This document shows positions 1-64,000 of a DNA stretch of 64,000 nucleotides, piece after piece (the first letter of the stretch is position 1; the number at the start of each line of letters is the position of its first letter). Made by a program: the position numbers and the translations under genes. The notes under the pieces are model-generated. The model did no database searches and was not told the origin of the DNA. It saw only the letters and a list, made by a program, of their open reading frames with translations. Source of the DNA: Isoetes taiwanensis (Eukaryota > Streptophyta > Lycopodiopsida > Isoetales > Isoetaceae); assembly GCA_021234155.1 (NCBI GenBank), contig JAJEKV010000086.1, positions 4,017,461 through 4,081,460 of the forward strand, in the 5' to 3' direction.

Positions 1-636
1 GCACGCCGAAGCGATTAGTAAACATTGCTCAGAGGTTTTCAGAATCAAGAGGCTCTGATACCAAACTGATACGAAGACAAGATTTTCACTATAAAACAAA
101 GTACAGAAAATGGAAACAATCAGCAAATAACTTCAAATTCCAGCCTTCACGGCAATGCTCTCCACCTAATCGGGCTCAGGCCAGCAAGAAATCGTTATCT
201 TGCTTCCCAAAACGCATCCAGGTATTCAACTTCAATGATCAAATTCAATCAATTCAGACTACATGCAAGATAGCTAGCTTCGCTCAGAGCTCAACTGGAA
301 ATTCCTACCTCGAATGAGAGCAGCAACTTTTTTATATAGGCGAAGAACCTTTTTCCGGATTTACCTTTGTTGGCTACAAATATCTTGTTTAAAAGGCAGA
401 TAGACAGGAATATCAGAGATTCGGCTTATAATATCATGGATTTGCCCTTTTTGCAGGTCCAGATCGGCCTTTTCCCAAGATCCGAAAGCTATTTTTGCCT
501 CTGATACAGTTTCGGCTGATTGATCTCGCATCCCATTATCATCCACGTTTTAGATATTTTAATCTTTAAGTTCCAATGGTTCATTGTTTTAATAGTTATC
601 TACCTAACATGACCCTAACCATATTTTAAAACCATA
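1..636 (-). mobile_element. TR-GAG LTR element, 5' end and truncated 5' LTR (partial)
   Basis: The window opens inside a minus-strand gag-only LTR retrotransposon. The gag start codon is the complement of 23-25. A primer-binding site complementary to initiator tRNA-Met (TTGGTATCAGAGCC on the minus strand) lies at about 51-64. The LTR begins at 67 with the usual terminal CA (TGATACG on the plus strand). The LTR is cut off at about 636, where the sequence joins unit A of the Hint array. The identical junction recurs at about 8211, so truncation preceded the tandem duplication. Confidence 0.75.
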
Positions 637-1597
637 TTAATCTGAAAGTTGGATCTACTAAGAAATAAGATCAAAATTATATGCTCTTGGATATTAGAGC
701 CAACACCCTTCAATATAAGAGCCAACATTGTTGTAAGAGCGCCATGATCTCAACATGATGATGTCATAGCCGGAGTATGGACTTGAACGCCATAGCTAAA
801 GAAGAGGTAAAAATGTCTGCATAATTAAACCTAACAAAAACCTCATCTTAGGATAATGACTCTTTTTCCTTGAAATTCTGGTGTGACGTGCGTCCTTTCA
901 CGCTATAATTTCAACCAAAAGTTTATTCTTGTCTACAAAAAGTTAGGGAGATAGAAGACTACATCATTGAAACATAGGCAACATCCCCAATTCAACATCT
1001 TTCTTGGTTGTTTGAAAAGTTTGAAAGATAGAAGATTGTGTCATGCCACATAGATTGAAAGTCTGAAAGATAGAAGATTGAGTCTTGCCACATAGACAAC
1101 ATCCCCACACCACCATTGCTTTATTGGGTCCACCTCCAACCTCCAACCACTTTACATTGCGAATCTGGGCAGCCTCGAACTTGAGATATATTCGTTCTAA
1201 GCCTAGTGTGTCATCACTAGGCCAAACGTTCAGGTGAATGCATTGTTTATAACTCATGTGAAGCAAAAGATTTACATTGCATTGTAAATCCTCATATATT
1301 TGAAATGGAAATAATGGATTTTTTCACTATGGTCTAGGACTGGAATTACATCAATCTATCCCCTCTCTGCCATCGAAAGTCCCTATAATTCTAGAAAACC
1401 ATCCGCATTGGAGTGGTGGCATTTTGCAGTTGCAATGGCCGCTGATAGCACTCGAGGCATTGCGGTAGTAGCAACACCCGAGGGGTTGCATGAGCGATGA
1501 GTGGCGGCAGCGAACGAAACATTGGGGGGTGCATGAGTAATAACAACAACAACCAGAAGTAGTACCACGAGGATAGCAACACAAAGGGTAGTAAAGT

Positions 1598-1790
1598 GGT
1601 TTTTCCTCAAAACCCCGGGCGGGGTTTTTACTTGGAATAGTAATCATTCTGATGCGCTCCGTCATTGGGCTCCATAGGTCGATTGGTCTCTGTAGATGAT
1701 AAAAATCATTCTATTATATTCTATTTTATTCCATTCCATTCTATTTTATTCTATTCTATTCCATTCTATTCCATTCTATTCCATTCCATT
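1598..1790 (+). mobile_element. LINE 3' end with pentanucleotide tail (unit A)
   Basis: The block has the 3' end shared by the LINE relics at 12133 and 46180: a GGTTTTTCC start, an AAAACCCC/GGGGTTTT hairpin, the CCATAGGTCGATTGGTCTC motif, then an imperfect TTCTA/TTCCA tail. Only the 3' region is recognisable. The 950 bp upstream (637-1597) is shared by units A, B and C but holds no coding sequence I can recognise. Confidence 0.65.
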
Positions 1791-2121
1791 GTAATAATGC
1801 CTTCGTGAGTTCATGTTTCTCTTTGTAATAATGTCTTCATACAAGGAAGAAGAATAGTTGTGCCTATTATCGTTCTAACTTGTTAATACCACAAATTAGT
1901 TTATGACATAAATAAGTACATTTGGTGTTTGAATCTATGGAAAAACCCACGCGCACACCATGTATTAAGTCAAGAATCGTGCCATTTTGAATCCTTTGTC
2001 AACACCTGTTTTTGAATAAATTGGCATCTTTATATTAATGTTTATATTGAAGATTATTATGATATTCCAATCCTATCCTATTTAAAGGACCCCTCATACA
2101 TAGACTTACAAGTCCTCAGCA

Positions 2122-3350
2122 ATGGCTCGGGCTATAGCATTATGCTTCTCCTTGTTCATCTCTTTCATGTTGGCCCTGGCGATTTATCTTCTAGGCATTT
2201 GCTCCGGACTACTTCCTCAACTCCACCTCCCCTCCTCCATCTCCACCTCCCCCCTCCTCCATCTCCACCCCCCCTCCTCCATCTCCTCCTCCTCCTCCTC
2301 CTCCCCTCCTCCATCTCCACCTCCCCCTCCTCCATCTCCTCCTCCTCCACCTTCTCCTCCCCCACCACCCCCTAGTAAACAAGTTTGTTTTCCAGGTGAG
2401 CATATCAACGATGTTTCCTTATCAAATTTCGATTAAGATGTTAATAATACACTTGTCTAAAATCTAGGTGATGCCTTGGTGCAACTGATAAATTGTGAGA
2501 AGAAAGCAATGAGAGATCTTGAAGTTGGTGATAAGGTATTTAACCAACGATGATAATATATAGGCACATTCTTACTAATATCTTTCATTTAGGTGGCTGT
2601 ATTCTCCAAGGATGGAAAGATTGTCTACAGTGACATTTATGCATTTGGTCATAAGGATCCAAACACCTTTAGTGAATTTTTAAGAATAAGCTTTAAAAGT
2701 CGTGATATATATTCTACTCCATATGCTCTTGAGCTCACGACTCTTCATTTTGTGCCGATTTTGGAAGGTATCCACTTGTTCCAGCTTATGATCTTTTATA
2801 ATACTACCTATCTCATGGTTTTGTAAAAAAATAGATGAGCATCAAGGTCTTAAATATAAGCGTGCACAAGATATTAGGATCGGTGATACTATGTGGAGCA
2901 TGGGAAACTCATCCTTGGAAGTCACAGGTAAAATTCTTAACTTGAAAACATTGTTGAGTTTTTGTTGACATTGGTAGCACGATGTTCTTGCAGACATATC
3001 TAGAGTGTGGAAGCAAGGGTTATATAATCCCCTCTCAATGGATGGCACCATAATGGTGAACGGCGCCCCTAGCATCTGTTCATAGTGAATGGTTCCTCGA
3101 TCATATATTTGATGTATTTGGTATAACCTCATTGCTCCCACTTGCATATCAAGCAATTCTAACTCCTCTACGTGCTACGTATTGCATCCTCGGCAAGAAC
3201 ATCTATGTGCCCATCTATAATTGGGTGGATTTAATGTTGGATGTGGCCAGCTTTGGCACTAAATATGGAGGAGCCATGGCCCTTGCCACTGCTACTGTTG
3301 CAGGTCTTGTGTCTACGATTATGATATCTAAGAACAATAAACGTGAATAG
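2122..3350 (+). pseudogene. Hint-domain (Hog-type) gene, copy A, frameshifted
   Basis: Exons corresponding to copy B lie at 2122-2395, 2468-2535, 2593-2767, 2835-2927 and 2994-3350. The splice sites are conserved and the Hint start CFPGD is intact. There are two lesions. In exon 1 a one-base deletion after the signal peptide (about 2175) shifts the mature region into another frame, rich in Leu and Ser. Indels in the proline repeat restore the frame before CFPG. In exon 5 an extra base near 3062 (GGCGCC in place of GATG) shifts the frame inside the last Hint strand, and a stop follows within about ten codons. The conserved C-terminal segment and hydrophobic tail are therefore lost. If translated, it would give a Hint protein cut off near the VNDVLAS region. 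I judge it a decaying copy. Confidence 0.8.
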
Positions 3351-5300
3351 GTCATTCCATGATTATTCAATATGTATATCCACCAAAGGTTGTCTTGATT
3401 ATTAGCAGCCATAGTGGTTGGATTAATTAATATTAAATTATTGTGGTCATAGCGGTCATAATGGCCATATTCAAAAGACTTCAATAATACTTGATTTATC
3501 AATATTTTTTTGTTAAATGTCTTTGTGAATGCTATTTTTTTCTTTTCTTTTCTCATCAACACCCCCCACCCGACCCCCCAACACACATACACATACATAC
3601 AACATACACTAGTTTTCTTTTAACTCTCTCGTTGTGTATGAGGAGAGATAATTTTTATAGATACAATAAAAATATAACTCCCTTGCATTTTGAATCTGCA
3701 CTAAATAGCCTTGCATTATGGTTCCAATATTAGTATCCTTCTATCTATCTCGACTTGCATGCTACAAAAGCTAGTAGGATTGTAGATGCTCCTAGCTAGA
3801 ATCCCATAGATCCCAATGTGGCATGTGCACAAGAGCCCACCTGGTTGTGAATGCTATATTGTGATATGAGCACCAAACAATGGACACCACAGTAAAGTGG
3901 AGGTGGGGCCTTGCTCAGCGTTGGCTATTGGGGCCCCTATAGTGTTCTAGGCTTATAGTCGGTCACTGCGTTTGGGCCAGGTATGGTTCAGACACCCCCT
4001 GGGTCACAGGCGTTGACCCAAAAGGTTGTCCTGGGCTCGATAGGTGCGGGTGATCTCGACCTATGGATTTTGGGGGTTTAAGTCGGATATGGACTTGTGC
4101 TGCCACGATCTTCTAGCCACTCATTGAACCATTGTGCTCTGGGAAGGGACATCCCATTCTTGCCTCATCGGACAAGGGAGATATGACCTGGAGTAGTCTC
4201 ATAGGGTGACTCCATGAGATTACATCTTCAGAAGGCTACAATCAGGCTACATCATGTTTCAACCTATCTGCAAAGTGTGCACAAAAGGGGCGGATGGAGC
4301 GGACTATCCTAGGCAATGTTCTACGTCAATCAACACCATTGTCATGATTATTTCTGTTGTTATTTGGAGACCATGACCTTCAGTCGACCCCCTTTGAGTC
4401 TGAGCCCGAGGTAGCCCTCATTTATGATGCTTTTACATGTTATGTTGATATTATGTTGATGATCGTATTGATGTTGGATGGACCACACTTCGTGGTCGCA
4501 TATTATTTGTATATATTATTGCTAGTACTAACATGTATATATGCTTTCACGGTATAGAATATCCCAGAGAAGGCATGGGAGGAATGACACCTCCGTGTCC
4601 TTCGCTCGAACACTTGGCCATCACAAGTGGTCTGAGTCAGATAGAGGGTCTTTTTTAGTGATAGCATTACTGGGAAAGAGGATTTTCTATATTTATATGA
4701 TGGAATAATCGCATAGGTTTGCATTACCAAAAAATGTGTAGCATGACCCAATCATCGTGTTGTGCCTCAAATGATTGTTGTTCAAAGTGGGCTTATGTTC
4801 TTTCCTTTCAAGCTACGTTTGTTAAATAGTCCAAAGTTTAGCTCTCATGTTTCCTGAGGCCCCTCTCTTTGCGCAATGTCGTAAGTCTCACTAGCAGGTT
4901 CCTCCCTTGGCTATTATCACTGCACCTCCTGCTCCTAGCTCTACTCCTCCTTCAGTAGATGTCTCTTGCCACCCTGTGACTTCTTCTACCTCTATTCCAG
5001 CCATAGGTCCCACAACTAAGTTACTAGATCAACAAAGGCAAAGGCTGGATGAGATTTAAAGATCGCAAGAGGAAGTTGAAGAGTTTTGTGGGCAGTACAT
5101 GGACATTGATCGTCGTGGCACCCATCCTCGGCCTAAACATCTACCTGCTCTTTGTCAACCTCAAATATTAGCTAAACATTATCATACTTCTGCATCTCAG
5201 CTCTCCTCACCACTTGCTTTACGTAATTCTGCTCCTCTTATTGCATACGGTCACTTTGCTCCACTCCGATGGATGATTTGGTCGAAGATAGGACTGTCAC
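3351..5300 (+). other. Noncoding 3' module of unit A
   Basis: The block is shared by all four units (3351-5300, 10946-14914 with insertion, 25105-27053, 29159-31205). It starts with the presumed 3' UTR, then a pyrimidine tract and CA-rich microsatellite near 3535-3610. A 66-codon open stretch at 4357-4557 begins with TTG, not ATG, and would encode two hydrophobic segments. A Pro/Ser-rich reading frame at about 4915-5300 is broken in every copy by the same TAA after DQQRQRLDEI. These look like relics of an older element. I cannot name a family. Confidence 0.5.
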
Positions 5301-5964
5301 TGATACGAAGACAAGATTTTCACTATAAAACAAAGTACAGAAAATGGAAACAATCAGCAAATAACTTCAAATTCCAGCCTTCACGGCAATGCTCTCCACC
5401 TAACCGGGCTCACACCAGCAAGAAATTGTTATCTTGCTTCCCAAAACGCATCCAGGTATTCAACTTCAATGATCAAATTCAATCAATTCCGACTACAGGC
5501 AAGATAGCTAGCTTCGCTCAGAGCTCAACTGGAAATTCCTACCTCGAATGAGAGCAACAACTTTTTTATATAGGCGAAGAACCTTTTTCTGGATTTACCT
5601 TTGTTGGCTACAAATATCTTGTTTAAAAGACAGATAGACAGGAATATCAGAGATTCGACTTATAATATCATGGATTTGCCCTTTTTGCAGGCCCAGATCG
5701 GCCTTTTCCCAAGATCCGAGAGCTATTTTTGCCTCTGATACAGTTTCGGCTGATTGATCTCGCATCCCGTTATCATCCACGTTTTAGATATTTTAATCTT
5801 TAAGTTCCAATGGTTCATTGTTTTAATAGTTATCTACCTAACATGACCCTAACCATATTTTAAAACCATAGTTTAAAGCTTGAACCACCCTTGACTCATT
5901 AATTGCTAATATTTAACTCCGGATGCGTTGGACCTGAACCGCTCCCCCGAGCACCACCATATCA
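5301..5964 (-). mobile_element. TR-GAG 3' LTR (unit A/B element)
   Basis: This is the 664-bp 3' LTR of a minus-strand element. It begins TGATACG and ends CCATATCA on the plus strand, so in element sense it runs TGATATGG to CGTATCA. The 5' partner is at 7640-8211. Unit B keeps the empty site near 14836, where GGACTGTC runs straight into TTGCCACAGG. The LTR therefore inserted after the unit existed. Confidence 0.8.
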
Positions 5965-6021
5965 ATTCCTCCCCTTCCCGGGATTGATCGCCCTCGATCA
6001 AGGAATTATATGGCAAATTTA

Positions 6022-6199
6022 CCACAACCAAGTCCATGGTTGCAACCCTAGTTGAATACTCTAGAAATACCACAGTCAAATCCATGACTGCAACCCTAGT
6101 TGATTTCTCAACTAGAAATACCACAGTCAAATCCATGACTGCAACCCTAGTTGATTTCTCAACTAGAAATACCACAGTCAAATCCATGACTGCAACCCT
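6022..6199 (-). repeat. 51-bp tandem repeats with palindromic cores in TR-GAG
   Basis: About three and a half units of 51 bp lie between gag and the 3' LTR, each with a short dyad around ATGACT/AGTCAT-like cores (CAGTCAAATCCATGACTG). The same block recurs at 22541-22684 and 27737-27921. Because 51 is a multiple of three, the element-sense strand reads open here as a 17-residue repeat. In the 22541 copy the frame has a stop, so coding is doubtful. Confidence 0.8.
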
Positions 6200-6462
6200 G
6201 ATTGAGTCCACAATCATAAATATTCAAGTCTAGCCCTTTGGCTAAAAATTTGATCCGGGCTTTAAAGCCAAAAAGTTTTCTTTATATACTTAAATAGTAA
6301 ACAATGAAACCAACATCTATGCTGCAGACATAGTTATTGTTTCTTAAACTTAAAATTTAACCCTACCCTCCTTCATGGAGTTATCACTTACCAACCTATT
6401 TCAAATAGGCAATTTGCAGTTTCCCCCTTTCCTTTTGCACTTCGTCGGCAAAAGTTACTTGT

Positions 6463-7598
6463 TTATTCGTTTTGGCGCTTCTCGGCCGATTGCTCTTCCA
6501 CCTGAGTCATTTGAGCCGAAGGTCCACTAGAACGAGGATTTGATCTATACTCAGTTCTGCCTGATTCCCTACGTTCCTCCCGATTGCCCCGATCATTCGG
6601 ATCTCTTTTTGCGTTTAACTTCGGGCAGTCTACCTTAAGATGTGGTCCTCCGCAGTAATAACACCCACTTTTCTTGAAGGAAGGTCTATCAGTCTGATTA
6701 TCCCACTTCATTCTCTGGGCTTGTTCGTGATTATTACCCACACTTGCTCTAGCCCTTTTATTTCCCTTATCAGAATTCTTGCTATTGCTCGCTTTTTCAG
6801 TGCTTGTTTTGCCATTGCCTTTGTCCTCAGGGTATCCATTCCATATACTACAATTTATAAAATCAGGATTTAACTTCCTTTCCGCAGATATAGCTTTCTT
6901 TGTTGCTTCTTCCAAAGTCTGAGGATCTATAAAACATAATTCTGCATACAAGGAATTTTTAAGTCCCGCTATATATTTTCTTAGTAACTCCTTCTCTGTT
7001 AACCCATCCATTTGAGTGGACAAGTACTGGAATTTAGATGTGTACTGATAGACTGACTCATTGTCACATTGCTTGAATAGATCCCATTCCCGTTTGACTT
7101 CATTATGATAGTTAGCTGCCAGATTGTAACCTTCAAAAGCTTCTTTGAAGCTCTTCCATGTCAAAATCTTTGGATCCATTCTTTTTCTTCCTTGCCACCA
7201 GATTCTTGCCATATCTGTCAAATATTTGTCCATTGCCTGCAGCTTCTATTCTGCTTTTCAGTAGCTTTTACTAGTTCAAAATAGCTTTCCCATGTAGAAA
7301 GAAATCCAAAGACAGTAGGCGGGTTTCTCTTTTCACAGGAAAAAGTAGGCATTCCCGCAACTTTCTCTAACCATTTACAAGAATATTCTCGGAGGCAAAC
7401 CTGGATGAATTATGTTGTGCATTCGCTTTTGCCGTAAGGCTCGTAGAAATTTATTAGCCGCAATACGTATTCCAATTGTTTTTGACGATCTGCAGGATTG
7501 GTAGAAGGAGAAATGGCCATTTGATATGCTATGTAGCTGGCATTGCTAATAGCCTGGGTATATTGATGATCAGGCACGCCGAAGCGATTAGTAAACAT
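6463..7598 (-). pseudogene. gag-like gene of TR-GAG element (degenerate)
   Basis: This is a minus-strand gag polyprotein-like gene. It starts MFTNRFGVPDHQYTQ at 7598, is frameshifted between about 7410 and 7233, then reads from MDKYLTDMARIWWQGRK at 7233 to 6463. It contains the retrotransposon-gag core (WWQGRKRMDPKILTWKSFKEAF, then YTSKFQYLSTQMDG) and a CCHC zinc knuckle (CYYCGGPHLKVDCP) near 6630-6670. A Lys/Arg/Asn-rich stretch follows. No protease, reverse transcriptase, RNase H or integrase exists anywhere between the LTRs. The protein would be a capsid/nucleocapsid that packages RNA. The element needs pol from elsewhere. Confidence 0.8.
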
Positions 7599-7623
7599 TG
7601 CTCAGAGGTTTTCAGAATCAAGA

Positions 7624-7637
7624 GGCTCTGATACCAA
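7624..7637 (-). other. Primer-binding site, tRNA-iMet type
   Basis: The complement reads TTGGTATCAGAGCC, matching the initiator tRNA-Met primer site common in plant LTR elements. It sits two bases inside the 5' LTR edge at 7640. Confidence 0.8.
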
Positions 7638-7639
7638 AC

Positions 7640-8211
7640 TGATACGAAGACAAGATTTTCACTATAAAACAAAGTACAGAAAATGGAAACAATCAGCAAA
7701 TAACTTCAAATTCCAGCCTTCACGGCAATGCTCTCCACCTAATCGGGCTCAGGCCAGCAAGAAATCGTTATCTTGCTTCCCAAAACGCATCCAGGTATTC
7801 AACTTCAATGATCAAATTCAATCAATTCAGACTACATGCAAGATAGCTAGCTTCGCTCAGAGCTCAACTGGAAATTCCTACCTCGAATGAGAGCAGCAAC
7901 TTTTTTATATAGGCGAAGAACCTTTTTCCGGATTTACCTTTGTTGGCTACAAATATCTTGTTTAAAAGGCAGATAGACAGGAATATCAGAGATTCGGCTT
8001 ATAATATCATGGATTTGCCCTTTTTGCAGGTCCAGATCGGCCTTTTCCCAAGATCCGAAAGCTATTTTTGCCCTCGATACGAGTTTTATTTGATTGATCT
8101 CAAGATCCCATTATCATCCACGTTTTAGATATTTTAATCTTTAAGTTCCAATGGTTCATTGTTTTAATAGTTATCTACCTAACATGACCCTAACCATATT
8201 TTAAAACCATA
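7640..8211 (-). mobile_element. Truncated TR-GAG 5' LTR (unit A/B junction)
   Basis: About 572 bp of LTR, nearly identical to 67-636 and to most of 5301-5872. It lacks the outer 90 bp or so, including the TATGGTGG start. It joins unit B at the same point as the copy at 636. The element between A and B therefore has one full LTR and one broken LTR. Confidence 0.8.
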
Positions 8212-9171
8212 TTAATCTGAAAGTTGGATCTACTAAGAAATAAGATCAAAATTATATGCTCTTGGATATTAGAGCCAACACCCTTCAATATAAGAGCCAA
8301 CATTGTTGTAAGAGCGCCATGATCTCAACATGATGATGTCATAGCCGGAGTATGGACTTGAACGCCATAGCTAAAGAAGAGGTAAAAATGTCTGCATAAT
8401 TAAACCTAACAAAAACCTCATCTTAGGATAATGACTCTTTTTCCTTGAAATTCTGGTGTGACGTGCGTCCTTTCACGCTATAATTTCAACCAAAAGTTTA
8501 TTCTTGTCTACAAAAAGTTAGGGAGATAGAAGACTACATCATTGAAACATAGGCAACATCCCCAATTCAACATCTTTCTTGGTTGTTTGAAAAGTTTGAA
8601 AGATAGAAGATTGTGTCATGCCACATAGATTGAAAGTCTGAAAGATAGAAGATTGAGTCTTGCCACATAGACAACATCCCCACACCACCATTGCTTTATT
8701 GGGTCCACCTCCAACCTCCAACCACTTTACATTGCGAATCTGGGCAGCCTCGAACTTGAGATATATTCGTTCTAAGCCTAGTGTGTCATCACTAGGCCAA
8801 ACGTTCAGGTGAATGCATTGTTTATAACTCATGTGAAGCAAAAGATTTACATTGCATTGTAAATCCTCATATATTTGAAATGGAAATAATGGATTTTTTC
8901 ACTATGGTCTAGGACTGGAATTACATCAATCTATCCCCTCTCTGCCATCGAAAGTCCCTATAATTCTAGAAAACCATCCGCATTGGAGTGGTGGCATTTG
9001 CAGTTGCAATGGCCGCAGTAGCACTCTGAGGCATTGCAGTAGTAGCAACACCCCGAGGGGTTGCATGAGCGATGAGTGGCAAAGAACGAAAACATTGGGG
9101 GGTGCATGAGTAATAACAACAACAACCAGAAGTAGTACCACGAGGATAGCAACACAAAGGGTAGCAGCAGT

Positions 9172-9371
9172 GGTTTTTCCTCCGAAAACCCTTCGGGGCA
9201 GGGGTTTTTTAACTGGAATAGTAATCATTCTGATGCGCTCCGTCATTGGGCTCCATAGGTCGATTGGTCTCTGTAGATGATAAAAATCATTCTATTATAT
9301 TCTATTTTATTCCATTCCATTCTATTTTATTCTATTCTATTCCATTCTATTCCATTCTATTCCATTCCATT
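9172..9371 (+). mobile_element. LINE 3' end with pentanucleotide tail (unit B)
   Basis: Counterpart of 1598-1790, with a better preserved hairpin (GAAAACCCTTCGGGGC then GGGGTTTTTT) followed by the CCATAGGTCGATTGGTCTC motif and the TTCTA/TTCCA tail. Confidence 0.65.
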
Positions 9372-9659
9372 GTAATAATGCCTTCGTGAGTTCATGTTTC
9401 TCTTTGTAATAATGTCTTCATACAAGGAAGAAGAATAGTTGTGCCTATTATCGTTCTAACTTGTTAATACCACAAATTAGTTTATGACATAAATAAGTAC
9501 ATTTGGTGTTTGAATCTATGGAAAAACCCACGCGCACACCATGTATTAAGTCAAGAATCGTGCCATTTTGAATCCTTTGTCAACACCTGTTTTTGAATAA
9601 ATTGGCATCTTTATATTAATGTTTATATTGAAGATTATTATGATATTCCAATCCTATCC

Positions 9660-9668
9660 TATTTAAAG
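9660..9668 (+). promoter_or_regulatory. Probable TATA box of Hint gene copy B
   Basis: TATTTAAAG lies 34 bp upstream of the ATG at 9703, in a stretch conserved in all four copies (CTATTTAAAGGACCCC). If it is used, the 5' leader would be only a few bases long, so initiation may instead be upstream or at a downstream purine. Confidence 0.45.
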
Positions 9669-9702
9669 GACCCCTCATACATAGACTTACAAGTCCTCAG
9701 CA

Positions 9703-10945
9703 ATGGCTCGGGCTATAGCATTATGCTTCTCCTTGTTCATCTCTTTCATGTTGGCCCACGGCGATTTATCTTCTAGGCATTTGCTCCAGACTACTTCCTC
9801 AACTCCACCTCCCCCTCCTCCATCTCCACCTCCCCCTCCTCCATCTCCACCTCCCCCTCCTCCATCTCCTCCTCCTCCTCCTCCTCCTCCTCCTCCTCCT
9901 CCTCCTCCATCTCCACCTCCCCCTCCTCCATCTCCTCCTCCTCCACCTTCTCCTCCCCCACCACCCCCTAGTAAACAAGTTTGTTTTCCAGGTGAGCATA
10001 TCAATGATGTTTCCTTATCAAATTTCGATTAAGATGTTAATAATACACTTGTCTAAAATCTAGGTGATGCCTTGGTGCAACTGATAAATTGTGAGAAGAA
10101 AGCAATGAGAGATCTTGAAGTTGGTGATAAGGTATTTAACCAACGATGATAATATATAGGCACATTCTTACTAATATCTTTCATTTAGGTGGCTGTATTC
10201 TCCAAGGATGGAAAGATTGTCTACAGTGACATTTATGCATTTGGTCATAAGGATCCAAACACCTTTAGTGAATTTTTAAGAATAAGCTTTAAAAGTCGTG
10301 ATATATATTCTACTCCATATGCTCTTGAGCTCACGACTCTTCATTTTGTGCCGATTTTGGAAGGTATCCACTTGTTCCAGCTTATGATCTTTTAAAATAC
10401 TACCTATCTCATGGTTTTGTAAAAAAATAGATGAGCATCAAGGTCTTAAATATAAGCGTGCACAAGATATTAGGATCGGTGATACTATGTGGAGCATGGG
10501 AAACTCATCCTTGGAAGTCACAGGTAAAATTCTTAACTTGAAAACATTGTTGAGTTTTTGTTGACATTGGTAGCACGATGTTCTTGCAGACATATCTAGA
10601 GTGTGGAAGCAAGGGTTATATAATCCCCTCTCAATGGATGGCACCATAATGGTGAACGATGTCCTAGCATCTGTTCATAGTGAATGGTTCCTCGATCATA
10701 TATTTGATGTATTTGGTATAACCTCATTGCTCCCACTTGCATATCAAGCAATTCTAACTCCTCTACGTGCTACGTATTGCATCCTCGGCAAGAACATCTA
10801 TGTGCCCATCTATAATTGGGTGGATTTAATGTTGGATGTGGCCAGCTTTGGCACTAAATATGGAGGAGCCATGGCCCTTGCCACTGCTACTGCTGCAGGT
10901 CTTGTGTCTACGATTATGATATCTAAGAACAATAAACGTGAATAG
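9703..10945 (+). CDS. Secreted extensin-like protein with Hedgehog-type Hint (Hog) domain, intact copy B
   Basis: Five exons: 9703-9991, 10064-10131, 10189-10363, 10431-10523 and 10590-10945. All introns are GT-AG, and the CDS is 981 nt (326 aa). Residues 1-20 are a signal peptide (MARAIALCFSLFISFMLAHG). Residues 35-89 are almost pure proline with SPPPPPP repeats, like extensin glycomodules. Cys94 opens a Hint domain: CFPGDALVQL, then a CEKKAMRDLEVGDKV strand typical of Hedgehog C-terminal domains, the TxxH motif (T168, H171 in LELTTLHFV), ADIxxGD-like RAQDIRIGDTMW, and the closing GLYNPLSMDGTIMVNDVLAS (217-236). In known Hint proteins these residues drive an N-to-S acyl shift and cleavage before the Cys; Hedgehog passes the N-part to a sterol. 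Residues 300-319 are hydrophobic with a basic tail, possibly a membrane anchor. The second Hedgehog Cys (SCY) is Val-His here. I infer that a secreted proline-rich peptide is released or lipidated. Expression is unproven. Confidence 0.85.
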
Positions 10946-11996
10946 GTCATTCCATGATTATTCAATATGTATATCCACCAAAGGCTGTCTTGATTATTAG
11001 CAGCCATAGTGGTTGGATTAATTAATATTAAATTATTGTGGTCATAGCGGCCATAATGGCCATATTTGATTTATCAATATTTTTTTGTTAAATGTCTTTG
11101 TGAATGCTATTTTTTTCTTTTCTTTTCTCATCAACACCCCCCACCCGACCCCCCAACACACATACACATACACACAACATACACCAGTTTTCTTTTAACT
11201 CTCTCGTCGTGTATGAGGAGAGATAATTTTTATAGATACAATAAATTTATAACTCCCTTGCATTTTGAATCTGCACTAAATAGCCTTGCATTATGGTTCC
11301 AATATTAGTATCCTTCTATCTATCTCGACTTGCATGCTACAAAAGCTAGTAGGATTGTAGATGCTCCTAGCTAGAATCCCATAGATCCCAATGTGGCATG
11401 TGCACAAGAGCCCACCTGGTTGTGAATGCTATGCTGTGATATGAGCACCAAACAATGGACACCACAGTAAAGTGGAGGTGGGGCCTTGCTCAGCGTTGGC
11501 TACTGGGGCCCCTATAGTGTTCTAGGCTTATAGTCGGTCACTGCATTTGGGCCAGGTATGGTTCAGACACCCCCTGGGTCACAGACGTTGACCCAAAAGA
11601 TTGTCCTGGGCTCGATAGGTGCGGGTGATCTCGACCTATGGATTTTGGGGGTTTAAGGGTCATTTCCCACTCGCCATTAAGTTAAGTTAATTTAACCGGT
11701 TGGTTATCTTTTAACTTAACCAAAAAGAGATTATGCTTTCCCATTAAGGTCGTTAAGTTAAGACTAACTTAACGGATTATAAAGATATACATTCCCACTA
11801 GACGTGTTAGGGATCACTTAGGTTAAATTTATAAAATCAACTTAACTTAACATTTACAATGAGTTGATGTTTCACACTAGTAGTTAAGAGGCTTTGTTAG
11901 GTTAGAGATAACTAAGTCCAATTCTCACTTTAGTTAAGAGATGCCATTAAGTTAAAGATCTCTAAAGTATTTCTTAGTTGTTGAAACCAACAATCC

Positions 11997-12029
11997 AGAA
12001 TAGAATAGAATAGAATAGAATAGAATAGG
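11997..12029 (-). repeat. (AGAAT)n microsatellite, inverted LINE tail
   Basis: About six AGAAT units, the complement of the (ATTCT)n tail at 13026-13052. No LINE body in that orientation is recognisable beside it. It is either a second tiny insertion or the product of end pairing during LINE integration. Confidence 0.6.
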
Positions 12030-12132
12030 AAGAGATACAAGGTTTATTTTCTATCTCTTCCCTTTCTATATTTTCGATATTCTTTATCTGTCTCTATTTT
12101 TTTCTCTCTCTGTATTTCTCTCTTTTTTTAAC

Positions 12133-13052
12133 CTTAATTTGGATGTCTCATGGCTAACTAGATGGAATGTCCAGGAGCACATGTGCATCCAGGTAGAAAC
12201 AGAGGCAGATCGTGACAGCCTGAGATGTTACCTTGATGCTTGTTTCTCCAGCAAGCTTTGGGATTCCAGGGCTCTGGAGGAAGTCAAAACAGCACATTAC
12301 AAGCAGCACATAAATCCCACATTAGAAGGAAGGAAGGAAGGAAGTTTATTTTAACGTCCACGGAGGCCAGAGGCCTATGAGACGGTACATGCAGAGAACA
12401 GGCAAAAAAGCCAAAAACCCCAACACCAAAAACAAACAATGTAACTGTACAGTAGAACCCTACTACCGGGATGAAAAAACCCCCACTTGGGAGGAAAAAC
12501 CCTAACAGTAGGCTCTCAAATACCAGAACGAGGCCCACAGCGCTACCTACGTTCACATCTGCCCATGAAAAAGCGCAGGCATATCGCCTCCATTCGCACA
12601 GGTGCCCACATCTCCGGATTGAGACATGTCGATGGATTGGGGAGCCACGTCAGGATAGGGTTTGTCAGTGCTGCCAGACGGGAGCTGTTGAGGATGAGTG
12701 TCACACTTTCCAGAGCTGCCCAGCATATGATCAGATTCGGACACGCTATGCTCAGTTGATTAGACCTGATGAGCCGCTACACATGATACTGGGCACGACT
12801 TCGGTGCGCTCACTCGGATCATACATTCAGGAAGTACTGGACTTGAGGGCTCAGATATGCCCCCAGTCAACCATTTAATTGATGTCAGCAGTCTTATTGC
12901 TGCCACGGTTTTTCCCTCGAAAACCCTTCGGGGCGGGGGTTTTTTAATCCGGGCAGTAATGTGACTGCTGCGCTTTTTGTATTGGGTCCCATAGGCCGAT
13001 TGGTCTCCATGGACGATAAAAACAATTCTATTCTATTCTATTCTATTCTATT
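12133..13052 (+). pseudogene. LINE 3' fragment inside Harbinger element
   Basis: 5'-truncated LINE. It begins around codons reading QEHMCIQVETEADRDSLRCYLDACF, is interrupted at 12326-12524 by another insertion, and resumes RGPQRYLRSHLPMKKRRHIAS. After a frame change it carries the terminal zinc-finger-like motif VCQCCQTGAVEDECHTFQSCPAY (C-C-H-C). The 3' UTR has the GAAAACCC/GGGGTTTT hairpin and CCCATAGGCCGATTGG motif, and it ends in (TTCTA)n at 13026-13052. It is homologous to 46180-47222 and 61622-62290. Confidence 0.75.
12326..12524 (-). mobile_element. Short LINE 3'-end insertion with (CTTC)n tail
   Basis: This is a roughly 199-bp minus-strand insertion that splits the LINE reading frame between NPTL and RGPQRY. 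In its own sense it reads GGGTTTTTCCTCCC, then GGGGGTTTTTTCATCCCGG, then CTCATAGGCCTCTGGCCTCCG TGGACG, and ends in a CTTC tetranucleotide tail. That is the same layout as the TTCTA-tailed LINE ends, but with a different tail unit. Confidence 0.65.
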
Positions 13053-13652
13053 ATTTTTGGTGGGTGTCACATTTTTCTTGGCATTGGAAAAACCATAAGT
13101 ACATGCTCCCTGAAAAAAAATCTAAGAAAGTTTCCACTATCGAAAAAAGAAATACAAATTCTAGTCATTAGATATTCAAATATGCCCAAAATATGCTCTA
13201 AGGTGCGAAAACTACCCTAGATTCAATTCAATTCTAATGAATTGTCCCTTGAGCGGAGGAAATCCAAAAAACTTTTGATCCTCAAGCTACTCTAGCTGTT
13301 CAAAGAGATGAAATAAACCATTTTCATTAAAAAAAAAAAAGAAGAAAATAACCTAACTAGATTGTTACCCCTTTCTCACTTAACAGTTAGGTTAAGTTAG
13401 TTCTTAACCGAGTTAAGTGTACCTTTCCTGGGTCACTTAACTTCTAGTTTAAAATAAGGGGTCCAGTTAAAGTTTTAACTTAACTTAACTTAACTTAACT
13501 ATTATCAGTATGAAAGTGACCTGGTTAAGTTAACCATAGTTAAATTTAACCAAGTTCTAACCTAACTGGTAGTAACTTAAGTGCTAGTGTGAAAGCAAGT
13601 TTCCGTTATTTGTCCTATTTAACCTAACCTAACTGCCAGTGGGAATTGACCC

Positions 13653-15282
13653 TAAGTCGGGTATGGACTTGTGCTGCCACGATCTTCTAGCCATTCATTG
13701 AACCATTGTGCTCTGGGAAGGGACATCCCATTCTTGCCGCATCGGACAAGGGAGATATGACCTGGAGTAGTCTTATAGGGTGACTCCATGAGATTACATC
13801 TTCAGAAGGCTACAATCAGGCTACATCATGTTTCAACCTATATGCAAAGTGTGCACAAAAGGGGCGGATGGAGCGGACTATCCTAGGCAATGTTCTACGT
13901 CAATCAACACCATTGTCATGATTATTTCTGTTGTTATTTGGAGACCATGATCTTCAGTCGACCCCCTTTGAGTCTGAGCCCGAGGTAGCCCTCATTTATG
14001 ATGCTTTTACATGTTATGTTGATATTATGTTGATGATTGTATTGATGTTGGATGGACCACACTTCGTGGTCACATATTATTTGTATATATTATTGCTAGT
14101 ACTAACATGTATATACGCTTTCACGGTATAGAATATCCCGGTCTGATTCAGATAGAGGGCCTTTTTTAGTGATAGCATTACTGGGAAAGGGGATTTTCTA
14201 TATTTATATGATGGAATAATCGCATAGATTTGGGGAGCGTCACAGGCTATAACCAATGGCATTACCAAAAAATGTGTAGCACGACCCAATCATCGTGTTG
14301 TGCCTCAAATGATTGTTGTTCAAAGTGGGCTTATGTTCTTTCCTTTCAAGCTACGTTTGTTAAATAGTCCAAAGTTTAGCTCTCATGTTTCCTGAGGCCC
14401 CTCTCTTTGCGCAATGTCGTAAGTCTCACTAGCAGGTTCCTCCGTTGGCTACTATCACTGCAACTCCTGTTCCTAGCTCTACTCCTCCTTCAGTAGATGT
14501 CTCTTGCCACCCTGTGACTTCTTCTACCTCTATTCCAGCCATAGGTCCCACAACTCAGTTACTAGATCAACAAAGGCAAAGGCTGGATGAGATTTAAAGA
14601 TCGCAAGAGGAAGTTGAAGAGTTTTGTGGGTAGTACATGGACATTGATCGTCGTGGCACCCATCCTCGGCCTAAACATCTACCTGCTCTTTGTCAACCTC
14701 AAATATTAGCTAAACATTATAATACTTCTGCATCTCAGCTCTCCTCACCACTTGCTTTACGTAATTCTGCTCCTCTTATTGCATACGGTCACTTTGCTCC
14801 ACTCCGATGGATGATTTGGTCGAAGATAGGACTGTCTTGCCACAGGTCTAGGATACGACTTCAAACTCTCCTGAGATCCTATTAGTTGCATCTGATGTGA
14901 CTCCATTACAAGTCTTTGCTAGCAAGGCATCTACTAGAGAAAAATTATTTAAACATCCGTACTGGAGAATTCCGTACTGCTAGGGTATTGCTGCAAGCGA
15001 ACATTTATCGAAGGGGAGAGCGGGTTAGGATCCTACTTAGGAGATGCTATCTCGCTCAGAAGAGTCGCCGTCCATTCCGCATCGACAAAGTGCGATACTA
15101 TGGTCGTGGAACCTATTTGCCGGGGCCAATAATGACCCTTGGGGTGAGCTCACCTTGCCATGGTTGCACAAATCCAGCGGAGTTGTTGCCACCACAGCGT
15201 GGGTCTACGGAAGGCGGTCTTCTAATTTAAATAGAAAATCGAAACTCTATAAATAAAGCAAGAATCATTATATTCCTTGATG
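13653..15282 (+). other. Right part of unit B and adjoining unique sequence
   Basis: 13656-14914 repeats the noncoding module described for unit A (TTG-started 66-codon stretch at 13931-14131; Pro/Ser-rich broken frame ending near 14885). From 14914 to about 15240 there is sequence seen only here. It has Arg-rich open stretches of about 70-104 codons in two frames, but nothing I recognise. Confidence 0.5.
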
Positions 15283-15420
15283 AAGGAGCTTAGTACATTG
15301 GTAAAGGAGTTTGCTTGGGTGTAGGAGGTTGGGGGTTCAATCCCACAACATGCCTTCTTATTTTAAAAAGAGTTGTTGTAAGAACCTAGGGTTGGAATTA
15401 GGAGGTGACGAGTTCAAAAC
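15283..15420 (+). mobile_element. tRNA-derived SINE-like sequence
   Basis: A box-A-like element (TAGTACATTGG, 15291-15301) and a box-B match (GGTTCAATCCC, 15334-15344) are spaced as in a tRNA gene. The cloverleaf is poor. A second GAGTTCAAAAC follows, and then an A/T-rich run. This fits a Pol III SINE head rather than a working tRNA. Confidence 0.5.
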
Positions 15421-15455
15421 GGGGGCAAAAAAAAAACTTTTACTTTTTTTTTTTT

Positions 15456-15650
15456 GGGTTGCCCCTAGAGGGGCAAACCCTTGCTTGGGTTTTCGGCATA
15501 TTCTAAGTACATGCTAGAATATGCCTAGAATATGCAAAAACTGCTTCAAACTTACTGTTGGCTGTAAACTGGCGGCCGGCAGCGCTGTTGGCCAGCCGCT
15601 GTGCAAACCGGCTAACCGGCACCACTATTTGTCTTCTGAAACAAGACTAG
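15456..15650 (+). repeat. GGGTTGCC-hairpin dispersed repeat, copy 1
   Basis: It begins GGGTTGCCCCTAGAGGGGC followed by AAACCC, a near-perfect hairpin. A motif resembling GCATATYCTAGGTAYATGCTAGAATAT and a GC-rich stretch follow. It is related to 34826-34990, 45848-46030 and 60139-60220, and all four copies are on the plus strand. Confidence 0.7.
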
Positions 15651-15898
15651 AGCCCAGTAATGATAGTAAGGAATGCAGGGAAAGATGATGTGATGCATAT
15701 CTAAGCTTCAAGCCGAGCATAACCTTTGCAATCGTTTTGCCTTTGAATTTGTGGTGATGGCAGAATCAAGGCATGAATGATGTGGCTATATGGACGACCT
15801 TTCTCATTTCGTCCATCCTCACGAGCTCCAAGCTATGGCTCAGGCATCAAATGAAGAGGTAGGTCTAATTTCATCATCCGCTTAGAAGTGAATCTACT

Positions 15899-18800
15899 TT
15901 GGGTGTACAACATATTCTGATTTTAGCATACTACCCACCGAGCAGTGATAAGCTAGAATTGTTAGAACTAGGGGAGACCATGATGAAATGGAAGGAACAG
16001 GGACCATTGATACTAATAGGTGATCTGAATGCCAGAACAGGACAGGATTCAAATGGGCAATGGACCAGCACGACAAGATCACAGGAATGGGAAAGACATA
16101 CAGAGGACAGAGCAGAAGTCAATGCTAAAGGGGAGCTACTGCTAGAGGTATGCGCAACTACGGGGGTCATCATAGCCAATGGAGTACAGAGGTGGGAAGG
16201 GTCAGGGAATTTCACGAGCCAGAATGTACACGGGAGAAGTATAGTGGATTATGTGATAATGAATGACACAGCAGCGGAGATAGTATCGGGATTTATGCTC
16301 CTAGAATGGCCGATCAGGAAAAGGGAGAGTCATAGACCCATACAATTGACACTTACAGGAAATGAACATACCTCGAGTGACAGGCAGCAGGAGATAGAGG
16401 AGGATAAGGGGAAGTTGAAAATACAATTTCAAGAAAAATATGTAGATACATTTGTGCAGTCTATCAGAGAAGAGATGGGAAAATGGAACTGGGGGGCACA
16501 CAGGGCAGACGAAAATGGGGACATGCTTAATGATATAATAGTGAAAGTGGCAACAGAAGTTTTTGGAAAGAGAAGAAGAAAAAGGGGGAATGATGCCTTC
16601 AAGGCCTCGAGTTGGTACGATGATGAGTGTAGAGAACAGAAAAGAAAAGTCAGAGAGCAGAAAGGAAGAGAGGCATATCAAACCGAAAAAGCGGTATATT
16701 TGAAGATGCCGAAGGTAAAGAGAAACAAAAACTTGGTACAGCACCAATGGGGACTGGCTAAACTACTCAAAAAGCAACCCCGGAAATTCTGGAAAGGATT
16801 TAAAGGGAAAGGACAAGGGAATCAGAAAAATGGTAACACGCGAGGCGACATTGGAGCAGCCGGGTGGGAGAGATACCTGGAAAAACTGTACAAGACCGGA
16901 GCCTCCCCAGCACCAATACCAGAGCTACAAGGGATGGACAAACCGTGTTTTAGCATACAAGAAGTGATGATAGCATTAAATAGAATGGCCAACAACAAAG
17001 CTCCAGACCTGTATGGATTAACTGTGGAATTACTAAAATGTGCAGACACAGCACTAGGGAAACATGTGACAGATATATTCAACGGCATAATACACACAGG
17101 ACTCCCAGACAGATGGGCATACAACAGAGTCATACCCCTACACAAGGGAGGGAGCAGACAGGAACCTGGAAATTACAAACCATAATGGTGAGCTCCACTT
17201 TTGCAAAATGGTTTGGAGAGGTCTTAGACAATAAGTTGAAACAATGGGCAGAGGTAGGGAACCTGAGAGCACAGGGACAGGCAGGGTTCAGGCCGGAACA
17301 CTCAACCACGGATCACCTAGTAACCCTCAGGATATTAGTAGAACAGAATAGAAACCAGGGGAAGAAAGTAATATGCTTCTTTGTGGACTTTAATAAGGCT
17401 TTTGACACAGTCCCGAGGGAGAAACTAATACAAAGGCTCATAGATATGCAGGCACCAAGAGACATGGTAGGGGCAATTGCGAGATTGTACTATAATGTAT
17501 ATGCGAAAATGGAAGAAGAAGGAAAAGCAATAGATTGCGACACGGGAGTCAAACAGGGATGCCCATTATCCCCCACACTGTTCGGAATATACATAGATGC
17601 ACTACAAGATTTCATAGCAGAACAGCAAGGGGACAGGGACGCTCCTACGCTAGGGGAAACCAAGGTACCCATCATGTTATATGCCGATGACCTAAGCATG
17701 ATGGCCACAAAGAACAAGGGAATGCATAGGTTACTGAAACTGCTGGAAATCTTTTGCGAAAAGACAGGGTTGACAATTAATCTTGCGAAACCCAAAATAG
17801 TCTTTTTCGGCCACAGGAATAGACACAAACCATTCAGGTATTTGGGAACAGAGCTAGAAGAATCAACAGAGTACAGATACCTGGGGTACGACATACACGG
17901 TACAGGGAAATGGGCTAAAGGGGCAGATACAAGATTCCAAACAGCCATTGAGAGTTACTACAATATGAAAAATTTCTGCAATATAAGCAGAATAATAGAC
18001 TGGGAAATCAAATGCTATTTGTTCAGTGCAGTAGTCGCGACCGCACAACTATACGGGGCTGAGGCTTGGGGACCGGGGCTAACAGAAAAGAAATGGGAAA
18101 AACAAGAAGGAATCTTCAGGCAATGGCATAAACAGGAATTCAAGCTGAGAACAAATACACAACAAACAACCATAGTATATGAGACGGGGCAGAAACCAAT
18201 GGAGGTAAGGGCATAGGAAAAGACTATCAGATATCTCATAAGAAATAATGCAGGTGGAAACCGAATAAATTAGCGAATATCGCGATCAACGAGTCAGCGA
18301 AAGCACACATTATCGTGAGCAACTGATGGTTTAGGGATGTAGCAATGTGGACCAGAGAAATGGGGATGAATCTGAGTGACCTGATAAACGAAGGAGAATG
18401 GAATGAGGAATGGACAAACAAGGCTATGCAAGCATGGCTGCAAAAACACACAGGGTCCAAGACAATTTGGCTTATGACAGTCTTCAACCCAGAACAGCGG
18501 ATAGGGCAGCAGATGTATCAGGATAATCTACTAGGAAAAGCCAGGAGGGATATCCTAGCAAGATTTAGGATGGGAAGCCATGACCTAAGAATTGAAAAGG
18601 ACAGATGGCGGAGAGTAGAGAAAGACGATCGGATATGCAGAATCTGTGACAGAGGGGAAGTGGAAGACGAGAATCACATGCTAAATGAGTGCCCAATATA
18701 TGAAGACATCAAGAACAAATATATAAACGTAAGATGGGGTCAGCCCGTACACACCATGATGGCAAGGACAGAAACAATGAGAGATCTGGCAGACGCAGTA

Positions 18801-19172
18801 CGGGAAATGACGACAAGACACCGGGAAGTACATAAAGAAAAAGGGCTTCTGTTATGAGCCGCCCGGGAGGCGCACCATACCTGCCCAAAAATGCTCAGCT
18901 CAAAGCTGATTGATAACGACGCACCTGTGCACGGCCTTGAAGCCGATCCAAAGCGGGGTGCCGGTATTAATAGAAAGAAGTGGAGCCTTCAGAAAAGGCT
19001 ACAGTAGAAACCAACATGATGTGCTAGTAGCACCCATTAGGGAGCTCGCCCATGCTACATAAGTCCAGGGGCCTCAGGGCACAAAGGGACAATAATGTAT
19101 TCTATTCTATTCTATTCTATTCTATTCTATTCTATTCTATTCTATTCTATTCTATTCTATTCTATTCTATTC
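15899..19172 (+). mobile_element. Non-LTR retrotransposon (LINE) with (TTCTA)n tail
   Basis: This is a 5'-truncated LINE. The first open block (15899-17185) has the end of an APE endonuclease (LILIGDLNARTG, GRSIVDYVIMN, SHRPI) and the start of the reverse transcriptase (ANNKAPDLYGL, GNYKP). A missing base near 17183 shifts to the next block (to 18216), which holds the RT core: FVDFNKAFDTVPREKL, GVKQGCPLSPTLFGIYIDAL and the catalytic LYADDLS. After another break, 18345-18857 encodes the C-terminal CRICDRGEVEDENHMLNEC zinc-finger-like motif. The 3' end is a pure (TTCTA)n run at about 19096-19172. There are few lesions, so it is a fairly recent copy. Its 3' UTR differs from that of the 12133/46180 family although the tail is the same. 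Confidence 0.88.
19096..19172 (+). repeat. (TTCTA)n microsatellite, LINE tail
   Basis: About 15 uninterrupted TTCTA units directly at the 3' end of the LINE. Confidence 0.95.
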
Positions 19173-19448
19173 TGCTCATAAGACACATTTCTCTGGGAGG
19201 TTAATTCAAACCTGTCAGATTCAAATTCTCAAGCTTGCTTATTAATGTTATTGTTTTTCTTCACACTGCCGCTGTCTATTCCTCATGTAGCATTATTGCG
19301 GAGGAAGAAAGTAAAGTAGTTAGGAACAGCAAAAAACAAGCAAAAACTAAAAAGAAAAAAGCCAAAGTTCTCGATGCCTGATTCCTAAAGCAAAACTGGG
19401 AAAGAAATTAGAAGAACCTCTAAATTTTTGCTTCTTAATCCTCAAGGT
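19173..19448. other. Unique spacer between LINE and unit C
   Basis: AT-rich sequence with no gene, repeat or element that I can identify. Confidence 0.5.
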
Positions 19449-20431
19449 TTAATCTGAAAGTTGGATCTACTAAGAAATAAGATCAAAATTATATGCTCTT
19501 GGATATTAGAGCCAACACCCTTCAATATAAGAGCCAACATTGTTGTAAGAGCGCCATGATCTCAACATGATGATGTCATAGCCGGAGCATGGACTTGAAC
19601 GCCATAGCTAAAGAAGAGGTAAAAATGTCTGCATAATTAAACCTAGCAAAAACCTCATCTTAGGATAATGACTCTTTTTCCTTGAAATTCTGGTGTGACG
19701 TGCGTCCTTTCACGCTATAATTTCAACCAAAAGTTTATTCTTGTCTACAAAAAGTTAGGGAGATAGAAGACTACAACATTGAAACATAGGCAACATCCCC
19801 AATCCAACATCTTTCTTAGTTGTTGAAAAGTTTGAAAGATAGAAGATTGTGTCATGCCACATAGATTGAAAGTCTGAAAGATAGAAGATTGAGTCTTGCC
19901 ACATAGACAACATCCCCACACCACCATTGCTTTATTGGGTCCACCTCCAACCTCCAACCACTTTAATTGCGAACCTGGGCAGCCTCGAACTTGAGATATA
20001 TTCGTTCTAAGCCTAGTGTGTCATCACTAGGCCAAACGTTCAGGTGAATGCATTGTTTATAACTCATGTGAAGCAAAAGATTTACATTGCATCGTAAATC
20101 CTCATATATTTGAAATGGAAATAATGGAAAATTTCACTATGGTCTAGGACTGGAATTACGTCAATCTATCCCCTCTCTGTCATGGAAAGCCCCTATAATT
20201 CTAGAAAACCATCCGCATTGGAGTGGTGGCATTTGCAGTTGCAATGGCTGCAGTAGCACTCTGAGGCATTGCAGTAGTAGCAACACCCCGAGGGGTTGCA
20301 TGAGCAGTAGTGGCATCAACGAAACATTGGGGGGAGGGGGGGGGAGGGGTGCATGAGTAATAACAACAACAACCAGAAGTAGTACCACGAGGGGTTGTAA
20401 CACCAATAGCAACACAAAGGGTAGCGGCAAT

Positions 20432-20514
20432 GGTTTTTCCCCCGAAAACCCTTTAGGGCAGGGGTTTTTTAACTGGAATAGTAATCATTCTGATGCGCTC
20501 TGTCATTGGGTTCT
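20432..20514 (+). mobile_element. LINE 3' end (unit C), left half
   Basis: Hairpin and GTCATTGGGTTC portion of the LINE end. The rest, starting CCATAGGTCGATTGG, resumes at 23884 on the far side of the LTR element, with its imperfect TTCTA/TTTTA tail to about 24001. Confidence 0.7.
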
Positions 20515-21154
20515 TAATATGGTGGTGCTCGGGGGAGTGGTTCAGGCTTATCACAACCGGAATTAATATTCTTAAAGGCTAGCAAATAATTTAGAGATAG
20601 TCATGCCACTTAAGGTAGGTTAGTAGAAACAATAGACCATTGGCTTTTAAAAATCAAAGATATTTATGTGGCTGATAACGGGATGCGAATCCTTACAGCC
20701 GAAATTGAACGAAGGCATAACAAAAGTTCATGTCTTGTGAAAAAGGGTAGATCCGATCTGCAGAAGGCCGAAAGTGAGATATTTCTGGCCGATTTATGAT
20801 TATCTAAGATCGTGTACCTTTTTAAGAGATATTTGTGATCAGAAAAGGGTTCTTTCCGGAAATAGGTGGATCCATGCTTATATAAACATAACTGTCTTTC
20901 TCATCTGAATTCAGAATTATCGGTTGAGTCTTGAGGGGAGCTTTCTGTCTTGCCAGTAGCTAGAGTTGCTGTGATTGTTCATAGTTTTGAAATATTAGAT
21001 CCGGTTGTGAAAGCAAGATAACGACTTCTTGCTTTGATAGCCTGAGCCCGGTTGGGTGGAGAGCATAGCCCTGAAGGCTGGAATTTGAAGTTATTTGATG
21101 ATTGTTTCCATTTTCTGTTCTTTGTTTTATAGTTAAAATCTTGTCTTCGTATCA
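20515..21154 (+). repeat. TR-GAG 5' LTR
   Basis: 640 bp, starting TAATATGGTGGTGCTCGG (the 3' LTR has TGATATGG) and ending TCTTCGTATCA. A TATATAA motif near 20879-20885 could be the promoter TATA box. It is absent from the 3' LTR, where that segment has been lost. Confidence 0.8.
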
Positions 21155-21157
21155 GCT

Positions 21158-21170
21158 TGGTATTAGAGCC
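21158..21170 (+). other. Primer-binding site, tRNA-iMet type
   Basis: TGGTATTAGAGCC, one change from the plant initiator tRNA-Met complement TGGTATCAGAGCC, three bases after the LTR. Confidence 0.8.
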
Positions 21171-21195
21171 TCTTGATTCTGAAAGCCTCAGAACA

Positions 21196-22374
21196 ATGTC
21201 TACCAATCGCTTCGGTGTACCTGATCATCAGTATACTCAGGCTATGAGCAATGCCAGCTACATAGCAGATCAAATGGCCATTCCTCCTTCTATCAATCCT
21301 ACAGAGCGTCAAAAACAACTGGAATATCTGTGTTTGGCTTATAAATTCTTACCTGAGCCTTCTGTGCAAACGAATGCACAATCTAATCCATCCAACCTGC
21401 CTCCAGAATCTTTTTGTAAATGGCTCGAGAAAGTTGCAGGAATGCCAACTTTCTTTGGTGAAAAGAGAAACCCGCCTACCGTCTTTGGAGTTCTTTCTAC
21501 ATGGGAAAGTTATTTTGAACTCGTAAAAGCTACAGGAAAACAGAAGCTGCAGGCTATGGACAAATATCTGACAGATATGGCAAGAACATGGTGGCAAGGA
21601 AGAAAAAGAATGGACCCAAAGATTTTAACATGGAAGAATTTTAAAGAAGCTTTCGAAGGTTATAATTTGGCAGCTAATTAAGAATGGGATTTATTCAAGC
21701 AAGGCGATAATGAATCAATTTATCAGTATACATCAAAATTTCAGTATTTGTCCACTCAAATGGATGGGTTAAGTGAGAAGAAATTGTTACGTAAATATAT
21801 AGCGGGACTTAAAAACTCCTTATATGCAGAATTATGTTTTATAGATCCTCAGTCCTTGGAAGAAGCAACAAAGAAAGCTATAGCTCCAGAAAGGAAGTTA
21901 AATCCTGACTTTATAAATTGTAGTATATGGGATGGATATCCTGAGGACAAAGGCAATGACAAGACGGCCAATGAAAAAGCAAATAATAGCAAGAGTTCTG
22001 ATAAGGGAAATAAAAGGTCTAGAACAAGTGCGGGCGATAATCAAGAGCAAGGTCAGAAAACGAAGTGGGATAATCAGACTGATAGACCTCCATTCAAGAA
22101 AAGCGGGTGTTATTACTGCGGAGGAACACATCTTAAGATAGATTGTCCGAAGTTAAATGCAAAAAGAGATCCGAATGATCGGAGCAATCGGGAAGAACGT
22201 AGGGAATCTGGCAGAGCCGAGCATAGATCAAATCCTCGTTCTAGTGGACCTTCGGCTCAAATAACTTAGGTGGAAGAGCAACAGGCCGAGTCAAGTGCTA
22301 AAACGAATAAACAAGTAACTTTTGCCGACGAAGTGCAAAAGGAAAGGGGGAAACTGCAAATTGCCTATTTGAAA
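21196..22374 (+). pseudogene. gag gene of TR-GAG, two nonsense codons
   Basis: It starts MSTNRFGVPDHQYTQAMSN at 21196 and reads in a single frame. A stop at 21679-21681 arose where an in-frame deletion removed about six codons (YHNEVKR in the 6463 copy). A second stop, Gln to TAG, lies at 22267-22269. Otherwise the frame runs to KLQIAYLK at about 22374. Domains: retrotransposon-gag core (WWQGRKRMDPK, then TSKFQYLSTQMDGL), CCHC knuckle CYYCGGTHLKIDCP near 22110-22150, and a basic tail. It is homologous to the minus-strand copy at 6463-7598. Both share the layout and lack of pol, so gag-only is the element's own structure, not a one-off deletion. Confidence 0.85.
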
Positions 22375-22540
22375 TAGGTTGGTAAGTGATAACTCCATGA
22401 AGGAGGATAGGGTTAAATTTTAAGTTTATGTTGGTTTCATTGTTTACTATTAAAGTATATAAGGAAAAAAACTTTTTGGCCTTAAAGGCTAGATCAAATT
22501 TGTAGCCTAAAGGGCTGGACTTGAATATTTCTGATTGAGA

Positions 22541-22684
22541 ATTCAACTAGGGTTGCAGCCATGGATTTGGCTGTGGTATATTTCTAGTTGAGGATTCAAC
22601 TAGGGTTGCAGCCATGGATTTGGCTGTGGTATATTTCTAGTTGAGGATTCAACTAGGGTTGCAACCATGGACTTGGTTGTGGTA
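22541..22684 (+). repeat. 51-bp tandem repeats in TR-GAG
   Basis: About three units containing GCAGCCATGGATTTGGCTG, an imperfect dyad, between gag and the polypurine tract. Confidence 0.8.
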
Positions 22685-22724
22685 AAGTTGCCATATAATT
22701 CCTTGATCGAGGACGATCAATCCC

Positions 22725-22739
22725 GGGAAGGGGAGGAAT
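22725..22739 (+). other. Polypurine tract of TR-GAG
   Basis: GGGAAGGGGAGGAAT abuts the 3' LTR start at 22740. This is the expected second-strand primer, and it supports the boundary. Confidence 0.8.
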
Positions 22740-23880
22740 TGATATGGTGGTACTCGGGGGAGTGGTTCAGGCTTATCACAACCGGAATTAATATTCTTAA
22801 AAGCTAGCAAATAATTTAGAGATAGTTCATGCCACTTAAGGTAGGTTAGTAGAAACAATAGACCATTGGCTTTTAAAAATCAAAGATATTTATGTGGCTG
22901 ATAACGGGATGCGAATCCTTACAGCCGAAATTGAACGAAGGCATAACAGAAGGTTCCCGGATCTTGTGAAAAAGGGTAGATCCGATCTGCAAAAGGCCGA
23001 AAGTGAGGTATTTCTGGCCGATTTATGATTATCTAAGATCGTGTACCTTTTTTAGAGATATTTGTGATCAGAAAAGGGTTCTTTCCGGAAATAGGTGGAT
23101 TAGTGGAATTCAAATTCTCGGTTGAGTCTTGAGGAAGCTTTACGTCTTAGGTGGCAATGTTGTTAAAAAACCCGTTTTTTATTTTTAAAGTACCTCTATA
23201 AAAATCTTCACGTTTTTTAAAGGATTTTTATGATTTGGTATGGCCAAAAAAAAAATTTGCACATTCTTTGCACTACTTTATTGGACATATTTGCTACTGT
23301 TTACAAGACGTAGCATGCCAACAAGTAAATCAGAAGCTTATGCTGCTATTAGAAACTATTAAGTTCAAGTACAAAGATATCATAGCTATTTTGCCATGCA
23401 ACTCTTAAGAAAGTTCAGAAAAACTTTATTATAGAGGCTAAGAAATATAAGAATTTTATATACAAGGATAAATAAGTTCAAGAATATCATATATTTCGAT
23501 AAAAAGAATCACAGTCTAAGGATTTTTAAGGATTTTTAAAGATTTTTAAGGATTTTAAAGATTTTTAACGTATTTTATACAAAATACGTTTTTAAAGATT
23601 TTTTCCAAAAATTTTAAAAATCTTCAAAAAATCTTAAAAAACGTTTTTTAAACGTACGGATTTTGACGTACTTAACAACATTGAGCTAGAGTTGTTGTGA
23701 TTGTTCATAGTGTTGAAATATTAGATCCGGTTGTGAAAGCAAGATAACGACTTCTTGCTTGGATAGCCTGAGCATGGTTGGGTGGAGAGCATAGCCCTGA
23801 AGGCTGGAATTTGAAGTTATTTGATGATTGTTTCCATTTTCTGTTCTTTGTTTTATAGTTAAAATCTTGTCTTTGTATCA
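22740..23880 (+). repeat. TR-GAG 3' LTR with insertion
   Basis: 1141 bp, ending TTTGTATCA. Outside the 529-bp insertion it matches the 5' LTR, except for a lost stretch near 23100 where the TATA-containing segment should be. Confidence 0.85.
23155..23683. mobile_element. MITE-like insertion in 3' LTR
   Basis: 529 bp with short inverted ends, CAATGTTGTTAA at the left and TTAACAACATTG at the right. The interior is AT-rich, with repeated AGGATTTTTAA motifs and opposed ACGTTTTTTAAA/TTTAAAAAACGT stretches that can fold back. No coding capacity. No clean target duplication is visible. Confidence 0.65.
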
Positions 23881-24338
23881 GTTCCATAGGTCGATTGGTC
23901 TCTGTAGATGATAAAAATCATTCTATTATATTCTATTTTATTCCATTCCATTCTATTTTATTTTATTTTATTTTATTCTATTCCATTCTATTTCATTCCA
24001 TTGTAATAATGCCTTCGTGAGTTCATGTTTCTCTTTGTAATAATGTCTTCATACAAGGAAGAAAAAATAGTTGTGCCTATTATCGTTCTAACTTGTTATA
24101 CCACAAATTAGTTTATGACACGTAACATAAATAAGTACATTTGGTGTTTGAATCTATGGAAAAACCCACGCGCATGCCATGTATTAAGTCAAGAATCGTG
24201 CCATTTTGAATCCTTTGTCAACACCTGTTTTTGAATAAATTGTCATCTTTATTAATGTTTATATTGAAGATTATTATGATATTCCAATCCTATCCTATTT
24301 AAAGGACCCCTCATACATACACTTACAAGTTCTCAGCA

Positions 24339-25104
24339 ATGGCTCGGGCTATAGCATTATGCTTCTCCTTGTTAATCTCTTTCATGTTAGCCCATGGCGA
24401 TTTATCTTCTAGGCATTTGCTCCAGACTAATTCCTCAACTCCACCTCCCCCACACATTTCTCCCCCTCCTCCATCTCCTCCTCCTCCTCCTCCTCCTCCA
24501 CCTCCTCCTCCTCCTCCACCACCTCCTAGTAAATAAGTTTGTTTTCCAGGTGAGCATATCAACGATGTTTCCTTATCAAATTTTGATTAAGATGTTAATA
24601 ATACACTTGTCTAAAATCTAGGTGATGCCTTGGTGCAACTGATAAATTGTGAGAAGAAAGCAATGAGAGATCTTGAAGTTGGTGATAAGGTATTTAACCA
24701 ACGATGATAATATATAGGCACATTCTTACTAATATCTTTCATTTAGGTGGCTGTATTCTCCAAGGATGGAAAGATTGTCTACAGTGACATTTATGCATTT
24801 GGTCATAAGGATCCAAACACCTTTAGTGAATTTTTAAGAATAAGCTTTAAAAGTCGTGATATATATTCTACTCCATATGCTCTTGAGCTCACGACTCTTC
24901 ATTTTGTGCCGATTTTGGAAGGTATCCACTTGTTCCAGCTTATGATCTTTTATAATACTACCTATCTCATGGTTTTTTAAAAAAATAGATGAGCATCAAG
25001 GTCTTAAATATAAGCGTGCACAAGATATTAGGATCGGTGATACTATGTGGAGCATGGGAAACTCATCCTTGGAAGTCACAGGTAAAATTCTTAACTTGAA
25101 AACT
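24339..25104 (+). pseudogene. Hint-domain gene, copy C, nonsense and 3'-deleted
   Basis: Exons 1-4 are present (24339-24549, then exon 3 starting at 24747, exon 4 ending at 25081) with normal splice sites. Exon 1 keeps the signal peptide and a shorter proline tract containing PPPPHISPPPPS. The codon for Gln before VCFPG is TAA (24534-24536), so translation would stop three codons before the Hint Cys (24540-24542). A deletion at about 25104 removes intron 4's 3' part and all of exon 5, joining directly to the 3' flank. At most it could make a secreted proline-rich peptide of 65 residues without a Hint domain. Confidence 0.85.
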
Positions 25105-27053
25105 TAATTAATTAGCAGCCATAGTGGTTGGATTAATTAATATTAAATTATTGTGGTCATAGCGGCCATAATGGCCATATTCAAAAGACTTCAATAATAC
25201 TTGATTTATCAATATTTTTTTGTTAAATGTCTTTGTGAATGCTATTTTTTTTCTTTTCTTTTCTCATCAACACCCCCCACCCGACCCCCCAACACACATA
25301 CACATACACACAACATACACCAGTTTTCTTTTAACTCTCTCGTCGTGTATGAGGAGAGATAATTTTTATAGATACAATAAATTTATAACTCCCTTGCATT
25401 TTGAATCTGCACTAAATAGCCTTGCATTATGGTTCCAATATTAGTATCCTTCTATCTATCTCGACTTGCATGCTACAAAAGCTAGTAGGATTGTAGATGC
25501 TCCTAGCTAGAATCCCATAGATCCCAATGTGGCATGTGCACAAGAGCCCACCCGGGTTGTGAATGCTATCTTCGCGGATATGAGCACCAAACAATGGGCA
25601 CCACAGTAAAGTGGAGGTGGGGCCTTGCTCAGCGTTGGCTATTGGGGCCCCTATAGTGTTCTAGGCTTATAGTCGGTCACTGCGTTTGGGCCAGGTATGG
25701 TTCAGACACCTTCTGGGTCACAGGCGTTGACCCAAAAGGTTGTCCTGGGCTCGATAGGTGCGGGTGATCTCGATCTATGGATTTTGGGGGTTTGAGTCGG
25801 GTATGGACTTGTGCTGCCACGATCTTCTAGCCACTCATTGAACCATTGTGCTATGGGAAGGGACATCCCATTCTTGCCTCATCGGACAAGGGAGATATGA
25901 CCTGGAGTAGTCTCATAGGGTGACTCCATGAGATTACATCTTTAGAAGGCTACAATCAGGCGACATCATGTTTCAACCTATCTGCAAAGTGTGCACAAAA
26001 GGGGCGGATGGAGCGGACTATCCTAGGCAATGTTCTACGTCAATCAACACCATTGTCATGATTATTTCTGTTGTTATTTGGAGACCATGACCTTCAGTCG
26101 ACCCCCTTTGAGTCTGAGCCCGAGGTAGCCCTCATTTATGATGCTTTTACATGTTATGTTGATATTATGTTGATGATCGTATTGATGTTGGATGGACCAC
26201 ACTTCGTGGTCGCATATTATTTGTATATATTATTGCTAGTACTAACATGTATATACGCTTTCACGGTATAGAATATCCCAGAGAAGATCCCAGAGAAGGC
26301 ATGGGACGAAAGACACCTCCGTGTCCTTCGCTCGAACACTTGGCCATCACAAGTGGTCTGAGTCAGATAGAGGGTCTTTTTTAGTGATAGCATTACTGGG
26401 AAAGAGGATTTTCTATATTTATATGATGGAATAATCGCATAGGTTTGGGGAGCGTCACAGGCTATAACCAATGGCATTACCAAAAAATGTGTAGCACGAC
26501 CCAATCACCGTGTTGTGCCTCAAATGATTGTTGTTCAAAGTGGGCTTATGTTCTTTCCTTTCAAGCTACGTTTGTTAAATAGTCCAAAGTTTAGCTCTCA
26601 TGTTTCCTGAGGCCCCTCTCTTTGCGCAATGTCGTAAGTCTCACTAGCAGGTTCCTCCATTGGCTACTATCACTGCACCTCCTGCTCCTAGCTCTACTCC
26701 TCCTTCAGTAGATGTCTCTTGCCACCCTGTGACTTCTTCTACCTCTATTCCAGCCATAGGTCCCACAACTAAGTCACTAGATCAACAAAGGCAAAGGCTG
26801 GATGAGATTTAAAGATCGCAAGAGGAAGTTGAAGAGTTTTGTGGGCAGTACATGGACATTGATCGTCGTGGCACCCATCCTCGACCTAAACATCTACCTC
26901 CTCTTTGTCAACCTCAAATATTAGCTAAACATTATAATACTTCTGCATCTCAGCTCTCCTCACCACTTGCTTTACGTAATTCTGCTCCTCTTATTGCATA
27001 CGATCACTTTGCTCCACTCCGATGGATGATTTGGTCGAAGATAGGACTGTCAC
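25105..27053 (+). other. Noncoding 3' module of unit C
   Basis: Same module as 3351-5300: CA-rich tract near 25300, TTG-started 66-codon stretch at 26071-26271, and Pro/Ser-rich frame with the shared TAA near 26810. Confidence 0.5.
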
Positions 27054-27682
27054 TGATACGAAGACAAGATTTTCACTATAAAACAAAGTACAGAAAATGG
27101 AAACAATCAGCAAATAACTTCAAATTTCAGCCTTCACGGCAATGCTCTCCACCTAACCGGGCTCAGGCCAGCAAGAAATCGTTATCTTGCTTCCCAAAAC
27201 GCATCCAGGTATTCAACTTCAATGATCAAATTCAATCAATTCAGACTACAGGTAAGATAGCTAGCTTCGCTCAGAGCTCAACTGGAAATTCCTACCTCGA
27301 ATGAGAGCAACAACTTTTTTATATAGGCGAAGAACCTTTTTCCGGATTTACCTTTGTTGGCTACAAATATCTTGTTTAAAAGGCAGATAGACAGGAATAT
27401 CAGAGATTCGGCTTATAATATCATGGATTTGCCCTTTTTGCAGGCCCAGATCGGCCTTTTCCCAAGATCCGAGAGCTATTTTTGCCTCTGATACAGTTTC
27501 GGCTGATATTTTAATCTTTAAGTTCCAATGGTTCATTGTTTTAATAGTTATCTACCTAACATGACCCTAACCATATTTTAAAACCATAGTTTAAAGCTTG
27601 AACCACCCTTGCCTCATTAATTGCTAATATTTAACTCCGGATGCATTGGACCAGAACCGCTCCCCCGAGCACCACCATATCA
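27054..27682 (-). mobile_element. TR-GAG 3' LTR (unit C/D junction)
   Basis: 629-bp LTR (TGATACG to CCATATCA on the plus strand) at the same position in the unit as 5301-5964. Compared with that LTR it lacks about 35 bp near 27507. Only 242 bp of element interior follows. Confidence 0.8.
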
Positions 27683-27924
27683 ATTCCTCCCCTTCCCGGG
27701 ATTGATCGTCCTCGATCAAGGAATTATATGGCAAATTTACCACAACCAAGTCCATGGTTGCAACCCTAGTTGAATACTCAACTAGAAATACCACAGTCAA
27801 ATCCATGACTGCAACCCTAGTTGATTTCTCAACTAGAAATACCACAGTCAAATCCATGACTGCAACCCTAGTTGATTTCTCAACTAGAAATACCACAGTC
27901 AAATCCATGACTGCAACCCTGATG
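27683..27924 (-). mobile_element. TR-GAG interior remnant at C/D junction
   Basis: Polypurine tract complement and four of the 51-bp repeats (27737-27921). It breaks within a repeat at about 27922 and joins unit D 120 bp upstream of its gene. The gag and second LTR are gone. Confidence 0.75.
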
Positions 27925-28043
27925 ACACCTGTTTTTGAATAAATTGTCATCTTTATTAATGTTTATATTGAAGATTTATTATGATATTCCAATCCTATCC
28001 TATTTAAAGGACCCCTCATACATACACTTACAAGTTCTCAGCA

Positions 28044-29158
28044 ATGGCCCGGGCTATAGCATTATGCTTCTCCTTGTTAATCTCTTTCATGTTAGCCCAT
28101 GGCGATTTATCTTCTAGGCATTTGCTCCAGACTAATTCCTCAACTCCACCTCCCCCACACATTTCTCCCCCTCCTCCATCTCCTCCTCCTCCTCCTCCCC
28201 CACCACCTCCTAGTAAATAAGTTTGTTTTCCAGGTGAGCATATCAACGATGTTTCCTTATCAAATTTTGATTAAGATGTTAATAATACACTTGTCTAAAA
28301 TCTAGGTGATGCCTTGGTGCAACTGATAAATTGTGAGAAGAAAGGTATTTAACCAACAATGATAATATATAGGCACATTCTTACTAATATCTTTCATTTA
28401 GGTGGCTGTATTCTCTAAGGATGGAAAGATTGTCTACAGTGACATTTATGCATTTGGTCATAAGGATCCAAACACCTTTAGTGATTTTTTAAGAATAAGC
28501 TTTAAAAGTCGTGATATATATTCTACTCCATATTCTCTTGAGCTCACGACTCTTCATTTTGTGCCGATTTTGGAAGGTATCCACTTGTTCCAGCTTATGA
28601 TCTTTTATAATACTACCTATCTCATGGTTTTGTAAAAAAATAGATGAGCATCAAGGTCTTAAATATAAGCGTGCACAAGATATTAGGATCGGTGATACTA
28701 TGTGGAGCATGGGAAACTCATCCTTGGAAGTCACAGGTAAAATTCTTAACTTGAAAACATTGTTGAGTTTTTGTTGACATTGGTAGCATGGTGTTCTTCC
28801 AGACATATCTAGAGTGTGGAAGCAAGGGTTATATAATCCCCTCTCAATGGATGGCACCATAATGGTGAACGATGTCCTAGCATCTGTTCATAGTGAATGG
28901 TTCCTCGATCATATATTTGATGTATTTGGTATAACCTCATTGCTCCCACTTGCATATCAAGCAATTCTAACTCCTCTACGTGCTACGTATTGCATCCTCG
29001 GCAAGAATATCTATGTGCCCATCTATAATTGGGTGGATTTAATGTTGGATGTGGCCAGCTTTGGCACTAAATATGGAGGAGCCATGGCCCTTGCCACTGC
29101 TACTGCTGCAGGTCTTGTGTCTACGATTATGATATCTAAGAACAATAAACGTGAATAG
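28044..29158 (+). pseudogene. Hint-domain gene, copy D, nonsense and exon-2 deletion
   Basis: Exon 1 (28044-28233) has the same premature TAA as copy C (28218-28220) before the CFPG codons and a still shorter proline tract. Exon 2 lacks its last 29 nt (the part encoding AMRDLEVGDK), which would also shift the frame. Exons 3, 4 and 5 (5 at 28803-29158) are otherwise intact to SKNNKRE and the stop. The shared stop shows C and D descend from one nonsense allele. Its only likely product is a signal peptide plus a short proline-rich peptide. Confidence 0.85.
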
Positions 29159-31205
29159 GTCATTCCATGATTATTCAATATGTATATCCACCAAAGGTTG
29201 TCTTGATTATTAGCAGCCATAGTGGTTGGATTAATTAATATTAAATTATTGTGGTCATAGCGGCCATAATGGCCATATTCAAAAGACTTCAACAATACTT
29301 GATTTATCAATATTTTTTTGTTAAATGTCCTTTGTGAATGCTATTTTTTTTCTTTTCTTTTCTCATCAACACCCCCCACCCGACCCCCCAACACACATAC
29401 ACATACACACAACATACACCAGTTTTCTTTTAACTCTCTCGTCGTGTATGAGGAGAGATAATTTTTATAGATACAAAAAATTTATAACTCCCCTGCATTT
29501 TGAATCTGCACTAAATAGCCTTGCATTATGGTTCCAATATTAGTATCCTTCTATCTATCTCGACTTGCATGCTACAAAAGCTAGTAGGATTGTAGAGGCT
29601 CCTAGCTAGAATCCCATAGATCTCAATGTGGCATGTGCACAAGAGCCCCACACAGTTGTGAATGCTATCTTTGTGATATGAGCACCAAACAATGGACACC
29701 ACGGTAAAGTGGAGGTGGGGCCTTGCTTTCGGCGTTGGCTCTTTGGGGCCCCTATAGTGTTCTAGGCTTATAGTCGGTCACTGCGTTTGGGCCAGGTATG
29801 GTTCAGACACCCCCTGGGTCACAGGCATTGACCCAAAAGGTTGTCCTGGGCTCGATAGGTGCGGGTGATCTCGACCTATTTTTTTTGGGGGTTTAAGTCG
29901 GGTATGGACTTGTGCTGCCACGATCTTCTAGCCATTCATTGAACTATTGTGCTCTGGGAAGGGACATCCCATTCTTGCCTCATCGGACAAGGGAGATATG
30001 ACCTAGAGTACTCTCATAGGGTGACTCCATGAGATTACATCTTCAGAAAGCTACAATCAGCCTACATCATGTTTCAACCTATCTGCAAAGTGTGCACAAA
30101 AGGGGCGGATGGAGCGGACTATCCTAGGCAATGTTCTACGTCAATCAACACCATTGTCATGATTATTTCTGTTGTTATTTGGAGACCATGACCTTCAGTC
30201 GACCCCCTTTGAGTCTGAGCCCGAGGTAGCCCTCATTTATGATGCTTTTACATGTTATGTTGATATTATGTTGATGATCCTATTGATGTTGGACGGACCA
30301 CACTTCGTGATCGCATATTATTTGTATATATTATTGCTAGTACTAACATGTATATACGCTTTCACGACATAGAATATCCCAGAGAAGGCATGGGACGAAT
30401 GACACCTCCGTGTCCTTTGCTCGGACACTTGGCCATCACAAGTGGTCTGAGTCAGATAGAGGGCCTTTTTTAGCGATAGCATTACTAAGAAAGGGGATTT
30501 TCTATATTTATATGATGGAATAATCGCATAGGTTTGGGGAGCGTCATAGGCTATAACCAATGGCATTACCAAAAAATGTGTAGCACGACCCAATCATCAT
30601 GTTGTGCCTCAAATGATTGTTGTTCAAAGTGGGCTTATGTTCTTTCCTTTCAAGCTACGTTTGTTAAATAGTCCAAAGTTTAGCTCTCATGTTTCCTGAG
30701 GCCCCCTCTCTTTGCGCAATATCGTAAGTCTCACTAGCAGGTTCCTCCGTTGGCTACTATCACTGCACCTCCTGCTCTTAGCTCTACTCCTCCTTCAGTA
30801 GATGTCTCTTGCCACCCTGTGACTTCTTCTACCTCTATTCCAGCCATAGGTCCCACAACTCAGTTACTAGATCAACAAAGGCAAAGGCTGGATGAGATTT
30901 AAAGATCGCAAGAGGAAGTTGAAGAGTTTTGTGGGCAGTACATGGACATTGATCGTCGTGGCACCCATCCTCGACCTAAACATCTACCTGCTCTTTGTCA
31001 ACCTCAAATATTAGCTAAACTAATACTTCTACATCTCAGCTCTCCTCATCACTTGCTTTACGTAATTCTGCTCCTCTTATTGCATACGGTCACTTTGCTC
31101 CACTCCGATGGATGATTTAGTCGAAGATAGGAATATCTTGCCACAGGTCTAGGATACGACTTCAAAGTCCTATTAGTTGCATCTGATGTGACTCCATTAC
31201 AAGTC
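29159..31205 (+). other. Noncoding 3' module of unit D
   Basis: Matches 3351-5300, including the CA-rich tract, the 66-codon TTG-started stretch (30172-30372) and the broken Pro/Ser frame. Confidence 0.5.
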
Positions 31206-32374
31206 CAATGTGGTTAATTCCTTAAGCAAAGCTGTATCTCCTTTTACTTATCCAATGTGAGTAAGCACACACTGCCTCAAGCTCGTGTTCTAGCGGCATG
31301 TTTTTGTCCTTGTACAACTAGATGAGAAATGTTCATGTTGTACTTTTTTTTGTTGGTTAATAAACTTTTTGTTCGTCTTTTAAACGAAGAAAGAAAAAGG
31401 ACTATCTAAGAAATTGGGTTCTGCACAATCTACTAAAGAAAGAGTACTAGTTTCCAGATCCTTGATGGCATCGAATGTGCCATCTGTATTGACAAGTTGA
31501 TCATATTCCTAATATCGTATTTATTTTGCTTTTTTGAGGAAGGGACGATTGAGGAGCATTTCATAATCATTCAAATCCTCTTCAAATTGTTAAAAATCAA
31601 ATTCCAAGAAGAATTTAAGATCACCAGTGTTGACGGTGATTTCTAGATAATGGTGGAATAGAGCGGATTGTGCATGGTCCATGCCAGAGAGTCTGGGAGC
31701 CTGGGCCATCTGGTAATTGGACAATTTGCAAGTTTGATGTCATAGGGAGCTTTGTAGAGTTGCGTGATCCTAGGTCGGTGGCACAACTTATAGATGATGA
31801 GATTGACAACAGTTCCACTGTCAATTTGAACATGATTGATTCAAATGATTCAGAGGTCTGATCTAATATGATTCATTTGGGGTGTTGCTAGGGAGGGAAA
31901 TGAGAAAAAACCTTTAGATTTTTGCAAATGTGTAGATTTTGGAGCGGATAGCACAAGTCTACATGGACATGCCGAATTAATTCATTTTATACAAAAGAGC
32001 TTTTAAAGGGATATATCGCTCTTTTTGTTTTTACATTGTTCAGATTTTCATTTTCCATTGGCATCACTTTAGAATTGCCACACAATCATTTCTTTGTTGA
32101 AATTGTTAACAGCCGAAAGAATGGGATGTTCAAATCAATCTTGTAATTGCTAGGCCTACCCCAAATCAATCTAGGCCATTTCGATAATTTCCAAAGATAT
32201 AGGGGTATTTTAACAAAGCGTGAAAATGAAAATACAGGGGCATTTTAAAAAATATTCTTCCGAAAAATCGTTTCTTTTATGTATTTCCGAAGAGATATTT
32301 TTGCATTTGGGAAAAAACATACTGAAGGGTTTCAAACAAGGGTTTAAGGATCTAAACACCTCCGGCGAAGGGCT
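31206..32374. other. Intergenic, array edge to GPX gene
   Basis: AT-rich. A 63-codon open stretch at 31670-31861 is too short and isolated to call. No TATA box is clear upstream of 32375. Confidence 0.4.
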
Positions 32375-34168
32375 ATGGCGCTATCTTCTTCCTCTATTTC
32401 TTCTACTCGTTCTCGCCTTTTGCCAATGGTTGCAGCAGCAACTTCGTCCTCTTTCTCCCGCTGCTATTCTGTTGCACGTAATCCCATCATTTCAGCTGCA
32501 TCTTCTGCTTGGCTCGGAAGACGGTTTTTGCAGCCCAAAGTGCCAATAGGATTATCAGAACCTGTGTTTCGCAACAATATTCTCGCTGCCGGTAGAGCTT
32601 TTGCATCAGTGTCTATAAACGACAGAACTATTTACGAGTTCACTGTCAAGGTATTGAATTACATTTTGTATTGATTACTATCGTAAGCATTGTAAACTAG
32701 TTGCTGGTCTTAGCTATCTGGAATACTGAAAATGTGCCAAAATTGTTGTTATGTATTGTGCAAATTTCATCTGTTACTTTTCGAAATGGTTATGAGTTTT
32801 GAGTTTGACGTTTCTATGCTCTTACAGGATATCTCAGGAAATGACGTGGATCTCAGCATTTATAAGGGGAAGGTTCTTTTGTTTGTTAATGTTGCATCAG
32901 AATGGTATATGAACTTGCACTAAATATATCTGTGTCATAGAATTAGATGTTGACAGCTCGCATTTCCTTGCAGTGGAATGACTAAGAGAAACTATACAGA
33001 GCTCGCAGAACTGTATAGGAGATACAAGGACAAAGGTGGCTGTGATAAGCAAATCTAAAATTTATTTGTAATTTCAGGCTACTGCATTTTTAGTTGGCAA
33101 TTGTTGAAAGTTTGACTTCACACAGGGTTTGAAGTATTGGCATTTCCATGTAATCAGTTTGGAGCCCAGGAGCCAGGAACAAATGAACAGATTAAAGAAT
33201 TTGCATGTACTAACTTCAAAGTTGAGTTCCCAATTTTCGCAAAGGTAGGGCTCCAATTGAATAATGAAAAGCAGATGGAATCTACGTCTTATGATAAATT
33301 TATTTACCAACTGTTGCAGGTAGATGTAAATGGGCCAAATGCTGCACCTCTATATCAGTATTTGAGGGAAGCCAGAAAGGAGCTACTCAGCGATGAAGTT
33401 AAGTGGAATTTTGGCAAGTTTTTGGTGAATAGAAACGGCAAGCCAGTTAAGAGATATGCACCAACACAAAATCCATCTCAAATAGAGGTATGCTGATTTT
33501 GTGGGTGATGCTCTGGATTTAATTTTCAGACGTGTTTTCATATTCTCTAGATGGGGTTTGGTCAATTGCAACCGATGGCATCATATGTTTATTCACCTGA
33601 TCTGACTGCCATGTTTTGTGTGTGGTTGTGTATGGATTGTCATGCTATCCAACTCTAATATGGTCTGTGAATTTCTGTTAATTTCTTATCGAGATGCATG
33701 AGTGCCTAGAGCTGTAAGAAGAGACCCTTTATCTGTGACTTGGCCATTGTTGACAAGATGTCTCTCGTGACCTTTGGATGCTCTACTTTTGCCAAGACTT
33801 TAAAGCAGTCTTATTTCTATGCTATCTTGTTGCGTTGTCTAATGAGCTGAGTGAGGCTATGTTGTGAGCTTTTGATAATATGCCTTCGATCTAGGCTTAT
33901 TGATTCTGTACGCAAACATTTGCTGGTGAATTTTATTTTTGCTTCAGCTTGAGTTTTTTTGAGAGTTTTTTAACTCGCCACTAATAAATTAAGATCCAGT
34001 TGGAAGATCAGGTATGACAACTAGAACTGTCTATTGCATTGGCTTTCTAATGGTGCAAGTTCTAAGTTCCTGTGTTGGATGATATTTCTTCCATCTATTG
34101 ATCAGTTGATGAAAGTATCTAACTGATTGCCAATGCAGGGGGACATTGTGAAGTATCTGGCAATGTAG
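32375..34168 (+). CDS. GPX: Organellar glutathione peroxidase-like thiol peroxidase
   Basis: Six exons: 32375-32650, 32828-32904, 32974-33035, 33126-33244, 33320-33487 and 34139-34168. All introns are GT-AG, and the CDS is 732 nt (243 aa). It reduces hydrogen and lipid peroxides; plant members use thioredoxin. Residues 1 to about 75 are Ser/Arg-rich with few acids, a mitochondrial or plastid transit peptide. The core begins YEFTVKDISGND. Cys118 in NVASECGMT is the peroxidatic residue (Cys, not selenocysteine, as in plants). Gln149 in LAFPCNQFG and Trp207-Asn208 in WNFGKFLVN complete the active site. Cys166 in EFACTNF fits the resolving Cys. The last exon codes only GDIVKYLAM and was placed by its acceptor CCAATGCAG after a 651-bp intron. 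Length is normal for a targeted plant member. Confidence 0.93.
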
Positions 34169-34825
34169 GGAGCTTTCTTCCAGCAATTTGCGGACATACA
34201 TTTTGTTCAGAGTATCTAGAATTTTTTGCATGGAAATGCAATGCTTATGTTTATACAGCCGAAGGATTATCTGTATCATGGATTATCTTGTTGGCTCTGC
34301 ACAGTTGCTGGAGCAATTTTTTAGCCCCTTAAAATTTGTACATTTGTCTGTGTCACGAGTTACTCACAACTAAGAACTATGAATAATTTAGAGCCTAAGA
34401 ATTCTGACTTGGCGGTCTGGTCCGGGGTATAAAATAACAGCTATCGTCTGTGATTTGGGGGTTTAATTCTTCGATTTGTTCTGTACTCACAATTAACATG
34501 TGGGTTTGGGCTTAGAGCACCGTTATTTATATCTAAGAAAAGGTTATAGGGTGTTGGTCCTTCGAGATGTCTTGCCTCCTTGTTTGTTGTTATTCTATAA
34601 GAATATGTGGAATAATAGCTTAAACTTGTCTGTGTTTAGCCCCAAAAATCAAGTCTGGCAAGGTGTCCTCCAATCATATGCTACCTCTAAATACAAAAGA
34701 CTGAGAGAAGTATATGTCTTATCCTAAGGTGCAAAAGGCACCATAGATTGCCTCAATGCCATGTGCAATAGTGTCATGTGCTATCAAACCATATATAATG
34801 ATACATCAAATTTTGAATTTTATTT
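34169..34825. other. Intergenic, presumed GPX 3' UTR and spacer
   Basis: No gene or repeat recognised. Confidence 0.4.
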
Positions 34826-34990
34826 TTGGGTTGCCCCTAGGGGGGCAAACCCTTGTTTATGTGGGCTTTTGGCATATCCTAGGTATATGCTAGAATATCC
34901 CTAGGATATGCTGGTGACTGCTAAAAACTTATGATTGGCTGTAAATGCTCGGTCACTTCTGTTGGTGGGCGAGGTCTCTTGGGCAGATGG
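34826..34990 (+). repeat. GGGTTGCC-hairpin dispersed repeat, copy 2
   Basis: Begins GGGTTGCCCCTAGGGGGGC then AAACCC, followed by GCATATCCTAGGTATATGC. It lies about 120 bp before the leader exon of the gene at 35665, so it could contribute to that promoter. Confidence 0.7.
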
Positions 34991-35664
34991 CAAGTATCCG
35001 AATGCAGATCGAGAGATAGGGTGATACAAATCAGGGCTTATTTATTTCGTAGTCTGCTGCTGCTCTTCTCTCTGATTCAACTCAACTTCTATTCGTTTCT
35101 TCGTCTCAGGTTAGTTCTGTCTTTGCATTTTTTCTACTTCGTGGTCAACAGTGTCCAAATGCTGGATTTATTTGAGTTCCAAATGGTCTTTTGCAATACA
35201 ACCCTAAAATGGTTTCTCTGTCCTCGACTTTTTATTCGGTTCCTTAAGAAATCCTCGACCTCTAGCTTGCTTCTTGCAAGGGAAGCCTCCGCTGATTAAT
35301 GGTTATAGTCTTTTTTTGAATCTGGATGTTTTCCTCATGATTTCGTGCTTGCTACTCTGAGGGAATCCTTTTTATTCGCAGTTTTCTTGTGGTGATTTTT
35401 TTCTGTAACTGAGAAAATTTATTACTTCTAGCTTCTTGTGTGTGTGAGGGGAAAACATCTACTTTAGGGTTATCTTCTTTAATCCTCTTTATTTCTTGTA
35501 GAACATTTGTGAGGCATTGTAACTAACATTTGAGTCTGAGAAGGTTTTCCTATGATTAATCACTCATTCTATTCCTCTTTATTTTTACCATACTTGAAGA
35601 AATATTTTTGAGGTTGATCTTGCTGGCTAATGAATATGTTTTCCTTGATTTGGAGCAGTGAGAA

Positions 35665-36003
35665 ATGGAGGTACCTCTGCAAGCAGAATTAGGTCGTGAG
35701 AAGCCAGGATCAAGGCAGGATACAGTTGCGCACAATCTTCAGCATAACGCGAGGAAGGGAATGGTGAGAAAGGACAGGCAGTCTGGGGTGAGTACAGAGC
35801 CAAAGAAGTCTGGAAAAGGAGGCAAATATACATGGGAAGGTCCAGATCTCTCAATTGATGCTGCTGAGCTGAGTGCTGAGGAAGAAGCCCCTGTTGCAAT
35901 TGATGAAAATGATCCTAACTACATCGACGAAGAGGACGAAAAAGTCGATCGCGAGGTTGCAGCTGGGGTGATTGAAGTTCCCAAGGTTGCTGCACAGCAC
36001 TGA
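35665..36003 (+). CDS. Small acidic conserved-looking protein, function unknown
   Basis: 112 codons in one exon. The first half is basic (Arg/Lys with REKPGSRQD and ARKGMVRKDRQ). A Gly/Lys patch, GKGGKYTWEG, sits at residues 50-59. The tail is strongly acidic (ENDPNYIDEEDEKVDRE). There are no membrane segments. A probable leader intron runs 35110-35658 (CTCAG|GTTAGT to GGAGCAG|TGAG), ending 6 bp before the ATG, a common arrangement in expressed plant housekeeping genes. The GKGGxxTW patch reminds me of the N-terminal tail of PDCD4/MA3-type proteins, but there is no MA3 domain. I do not recognise the family with confidence. Clean frame, leader intron and composition argue that it is real. Confidence 0.7.
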   Translation: MEVPLQAELGREKPGSRQDTVAHNLQHNARKGMVRKDRQSGVSTEPKKSGKGGKYTWEGPDLSIDAAELSAEEEAPVAIDENDPNYIDEEDEKVDREVAAGVIEVPKVAAQH

Positions 36004-38607
36004 TTCTTGTGGTGATGCTTTTCTATATACTCTTGTATTAAATGAACTGAGCGCTGTGAATGAAAACGATGACAAACGTTAAATTAACTTATGCTTTGTC
36101 TAGATATATTTGGAGATTCTCAGTTCATACAATGTAGGAATAGGCTATTATTTGTAGGCTTTTTTATTTTCTCTATCCAAATTCCTTGGTAATGCAGGAG
36201 GTCTTACTTCCTTCAACTAAAACAAGAGGTTTGTATAAAAATTATTCTTGCTTTAGAGGTTCATAAGAAATCTTGTTGTTACAGAACAAGTTGCTTCAAG
36301 AGGTTCATAAGAATTGTTCTTGCTTTGAAGGTTTATAGCCTAGATTCCAGCCACGTAGGTGATGTGGATGGGGTTTAGTGGAGGCCATTCCTTTGAAACT
36401 TAAAAGAAAACAGCAGATATGCTACCAACACACCACGTAAAAGAGGGCTATACTTAGGAGATTTCCCATGAAGGCGGAGACCTGAATGCTAAACCTCGAG
36501 GTCAGGTTTGTGCTTTTCCATGAACCAGGAGACTTGAAGATATTGACGGAAGATATTTTCTTGCAAATTTGAGGCGATTGATGCACAAAACAAAATATGA
36601 GTCAATTGATCAAAATCAGGTCTAACACTTGAGCACTAAGTAATAGCGATGCAGTATCTTTTGTCCAGCTCCGAAGCCCGAGTCCTGTAGAATGAGGCGA
36701 TCATGGGACAAATCCCCCTCTATAAAATTTGCAGGTATGTGTTTCTACGTTGTACGAGTGCAATTCTTTTCTCATGTGTTACGTCATGGTGTAGCAAACG
36801 GTCTAGGTTCAACCAAGCCTGGTAAAATGTATGCTCATTTGAGCTAGTCTCGCTTGGTTCAAGCTAAGCTGTGCAATGTAGGCTTAATAGCCTTGTTTGC
36901 TTCTAGCTAAGTGGTTCACAATGGCTTGATGAGGGATATCTAGAAACATTCATGTAGTAGCCATGGGGAGGAAAGTATATTCATTCACGTATGGTCAAGG
37001 TCCATATTTTAGTATTGTATAATAGTGCGCGTTTTGTGTATGATTTAGTTTCATATCTTCTAGATGCTCTTGAATCAAACAACAAAAAATGAGCTTATTT
37101 CGTCTTAATGTGCACAGTCAGCATACAGGGGAAGCCAAGTCTTTGTGGTGGGTTAACCGGAGCCAGATTCGAAGTTGAACCATGAATTGAATGTTTGTAT
37201 TTCTGGCTTTGGAAGGGTGCCTTCAACACCCAACTTGCAGATTGTCGAAATATCTTTGGAAGATTTGAGGCAGTAAAAAAAGATTGGTCTTCATACCCAT
37301 CATGACTATTGCAGTTGATGAAGGGATTAAACCCCTGTGAGAGCAATTACGACAGATAAATGAGCAGCTTGCCATAATGGACGAGCACAGGGGTTTGACC
37401 CATTTAACCCGCAGATCCGAGCAGATTTTTCACCCATAGAAGATCAATCGAAGAAGAGAAGCTACAGATTTTTCACCCATAAAAGATCATTAGAGGAAGA
37501 GAAGCTGCATTATGCTATGCGAGGGAGATCCTCCTTTCATTCGGCAATGAGAAAAATGCCACTTTCAAGATCAACACACGAAAAATTTCTTCTGATCCCC
37601 ACTTGTAGCGGCTTTCAGCTTCCGATGGGTAGAATTATGCAAGGTTTTCGTCCAAATCCGCCCTTGGAACGATTTTCAAAGCTTGAGGAGTAAGCTTTTG
37701 GGGCTGATCAAACAGTCAGCATCCAGTTTATCATAGCCTAAATGTAAATTATAGGTAATAATCCATATGACATCGACGGTTATGATCTAAAATATGCGAG
37801 GACCTAGCAGTTAAAGAAAAATCATCTTTAAGTTTGTCCGCTTGTTATCTACACATATATGATTAATGTTGGGAAGACTCGATTCCCCGATTCCATCACC
37901 GAGGCACTTATCTCAGCCCTTTATGAAATTTTAAATCAATCTCAATCGTGTCTTTTTGTTCCAAAAATAATATTATTTGTCCTCTGTGCACTAGCTATGG
38001 CCGAAGCCCTTCTCCTCCATCTCGTCTCCGACCTTCTTATCCTCCATCTCCATTCCAACCTCTTTCGCCTATCAGTATGAAGCGGCAGGTGCCATCGCGG
38101 CTAGCTATCCACTCTTTCAAACGGGCAGCAATGTGCTTCGGGCAAGGCGAATCTGAATTGGGTGGTCAAACTATTTCAAAGAATGCTTACTTCCTCTTTT
38201 TTCTTTGTTTTATCTAAACTCTCTTTGATTTTCATCACCGGCTTGCTTCTGTCTATAAATTTTGGAGTCTTTTGTGGTTTCTGCAGTCCTAGATATCAAC
38301 ATCGCTACAACTATTGGTTTTTTCCTCAGAAAATTCCTGTGTTAGGTATGTTCTTGCTATAATCTAGCAACCCAGTCATGGAACTAAATGCTCCAGCTAT
38401 CAGAAGATTCTTAGTTCATGTGGGACCTTTTTACTTCAATAAACAGTTGGGTCACTCAACTTTCAGAAAGTCAGGAATTTATGAAGCACATGTTGCAACC
38501 TTAAAGCACCAGGAGCACCATATTATTGTTTATGGATAAAAGGCCCCTGCCTATGGCTATCCGTGGGTAGGTCTATGACGTTTCTTCGACGAGGTAAATG
38601 AAGGATC
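36004..38607. other. Intergenic with minor repeats
   Basis: Holds a two-copy direct repeat of about 48 bp around 37425-37510 (CAGATTTTTCACCCATA followed by GAAGAGAAGCT) and similar short duplications near 36225-36330 (GAGGTTCATAAGAA). A Pro/Ser-rich open stretch at 37948-38217 has no recognisable domain. Nothing else seen. Confidence 0.45.
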
Positions 38608-40160
38608 TTGGACTTTCAGCACCTCAGGCCCTATTTGAAGAGCACAGACCATTTTATTAGGAAGCAAGCAACAAGGAGGACCCTGACGCTTTTGCCCAAG
38701 AGGTCTGCAGAAATAAGGGAGGTCTTTTTGGCAAACGCAGCAACAGAAGCATTTGCCATTGTAAAGGATCTACTATGGATCTACTCTACATACCAGAGAA
38801 AACAATGTGGCTCCTCTACTCATTTTGCTTGTAGTACATTTGTTGATTTTAGTAATGAGAGGGTTGTGGATTTTTATGTCGAAGAAGGTGATGAATTTCG
38901 TCAGACTATGGCTGAGATCGTGATGCATAGAGAATCTAGTTTCCTTGGAAGACCTCCCACCCATGAAGAACTGGAGGCTGCATCCAGAGATCTGTGCCAG
39001 AATTCTTTTCAAGAGTGAGCATTCTACGGACAACTTAGAAGAGATTTGCGAGTCTTTTGAAGCGTAAATTTCTCAGCGCTTGGGGGGACATACTCAACAC
39101 CATTGAGCTTCTTAACTCTGGTAATCTTATGCTTCCTAGATCTCGGATTTCTCTTTATTTACGTGAATGCACAGAAGCACTTGCATTAGTAATGCAAAGA
39201 AATATTGAACAGAAAGAGCTGGAAGCATTTATGCATAGATTTATCATGCTACTAGAAGATAAAATGTTGGCAATACTTCCAGGTTTAGGGCAAAACTGGC
39301 CTCAATGCAGCAGAAGAGATATTTTAGTATCTTTTGTATCAACTACCAAGAAGGTTGCACCTGGAAGTAAAGCATCTAATGTCCTTGGATTAGTTGCTAA
39401 GAGCTTAGTATTAGGCAAGCAAATTACAGTATCATGATGGTGATGATAATGGTGATGGTGGTCGTAGATTATTATTGATCAAAGGTGCAGCCCCTATAGC
39501 CTATGTTGTTGTCCTTGATGCATACATTGATGCATGTTCTTTTTGTAGATGATGATGTTATGCATCTTAGGCGCCGTTACTTTGAAATTCTGAAGCCTCT
39601 AGACCTGTGTACTGCATCTCCTGAACCTGCCCTGCAGCTTATCACTTCATTGAAGAAGAATATAGACTGCTGCCATCTGCAGGGATTGGCACCAAACTGA
39701 TGCTTCAATATCTTCATCTCTTCAAGAAGACTTTTATCCCTTTACCCTTCGTAACATTTCTTGTATTTGCCAAGGCTCTTTCTGGTGCTCTGACAGACTC
39801 ACATAATATTCTCTATGATGAGATAAAAGGCTATCTTAAAATGGTAGATCTACCAGAGAAGAATAAGATAAGATTATAGAGTTTAGTAAATTGTGCCAAA
39901 TTGTCAAGAAGTAGAGCTGAAGAAGTGTTTGAATCTGATTTTCCATGTTGTTTGAAGCAAATTGTGTTCTCTCTGATGGAAGACAATGCTTATTTGAGGC
40001 GTGAACTGAAGAAGAAACACTTCAGAGACTCGAATGACTACCATGATGAAAAGCCTTCTACAACACTGCCGTATCATTTTTTTAGCAAGGATCAAGTTGC
40101 AGAGGTATTTACTTTTCTGTCAATAACGTGCTTAGTATTGAAAAGATGAACCCAGAATGG
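38608..40160 (+). pseudogene. Degenerate coding region of unknown family
   Basis: Coding-looking blocks follow one another on the plus strand with frame changes and stops: 38608-39018 (MDFQHLRPYLKSTDHFIRK to LCQNSFQE), 39060-39437 (FLSAWGDILNTIELL to LGKQITVS), 39540-39700, about 39655-39880 (GTKLMLQYLHLFKKTF to LPEKNK), and 39901-40110 (SRSRAEEVFESDFPCCLKQ). Together they would make about 480 residues, mostly helical in character, without introns. There is no signal peptide, membrane span or motif I can name. Lack of introns plus several lesions suggests a retrocopy or decayed element gene. Confidence 0.5.
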
Positions 40161-40201
40161 CAGAATTTGTATGTTGGATCACAATTGCTTTTCTATTATC
40201 C

Positions 40202-40269
40202 AAATGGCACAAAAGTGACGTTTATGCTCGATAAAAAGGCGCAGGATAAATGTCACTTTTGTGCCATTT
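40202..40269. repeat. Short perfect-stem inverted repeat
   Basis: 24-nt arms (40202-40225 and 40246-40269) match with one mismatch around a 20-nt loop; the arms start AAATGGCACAAAAGTGAC. The transcript would fold into a tight hairpin. Confidence 0.8.
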
Positions 40270-41904
40270 CTACCTATTTTTGTAGTAGTGAAATTGCAAC
40301 TATGGTTGTCAACACATCTTGCATTGAATGGCGTCAAACTACAAAATTCTACAATTGGTAATGTTTGACCATGGACTTTTACTTGAGAGAACACTAATGT
40401 AGAGTTCTAGACCTTCAATGGGTGCATTTCTTCATCCTACAAGAAACATATACAAAGCAGGACCTTCTAATCATTTGCATAAAGGAAACGAGTGTTTAGT
40501 AAGCAGCAACTCTTTATGATGCTCACATTGCTAAACCCACATAAAAATAATGGAATTTGATGCCAAACTTGCATAAGAATAATGGATTGTGATTGCACCT
40601 TCTTGTAACAAACAGTCAAAGGAAAGCTTAAAGGAAGAAACGCAAGGAGAAGGATAATTGGGTGGACACAAAATACCATGGCTGGGACTTTGACATAACA
40701 TGTGAATATGTAGCACAATAAGGGCTTCTAAAGGGAATTGATTGGGATCTACAAATGACTATACCTGAAACTGTAGGCCATACTTCTACAACAATCGAAT
40801 GGGTTGTAAGGAAAAATATAATAAGAGAAATAGATACAATAGAAAAAAGGAATCGCATTAGCTCATTGTTTATTAAAGCAATGTTATTGGAACATTGAAT
40901 CATTTAGGAGAGGTTCGAGTCCTCGTATTTTATATTATAAAACCTTAGGTATTTTGGTGGAGGTCCGAGTCCTTGTATTTCATATTATAAAGCCTTAGAC
41001 GTACTTGTATTTCTGAGATAGACCTAGCCCCTCCGCCTAGACTATCACACCAACCATCTACAACTAATTTTTGTGCAAGTGATTACATCTCAAACTTAAG
41101 CTATAGGAATTCAACAACACATATGGACAATAAGTTATGGCTCAAGCGCTCTTACATCATATTGATACCATTCTTACTTCATATCAATGAAATTCTAGAT
41201 TAGCACTCTTGGTCTTGGCCATCCACCGGTCCAAACTTATACCATAGAAACTGCATCGTACCCCCTGCATCAATGCTCATATATGGCTATGATTCCTATA
41301 GGTGCCATATCTAGGTCTTGGAACTGTTGTTGATGCTTTACAAGATAAAAACAACAAAATGAAAACCAAGCAAACACACCCTCAGGCCACCGGAGGGCAA
41401 CCCTCCGTGCGCAGCACCTTGTTTCGATAGCTAATATTTCTGGGTTCTGCCTCAGGCAAGGCCGACACGTGTGCTTCATTTATTCTTTTTCTTTTCGTGG
41501 TTCTCTGCAACAATCCAGGTGCAGCAATCTCTGCACACGACAAGAAGCCTACAGTTTGTGTATATTTAGCACAAGCTCTTGAATAAGATGCCACGACACG
41601 AATAGTTTATGTTCCATGAATAGTTTATGTTTTATATTTATGTAATGTTCTATGTTTATGTTCCGTGTGTATGCCATAAACGTTATCTACTTTGAGCAGA
41701 TAATGCGGCCATATGCAGAAATGGTGCCGCTAGAAAAAAAGGTATGTAAAGAGAACCAGGGATGACATTGAAGATATACTCCATTTAGTGGGGTTGTATG
41801 AACAAAATTTACAAGCAGCATGACAGCCAAGGAAAACCTTAGTAACCATCTTATTTGATCACTACTGCATATAAACACCATAGGGTATTCCATAACAAAC
41901 ATTT
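40270..41904. other. Intergenic with tandem duplication
   Basis: A direct duplication of about 55 bp lies near 40905-40995 (GTCCGAGTCCTTGTATT and variants). No gene recognised. Confidence 0.4.
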
Positions 41905-42420
41905 TGATGCTTGATGCATCTACATGTTTGGAGTGTGTTGCTAGAGCTAAGTCAATTTATGATATGCTATAGGCAACGAGATTAGAGTCTGATGTTTTTG
42001 TAGGCAATGCCTTTATTAATGCATATTTTAAATGTGGTGTTCAAGAATGTTGGTTCTTCTTTAGTAAAATGTGTATACGTGATGATGTCACATGGAACAC
42101 TATGTTTATCAACTCTATGACCATAGAAGTTCTTGAAGTGTTTCCACGGATGGATGTTATTCCAAACAAGACTACTTATACATTTTTACTTGATTTGTGT
42201 GCCACCTGCCAGCTTTAGGTGACAAGACTATTTATACAATTTTACTTGATTTATGTGCCAGCCTGGCAGCTTTAGGTGCAAGCAAAGCATTACGTACCCG
42301 TATACGGAATATGGATTTGATCAGGATATCGTCATCGGAACTGCCCTTATAAATATGCATGGTAAGTATGGTAGTCTTCCACATGTAGAGGGTGCATTGA
42401 GAAGATAATATGATGTTATG
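41905..42420 (+). pseudogene. Pentatricopeptide repeat (PPR) gene relic
   Basis: The three-frame reading gives PPR phrases in order: ESDVFVGNAFINAYFKCG, RDDVTWNTMF, PNKTTYTFLLDLCA, then, after a 60-bp duplication, DQDIVIGTALINMHGKYGS. These are typical of PLS-class plant organellar RNA-binding PPR proteins (the xDVxVGNALIxMYxKCG helix). Many frameshifts and stops; no start or end found. A short direct duplication lies at about 42175-42290. It is clearly dead. Confidence 0.75.
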
Positions 42421-43413
42421 GGCAATAATGATAACAATATACAGTCTTAATAGTCAAGGTTTAAAGGTCGACCATTTGTTTCATAGAATAACTAAATGAA
42501 GTTAGTTTAGTCAGTTTTCTAACAGAAGACAACCATGCCTGCCTTGTAAATGAAGCTTGGCACCTTTTTGTTGCAATGGGTCAAAATTACTTGGTTTGAT
42601 GAGGCAATAATGATGACATCATGGATCCTGCTTGGTGCCTATTGCATCAATGGGTATTTGGTACCAGTAACCAACACCAAAGAATATGACTTATGAAGAC
42701 GAGGTTTTAGTTGTGGATAAGTGAACAATTTGATAGGATTGAAAATAGGCAGCGCAAACATTTGAAAATGGAAAAGAGATAATTTGGTGCTGCATAATAT
42801 GAAAGAATACCATACATGAAAAAATATTAAGAAATTAGGAACCACATGTTTCCAAAGGGCAACCCCTCAATGAGTCATACACATCTCTTGTATAGTACAT
42901 ATATCATGGGAGGTCAGTCTACTCTAGGCGGCGATACCTTAGTTCAGTGACTTACTTAATTAAGCCATTCTTTATTCATTCTTATTCTCTTCTGTTCACG
43001 CATCATTTTCGTTTATTTTGCCATCGATATGGATTGTGTAAGGAGCTGCTCCATGTAATTGTATATTATATATATTGCCAATCTCAAACCCATGACTCAA
43101 GGCAAAGGATTTTAAGTCCCCATTATTAGACTGATGTTGGCCATGGACTTTGTGGCAAATATTTGAGCATACATATGCAATATCTTTAAATTGCATATTG
43201 TTCTTTTGTTTGACGAGGATGGTTGTTCAAGTATTGAGATGGAGCATGACTTCTTCATGAATGTCATTCACAAACTAGGTGAAGTTGTTAGAATGCCAAA
43301 TAGAGTAGGTGTAGTAAATTCAGACACCATCTATTGGTTCGCTTTTAAGATTCACTACAAGTTAAATGTGCTTTGATAGGAAAATCATGTTAATTGTCTC
43401 TTTTCTTAGTGCA
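42421..43413. other. Intergenic
   Basis: No feature recognised; short open stretches only. Confidence 0.4.
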
Positions 43414-43580
43414 GGAGGAGTGCATTAGGATCTGACTTTGTCTCAACGCTTGAGACGAAAAGAAGAGTTATCTAAAGTCAGAAAAGCACGTCATGTTCAT
43501 ATAGTGAATTGTCCATTGTTGTGGGGTTTTGGCCTTCACAAATGGTCTACACATCCATGGTTATGTTATATAATGTTGGT
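43414..43580 (+). pseudogene. LINE ORF1 C-terminal relic
   Basis: The reading TLSQRLRRKEELSKVRKAR followed by PLLWGFGLHKWSTHPW resembles the end of the ORF1-like protein at 55213-55821 (LSPLQLCNRKEELCKVRAAR). It is a short isolated fragment. Confidence 0.5.
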
Positions 43581-43761
43581 CTTCATTGATATTTGGATTT
43601 CATACTCTTGTCTTTTTTAGGGCTTCGTGCCAATTCTCATTGTATCATTCGATCTGAGTGGAATTTAAAAATTCTTACTCTGCCTAATCATGAAGGATTC
43701 ACTAGTGGTAATAATAGTTTGAAAATAGATAAGATAAATAGAGAAAAAATCAAACATCAAT

Positions 43762-43833
43762 GGGCATTTGGTCTAGTGGTATGATTCTTGCTTAGGGTGC
43801 AAGAGGTCCCGAGTTCAATTCTCGGAATGCCCC
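43762..43833 (+). tRNA. tRNA-Pro (anticodon AGG)
   Basis: 72 nt, no intron. Acceptor arm GGGCATT pairs with AATGCCC and discriminator C. The anticodon stem is CTTGC/GCAAG with loop TTAGGGT, giving AGG in positions 34-36. The T arm is CCGAG/CTCGG around TTCAATT. Box A TGGTCTAGTGG and box B GAGTTCAATTC serve Pol III. It lacks the encoded CCA end as expected for a nuclear gene. It looks functional. Confidence 0.93.
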
Positions 43834-43837
43834 TTTT
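43834..43837 (+). terminator. Pol III T-run terminator
   Basis: TTTT directly follows the discriminator base of the tRNA-Pro gene. Confidence 0.75.
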
Positions 43838-45847
43838 AGTTTTAGCCTATGCTTTGTGACGTGCTTCATTTATCGCTTTAACAGCTTATTTTCATTCTCT
43901 CACACATTCTGATTTCGATGCGCATCGAATTTTCCTTCACATATAAAGCACGCCACAGAGGTAACCGAATTATCTGCAGCACAATACCTAGGCATTATAA
44001 TCCTGTTTTCATACAAGGAACCGAAGGTGCGCAGAATCTCTAATCTGTGCTATGCACCCAAAATTTGCGTTCGGAGGCAACACATTTTCAGCACAGAAGA
44101 TAGCCTATCTTTCTCTGCAATATATTCCAAGTCTTAAAACTGTAAGAAATGCGTTCGGAGACAATATATTTTCAGCACAGGAAGATAGCTTATCTTTCTC
44201 TGCAATATATTGAAGAAATGCCATGATTGTATGTTATCTTATATGCAGCAGAGGCAGCTTTAAAAAGCTCTTAAAATTTTTTGTTCTTACTCTCAAAAAC
44301 ATGTTGTAGAATATAAGTACCCAGCAAGGACTTTTTGAACAAATGCTGCAATGTTGTTTCATGGACTTGCCATTATATTTCCTGGAATGCTTCTGCAGAT
44401 TTGATTATGACATTGGGCAAGGCAAGCAGAATATTTTTGAAATTGAACCAACAATAAGTACGTGTTTATCTGGGAGTTGTGCCAAATAGAATAGATCTTT
44501 CCAGAAATTGGAACATCCTGTTCCGTTACCAGTAGCATGCATGCATGTTATAAGAAGATATAGGAAATATTGATGAACCACCTTATCATAATGGATTGGC
44601 AAAGTCTGGAATTAAGAATTATGGTTGCTGTAGAAACTTCAACGTTTGATTTACAGGTATTTAAATCCAATAAATTTTAGCTGACCTTACTGTCTGAGAA
44701 TAATTATTCTTATCTAGTTTGGAAATAAGATTTTAGAAACCGTTTTGAAGGAGACCCCGCCAACAGAGTAAGTCAAATTCTTTGATCTTTGATGGATCTG
44801 GAACTCTGTATTAGAACTGCTGAATGAGTACTTGGGCCCATCGGAGTTTCAGAATTGTTATAGTCTATAAAATCTAGAAAATTCTGACATACGTGACTTA
44901 TACGCTTGTACTGCATGCCGAATCTATCAATAAGCCTTCCTTGGATTTTCCTTCCATTTTGCTGGATGTCCAAAAAAGTAAACTTATTGCTTGGAACTTG
45001 GAAAAAGACAGTCTAATTTTGAGTCTGGAAGAGTTTATCTGTGTTTCAGAAGCCAGTTGCTTCGATGCGCTTAATTTAAATTAATGAATATTTAAATATT
45101 AGATTACACTCCCGAAATTTGCCAAAAAGTCCAAATTGCAATGTTTAGTGCTAAGACAATGTTGTGTTATTTTGTAATAATAACGCAATGTGGCTGCCCT
45201 TGCAACTATGTTGTAGATGGAGGCTTCTTCATCTTGTTCTTTATCCAGTACATAACCAATCAAACATAGTTTTAGGAAACCAAGGAGCAACTTTCGTCCA
45301 ATACATAACCGATGTAATATGCGACCACAATTCATCTAAATTGGTATATGCAACAGCTGGAATACGATCATCTAAAGACAACCAAAGGCACATGATCCAT
45401 ACAAGTGATGCCCAAGAATTGCCCAAGTGAATGACCCACTGATAAGCGTAACCTCTGAAGGTTTATGAGACCAAAAGGTGGTTGGTATTCTTGGAAAAAT
45501 ACCAATTAACAAGCAAGTTGTACTAAAAGTAGACCATTAATAATTGTCTTATCAACACAGATGGTACAAAATACAAATATCTTTGGTCTAGTATCTAACA
45601 TATATAATTCTCCTACAAATATGCTTTTGGGATATTCTTCATTGATGCTTTATTTTAAAACTGACACATACCTTTCTGAGGAAAAAATAGAGCATATGGG
45701 GGATGCACTGCTCTTGCCATGGTGCTGGAGTTGTCTTGCTTGTTATGGTGCCTTGCACCGCCGTCCTCAGAGCATGAAATCACGGAAAGGAGATGAAAAG
45801 TGATGAAACTGGAATCATAGTGAATCGACCCTTGAGCAAGTTAGATT
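43838..45847. other. Intergenic with direct duplication
   Basis: A direct repeat of about 62 bp lies at 44068-44130 and 44152-44215 (GCGTTCGGAGRCAAYA, then TCTTTCTCTGCAATATATT). The rest is AT-rich with no recognised gene. Confidence 0.45.
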
Positions 45848-46030
45848 TTTTGGGTTGCCCTTAGGGGGGCAAACCCTCGCTTATGTGAGGTTGTGGCATA
45901 TCCTAGGTATATGTTGGAATGTACCTAGAATATGCTGGTGATTGCTCCAAACCTGTTGGTCCTTGTAAACTAGCGGTCACTTGGCGTTGTGGGCCACTGA
46001 TGTTTGAACCGGGATAACTGGCAATACAGA
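45848..46030 (+). repeat. GGGTTGCC-hairpin dispersed repeat, copy 3
   Basis: Begins GGGTTGCCCTTAGGGGGGC then AAACCC, then GCATATCCTAGGTATATG. It lies about 150 bp upstream of, and on the same strand as, the LINE relic at 46180. Confidence 0.7.
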
Positions 46031-46179
46031 CAGAGCCTTCAAGGCAAGCGCGGGCTACAGATGCTGCTTCTTCCCACTTTGCATGCAGAATGGTTTTCTT
46101 TAATCTCGCTCTTTCTTGCAGAGTCTGCAACTCCAGGGAAAGAATAAACGCTCCACTTCCGATCTTCTCTGCACAACAC

Positions 46180-47222
46180 CGATCTCGAATTTCTCTAAGA
46201 CATCCCTCAACACCTGGAATGACCTCGAACAGGTGCAGAAGGCCTTCTTGGCACAGGCCCTGGGGGTGAAGTCCACAGTTCCATACCAGATCCTACTCCA
46301 GGAGATAGGCTTTCTACCCCTTCAACGGGCTGCGTTGGAACGCCATATCGTTTACTTCTAAAAGGTGGTCGCTATGGTTGATACACGCTTGCCCCACCTT
46401 CCTTTGGCCATGGTGATGGGTCCCCAACGCCTGAAATCCTGCTGGAAAGACAAGCAAGCTCAGTGGTTCTCACTATTTGGGGTGTGCGAGGCGACGCGCA
46501 GTCGTCAGTCGGGACAAGAAAAGATCGCGAAGGCACTTAAGCCGCTGTACCTAGATGCTACTTTCCTTCGCCAAGCTCGGGATGCGGATGCTTTCGACGC
46601 GACGCGTTAAGCCGGGCACACTATCGCCGACAAGTCAATCCTAGGCTCACAAGAGGCCCACACCAGTACTTGTACACCCAGCTACCCATGAAGAAGCGCA
46701 GACTTATAGCTTCCATTCGCACGGGTGCACATCGTCTCTGCATTGAAACAGGCGTTGGGCTCGGGGAAGCACGAGCAAAGGCTTTGCGGTGTTGCCACCG
46801 AGCCATTGAGGATGATTGTCATGCCCTCGAGTGCGCCCAAAGATTTGCCCATATCCGAGAGCGATATGTTCGATTATTAGTGCACGGCCGGCCGTTGCAT
46901 CGGTTATTGGCTACGGCGTCGGTGGGTTTGTTGGGGTCATACCTCCGAGGAGGTTATGGATGCGGACTCATTTGTGTCCCTACGGGACGGTATTGAACCG
47001 TATCTATACAATTGTATGGCGTGCCCGAGATACTTATTGCGCTAAGGTTTTTCCCTCGAAAACCCTTCCCGGGGTTTTTAATCTTGTCGTAATACACACT
47101 TTGCTCTTTTTTTGTTTGGGTCCCATAGGCCAATTGGTCTCTGTGGATGCTAAAAATCTATTCTATTCTATTCTATTCTATTCTATTCTATTCTATTCTA
47201 TTCTATTCTATTCTATTCTAAT
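46180..47222 (+). pseudogene. LINE 3' relic with (TTCTA)n tail
   Basis: 5'-truncated. Reads NTWNDLEQVQKAFLAQALGV, then YQILLQEIGFLPLQRAALER, several frame breaks, MKKRRLIASIRTGAHRLCIET, and RCCHRAIEDDCHALECAQR (the C-terminal C/H motif). The 3' UTR has the GAAAACCCTTCCCGGGG hairpin and CCCATAGGCCAATTGG motif and ends in (TTCTA)n at about 47158-47220. Same family as 12133-13052 and 61622-62290. Confidence 0.8.
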
Positions 47223-48365
47223 CTGCTAAATCTAGATTCTGCCAGATCCGCCTCTGCTCTGCAATCGATTTCCGCAAAAGCTGCAATCAAAGATATTTCC
47301 TTCTGTAACTACTCCTGGCCAGATTTCTGCACGGCTCCTTCTGTGACCTTTCCTCGCCGGATTTCTGTACGGCACCACCAGGTACAGCAATTCGATCTCC
47401 AATCCCCTGTTCCTGTTACTGTTCTGCCACTTCTGTCCACCGCCGGTACCTCCTCCGTCCAGTGTTTTTTCTTTACATTTTATTTTCTTTTATAATTTCT
47501 CTAGTTATCTGCAACTTCAACGAAATTTTTCGGTGGGTGCTGCGCTTATCGTTATTATTTTGAATGTATTATTGCTGTCCTTGCATGATGATGGCAGGAC
47601 CTTGGCTGATTGCAATATCTAGAAGACTCTTACTATAGATTGAGAGGAGGCGTGCAGATCTTTGTCAAGACACTTACCAGGAAAATTATTTACTCTGGAG
47701 GTGGAGGTTGAGAGTTGCAGATCTTTGTCGAGACACTCTGGAGGTGGAGGTTGCGAGTTTTGATACCATTGGCCTTCCCTTTAATGGCCAAGTGCAATGA
47801 TGCTGTTGTTTAACAATTCATGAACGAGGCAAATGATTAAGCTAGAAGGATCAAAGCGTAATGATATGGTAGTTTAAGAATATAGATCAGGAACAAAGCA
47901 AAAGTTTGAAGTATTTTAACTATTTTGTGTAAGTAACAATCTCTAAACGTTAAAAGTTCTTAATGCACAGCTCGAAATCTCATTTGAGCGACCATAAACA
48001 TTTGTATTCCATATGTATTCCATAATAGGTGACAGGATACTAAAGCTTAGTTCAGCCTTTTGGTAATCTGGATCTGTTGTTTGGCCATTGGGATGATTTG
48101 ATACATCATGAAGCTATTCATGGCAGTTTATCTTCTTGGCGATGATTCAATAACCCAGTAATATAGAAATAGCTAAAAGAACCAATTGGCTGAGACTAGA
48201 TTGTCCTATTTGGTTGCTCAAAAAATGATTTGCTCATCATTTGTTGTGACTGGATCTAGCATTAAGAGGAACATTTTAAAATCATGTTGGCCATTGAATT
48301 GAGATGTTAGAAAAGGGCCTTTAAAGTTGGTAATCTAAGTTTAGGGATTTTTTCTTTGCACACAG
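47223..48365. other. Intergenic
   Basis: No gene recognised. A short duplicated phrase, GTTGAGAGTTGCAGATCTTTGTC-like, is near 47650-47760. Confidence 0.4.
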
Positions 48366-48500
48366 GCTTCAGAGAAATTGGCATCAAAATCGCAGAATAA
48401 GATTAATCGTACCATCATGGAATTGCAAATGACTATATCAGAGCTCGAGAAAGAGAGAAATTTACTAGCACAAGCAAATTCTGCATTCCAGATATTGTGA
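48366..48500 (+). other. Isolated exon-like coiled-coil segment
   Basis: After a good acceptor (TTGCACACAG) the frame reads ASEKLASKSQNKINRTIMEL, then SELEKERNLLAQANSAFQIL and a stop. The heptad-like pattern suggests a coiled coil and possibly a last exon. No partner exon was found upstream, so this is a weak call. Confidence 0.3.
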
Positions 48501-48755
48501 ACATTCTAGTTTTTATAGCTTACCACGAGTTGAAAATATTCTAAGGGATTTGGAAACAATTCAAAGATTGCCATGCACTTAATGGACATACAACGATAAC
48601 GTGTTCAGTATTGATGCCGATTAAAAAATTTTCAAATTGTTAGAGTATGCTATTTCCAGCTTTTATGCGTTTGACATGTTCTTTGGAAAACACAGATGAA
48701 GAGGAAACGCTGGAATGAATCCTTACCATTAACACACTTTAAAATAAAAGGATGT

Positions 48756-49560
48756 CTGCTGATGGTTGGAGATTTTAATGCTCGCATGGATACTTCACAG
48801 ATGACCAGATATCAGCCTCTTACTGGGCAAGACCCCTTTTTGAAGGTAATCGTGGAGTTTTATTAATTAGAGTGAACGTACAAGGATCCCCTCAATGGGA
48901 TAGATAGGAAGAATAGAAAAAGCATGAGAGAGCATCTGTCTAGCACAGGAATGTGTACTGGTAGAGCAGGCTAATCCTCTTCTCCGCCATGCAGATACTA
49001 TAGGGAAGGACACCTTCTTCACCACCAAAGCAGATACTACAGATTGAGCCAATCTACTTTCACAACTTTCGAAAGGCTAGCAGGCTTAAGAGTAGCAGAA
49101 GCGAGAGTTACCTTACTTATAGAGAGCCATTATCCCCCCAATCACACCAATTGCATTTGAGGTAATTGTAAAATCCTTCTAGTCTTCCAATGTTGTGAAG
49201 TTTCCCGTTATAGTTAGTGCCCATCTTCCTATACTTTGTTATGGCTACATCCATCTAACTAGCAACGGCACAAACAATCGGCAGATGCTCATGTTGCTAT
49301 TACACCTTTTGGTAGAGAACTTGTTCAACTTTGTGATGTGCATGACCTTGTCATTTATGACGGGCTTTCTCAATGGCCGCTATCCTCTGGATATACCTGT
49401 AAACAAGATAGAGATGGGGGTGGTACTAGTGTGATTGATTATTTGATAGTGGTAGAGGATATCTTTCACTTGTTTCCCATTTGCAAGTGGGTACATTACA
49501 TCAGAATGAGGAAATTGATTCAGATCATTACCTTTTTTCTTTAACTTGTTTTGGAGGGTA
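48756..49560 (+). pseudogene. Old LINE relic, endonuclease half
   Basis: Reads CLLMVGDFNARMDTSQ, then after an insertion GRELVQLCDVHDLVIYDGL and GGGTSVIDYLIVVEDIF, the APE endonuclease signature of the LINE group. The second half of the same copy resumes at 53732, beyond a 3.9-kb L1. Confidence 0.7.
48858..49190 (-). mobile_element. Probable inverted L1 3'-end fragment
   Basis: Interrupts the endonuclease frame. The minus strand ends in CTCTAATTAATAAAACTCC, resembling the L1 3' end at 53695-53715 (GATGATTAATAAAGTTTC). Assignment is tentative. Confidence 0.35.
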
Positions 49561-49599
49561 AAGCACCCATCTTCTTTCACTTTGACACCAAGAATAAAA

Positions 49600-52500
49600 C
49601 ATTTTCACTTTAATTCTTTAAAAGCCTCGCTGTTTGGAAGAGGAGTTACATGGAATTATGGATCTTTCTACTTTGCACCTTCATGAGAGGTTAGGACATT
49701 CCTCCTCCTGAGCCTATGTCAGCCACCATTATTACAACACTCCCTGCGGCATCAAGTCAAAATTGGGCAGACCAAGTGGAAACGGAGCTGCATGCTCATG
49801 CTGATTCTATGGATTTGGAGCATCGCCCACCAGACCCTTCTGCACAATGAAACTGATTTCTTGGAATGTTAGGGGTGTTGCCTCTTCCCCGGCTAAAAGA
49901 AGCAGACTTTCCATGGCCCTTGCTAGGTTGAATTCAGATTTTTATTGTCTACAAGAGCATAAATGTAAGAAAGATGATATGCAAAAAGTTGCTTCAGTAG
50001 TTGGAAGGCAATACAATGTCTAGGCAGTGAGACTTCAACAAAGGCGAGGGGTTCTCTTTGCATGGAAGCATGACATAGCAGATCCACATTCACTCAGTTG
50101 ATGAGTTTGGCCCTTTGGATCATTATCAAGTGGTTTGACAATGGACAAGAATGGGGGCTTGTGAATGTTTATGCTCAAAATAGACCTCGTCAAAGGGGTG
50201 CACTTTGGGCTATACTGAGAAACAAAATGGTTAGGTTGGGTGCTCATGTGGCTTGGCTACTAGTGGGGGACTTCAACATGGTTGAACTTGAGGCCGACAG
50301 GTGTGGCAGGGGGACTGAGACTGTTCAAGGTTTCGAACGCGAACAATGGCAACGCCTAATGCAAGACTATAACTTTGCAGAAGTGGACGGGGACCCGGGC
50401 TTCACTTGGTGCAATGGCTGGTTGGGTGATGGAAGGGCATATGCAAGACATGATAGGGGGTACTATAATGCTTTGGCAGCTGGTTGCATGCCCACTTTCT
50501 TTCGCAAAAACGTGCTGGATAGTTCTATTTCAGATCACAATCCACAAAGCTTTTCTTCTGCTCCGGATATTGCACATAGTAGGACTAGAACTTATTTCAA
50601 GTTAAATGTCTCTTTCTTGAAGGATGCGGAGTTCCAGGCCCGTTGCAGACAAGCTTGGTCGTCTGCATTTTCTAGACGGAAAGGGATGGCAGGTATTGTT
50701 GATGTGCTTGCTGCAGTAAAGTCCTTTGCTAAAGGCTGGGGTCGTGAGCATGCAACTGCAAATCGAGGGATCTTAATGGAACTTTATCAGCAATTAGTGG
50801 CATGTAGATCAAGTTTTCCTTCGGATGGCCAAATGGAGAAGCAAATTTTGGCAAATATTCGGCAAATGGAGTCTGAGCAGGTTCACCAGGCTCGCGTTAA
50901 AGCTGGACTGCAATGGTTCAAGGAGGGAGATCGTTGTACGAGTTTCTTCTTCAGAGCCGCAAAGGCCAGGAGACAAGCATCCGCTTTGGTGTCGCTCGAA
51001 GTTCCTGATGGTTCTCTTATTTCTGACCCAGACGAGCTCAAGAATTTTGTGCATCATCATTTCTCTGGCTTCTTTGCGGCCCCTCGTCTTCCCTTTCAGC
51101 AGGATTTTCAAAAGGCATTGCTTGCAAAGATTCACCCTATTGTCTCTGAAGAGCAAAAGGCTAGTCTGGAAGTTGAGATCACTCTCAATGATTTGGCGGA
51201 TGCTACATCTCTTTTGAAGCAAGGCAAATGCCCTGGAATTGATGGTATTCCTATGGAGTTTTTTCAGAAGTATTGGCACTGGCTTGGTGAGGATGTCTAT
51301 AATGCTCTTTTGGATTTCAAGAGACAACGACGACTGGATAAGCTCCTTAATTCGGGCTGCATCTCCCTCATCCCCAAGTGTAAGGAGCCTTCTTCAATTT
51401 CTGATTGGCGTCCCATTACCTTGTTGTCTTCTGTTTACAAGATCTTTGCTAAAGCTTATGCTCAAAAGCTTCGTGACATTCTTGCTGATTCTATATCCTC
51501 TACACAGTCAGGTTTCCTGCCGCGACGGTGTATTTTAAATAATGTAGCGGCTGCCTATGAGGGTATTTATTGGGCAAGATTGCAGGCTCATGAGATTGTT
51601 TACTTGAAGTTGGATTTTGCAAAAGCCTATGACAGTGTTGATTGGACTTTCTTGGAAAAGTGTCTCTTGCATCTTGGCTTTGGTGCACACTTCACTGCTG
51701 ATGTAATGAGACTCCACTATTCTGCTCATTCTGTTGTTCTTTTTCAAGGAGAGCCTTCAGCATTCTTTCCGGTTGGTCGTGGCATTCGTCAAGGTTGCCC
51801 ATTGGCACCATTGCTCTTCACAATTGTAGCAGAGGTCCTCTCTCAAATTTTCTCACTTGCTGCACAAGATGGCATCTTGCATGGACTCCCCATGCATAAT
51901 GGGTCGCAGGAGATTTGTAATCAGTACGCGGATGATACTTTTCTTTTCCTAAAGGCTGATGAGCAAAATCTGCAGAATGCCATCTCACTATTGGATTCCT
52001 TTTCCTTAGCATCTGGTATCTTCGTTGGATGGCGGTGTCTTTGTATTGTGGGACTTGAGGATACTCCAGTTCCACCGAGTGTTACTGCATTTCCATGGAA
52101 GGTCCTTTCTCATGGCAAAGCGACCAAGCTTCTTGGTATTCCTGTGGGGATTCATATTTCAGCTGGAGATACGTGGGATACTGTTGTTAAGGGCTTGGAA
52201 AAGCACTTGTTCTGGTGGTCCACAGCTAAATTGTCCATGGCGGTCAATTATGTAGCCAAATCGGTGTTGGTGGCACACATGTCTATATGGCTTCGGTTAT
52301 CACGGCACCACAAGCAAAGATGCAGTTCATCATCAGAATTGTTCGGAATTTCATCTGGGGTGGCACAGAAGAAGGGGCTGATGTCAAGGTCAGTTGGGTG
52401 AAGTGCATCTTACCAAAGCACTGTGGGGGACTTGGGATGATCGACTTTCTCCTACAGAGCAAAGTATTAATTTCCAAGTTCATCTGGAGGATCTTGAATA

Positions 52501-53731
52501 ATGTTGATGTGTCTCCTGGCTCACGACTTCTGTCCCAATCATTGCAGCTTTGTGTCTCCTTTCGCTCTCCTTCTATCAAGGCACTGCTTCCCTGGGCTCT
52601 TTTCTATCCGTTGTCAGCTTATCCTAATGCGTTTCCTTTCCTCAGAGGGTTGCTTGATGCTTGGAATATTGTGCGTACGCTTTTCCATCTCCACCCTATG
52701 GCAAGAAGTTTTACTGGAGCTAGTTGTTGATGGATCCCTTTGGGCGATAACCAAACAGGTGCGCCTTTGGTAGCATCAGTTCATCCCCTGACACAGCGGC
52801 GCTGGAAACTAGCAGGTGTGCTTACAATTTCTGCATGGTACAGTGAGACACGATTGCTGACATGGGAAGAATTCCGGACAAAGTTCCTTCTTTTAAGATG
52901 GGATCGCACAATTTGGCAGACAGTCATTGCCATTCTTCCTCCTATACCACAAGTAGTGGTTTCCCATCTCTGGGTGGTTCATGAGAATGTTAAGGCTGAG
53001 CATTTGGTGAATTCTATGTATAAGATCCTTCTTGCGGTAGAGGTATTGCCCCCCTCACAAAAATGGTCTTTGGTCAGTGAATCAACAGAAAGTAGTTTGG
53101 AACTGGGTTTGGGACAAGTTACTTCATCCAAAGTTGTCAGTTTTGTGGTGGCAGATCATCCATAGATGTGTGCGCGTCAATGTTTTGGTCCACAAATTTC
53201 GTCCTGAGGTGGCTGGGACACGCCCTTTATGCGCTCAGAGGGATGAGACAATCGAGCATTGTTTCTTCTTATGCCAGCATGCTAGACCGGCTTGGTTGTT
53301 GCTTCAGAGTCTTTTTTATTGCAGTTTGAATAGTCAACAAGTCTTATTGGCAGTGTACCCAAGTTCTTGGGACAATATGGCAAAGAAGGCATTTCACTTA
53401 GCTTCATCATGGATCATTTGGTCAATGTGGAAAAGAAGAAACCTCTTTATTTTCAAGGGCCATAGAGCCCCTGATGCTCAAGTGCTTATTGAAGCTAAGC
53501 AACGCATCGTCAAAGCGTATATATCTTCCTCCGTAAAGGATGAAGTGAAGAATCGTATTTGGGTACACTACCTCCAGATTAACACTTATATGTAACTCAT
53601 TTACATGTTGTGTGCTGTAAGGTGGAGGGTGGTTTTGCTCTGTGGACAATTCCTCCACTGGGTTTTCAGTCCCCCATCTCTGTTGCTCGTTTCTGATGAT
53701 TAATAAAGTTTCACGTCCTTCAAAAAAAAAA
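49600..53731 (+). mobile_element. Plant L1-type LINE, near full ORF2, poly(A) tail
   Basis: The ORF2 start is at 49847 (MKLISWNVRGVASS, endonuclease N-terminus), with a stop after GRQYNV at about 50022. The long frame 50098-52401 (767 codons) carries endonuclease motifs (LLVGDFNMVE, SSISDHNP) and reverse transcriptase motifs CPGIDGIPMEFF, YLKLDFAKAYDSVDW, GIRQGCPLAPLLF and QYADDTFLF. A frameshift near 52290 leads to NFIWGGTEEGADVKVSW, another near 52725, then 53077-53595 with the zinc-binding domain VLWWQIIHR and LCAQRDETIEHCFFLC. The tail is A10 at 53721-53730 after TTAATAAAG. ORF1 is represented only by about 250 bp upstream. Six or so lesions; inactive but fairly young. It sits inside an older LINE. 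Confidence 0.88.
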
Positions 53732-54620
53732 ACGAAATGCATGGTTTGATACTGAATGTAAGATACTTAAAAAACATTTACGATTGGCAGACTCTTCTCA
53801 TTGGCGACAAGCAATTAAGAACTATAGAAACTTTCTTAAAGACAGGAACACCTTCTATATAGCGCAACATCAAGAACATATATTTTCTCTTCTTCATGAT
53901 AATGCCAAAGCATTTTGGCATGAAGTACTCGATAAACATTGCCAGATGCATGCCATATTTTTGTAGAAGCATGGACCCAATATTTAACTCAGCTATATGA
54001 TCATGCACACCCAAATCTCCATTTGCAAGCCGGATCTCTCTTGAAATTGAGTACAGAACATGTTGCCACAGGATTGAAAAAGTTGGCTAATAATAAGTTG
54101 CGAACTTGCAAGGATTGCAAGCAGAAATGTTGAAATGGGGTGGACCAGAATTTCTCGTAGTGCTTACTGAATTGCTTAATCAAGAACTTTTGCATGGTTT
54201 TCCTTTCGATTGGACAGTTTCCATAAGGTAGGCGATAAAGATTCTCCATCCAACTATCGCACTATCATGGTTTGTCCTCTCTTTGCCAAACTCAGTTAGG
54301 ATATTGGAGAAAAAATTGACAGCTTGGTCTACATTTATGGGAATCAGAGCCATGACTCGAGTAGGATTTCGGCCTTTGCATTCAACTATAGACCATATCT
54401 TCACATTACGTGCCCTCATTGAAGATAGTCACAATTAGTAGCGGGACTTTTATTTTCAAGAAAGCATTTGACACTGTCCCATGGGAGGAATTATGGCAGT
54501 GCCTCAAACAATTGGATGTCCCTCTAGAGTTACATAATGCTATATATAGATTGTATGACACGGTGCTTGCCAGTAAATTACCACTCTCCATAATGCCAAT
54601 CCATGACACTGGGGCAGCCC
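53732..54620 (+). pseudogene. Old LINE relic, RT half
   Basis: Continues the relic at 48756: NAWFDTECKILKKHLRLAD, then YIAQHQEHIFSLLHDNAKAFW, then after many breaks GFRPLHSTIDHIFTLRAL and FKKAFDTVPWEELWQCL. It is homologous to 60810-61620 and to the RT of the LINE at 15899. Confidence 0.72.
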
Positions 54621-55212
54621 ATAGTGCCTTGCTACCTTGTAGATGGCATGCAAAAATCTTTCTTTCATATTTGCTCTTATTTCATTCAAGTTATAGATCA
54701 TTTGCATAACTTTCATCATATGAATTAGTTAAATATAGAAAACTGTAGTTTATAGTTGTAAAAGTTAGCTAATTTAAATATCTAGAAATTGCTATTTATT
54801 TGCAACGGAACTTTTTAGTTGATCTATGAGACATATTGTACTTATGTGGCAAAGTTACGTATTAGGCAGAGAGTTGTTTGGCAGATGGTATGTATTTTAT
54901 ATAGAACGTTAAATTTTCCATTATGTTTTGCATTGTGTTGGCTCACGTATAGTCTTCAAGAAAACGTAATGGGTTTAAACACAATTTCCTACCATATCTA
55001 GCAAGGCGATTTCACATAAGCATGAAGTCTCAAGGTTTTCTTGACAACAGACTAACAAACGAAGGTTCCTTAGGTGTGGTAACTTGGCCTGGCTCAGGTT
55101 TTGGATTTGAACGCCAAGAAAGGCATTGCCATTTCTTGCCAGCTAGAGTTGAACTTGGGTTTGACGCTTTGCACCTGTAGTTTTTGTTATTTTTTGATGC
55201 TATATATAGTGC
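54621..55212. other. Intergenic
   Basis: AT-rich, nothing recognised. Confidence 0.4.
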
Positions 55213-56022
55213 ATGACTCATGGGAAATATTTCGTAGGGTGGTTCTCCACAGAATTACCACCACAGAAGAAACATTGTGTTGAAGCGGAAGTGCAGGCAT
55301 TGGAAAGGGAGCATGTTGAGATGGGCGTACAGACATCTCCACAATCCCAAGGGGACCAGGAGTCGAAGTGCCGAGCTAGCAGACAGGAGCAGGCTGCCTC
55401 AGTATCTTCTGTTACCAGGAGCCTGAACTTGCGCATTATAGGGGTTGCAGAGGCAGAAGATGATGCCCTTTCTGATATGGATGCGACTTTGCATTTTTTC
55501 ACTGATGTCATGCATGTGAAGGTTGGTGGAGTTGTCTCCGCTACTAGGGTGGGAGCGGCAAGACCTGATCGTCCTCGCCATCTTTTGGTTCGGTTTCAAG
55601 ACGCTCTTAGCCGCTTACATGTTCTTCAGCATGGAAACCATCTCAGAGGGACTAGTTTCTCAGTACAGGAGGACCTCTCCCCTCTTCAATTGTGTAACCG
55701 TAAGGAGGAGCTCTGCAAGGTGAGGGCAGCCCGCCTGCAAAAGAAATGGGCAGTGTACAGGGGAGGCGCAGCAATTATTCTAGATCAATGGCCTTCCAAT
55801 CCTTGGACTGGCTATGTCTAGATAATTTTAGAAACATAAATTTACCACTAGCATTAGCATTATCTTATCTTATTCTTGGTAGCCTTTTAATATTTGGTTA
55901 TTGTGTTTAGTGATGGGGCCTAGTCCCCAGGTTTTAGATGGGCTGTTGCCCTTGCATGTGCCGTCCCATAACCCGTTGGGTTCCCGTGGACGTAAAAATT
56001 CATCTTATCTTATCTTATCTCC
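55213..56022 (+). mobile_element. ORF1-only LINE derivative with (ATCTT)n tail
   Basis: An intact 202-codon frame (55213-55821) resembles an L1 ORF1 RNA-binding protein. It has a Gln/Glu-rich N-terminus, an RRM-like start SLNLRIIGVAEAEDD, a middle SATRVGAARPDRPRHLLVRF, and a C-terminal SVQEDLSPLQLCNRKEELCK. No ORF2 follows. After the stop a short 3' UTR has a stem-like CCCCAGGTTTTAGATGGGC, CCCATAACCCGTTGGGTTCC and GTGGACGTAAAAATTC, and ends in (ATCTT)n at about 56003-56022. The 3' end echoes the layout of the TTCTA-tailed LINEs. It would be a nonautonomous half-LINE depending on another element's reverse transcriptase, or a deleted copy. Confidence 0.65.
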
Positions 56023-56301
56023 ATGTCTGGTCAGACCTATGGCAAGGTCGACCTAGCCCCTGAACTCGTTTCATGTGGGGCACAGAAAAAACTCAAGACG
56101 AAGGGACATGCAACTTTGAGATTCTGCTTCTCGAGCACAGAATTCAGGTATGTTCAGGAAGTGGGAGAGAAGAAGCCACCAAGCATTTGTCCTGGAGTAT
56201 GACAAAACGAGGTGTGGATCTAGGGTTGAAAAATATTATGGCAAGATACTGGGAAATCAGGTAGGAAGGGTGGAAGTCAGGTAAGGTTTCCACGGCCGGA
56301 A
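56023..56301. other. Spacer upstream of PsbP-domain gene
   Basis: No feature seen apart from the TATA motif that follows. Confidence 0.4.
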
Positions 56302-56308
56302 TATAAAT
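56302..56308 (+). promoter_or_regulatory. Probable TATA box of PsbP-domain gene
   Basis: TATAAAT lies 94 bp before the ATG at 56402, allowing a leader of about 65 nt. Confidence 0.5.
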
Positions 56309-56401
56309 TCGCTGAGCTGGCATGACAGGTGGATAGGAAGTCTACGTGTCATTGTTGGATATCGATAAGCAGAGTTTGTAGCTGGGCCACTGGTCTAAAC
56401 C

Positions 56402-58227
56402 ATGGCTGCGCTTCAGTGCCATTCCAACCTCATTTCGTCTCCATTCAACCAGACTTTTGCCCTAAGCCTTCGCCGCACCATCTTGATCCGAAATATTTCT
56501 CGTTTCTTCGCCATTCAAGCAAGCCGCAGATCCCCTGACGTTGAAAATCAGCTTGGTTTTCTGCATCTCGCCGACCCAGCTCCGCAGCTTTCTAACCGTC
56601 GGGAGCTTCTCGCAGGCAGTGCTGTCTTGATAAGCTTCTTGGTTGGAAGTAGGTCTCAGGCCAATGCGCAAGGTATGCCCTTCAATGTTCCATATTCTTC
56701 CTTTTGGAAAAATTTGAATTAGGAAAATGCTTATGCATTTTGATTTCTACTGCTTGTCTCTTTAGTATTTTGTTTCTAGCTATGCATTATAATCTTATCG
56801 GCAAAAAAAAGGACATTTCCATCGGATCAAAGAAGGTAAGCCAGCTTTAAATTGGTGGGCTCTTCCGTGCCTCGCCCCTTGCTGATCCATCTTAACAGTT
56901 CCTCTTCTTGTATAAAAGAAGACTCTTCATCTTGATAACTAGTATAGTATTTGCAATTCATATCTTACATCTTAAGGACGTGCTTGTGGTTAATAATATA
57001 AGACGAAGGAAATTGCAAATGTGGAAACTCATTTACTGCTCAAAAGGAATGAACCTCATTCTAGAGACTTTTAAGCCTCCTACTGTAGTAAATAAATTTT
57101 ACGCTAACTGGTGAAACTTGAATTGCCACTAACTACCCCGGTTCTTTGTTCAGCATATGACTCATCTGGTTCTGCTACTTATTCATGTGATTCTCCAAAT
57201 TTCGCAAGGTTTGTGCTGCAGATGCATATTTGCAAGCTGTATGATGTCATTGCTCTAAGCTTGCCTCTCCCTTCCCTTTCAATTATGAGCTATGAACATA
57301 TATGCTATACTGTTTAAGATTCCACTAACTACTGCGGTTCTTTGTTCAGCATATGGCTCATTGGGGTTCTGCTGCTTATTCATGTGATTCTACAAATGTC
57401 CCTGTTGCCATTGCATGCAATGTTGTGCTGCAGATGCATATTTGCAAGCTTTTGTCACTGCTCTAAACTTGCCTTTGCCTCTCCTTTTCCCTCCTAAGTT
57501 GTAGTAAAAAATATTCTTTGCTCTTTGTTATGTCTGCAATAAGAATATTAGTTACATGTTTATTCATTTTCCAGTAGAATGGGTATTGAATCAGTTTCTT
57601 TCATTAAAATATAGATTATGACACTTCCACTCTTGTCCCATTCACTGAGCTATACACGGGTTTCACTTTGTTGAAGCCTGCAGAATGGAAACAGGTAATC
57701 AAGCAACAATGTTTTGCTATATCAAGTAATGGCTAAGAAATTATATCATATTCCAGGTTGAAAGATCAGGCACAGTCGTTTACTTTGAAGACCCTGCAAA
57801 GAAAACAAACTGCCTCGATTTAATTGTAAAACCAGTTCTTTTTGCCTCTCTTGCTGACTTTGGAAGCCTGGAGGATGTTGCTCAGAGACTGATACAGGCC
57901 GAAAAGAAGAAGGTAACACATACAACCCTTCATTATTGGATTCGCACTGGTCAATTATTATATGTTCCTGCTTTGCAGCCAAATACAAATGGAGCTGAAC
58001 TCCTCCAAATTCACGAGAGGACCATCAATGGAGATATTCCTTTGTACCAGGTTGAATATAAACGAGACAGCGACCGTGGCATTCAAAGAATCTATAGGAG
58101 TCTAATTATAAAAGGGAAGCGAATTTTTATATTAAATTTAATACATGATGATGCTCCAAGTAATCCTATTTTACCAGACAAAGCTAAGTACTTTGAGAAA
58201 ATAGTAGAGTCTTTTGAATTTGCTTGA
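56402..58227 (+). CDS. Thylakoid-lumen PsbP-domain protein
   Basis: Four exons: 56402-56672, 57615-57694, 57757-57912 and 57979-58227. GT-AG introns, 756-nt CDS (251 aa). Residues 1-45 are a Ser/Arg-rich plastid transit peptide. Residues 62-89 form a lumen signal with a twin-arginine motif (NRRELLAGSAVLISFLVG, R66-R67), ending SQANA, so Tat-dependent import into the lumen is likely. The PsbP fold begins at about 92: ELYTGFTLLKPAEWKQ, VERSGTVVYFEDP, SLADFGSLEDVAQRL, YQVEYKRDSDRGIQRIYRS and the terminal EKIVESFEFA. PsbP-domain proteins serve photosystem II oxygen-evolving function or photosystem/NDH assembly. Which paralog (PPL or PPD) this is I cannot tell, so no symbol is given. It looks intact. 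Confidence 0.9.
57127..57495. repeat. Tandem duplication inside PsbP-gene intron 1
   Basis: About 150-170 bp is repeated (57127-57280 and 57326-57495): GGTTCTTTGTTCAGCATATG, then CTTATTCATGTGATTCT, then TGCTGCAGATGCATATTTGC. Diverged copies, noncoding. Confidence 0.8.
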
Positions 58228-58701
58228 TCCAGCAATTTTATGCAACGTTGCAGGAATTCCATCTCAAGTTTTCTGCAGAATGTACGAGCAATGTTTCTGA
58301 TACTATAATGCTGATCAGACATGTTACCAAAAAGGACTAATAACACATAATGAACCTTACAACATTTAAGAAGACACCTACTGTGATAGAACCCTTACAT
58401 CATCTTCATTGATTCTTAAAATTGAGTTCAAAGGATTCAATCTTTCCCACTCTTTGATCATGACTTGGAGAACCATGTTGTTTCACCAAGACTTCGGTAT
58501 GGAATTCCCATGTGGTTTGGTCTTGTCTTAGGGTTTTTGCCTTTTCCATCTACGATTCAGGGTTTCTACTACTAGCAATGATTCAGGGTTTCCATCGATA
58601 GTCTTCTAACAGCCATCAATGATTTTTGTGCACCCATTAGATGCCCTTTTCCCGCTAAGAAATTAGAGCTTGCGGTTGGTTGCCGAAAGCTTTACGTACT
58701 A
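58228..58701. other. Intergenic, presumed 3' UTR and spacer
   Basis: Contains short repeated phrases (GATTCAGGGTTTC at about 58553 and 58580) but no gene. Confidence 0.4.
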
Positions 58702-58793
58702 GGCAATTGCCCGGACTCGGCTCATTCGGCCTGTAAAGGGCCCCGGTGCCGGAGCCCTTTACAGGCCGAATGAGCCGAGTCCGGGCAATTGCC
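58702..58793. repeat. Perfect 40-bp-arm palindrome
   Basis: Arms 58702-58741 and 58754-58793 are exact complements around a 12-base GC-rich loop, itself near-palindromic. The arm starts GGCAATTGCCCGGACTCGGC. A third, imperfect copy of the right arm follows at about 58831-58877. GC content is far above the surroundings. Confidence 0.92.
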
Positions 58794-58881
58794 GAACTCC
58801 GCCGCGAGTGCGCGCCGAGTCTGGCGGCGCCGCCGGAGCCCTTTACAGGCCGGAATGAGCCGAGTACCGGCAATTGCCGGA

Positions 58882-59659
58882 CGTAATGACCAAATGGTTC
58901 AAATTTCCAAGAACATCTTTGCTTCATCTGGCCCTGAGGTCCTGCACAAATAGATAGAACGAAATCATAGCAATACAAACCTTAAGCATCCATTGAACAA
59001 CATTAGATCTAGCTGCACAAATATCTTCTGATTGCAGAGCTAAAAAATATCACGTTTTCTGGCAAAGCTCTTGCTCTCTCTCAAGCAAACAAGCAAGAGT
59101 AGTATCATCGTGGATCGAAAACTCCATTGCTGGAAACTCCAAGAGAATCATGCAAGCAGCTTCATCTTTTAAATCACTCCAAGGGCATAACAGGGAATGG
59201 GCCGAGTTCTTCAGGGCATAACAGCTCCTTTCGAGTTCTTACACCAACAAGACCAGTCCTACACCAAGCTCTTGCATCACCAAGCTTCTCCGGACTTCTC
59301 CAAACTCTTGCATCGCCGGACTTCTCCAAGCTTCTCCTTGCTGGTTTTTTTGCTTAACTCGAGCCCAATCTATTCCGATTTCTTTCCTTTTTTCAACATA
59401 TGGAGGAGGAGCTATTATGCCCTGAAGAACTCGGCTCATTCCGCCTGTTATGCCCTGAATAACTCGCCTGTAAGATGCAAGGGCGCCACACAGTCCGACG
59501 ATGGAGGCGATGGAGGTGAAGACTACAGTGGTGTCCGCTACAGTGCCAGAAACAGGGCTAGTGGCGGGAAAGGGGGCTAGGGGGGGCGCCGCTCCGAAGC
59601 TATTACGTCTTATAATCTTAAGGCAATAGTGGCATAATTTGAACCATTTGGTCATTACG
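58882..59659. mobile_element. Possible foldback or TIR element
   Basis: Exact 24-bp inverted arms at 58882-58905 and 59636-59659 (starting CGTAATGACCAAATGG). Inside is a second inverted pair of about 48-50 bp (59182-59229 and 59407-59456) with few mismatches (AGGGCATAACAGG; ACTCGGCTCATTCC). No transposase. The inner arms share the GAGCCGAGT/ACTCGGCTC core with the palindrome at 58702, so the whole block probably has one origin. Confidence 0.55.
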
Positions 59660-60138
59660 AAAAGGTTAATTACCGCCATAGCTAGCAAGGAATTAAGAGG
59701 TTTCAAAACTAAATTTTCAAATTACAGGATATAAGATGGATCATCCATCTGATCAGCAGTTGATTATCAGCCAGTGGAATATCAGCCATGGCAATTCTGA
59801 GAAACAAGAAAAACTTGGCTTCATGCAACAAGAGCGTGCCACTAGCATCCAAGCATTGTGTCACAAAAAGGGGAGGAAAAGAATCCATAGTCCACCTGCA
59901 GAAGGATGCGAGACTAATAAAAAAAGGATCACAGAAAAAACCATAGAAGAATTCATGGAAGGCTATTGTATCTAGTCCTATATGTAGACCAAGTCTAACT
60001 TGAAAAATACCACATTCATTTTGACCAAAAGGTAGTTCTAAAAACATTCATGGTTCACACAAGGCAAAAATGATGGGAAGGCTAACTTCAAGAAATTGAT
60101 TGCCTAAATGGAAGGTAATTTTATAGCACATACACGTT
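59660..60138. other. Intergenic
   Basis: A 79-codon open stretch at 59736-59975 (basic, MDHPSDQQLIISQWNISHG) has no recognisable domain and no supporting context; not called as a gene. Confidence 0.35.
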
Positions 60139-60220
60139 TCTGGGTTGCCCGAGGGGCAATCCCTAGGACAGATTTGGCAGGGAAAGCATATGCTCGAATT
60201 ATTCCAAACGAACGGTGTAG
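60139..60220 (+). repeat. GGGTTGCC-hairpin dispersed repeat, copy 4 (short)
   Basis: GGGTTGCCCGAGGGGCAATCCC hairpin head only, then diverged sequence with GCATATGCTCG. Confidence 0.5.
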
Positions 60221-60521
60221 ATTATGGCAGAAGAACAAATGGAAGACTGAGATGCAATAGCAGGTAAGCGCACACTTAAAAGCCAGTTTTCATGCAGGAT
60301 TTCTGAATATAGCGGCAGTTAAATCTTTTTAAACTTAACAAATATCTGCCGCCATAAAAAACTCACTTCTCTACCCTCGGCTTTCACCGCTATTTCCTTC
60401 AGGAGTTACCCAAAAGCTTGATTTTTTATTCTTGGCCCTACCCATTTCTTCATTCGCCTTGATCCTTAGTTTCATGAGACTTCTGCTCTTCTTTTTCCTT
60501 TCTAGTGCTTGGATGCAAATC

Positions 60522-60778
60522 GTACTGGAGGGTTTTGTGTTAATCCCTATCCAAAATAGCTTAGACTTTGTTGGTTGTCAATGGACTGAAGGATTTTTGC
60601 TTTGGGTATCGGTTTGAAGCTAGAACTATCTTAATCTTCAAGTTTCGTATTCGTACTAGAGGGTTTTGTATTAATCCCTATCCAAAATAGCTCTTTGTTG
60701 GTTGCCAGTGAACTGAAGGATTTTTGCTTTGGGTATCGGCTTGAAGCTAGAACTATCTTAATCTTCAAGTTTCGTACT
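60522..60778. repeat. Tandem duplication of about 130 bp
   Basis: Two adjacent copies (60522-60653 and 60654-60778) share GGAGGGTTTTGTGTTAATCC-like starts, GAAGGATTTTTGCTTTGGG and AGAACTATCTTAATCTTCAA. Noncoding. Confidence 0.88.
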
Positions 60779-60809
60779 TTTTTGAATTAGAACACTCTAA
60801 GACCTAGTG

Positions 60810-61620
60810 ATTTGCAATGGACTGGCACAGTGGCTGTCCTCCAGCCAGCATACTTGCAGGCAGGAGAACCAGGGGGTGGGTCCAGCATCCTAGACTATGT
60901 TTTGGTGGCCGAGCCTTTGGTAGACTATGGTAGGGATGAGGAGGTGGACTCAGATGACCTATCGCTCTACTAACAGCTGGCTTGGCAGGTTGCTCCAGAC
61001 ACTTGTCCAACACCTCCTCATATGCCCTAGCTCAGATTGGACTATGAGCGCGCTCATACTTACTCCCAGATGCTTATGGAGGACCTGGCAAGCATCTCAT
61101 AGTGCTCAATGCTGGAGCAGTAGGCAGGGAGGTTCGTTGACATTCTCAAGGCTGCTACAGAGAGGTATTTTGGGAAAAGTTGCATGCGGCAAACCTCAAG
61201 AGCTACGACCTTCCCGCATAACCAGTGGTTCAATGCCGAGTGCAAAGAATGCAAATGCTGCCTCTGTCAAGTCACAGATCCTGCTATATGTCCGGATGCA
61301 ATCAAGCAATACCGCATTTTCCTTAAAGTTAGAAAGGCCAGGTACATTGCGGCCCATCAACATGAAATGTTCTTCCTCCTGGAACGTCATCCCAGGACCT
61401 TCTGGCGAAGAGTGCTCAGGAGGCCAGTGCCGCCCACAGGAAACATCACTCCAGACCAGTGTGGGCAATACCTACAACAGCTCTACAACCTTGAGGGTGC
61501 ACGTGCGACATTACCCCCCAGCAGGGCCCAGTGCTAGAAATCGTGGAGGCGGAGGTAGCGCAGGGGCTACAATGTCTAGCGAATAGAAAAGCACCAGATC
61601 TTGACGGCATGCAGGCGGAG
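60810..61620 (+). pseudogene. LINE relic, endonuclease to RT start
   Basis: Reads GGGSSILDYVLVAEPLVDYG, NQWFNAECKECKCCLCQV, YIAAHQHEMFFLLERHPRTFW and NRKAPDLDGMQAES. It ends abruptly at about 61620 against an opposite-strand relic. Same family as the relic at 53732. Confidence 0.75.
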
Positions 61621-61621
61621 T

Positions 61622-62290
61622 CCAGGACGACCAGTTCAGCATAGCATATCCGAATGTTATCATAGGTCGGACAACTCTGAAGGGTGTGGCATTCGTCTTC
61701 CACAGCTCCAACCTGGCAGTGTTAACAAAGCCTCTCCTGACGCAGCTCTCCAATCCATCTCCCCGTCTCAATCAGGAGATGGTGTGCACCAATGCGGATA
61801 GAGGCAATGGCTCTGCGCTTTTTCATGGGTAGATGAGTGTGCAGGTAGCTTTGCGGGCCCTGGTCCAACATGGGATTTATGTGGCGTTGATAATGTGACG
61901 TCTTGACTGTTCAAGGGTGCTAGCATCCCATAGTTTGTTGAGGAAGCATGCGTCAAGATATTGTCTGAGACTGTGGCGATCTACCTCCATTTGCACTCGG
62001 ATGCACCTATGCTCCTGCGCCACTGTGTAAACAAGGTTAGGGAGACGAGTATCATCCATGTTGACCATCTTGTGGAAGTAGACGATGTGTCTGTCAAAGG
62101 CCCTCCTTTGAAGAGGCAAGAAACCTGTTTCCTGCAACAATATCTGGTATAGGACCGTGGACTTCACCTCCAGGGTCCATGCCAAGAAAGCTTACTGCAC
62201 CTGCTCCAAGTCATTCCAAGTGGCGAGAGAAATCACAGGGCTCCAGACCTTGACCCCATACAAAAGCATAGGTTCTACTAGTGTCACAAC
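61622..62290 (-). pseudogene. LINE relic, C-terminal part, opposite strand
   Basis: Minus strand reads MLLYGVKVWSPVISLATWND, VLYQILLQETGFLPLQRRAF, RHSLRQYLDACFLNKLWD, then EDECHTLQSCPTYDNIRICY, the C-terminal C/H motif. It stops at about 61622 without its 3' UTR or tail, tail-to-tail with the relic at 60810. Confidence 0.75.
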
Positions 62291-64000
62291 CTACAGAAAG
62301 TAGGTCCGATCGCGCTGGCTATAACTCCCAGAGTTCCCTGCAACCGTGAGCTCTCAGAGCTCCCCATGCACGACCGCTACTGATCCCCAGGATCAGCATG
62401 AAGCCCAGCTTCAGAAGTTCTAACATGAGAACTTGATACTGCAGTAGCAGTATTGCTCAAAGAGCAGTCAGAAACACTCCAAGAACGGAGCGCCTCCTCA
62501 AGCTAACACCAAATAGTGAAGTAGCTTAGAACAGGTCGAATTGATGCTCAATCAATTCGCAATGGATCAAAACCTCCAGCAATAGAAGATCCAGCTGCCA
62601 GGTAAGACGGATTGCTCCAATTGCTTGGTTTCAAAGGAACACCACCATTTCAAAAAACGCCATATGTTTCAGATAATGGTTATTGCCATAGACCTACTGA
62701 TCTTAAAAAGTATTGCAGGACTCTAATGACCATCCATAAGTGTGGAAACCTGTGAAAATCTGTAGCAATTCCACACCAAAAAACAAATCACTTTTGCAAG
62801 TGACATAGCATACACAAGGGTGCATTCACAAAAAGTAGATGTTCCCCTTAAATCGTATATTGGCTTTTTATTCAAATCTTATTTTTCGATGAACATAGGT
62901 CCAACTCCTATAGCCTCTCGATCCTTTCTCCAGAGACTTATTTTTCCTGAATTACAAAATCTGCATTCCTCATAATTTGCCTAGTAGAAACGGATGATAT
63001 GGTCTCCTAATTTACCTTTGTCAGACCTTCACCTACCATCTCAACTATTATGTTAAGAGGCACATGAAAAGGTACATTAGCAAATTGCCTTGTTCCACTT
63101 TTGCATTAGGAAATTCAAGAAGTAAAGAATTCTAGAAGAGTATCACTAGAATAAATTGGAGCGTTTATATTTAAAAATATAGGTTAAAGAATATCTATCA
63201 ACCCAAAATATAGGCATCTGCATGGCACAAACTTCGCCTATTTTTGGTGGTTCAACTTGAACCTCTTCGATAGGAAGATGTTTTGTTGCCTCCCAAGCAA
63301 TGCAACTTAATAAGAAAAGAATCAAAGATTTTTAGAAAGCAAAATGAGAAAATGCAGGTTCAAATCCTTGAAAACTGAGCGATGACATAACCCTGGGCTT
63401 CACGTTCTACAAAGAATCCAAATGAAGGATTTAAAACCATTATATGTTCAACATCTATGGATTTCTACACCATTGAAGCTTTTATAGAAATGGAAGCATG
63501 TGGCTACTATTACAAAAACCAAACAGCACCTTGAACACGAGGACTAGTTGTTCTCGAAAGGCAATTGTGTAAACAGTTTTGAAAGTAGTTTCAACCATAA
63601 ATGTGGTAAATAGGAGTGCAGACAGCTCACCTCCGATAGTAATAACTTCAACAAAATCAATATGAAATATAATGGGGAAGGATTAGGGTTGTTTAAGTGA
63701 ATGAAGAGCATGAATATGAGTTTTCCTAAGAGTTGCCTTGATTAGGAAACTAAATTATGATCCACAAATGTTTGGTCCATTACAGCAAGCAAATGTCTGT
63801 TCCTAAAGTATTTATTAAATAGTTTGTCATTCACCATCAGGAGCCTCAAATTTAAGTGTCATTTCCTTGAACTTTGATCCTTCAATTTTCATTTTTAAGT
63901 TCTTGCATAATTAAAGTGCAATTTGAGTAATCCCAATAACTTCTTAATATCTCAGACAACGGCTCGTATTTCAGATGGTAATTGTATCGTCCGTGAGTTC
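62291..64000. other. Intergenic to window end
   Basis: AT-rich sequence with no open frame of note, repeat or RNA gene that I can support. Confidence 0.5.

Follow-up and report, generated by a model that had tools for sequence, protein, structure and literature searches.

Structure of the gene

The window (by which we mean the whole 64,000 nt stretch of DNA analysed here, positions 4,017,461 to 4,081,460 of the forward strand of contig JAJEKV010000086.1, assembly GCA_021234155.1) is assigned to the lycophyte Isoetes taiwanensis, in keeping with the plant host proposed in a preliminary description of the locus. At 9703-10945 on the plus strand it carries a gene whose five exons join into a single open frame of 326 aa, with GT-AG borders at all four introns. 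The intron phases, 1, 0, 1 and 1, are common to this gene and to the paralogs L026 and L054/L055, described below. Because these phases recur in paralogs whose Hog parts are 43-48% identical to that of the window gene, the exon structure is no chance product, and the five clean exons first described stand. The features of the gene are as follows.

9703..9991, plus strand: exon 1, encoding the signal peptide (residues 1-20, inferred cut), the Ser/Pro-rich part and Cys94-Phe-Pro; the paralogs share its start
9803..9971, plus strand: pyrimidine-rich repeat (92% pyrimidine) coding for the Ser-Pro blocks; three overlapping TRF rows at 9796-9962
10064..10131, plus strand: exon 2, start of the Hint domain (DALVQLINCEKKAMRDLEVGDK)
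10189..10363, plus strand: exon 3, Hint domain with His139 (Hint position 46, the place of the Hedgehog general base) and T168xxH171
10431..10523, plus strand: exon 4, Hint domain, with IRIGDTMW
10590..10945, plus strand: exon 5, end of the Hint domain (GLYNPLSMDGTIMVNDVLAS) and C-terminal region with P266-x-R268, the hydrophobic stretch 301-319 and the stop

The product thus runs from a signal peptide through a 73-residue Ser/Pro-rich part to a Hint domain that begins at Cys94. Residues 1-20 are hydrophobic, end in AHG and fit a signal peptide, as judged by hydropathy and a look at the -3/-1 positions; hydropathy alone marks residues 4-22 as hydrophobic. We place the cut after Gly20, a choice that the -3/-1 rule shares with two later cuts. 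This hydrophobic start, on the same hydropathy and -3/-1 look, supports the secreted-type architecture proposed earlier, with a signal peptide ahead of the tract, and the best explanation of the gene is that it would encode a secreted precursor with a Hog domain.

Residues 21-93 comprise 73 residues, of which 49 are Pro and 11 are Ser, arranged in six Ser-Pro blocks with 5-14 Pro each, and contain no Tyr. Glycosylated wall proteins typically contain Ser-Pro(n) blocks, and cross-linking extensins typically contain Tyr cross-link motifs. The term 'extensin-like', applied to the tract in the preliminary description, is fair as regards the Ser-Pro blocks but not as regards Tyr. With extensins and other hydroxyproline-rich glycoproteins the protein shares a signal peptide and Ser-Pro(n) blocks; it differs from extensins in an N-part without Tyr and in being fused to a Hog domain.

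Identity of the Hint domain

A Hint/Hog domain had been recognised by its motifs, and a profile search bears this out: PF01079 (Hint) matches residues 91-240 with E=2.5e-28 and 99.6 bits, against a cut-off of 29.7. No Pfam family other than PF01079 was found in the protein at up to E=1, the N-terminal Hedge signalling domain included. The match ends at profile position 162 of 213. A control search of 14 known genomes with PF01079 gave a match in one, Methanocaldococcus jannaschii, which lay below the cut-off.

Searching the PDB with the protein itself (phmmer) returned 42 sequences at up to E=1. The best four, at 3.5e-8 to 9e-6, are Hedgehog or Sonic hedgehog chains, among them 6tyy (the Drosophila D303H Hint domain, 3.5e-8) and 1at0 (its wild type, 6.8e-7), with both of which the window Hint is co-linear across its first 145 residues. 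We take the remaining 38 (E 0.19-0.97, including haemagglutinin and CD47) to be chance matches. A profile of four family members, one row of it approximate (A1), matched 6tyy (9.7e-14), 1at0 (2.2e-12), 6td6 (2.2e-11) and 7e2i (2.3e-9), all Hedgehog chains, and no other PDB chain at up to E=1. A Hint fold is predicted for the window protein from these similarities.

Other accounts of the resemblance were considered. Chance is ruled out by the profile and PDB E-values, the conserved introns and the low dN/dS given below. An intein, in place of a Hedgehog-type domain, is disfavoured on one ground, that all of the PDB matches of A1 are Hedgehog chains. As to a prokaryotic origin, a scan of a collection of genome contigs yielded 17 matching stretches, none of which encodes a relative.

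Catalytic residues

Cys94, proposed from the outset as the candidate nucleophile, opens the CFPGD motif and does not vary among the four A1 rows or among the six intact genes of the subfamily described below. Taking it as Cys1, His46 and T75xxH78 are likewise invariant in the four A1 rows; T168 and H171 of the window protein align with the Hedgehog TxxH. The view that the motifs are those of a Hedgehog C-terminal domain holds for Cys1 and TxxH, but not for the general base, where His stands for Asp, nor for the downstream Cys, which is absent. Overall, what the window protein shares with the Hedgehog autoprocessing domain (1at0, 6tyy) is Hint identity by sequence, Cys1, TxxH and the 145 co-linear residues, while it differs in lacking the Hedge domain and Cys143, in its natural His46 and in a divergent sterol region.

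Hedgehog's Asp (D303/D46) corresponds to His139 of the window protein, which aligns with D46 of 1at0 and H46 of 6tyy, and position 46 is His in all four A1 rows and in 6/6 intact subfamily-1 genes. With both queries, the single protein and A1, 6tyy outranks wild-type 1at0, as expected if the residue at position 46 matters to the score. The D303H (D46H) Hint domain is an engineered Drosophila mutant (Zhao et al. 2019, as told in PMC9163320 and PMC8529194), described in these two accounts as retaining structure and activity and as gaining reactivity to coprostanol and epicoprostanol. The window protein has in common with it a His for Asp at the general-base position; in Drosophila this is a laboratory mutation, whereas in Isoetes it is the residue in the genome.

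The downstream Cys (C143/C400) is replaced by Val in three A1 rows and by Ala in the row of the hevein protein; moss and red algal Hogs are described as likewise replacing this motif J Cys (PMC2362128). All six intact genes of subfamily 1 have Val immediately before Cys1. Hedgehog has Gly there, and in this respect L026 and L054/L055, with Gly, are Hedgehog-like. Beta-branched residues before Cys tend to slow such chemistry.

A gene family with interchangeable N-parts

Searching the genome (1110 contigs, 1,658,258,908 bases; given in the publication as 1658.30 Mb in 204 scaffolds and 909 contigs, PMC8566536) with the Hog part found at least 94 matching pieces. Sixteen places match exon 5 of the window gene over at least 90 residues at 78% identity or more, on contigs C1096, C1026, C974, C1045, C59 and C916, and constitute subfamily 1. 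Identity over exon 5 drops to 40-57% in two other groups, the second of the family on C1036 and the third on C1034. Further broken Hog pieces lie on C486, C928 and C1032. The preliminary description, which treated a single gene, is corrected in this respect: the window gene is a member of a duplicated family with other N-parts, including hevein.

We modelled 18 subfamily-1 copies, namely four in the window and L039-L052. An undamaged frame running from ATG to stop is present in six (the window gene, L041, L044, L046, L047 and L050), all with the Cys, His46 and TTLH. The other 12 are damaged or incomplete: exons 2-5 are open in L042, L051 and L052, with exon 1 faulty or unfound; the exon chain of L040, L043 and L049 has a shifted or shortened end; and no exon chain was obtained for L039, L045 and L048. 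The remaining three accompany the intact gene in the window.

2122..3350, plus strand: damaged copy 1, with indels in exons 1 and 5
24339..25081, plus strand: damaged copy 3, with exon 1 interrupted by a stop ahead of the Cys and without exon 5
28044..29158, plus strand: damaged copy 4, with exon 1 interrupted by a stop ahead of the Cys and 29 of the 68 bases of exon 2 missing

With three of the four window copies broken, the window gene might itself be a recent, unexpressed member of a decaying tandem array. We regard this as improbable, given that the gene is intact and that dN/dS in the family is below 1, although the window gene and its nearest intact relative, L041, differ by too few changes to judge selection on the window copy alone.

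The Hog domain is joined to three kinds of secreted N-part in this genome, a combination that is apparently new as judged by the literature matches listed: a hypervariable Pro-rich tract in subfamily 1, hevein in subfamily 2 and a short peptide in subfamily 3. The subfamily 2 gene L026 (C1036:4410672-4414001, contig minus strand) encodes 316 aa, with a signal peptide, hevein, a Ser/Pro/Gly linker and Hint. Its residues 24-54 match positions 8-38 of the 38 of PF00187 (Chitin_bind_1) with E=4.3e-8 and 33.7 bits against a cut-off of 27.8, and its Hint domain matches PF01079 with E=4.9e-28. Of the 148 hevein matches listed for the genome, C1036 carries five. Each lies upstream of a Hog exon-3 match, four at a distance of 284-289 bases and the fifth at about 2.3 kb, so the hevein-Hog fusion is no one-off. 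Not every such locus is intact, as L025 shows, where the frames of exons 1 and 2 are shifted. In subfamily 3, L054 and L055 (268 aa when the longest product of six possible splicings is taken) have a signal peptide and a short peptide ending in GSTSG, directly followed by CFPGD.

Beyond residue 20, the Pro-rich part of the six intact subfamily-1 genes is 57-363 residues long, with a Pro content of 38-67%. The longest belongs to L050 (C1045:21289000-21297000), whose exon 1 also holds long stretches that are frame-shifted yet open and have a high content of His, Leu, Ser and Thr. In the window gene both alternative reading frames of the tract are open, bar one stop at the very end of one, which may explain why frame-shifted stretches in the paralogs remain open; assembly errors in the repeats of the tract may also contribute.

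Such variability raises the question of whether the tract is the cargo at all. An ancestral cargo such as hevein may have been lost, leaving a mere spacer, an expanding linker of little function; the wide range in length and composition and the frame-shifted stretches in some tracts agree with this, as does the short Ser/Pro/Gly linker at the same place in the hevein-Hog gene. On the other hand, all six intact genes have kept signal peptide, tract and Hog together, and Ser-Pro(n) blocks are what one expects of a glycosylated wall protein. We consider a mere spacer rather unlikely.

Selection on the Hog domain

Across Hog exons 2-5, NG86 dN/dS was 0.20-0.63 in the 36 pairs of nine subfamily-1 copies, estimates that carry no significance test; in three of the nine (L042, L051 and L052) exon 1 is faulty or was not found. 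Against L026 the ratio was 0.23-0.34, with dS near saturation. Ratios in this range suggest that the Hog domain is under purifying selection.

The low ratios also bear on whether the domain cleaves. It could instead fold without cleaving, so that the mature protein is the full precursor, tethered through the hydrophobic stretch near its C-terminus (residues 301-319, mean hydropathy 1.67), which recurs in L026. The alteration of both the general-base Asp and the downstream Cys is in line with such an arrangement. What makes us think it improbable is that Cys1 and TxxH are invariant in the four aligned members, that dN/dS is low and that the Drosophila D303H Hint domain is reported to be active (PMC9163320).

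The C-terminal region

Both the profile match and the PDB matches stop short of the region corresponding to the sterol-recognition region of Hedgehog. The first helix of that region in human Shh is reported to contain a conserved P-x-R (P379, R381; PMC7906309), which P266-L-R268 of the window protein resembles. Counting by spacing from this Pro, as opposed to a scored alignment, the places of Shh H374, L382, L386 and L390 are occupied by Gln261, Ala269, Ile273 and Asn277, so that one of the four, Ile273 for L386, is similar. We saw no HWY motif in the C-terminal region, and a single-sequence AlphaFold model of exon 5 had a mean pLDDT of 42.6, too poor to use. The sterol-recognition region is thus only partly recognisable by sequence.

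A domain of this kind may release its cargo without attaching anything to it: if water resolves the thioester, the Hog domain would simply cut itself off and so set free a soluble Pro-rich peptide or hevein lectin. The largely unrecognisable sterol-region features, the lost downstream Cys and the Val before Cys1 would all suit water. Retention of P-x-R would not, and nor would that of exon 5: most of it lies past the Hint part, yet subfamilies 1 and 2 are still 47-54% identical there, a conservation for which a water-only device has no obvious need. We rate water as the sole resolving agent as possible but on the doubtful side.

Proposed processing

The reading we favour, and hold to be somewhat probable, is that the window gene specifies a self-cleaving release device, the adduct being left undecided. 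Removal of the signal peptide, by our choice of cut after Gly20, would leave the Ser/Pro-rich part of about 73 residues joined to the Hog domain. With the aid of T168xxH171, Cys94 would then attack the carbonyl of Val93 in an N-to-S acyl shift. His139 would activate an alcohol or water to resolve the thioester, and the Pro-rich part or, in subfamily 2, hevein would be freed. As in other Ser/Pro-rich proteins of plants, hydroxylation and glycosylation of the freed Pro-rich part are probable, and this part may bear a C-terminal sterol or other ester that would anchor it to the wall-facing membrane. Taken separately, self-cleavage of the window protein seems to us likely, and attachment of a sterol to the N-part a possibility that we would not bet on.

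In favour of the device we count the Hint profile match, the exclusively Hedgehog matches of A1, the invariant Cys1, His46 and TxxH, the six intact copies, the low dN/dS, the activity reported for D303H, the presence of P-x-R, and N-parts that change from one subfamily to another alongside a constant Hog part. Several points count against it: the Val before Cys, the loss of C143/C400, the Pfam match that ends at 162/213, the lack of counterparts to H374, L382 and L390, the uninformative exon-5 model, the damage to 12/18 copies, and the three copies with a defective exon 1 among the nine used for dN/dS. The first of these, seen in subfamily 1, together with the weak sterol region, makes us cautious about the mechanism.

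Relation to known Hog proteins

Hog domains were reported in 2008 in the moss Physcomitrella and two Selaginella species (Burglin 2008, PMC2362128), and a Hog gene in a lycophyte is therefore expected. The preliminary description was right that Hog domains occur outside animals, moss included; the same paper adds Selaginella. As far as that account describes them, these proteins likewise join an N-part to a Hog domain in non-seed land plants, with a signal peptide in moss and the motif J Cys replaced. They differ in that their upstream region is reported to be conserved and to occur in no other organism, and the account as available to us mentions neither hevein nor a Pro-rich part (PMC2362128). 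Among the matches listed in the open PMC literature we found no other paper on plant Hogs besides Burglin 2008, though others may exist, and neither a hevein-Hog, a Pro-tract-Hog nor a natural His at the general base.

Cyanidialean red algae, as described in PMC9812998 and PMC13353863, have Kelch-Hint and Hint proteins in duplicated, module-combining families with a Pro-containing low-complexity linker; these differ in their Kelch and trefoil modules, Thr/Pro/Ala-rich linker, subtelomeric location and red algal host. By analogy, they are an earlier case of Hog families whose modules are swapped and whose linkers contain Pro (PMC9812998), and they are described as mostly more highly expressed in haploid cells (PMC13353863).

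A Hog domain in land plants is thus already known; what appears to be new, as judged by the literature matches listed, is the family with three N-parts, the natural His46, and Val or Ala for the downstream Cys together with a partial sterol region. The family suggests that a plant would release, and perhaps fat-tag, wall proteins as animals make Hedgehog. More tentatively, and in our view doubtfully, lycophyte Hogs with a His general base may tag wall proteins, Pro-rich glycopeptides and hevein lectins by ligation of plant sterols or other alcohols. If true, this would place a Hedgehog-like lipid anchor at the plant cell surface, alongside the GPI anchor. Vascular-plant Hogs that combine the nucleophile, the sterol-widening residue swap and wall-type N-parts offer a cheap test of Hog lipidation outside animals, and the family hints at an older Hog job, the placement of matrix proteins on the cell surface.

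Other observations

Distant Hint relatives occur at 11 loci on IMG/VR viral contigs (L059-L069), with 26% identity across residues 1-126. Within the window, a retrotransposon gag frame lies between Hog copies at 6463-7242 on the minus strand and matches Retrotrans_gag and Ty3_capsid; a gag-like retrotransposon frame, alike by eye, also lies between Hog copies, at 21133-22269 on the plus strand. Two reverse transcriptase frames (RVT_1) at 16984-18213 and 50074-52398, both plus strand, probably belong to non-LTR elements. A PsbP-domain frame at 57730-58224 on the plus strand, perhaps an exon or fragment, fits a photosynthetic host.
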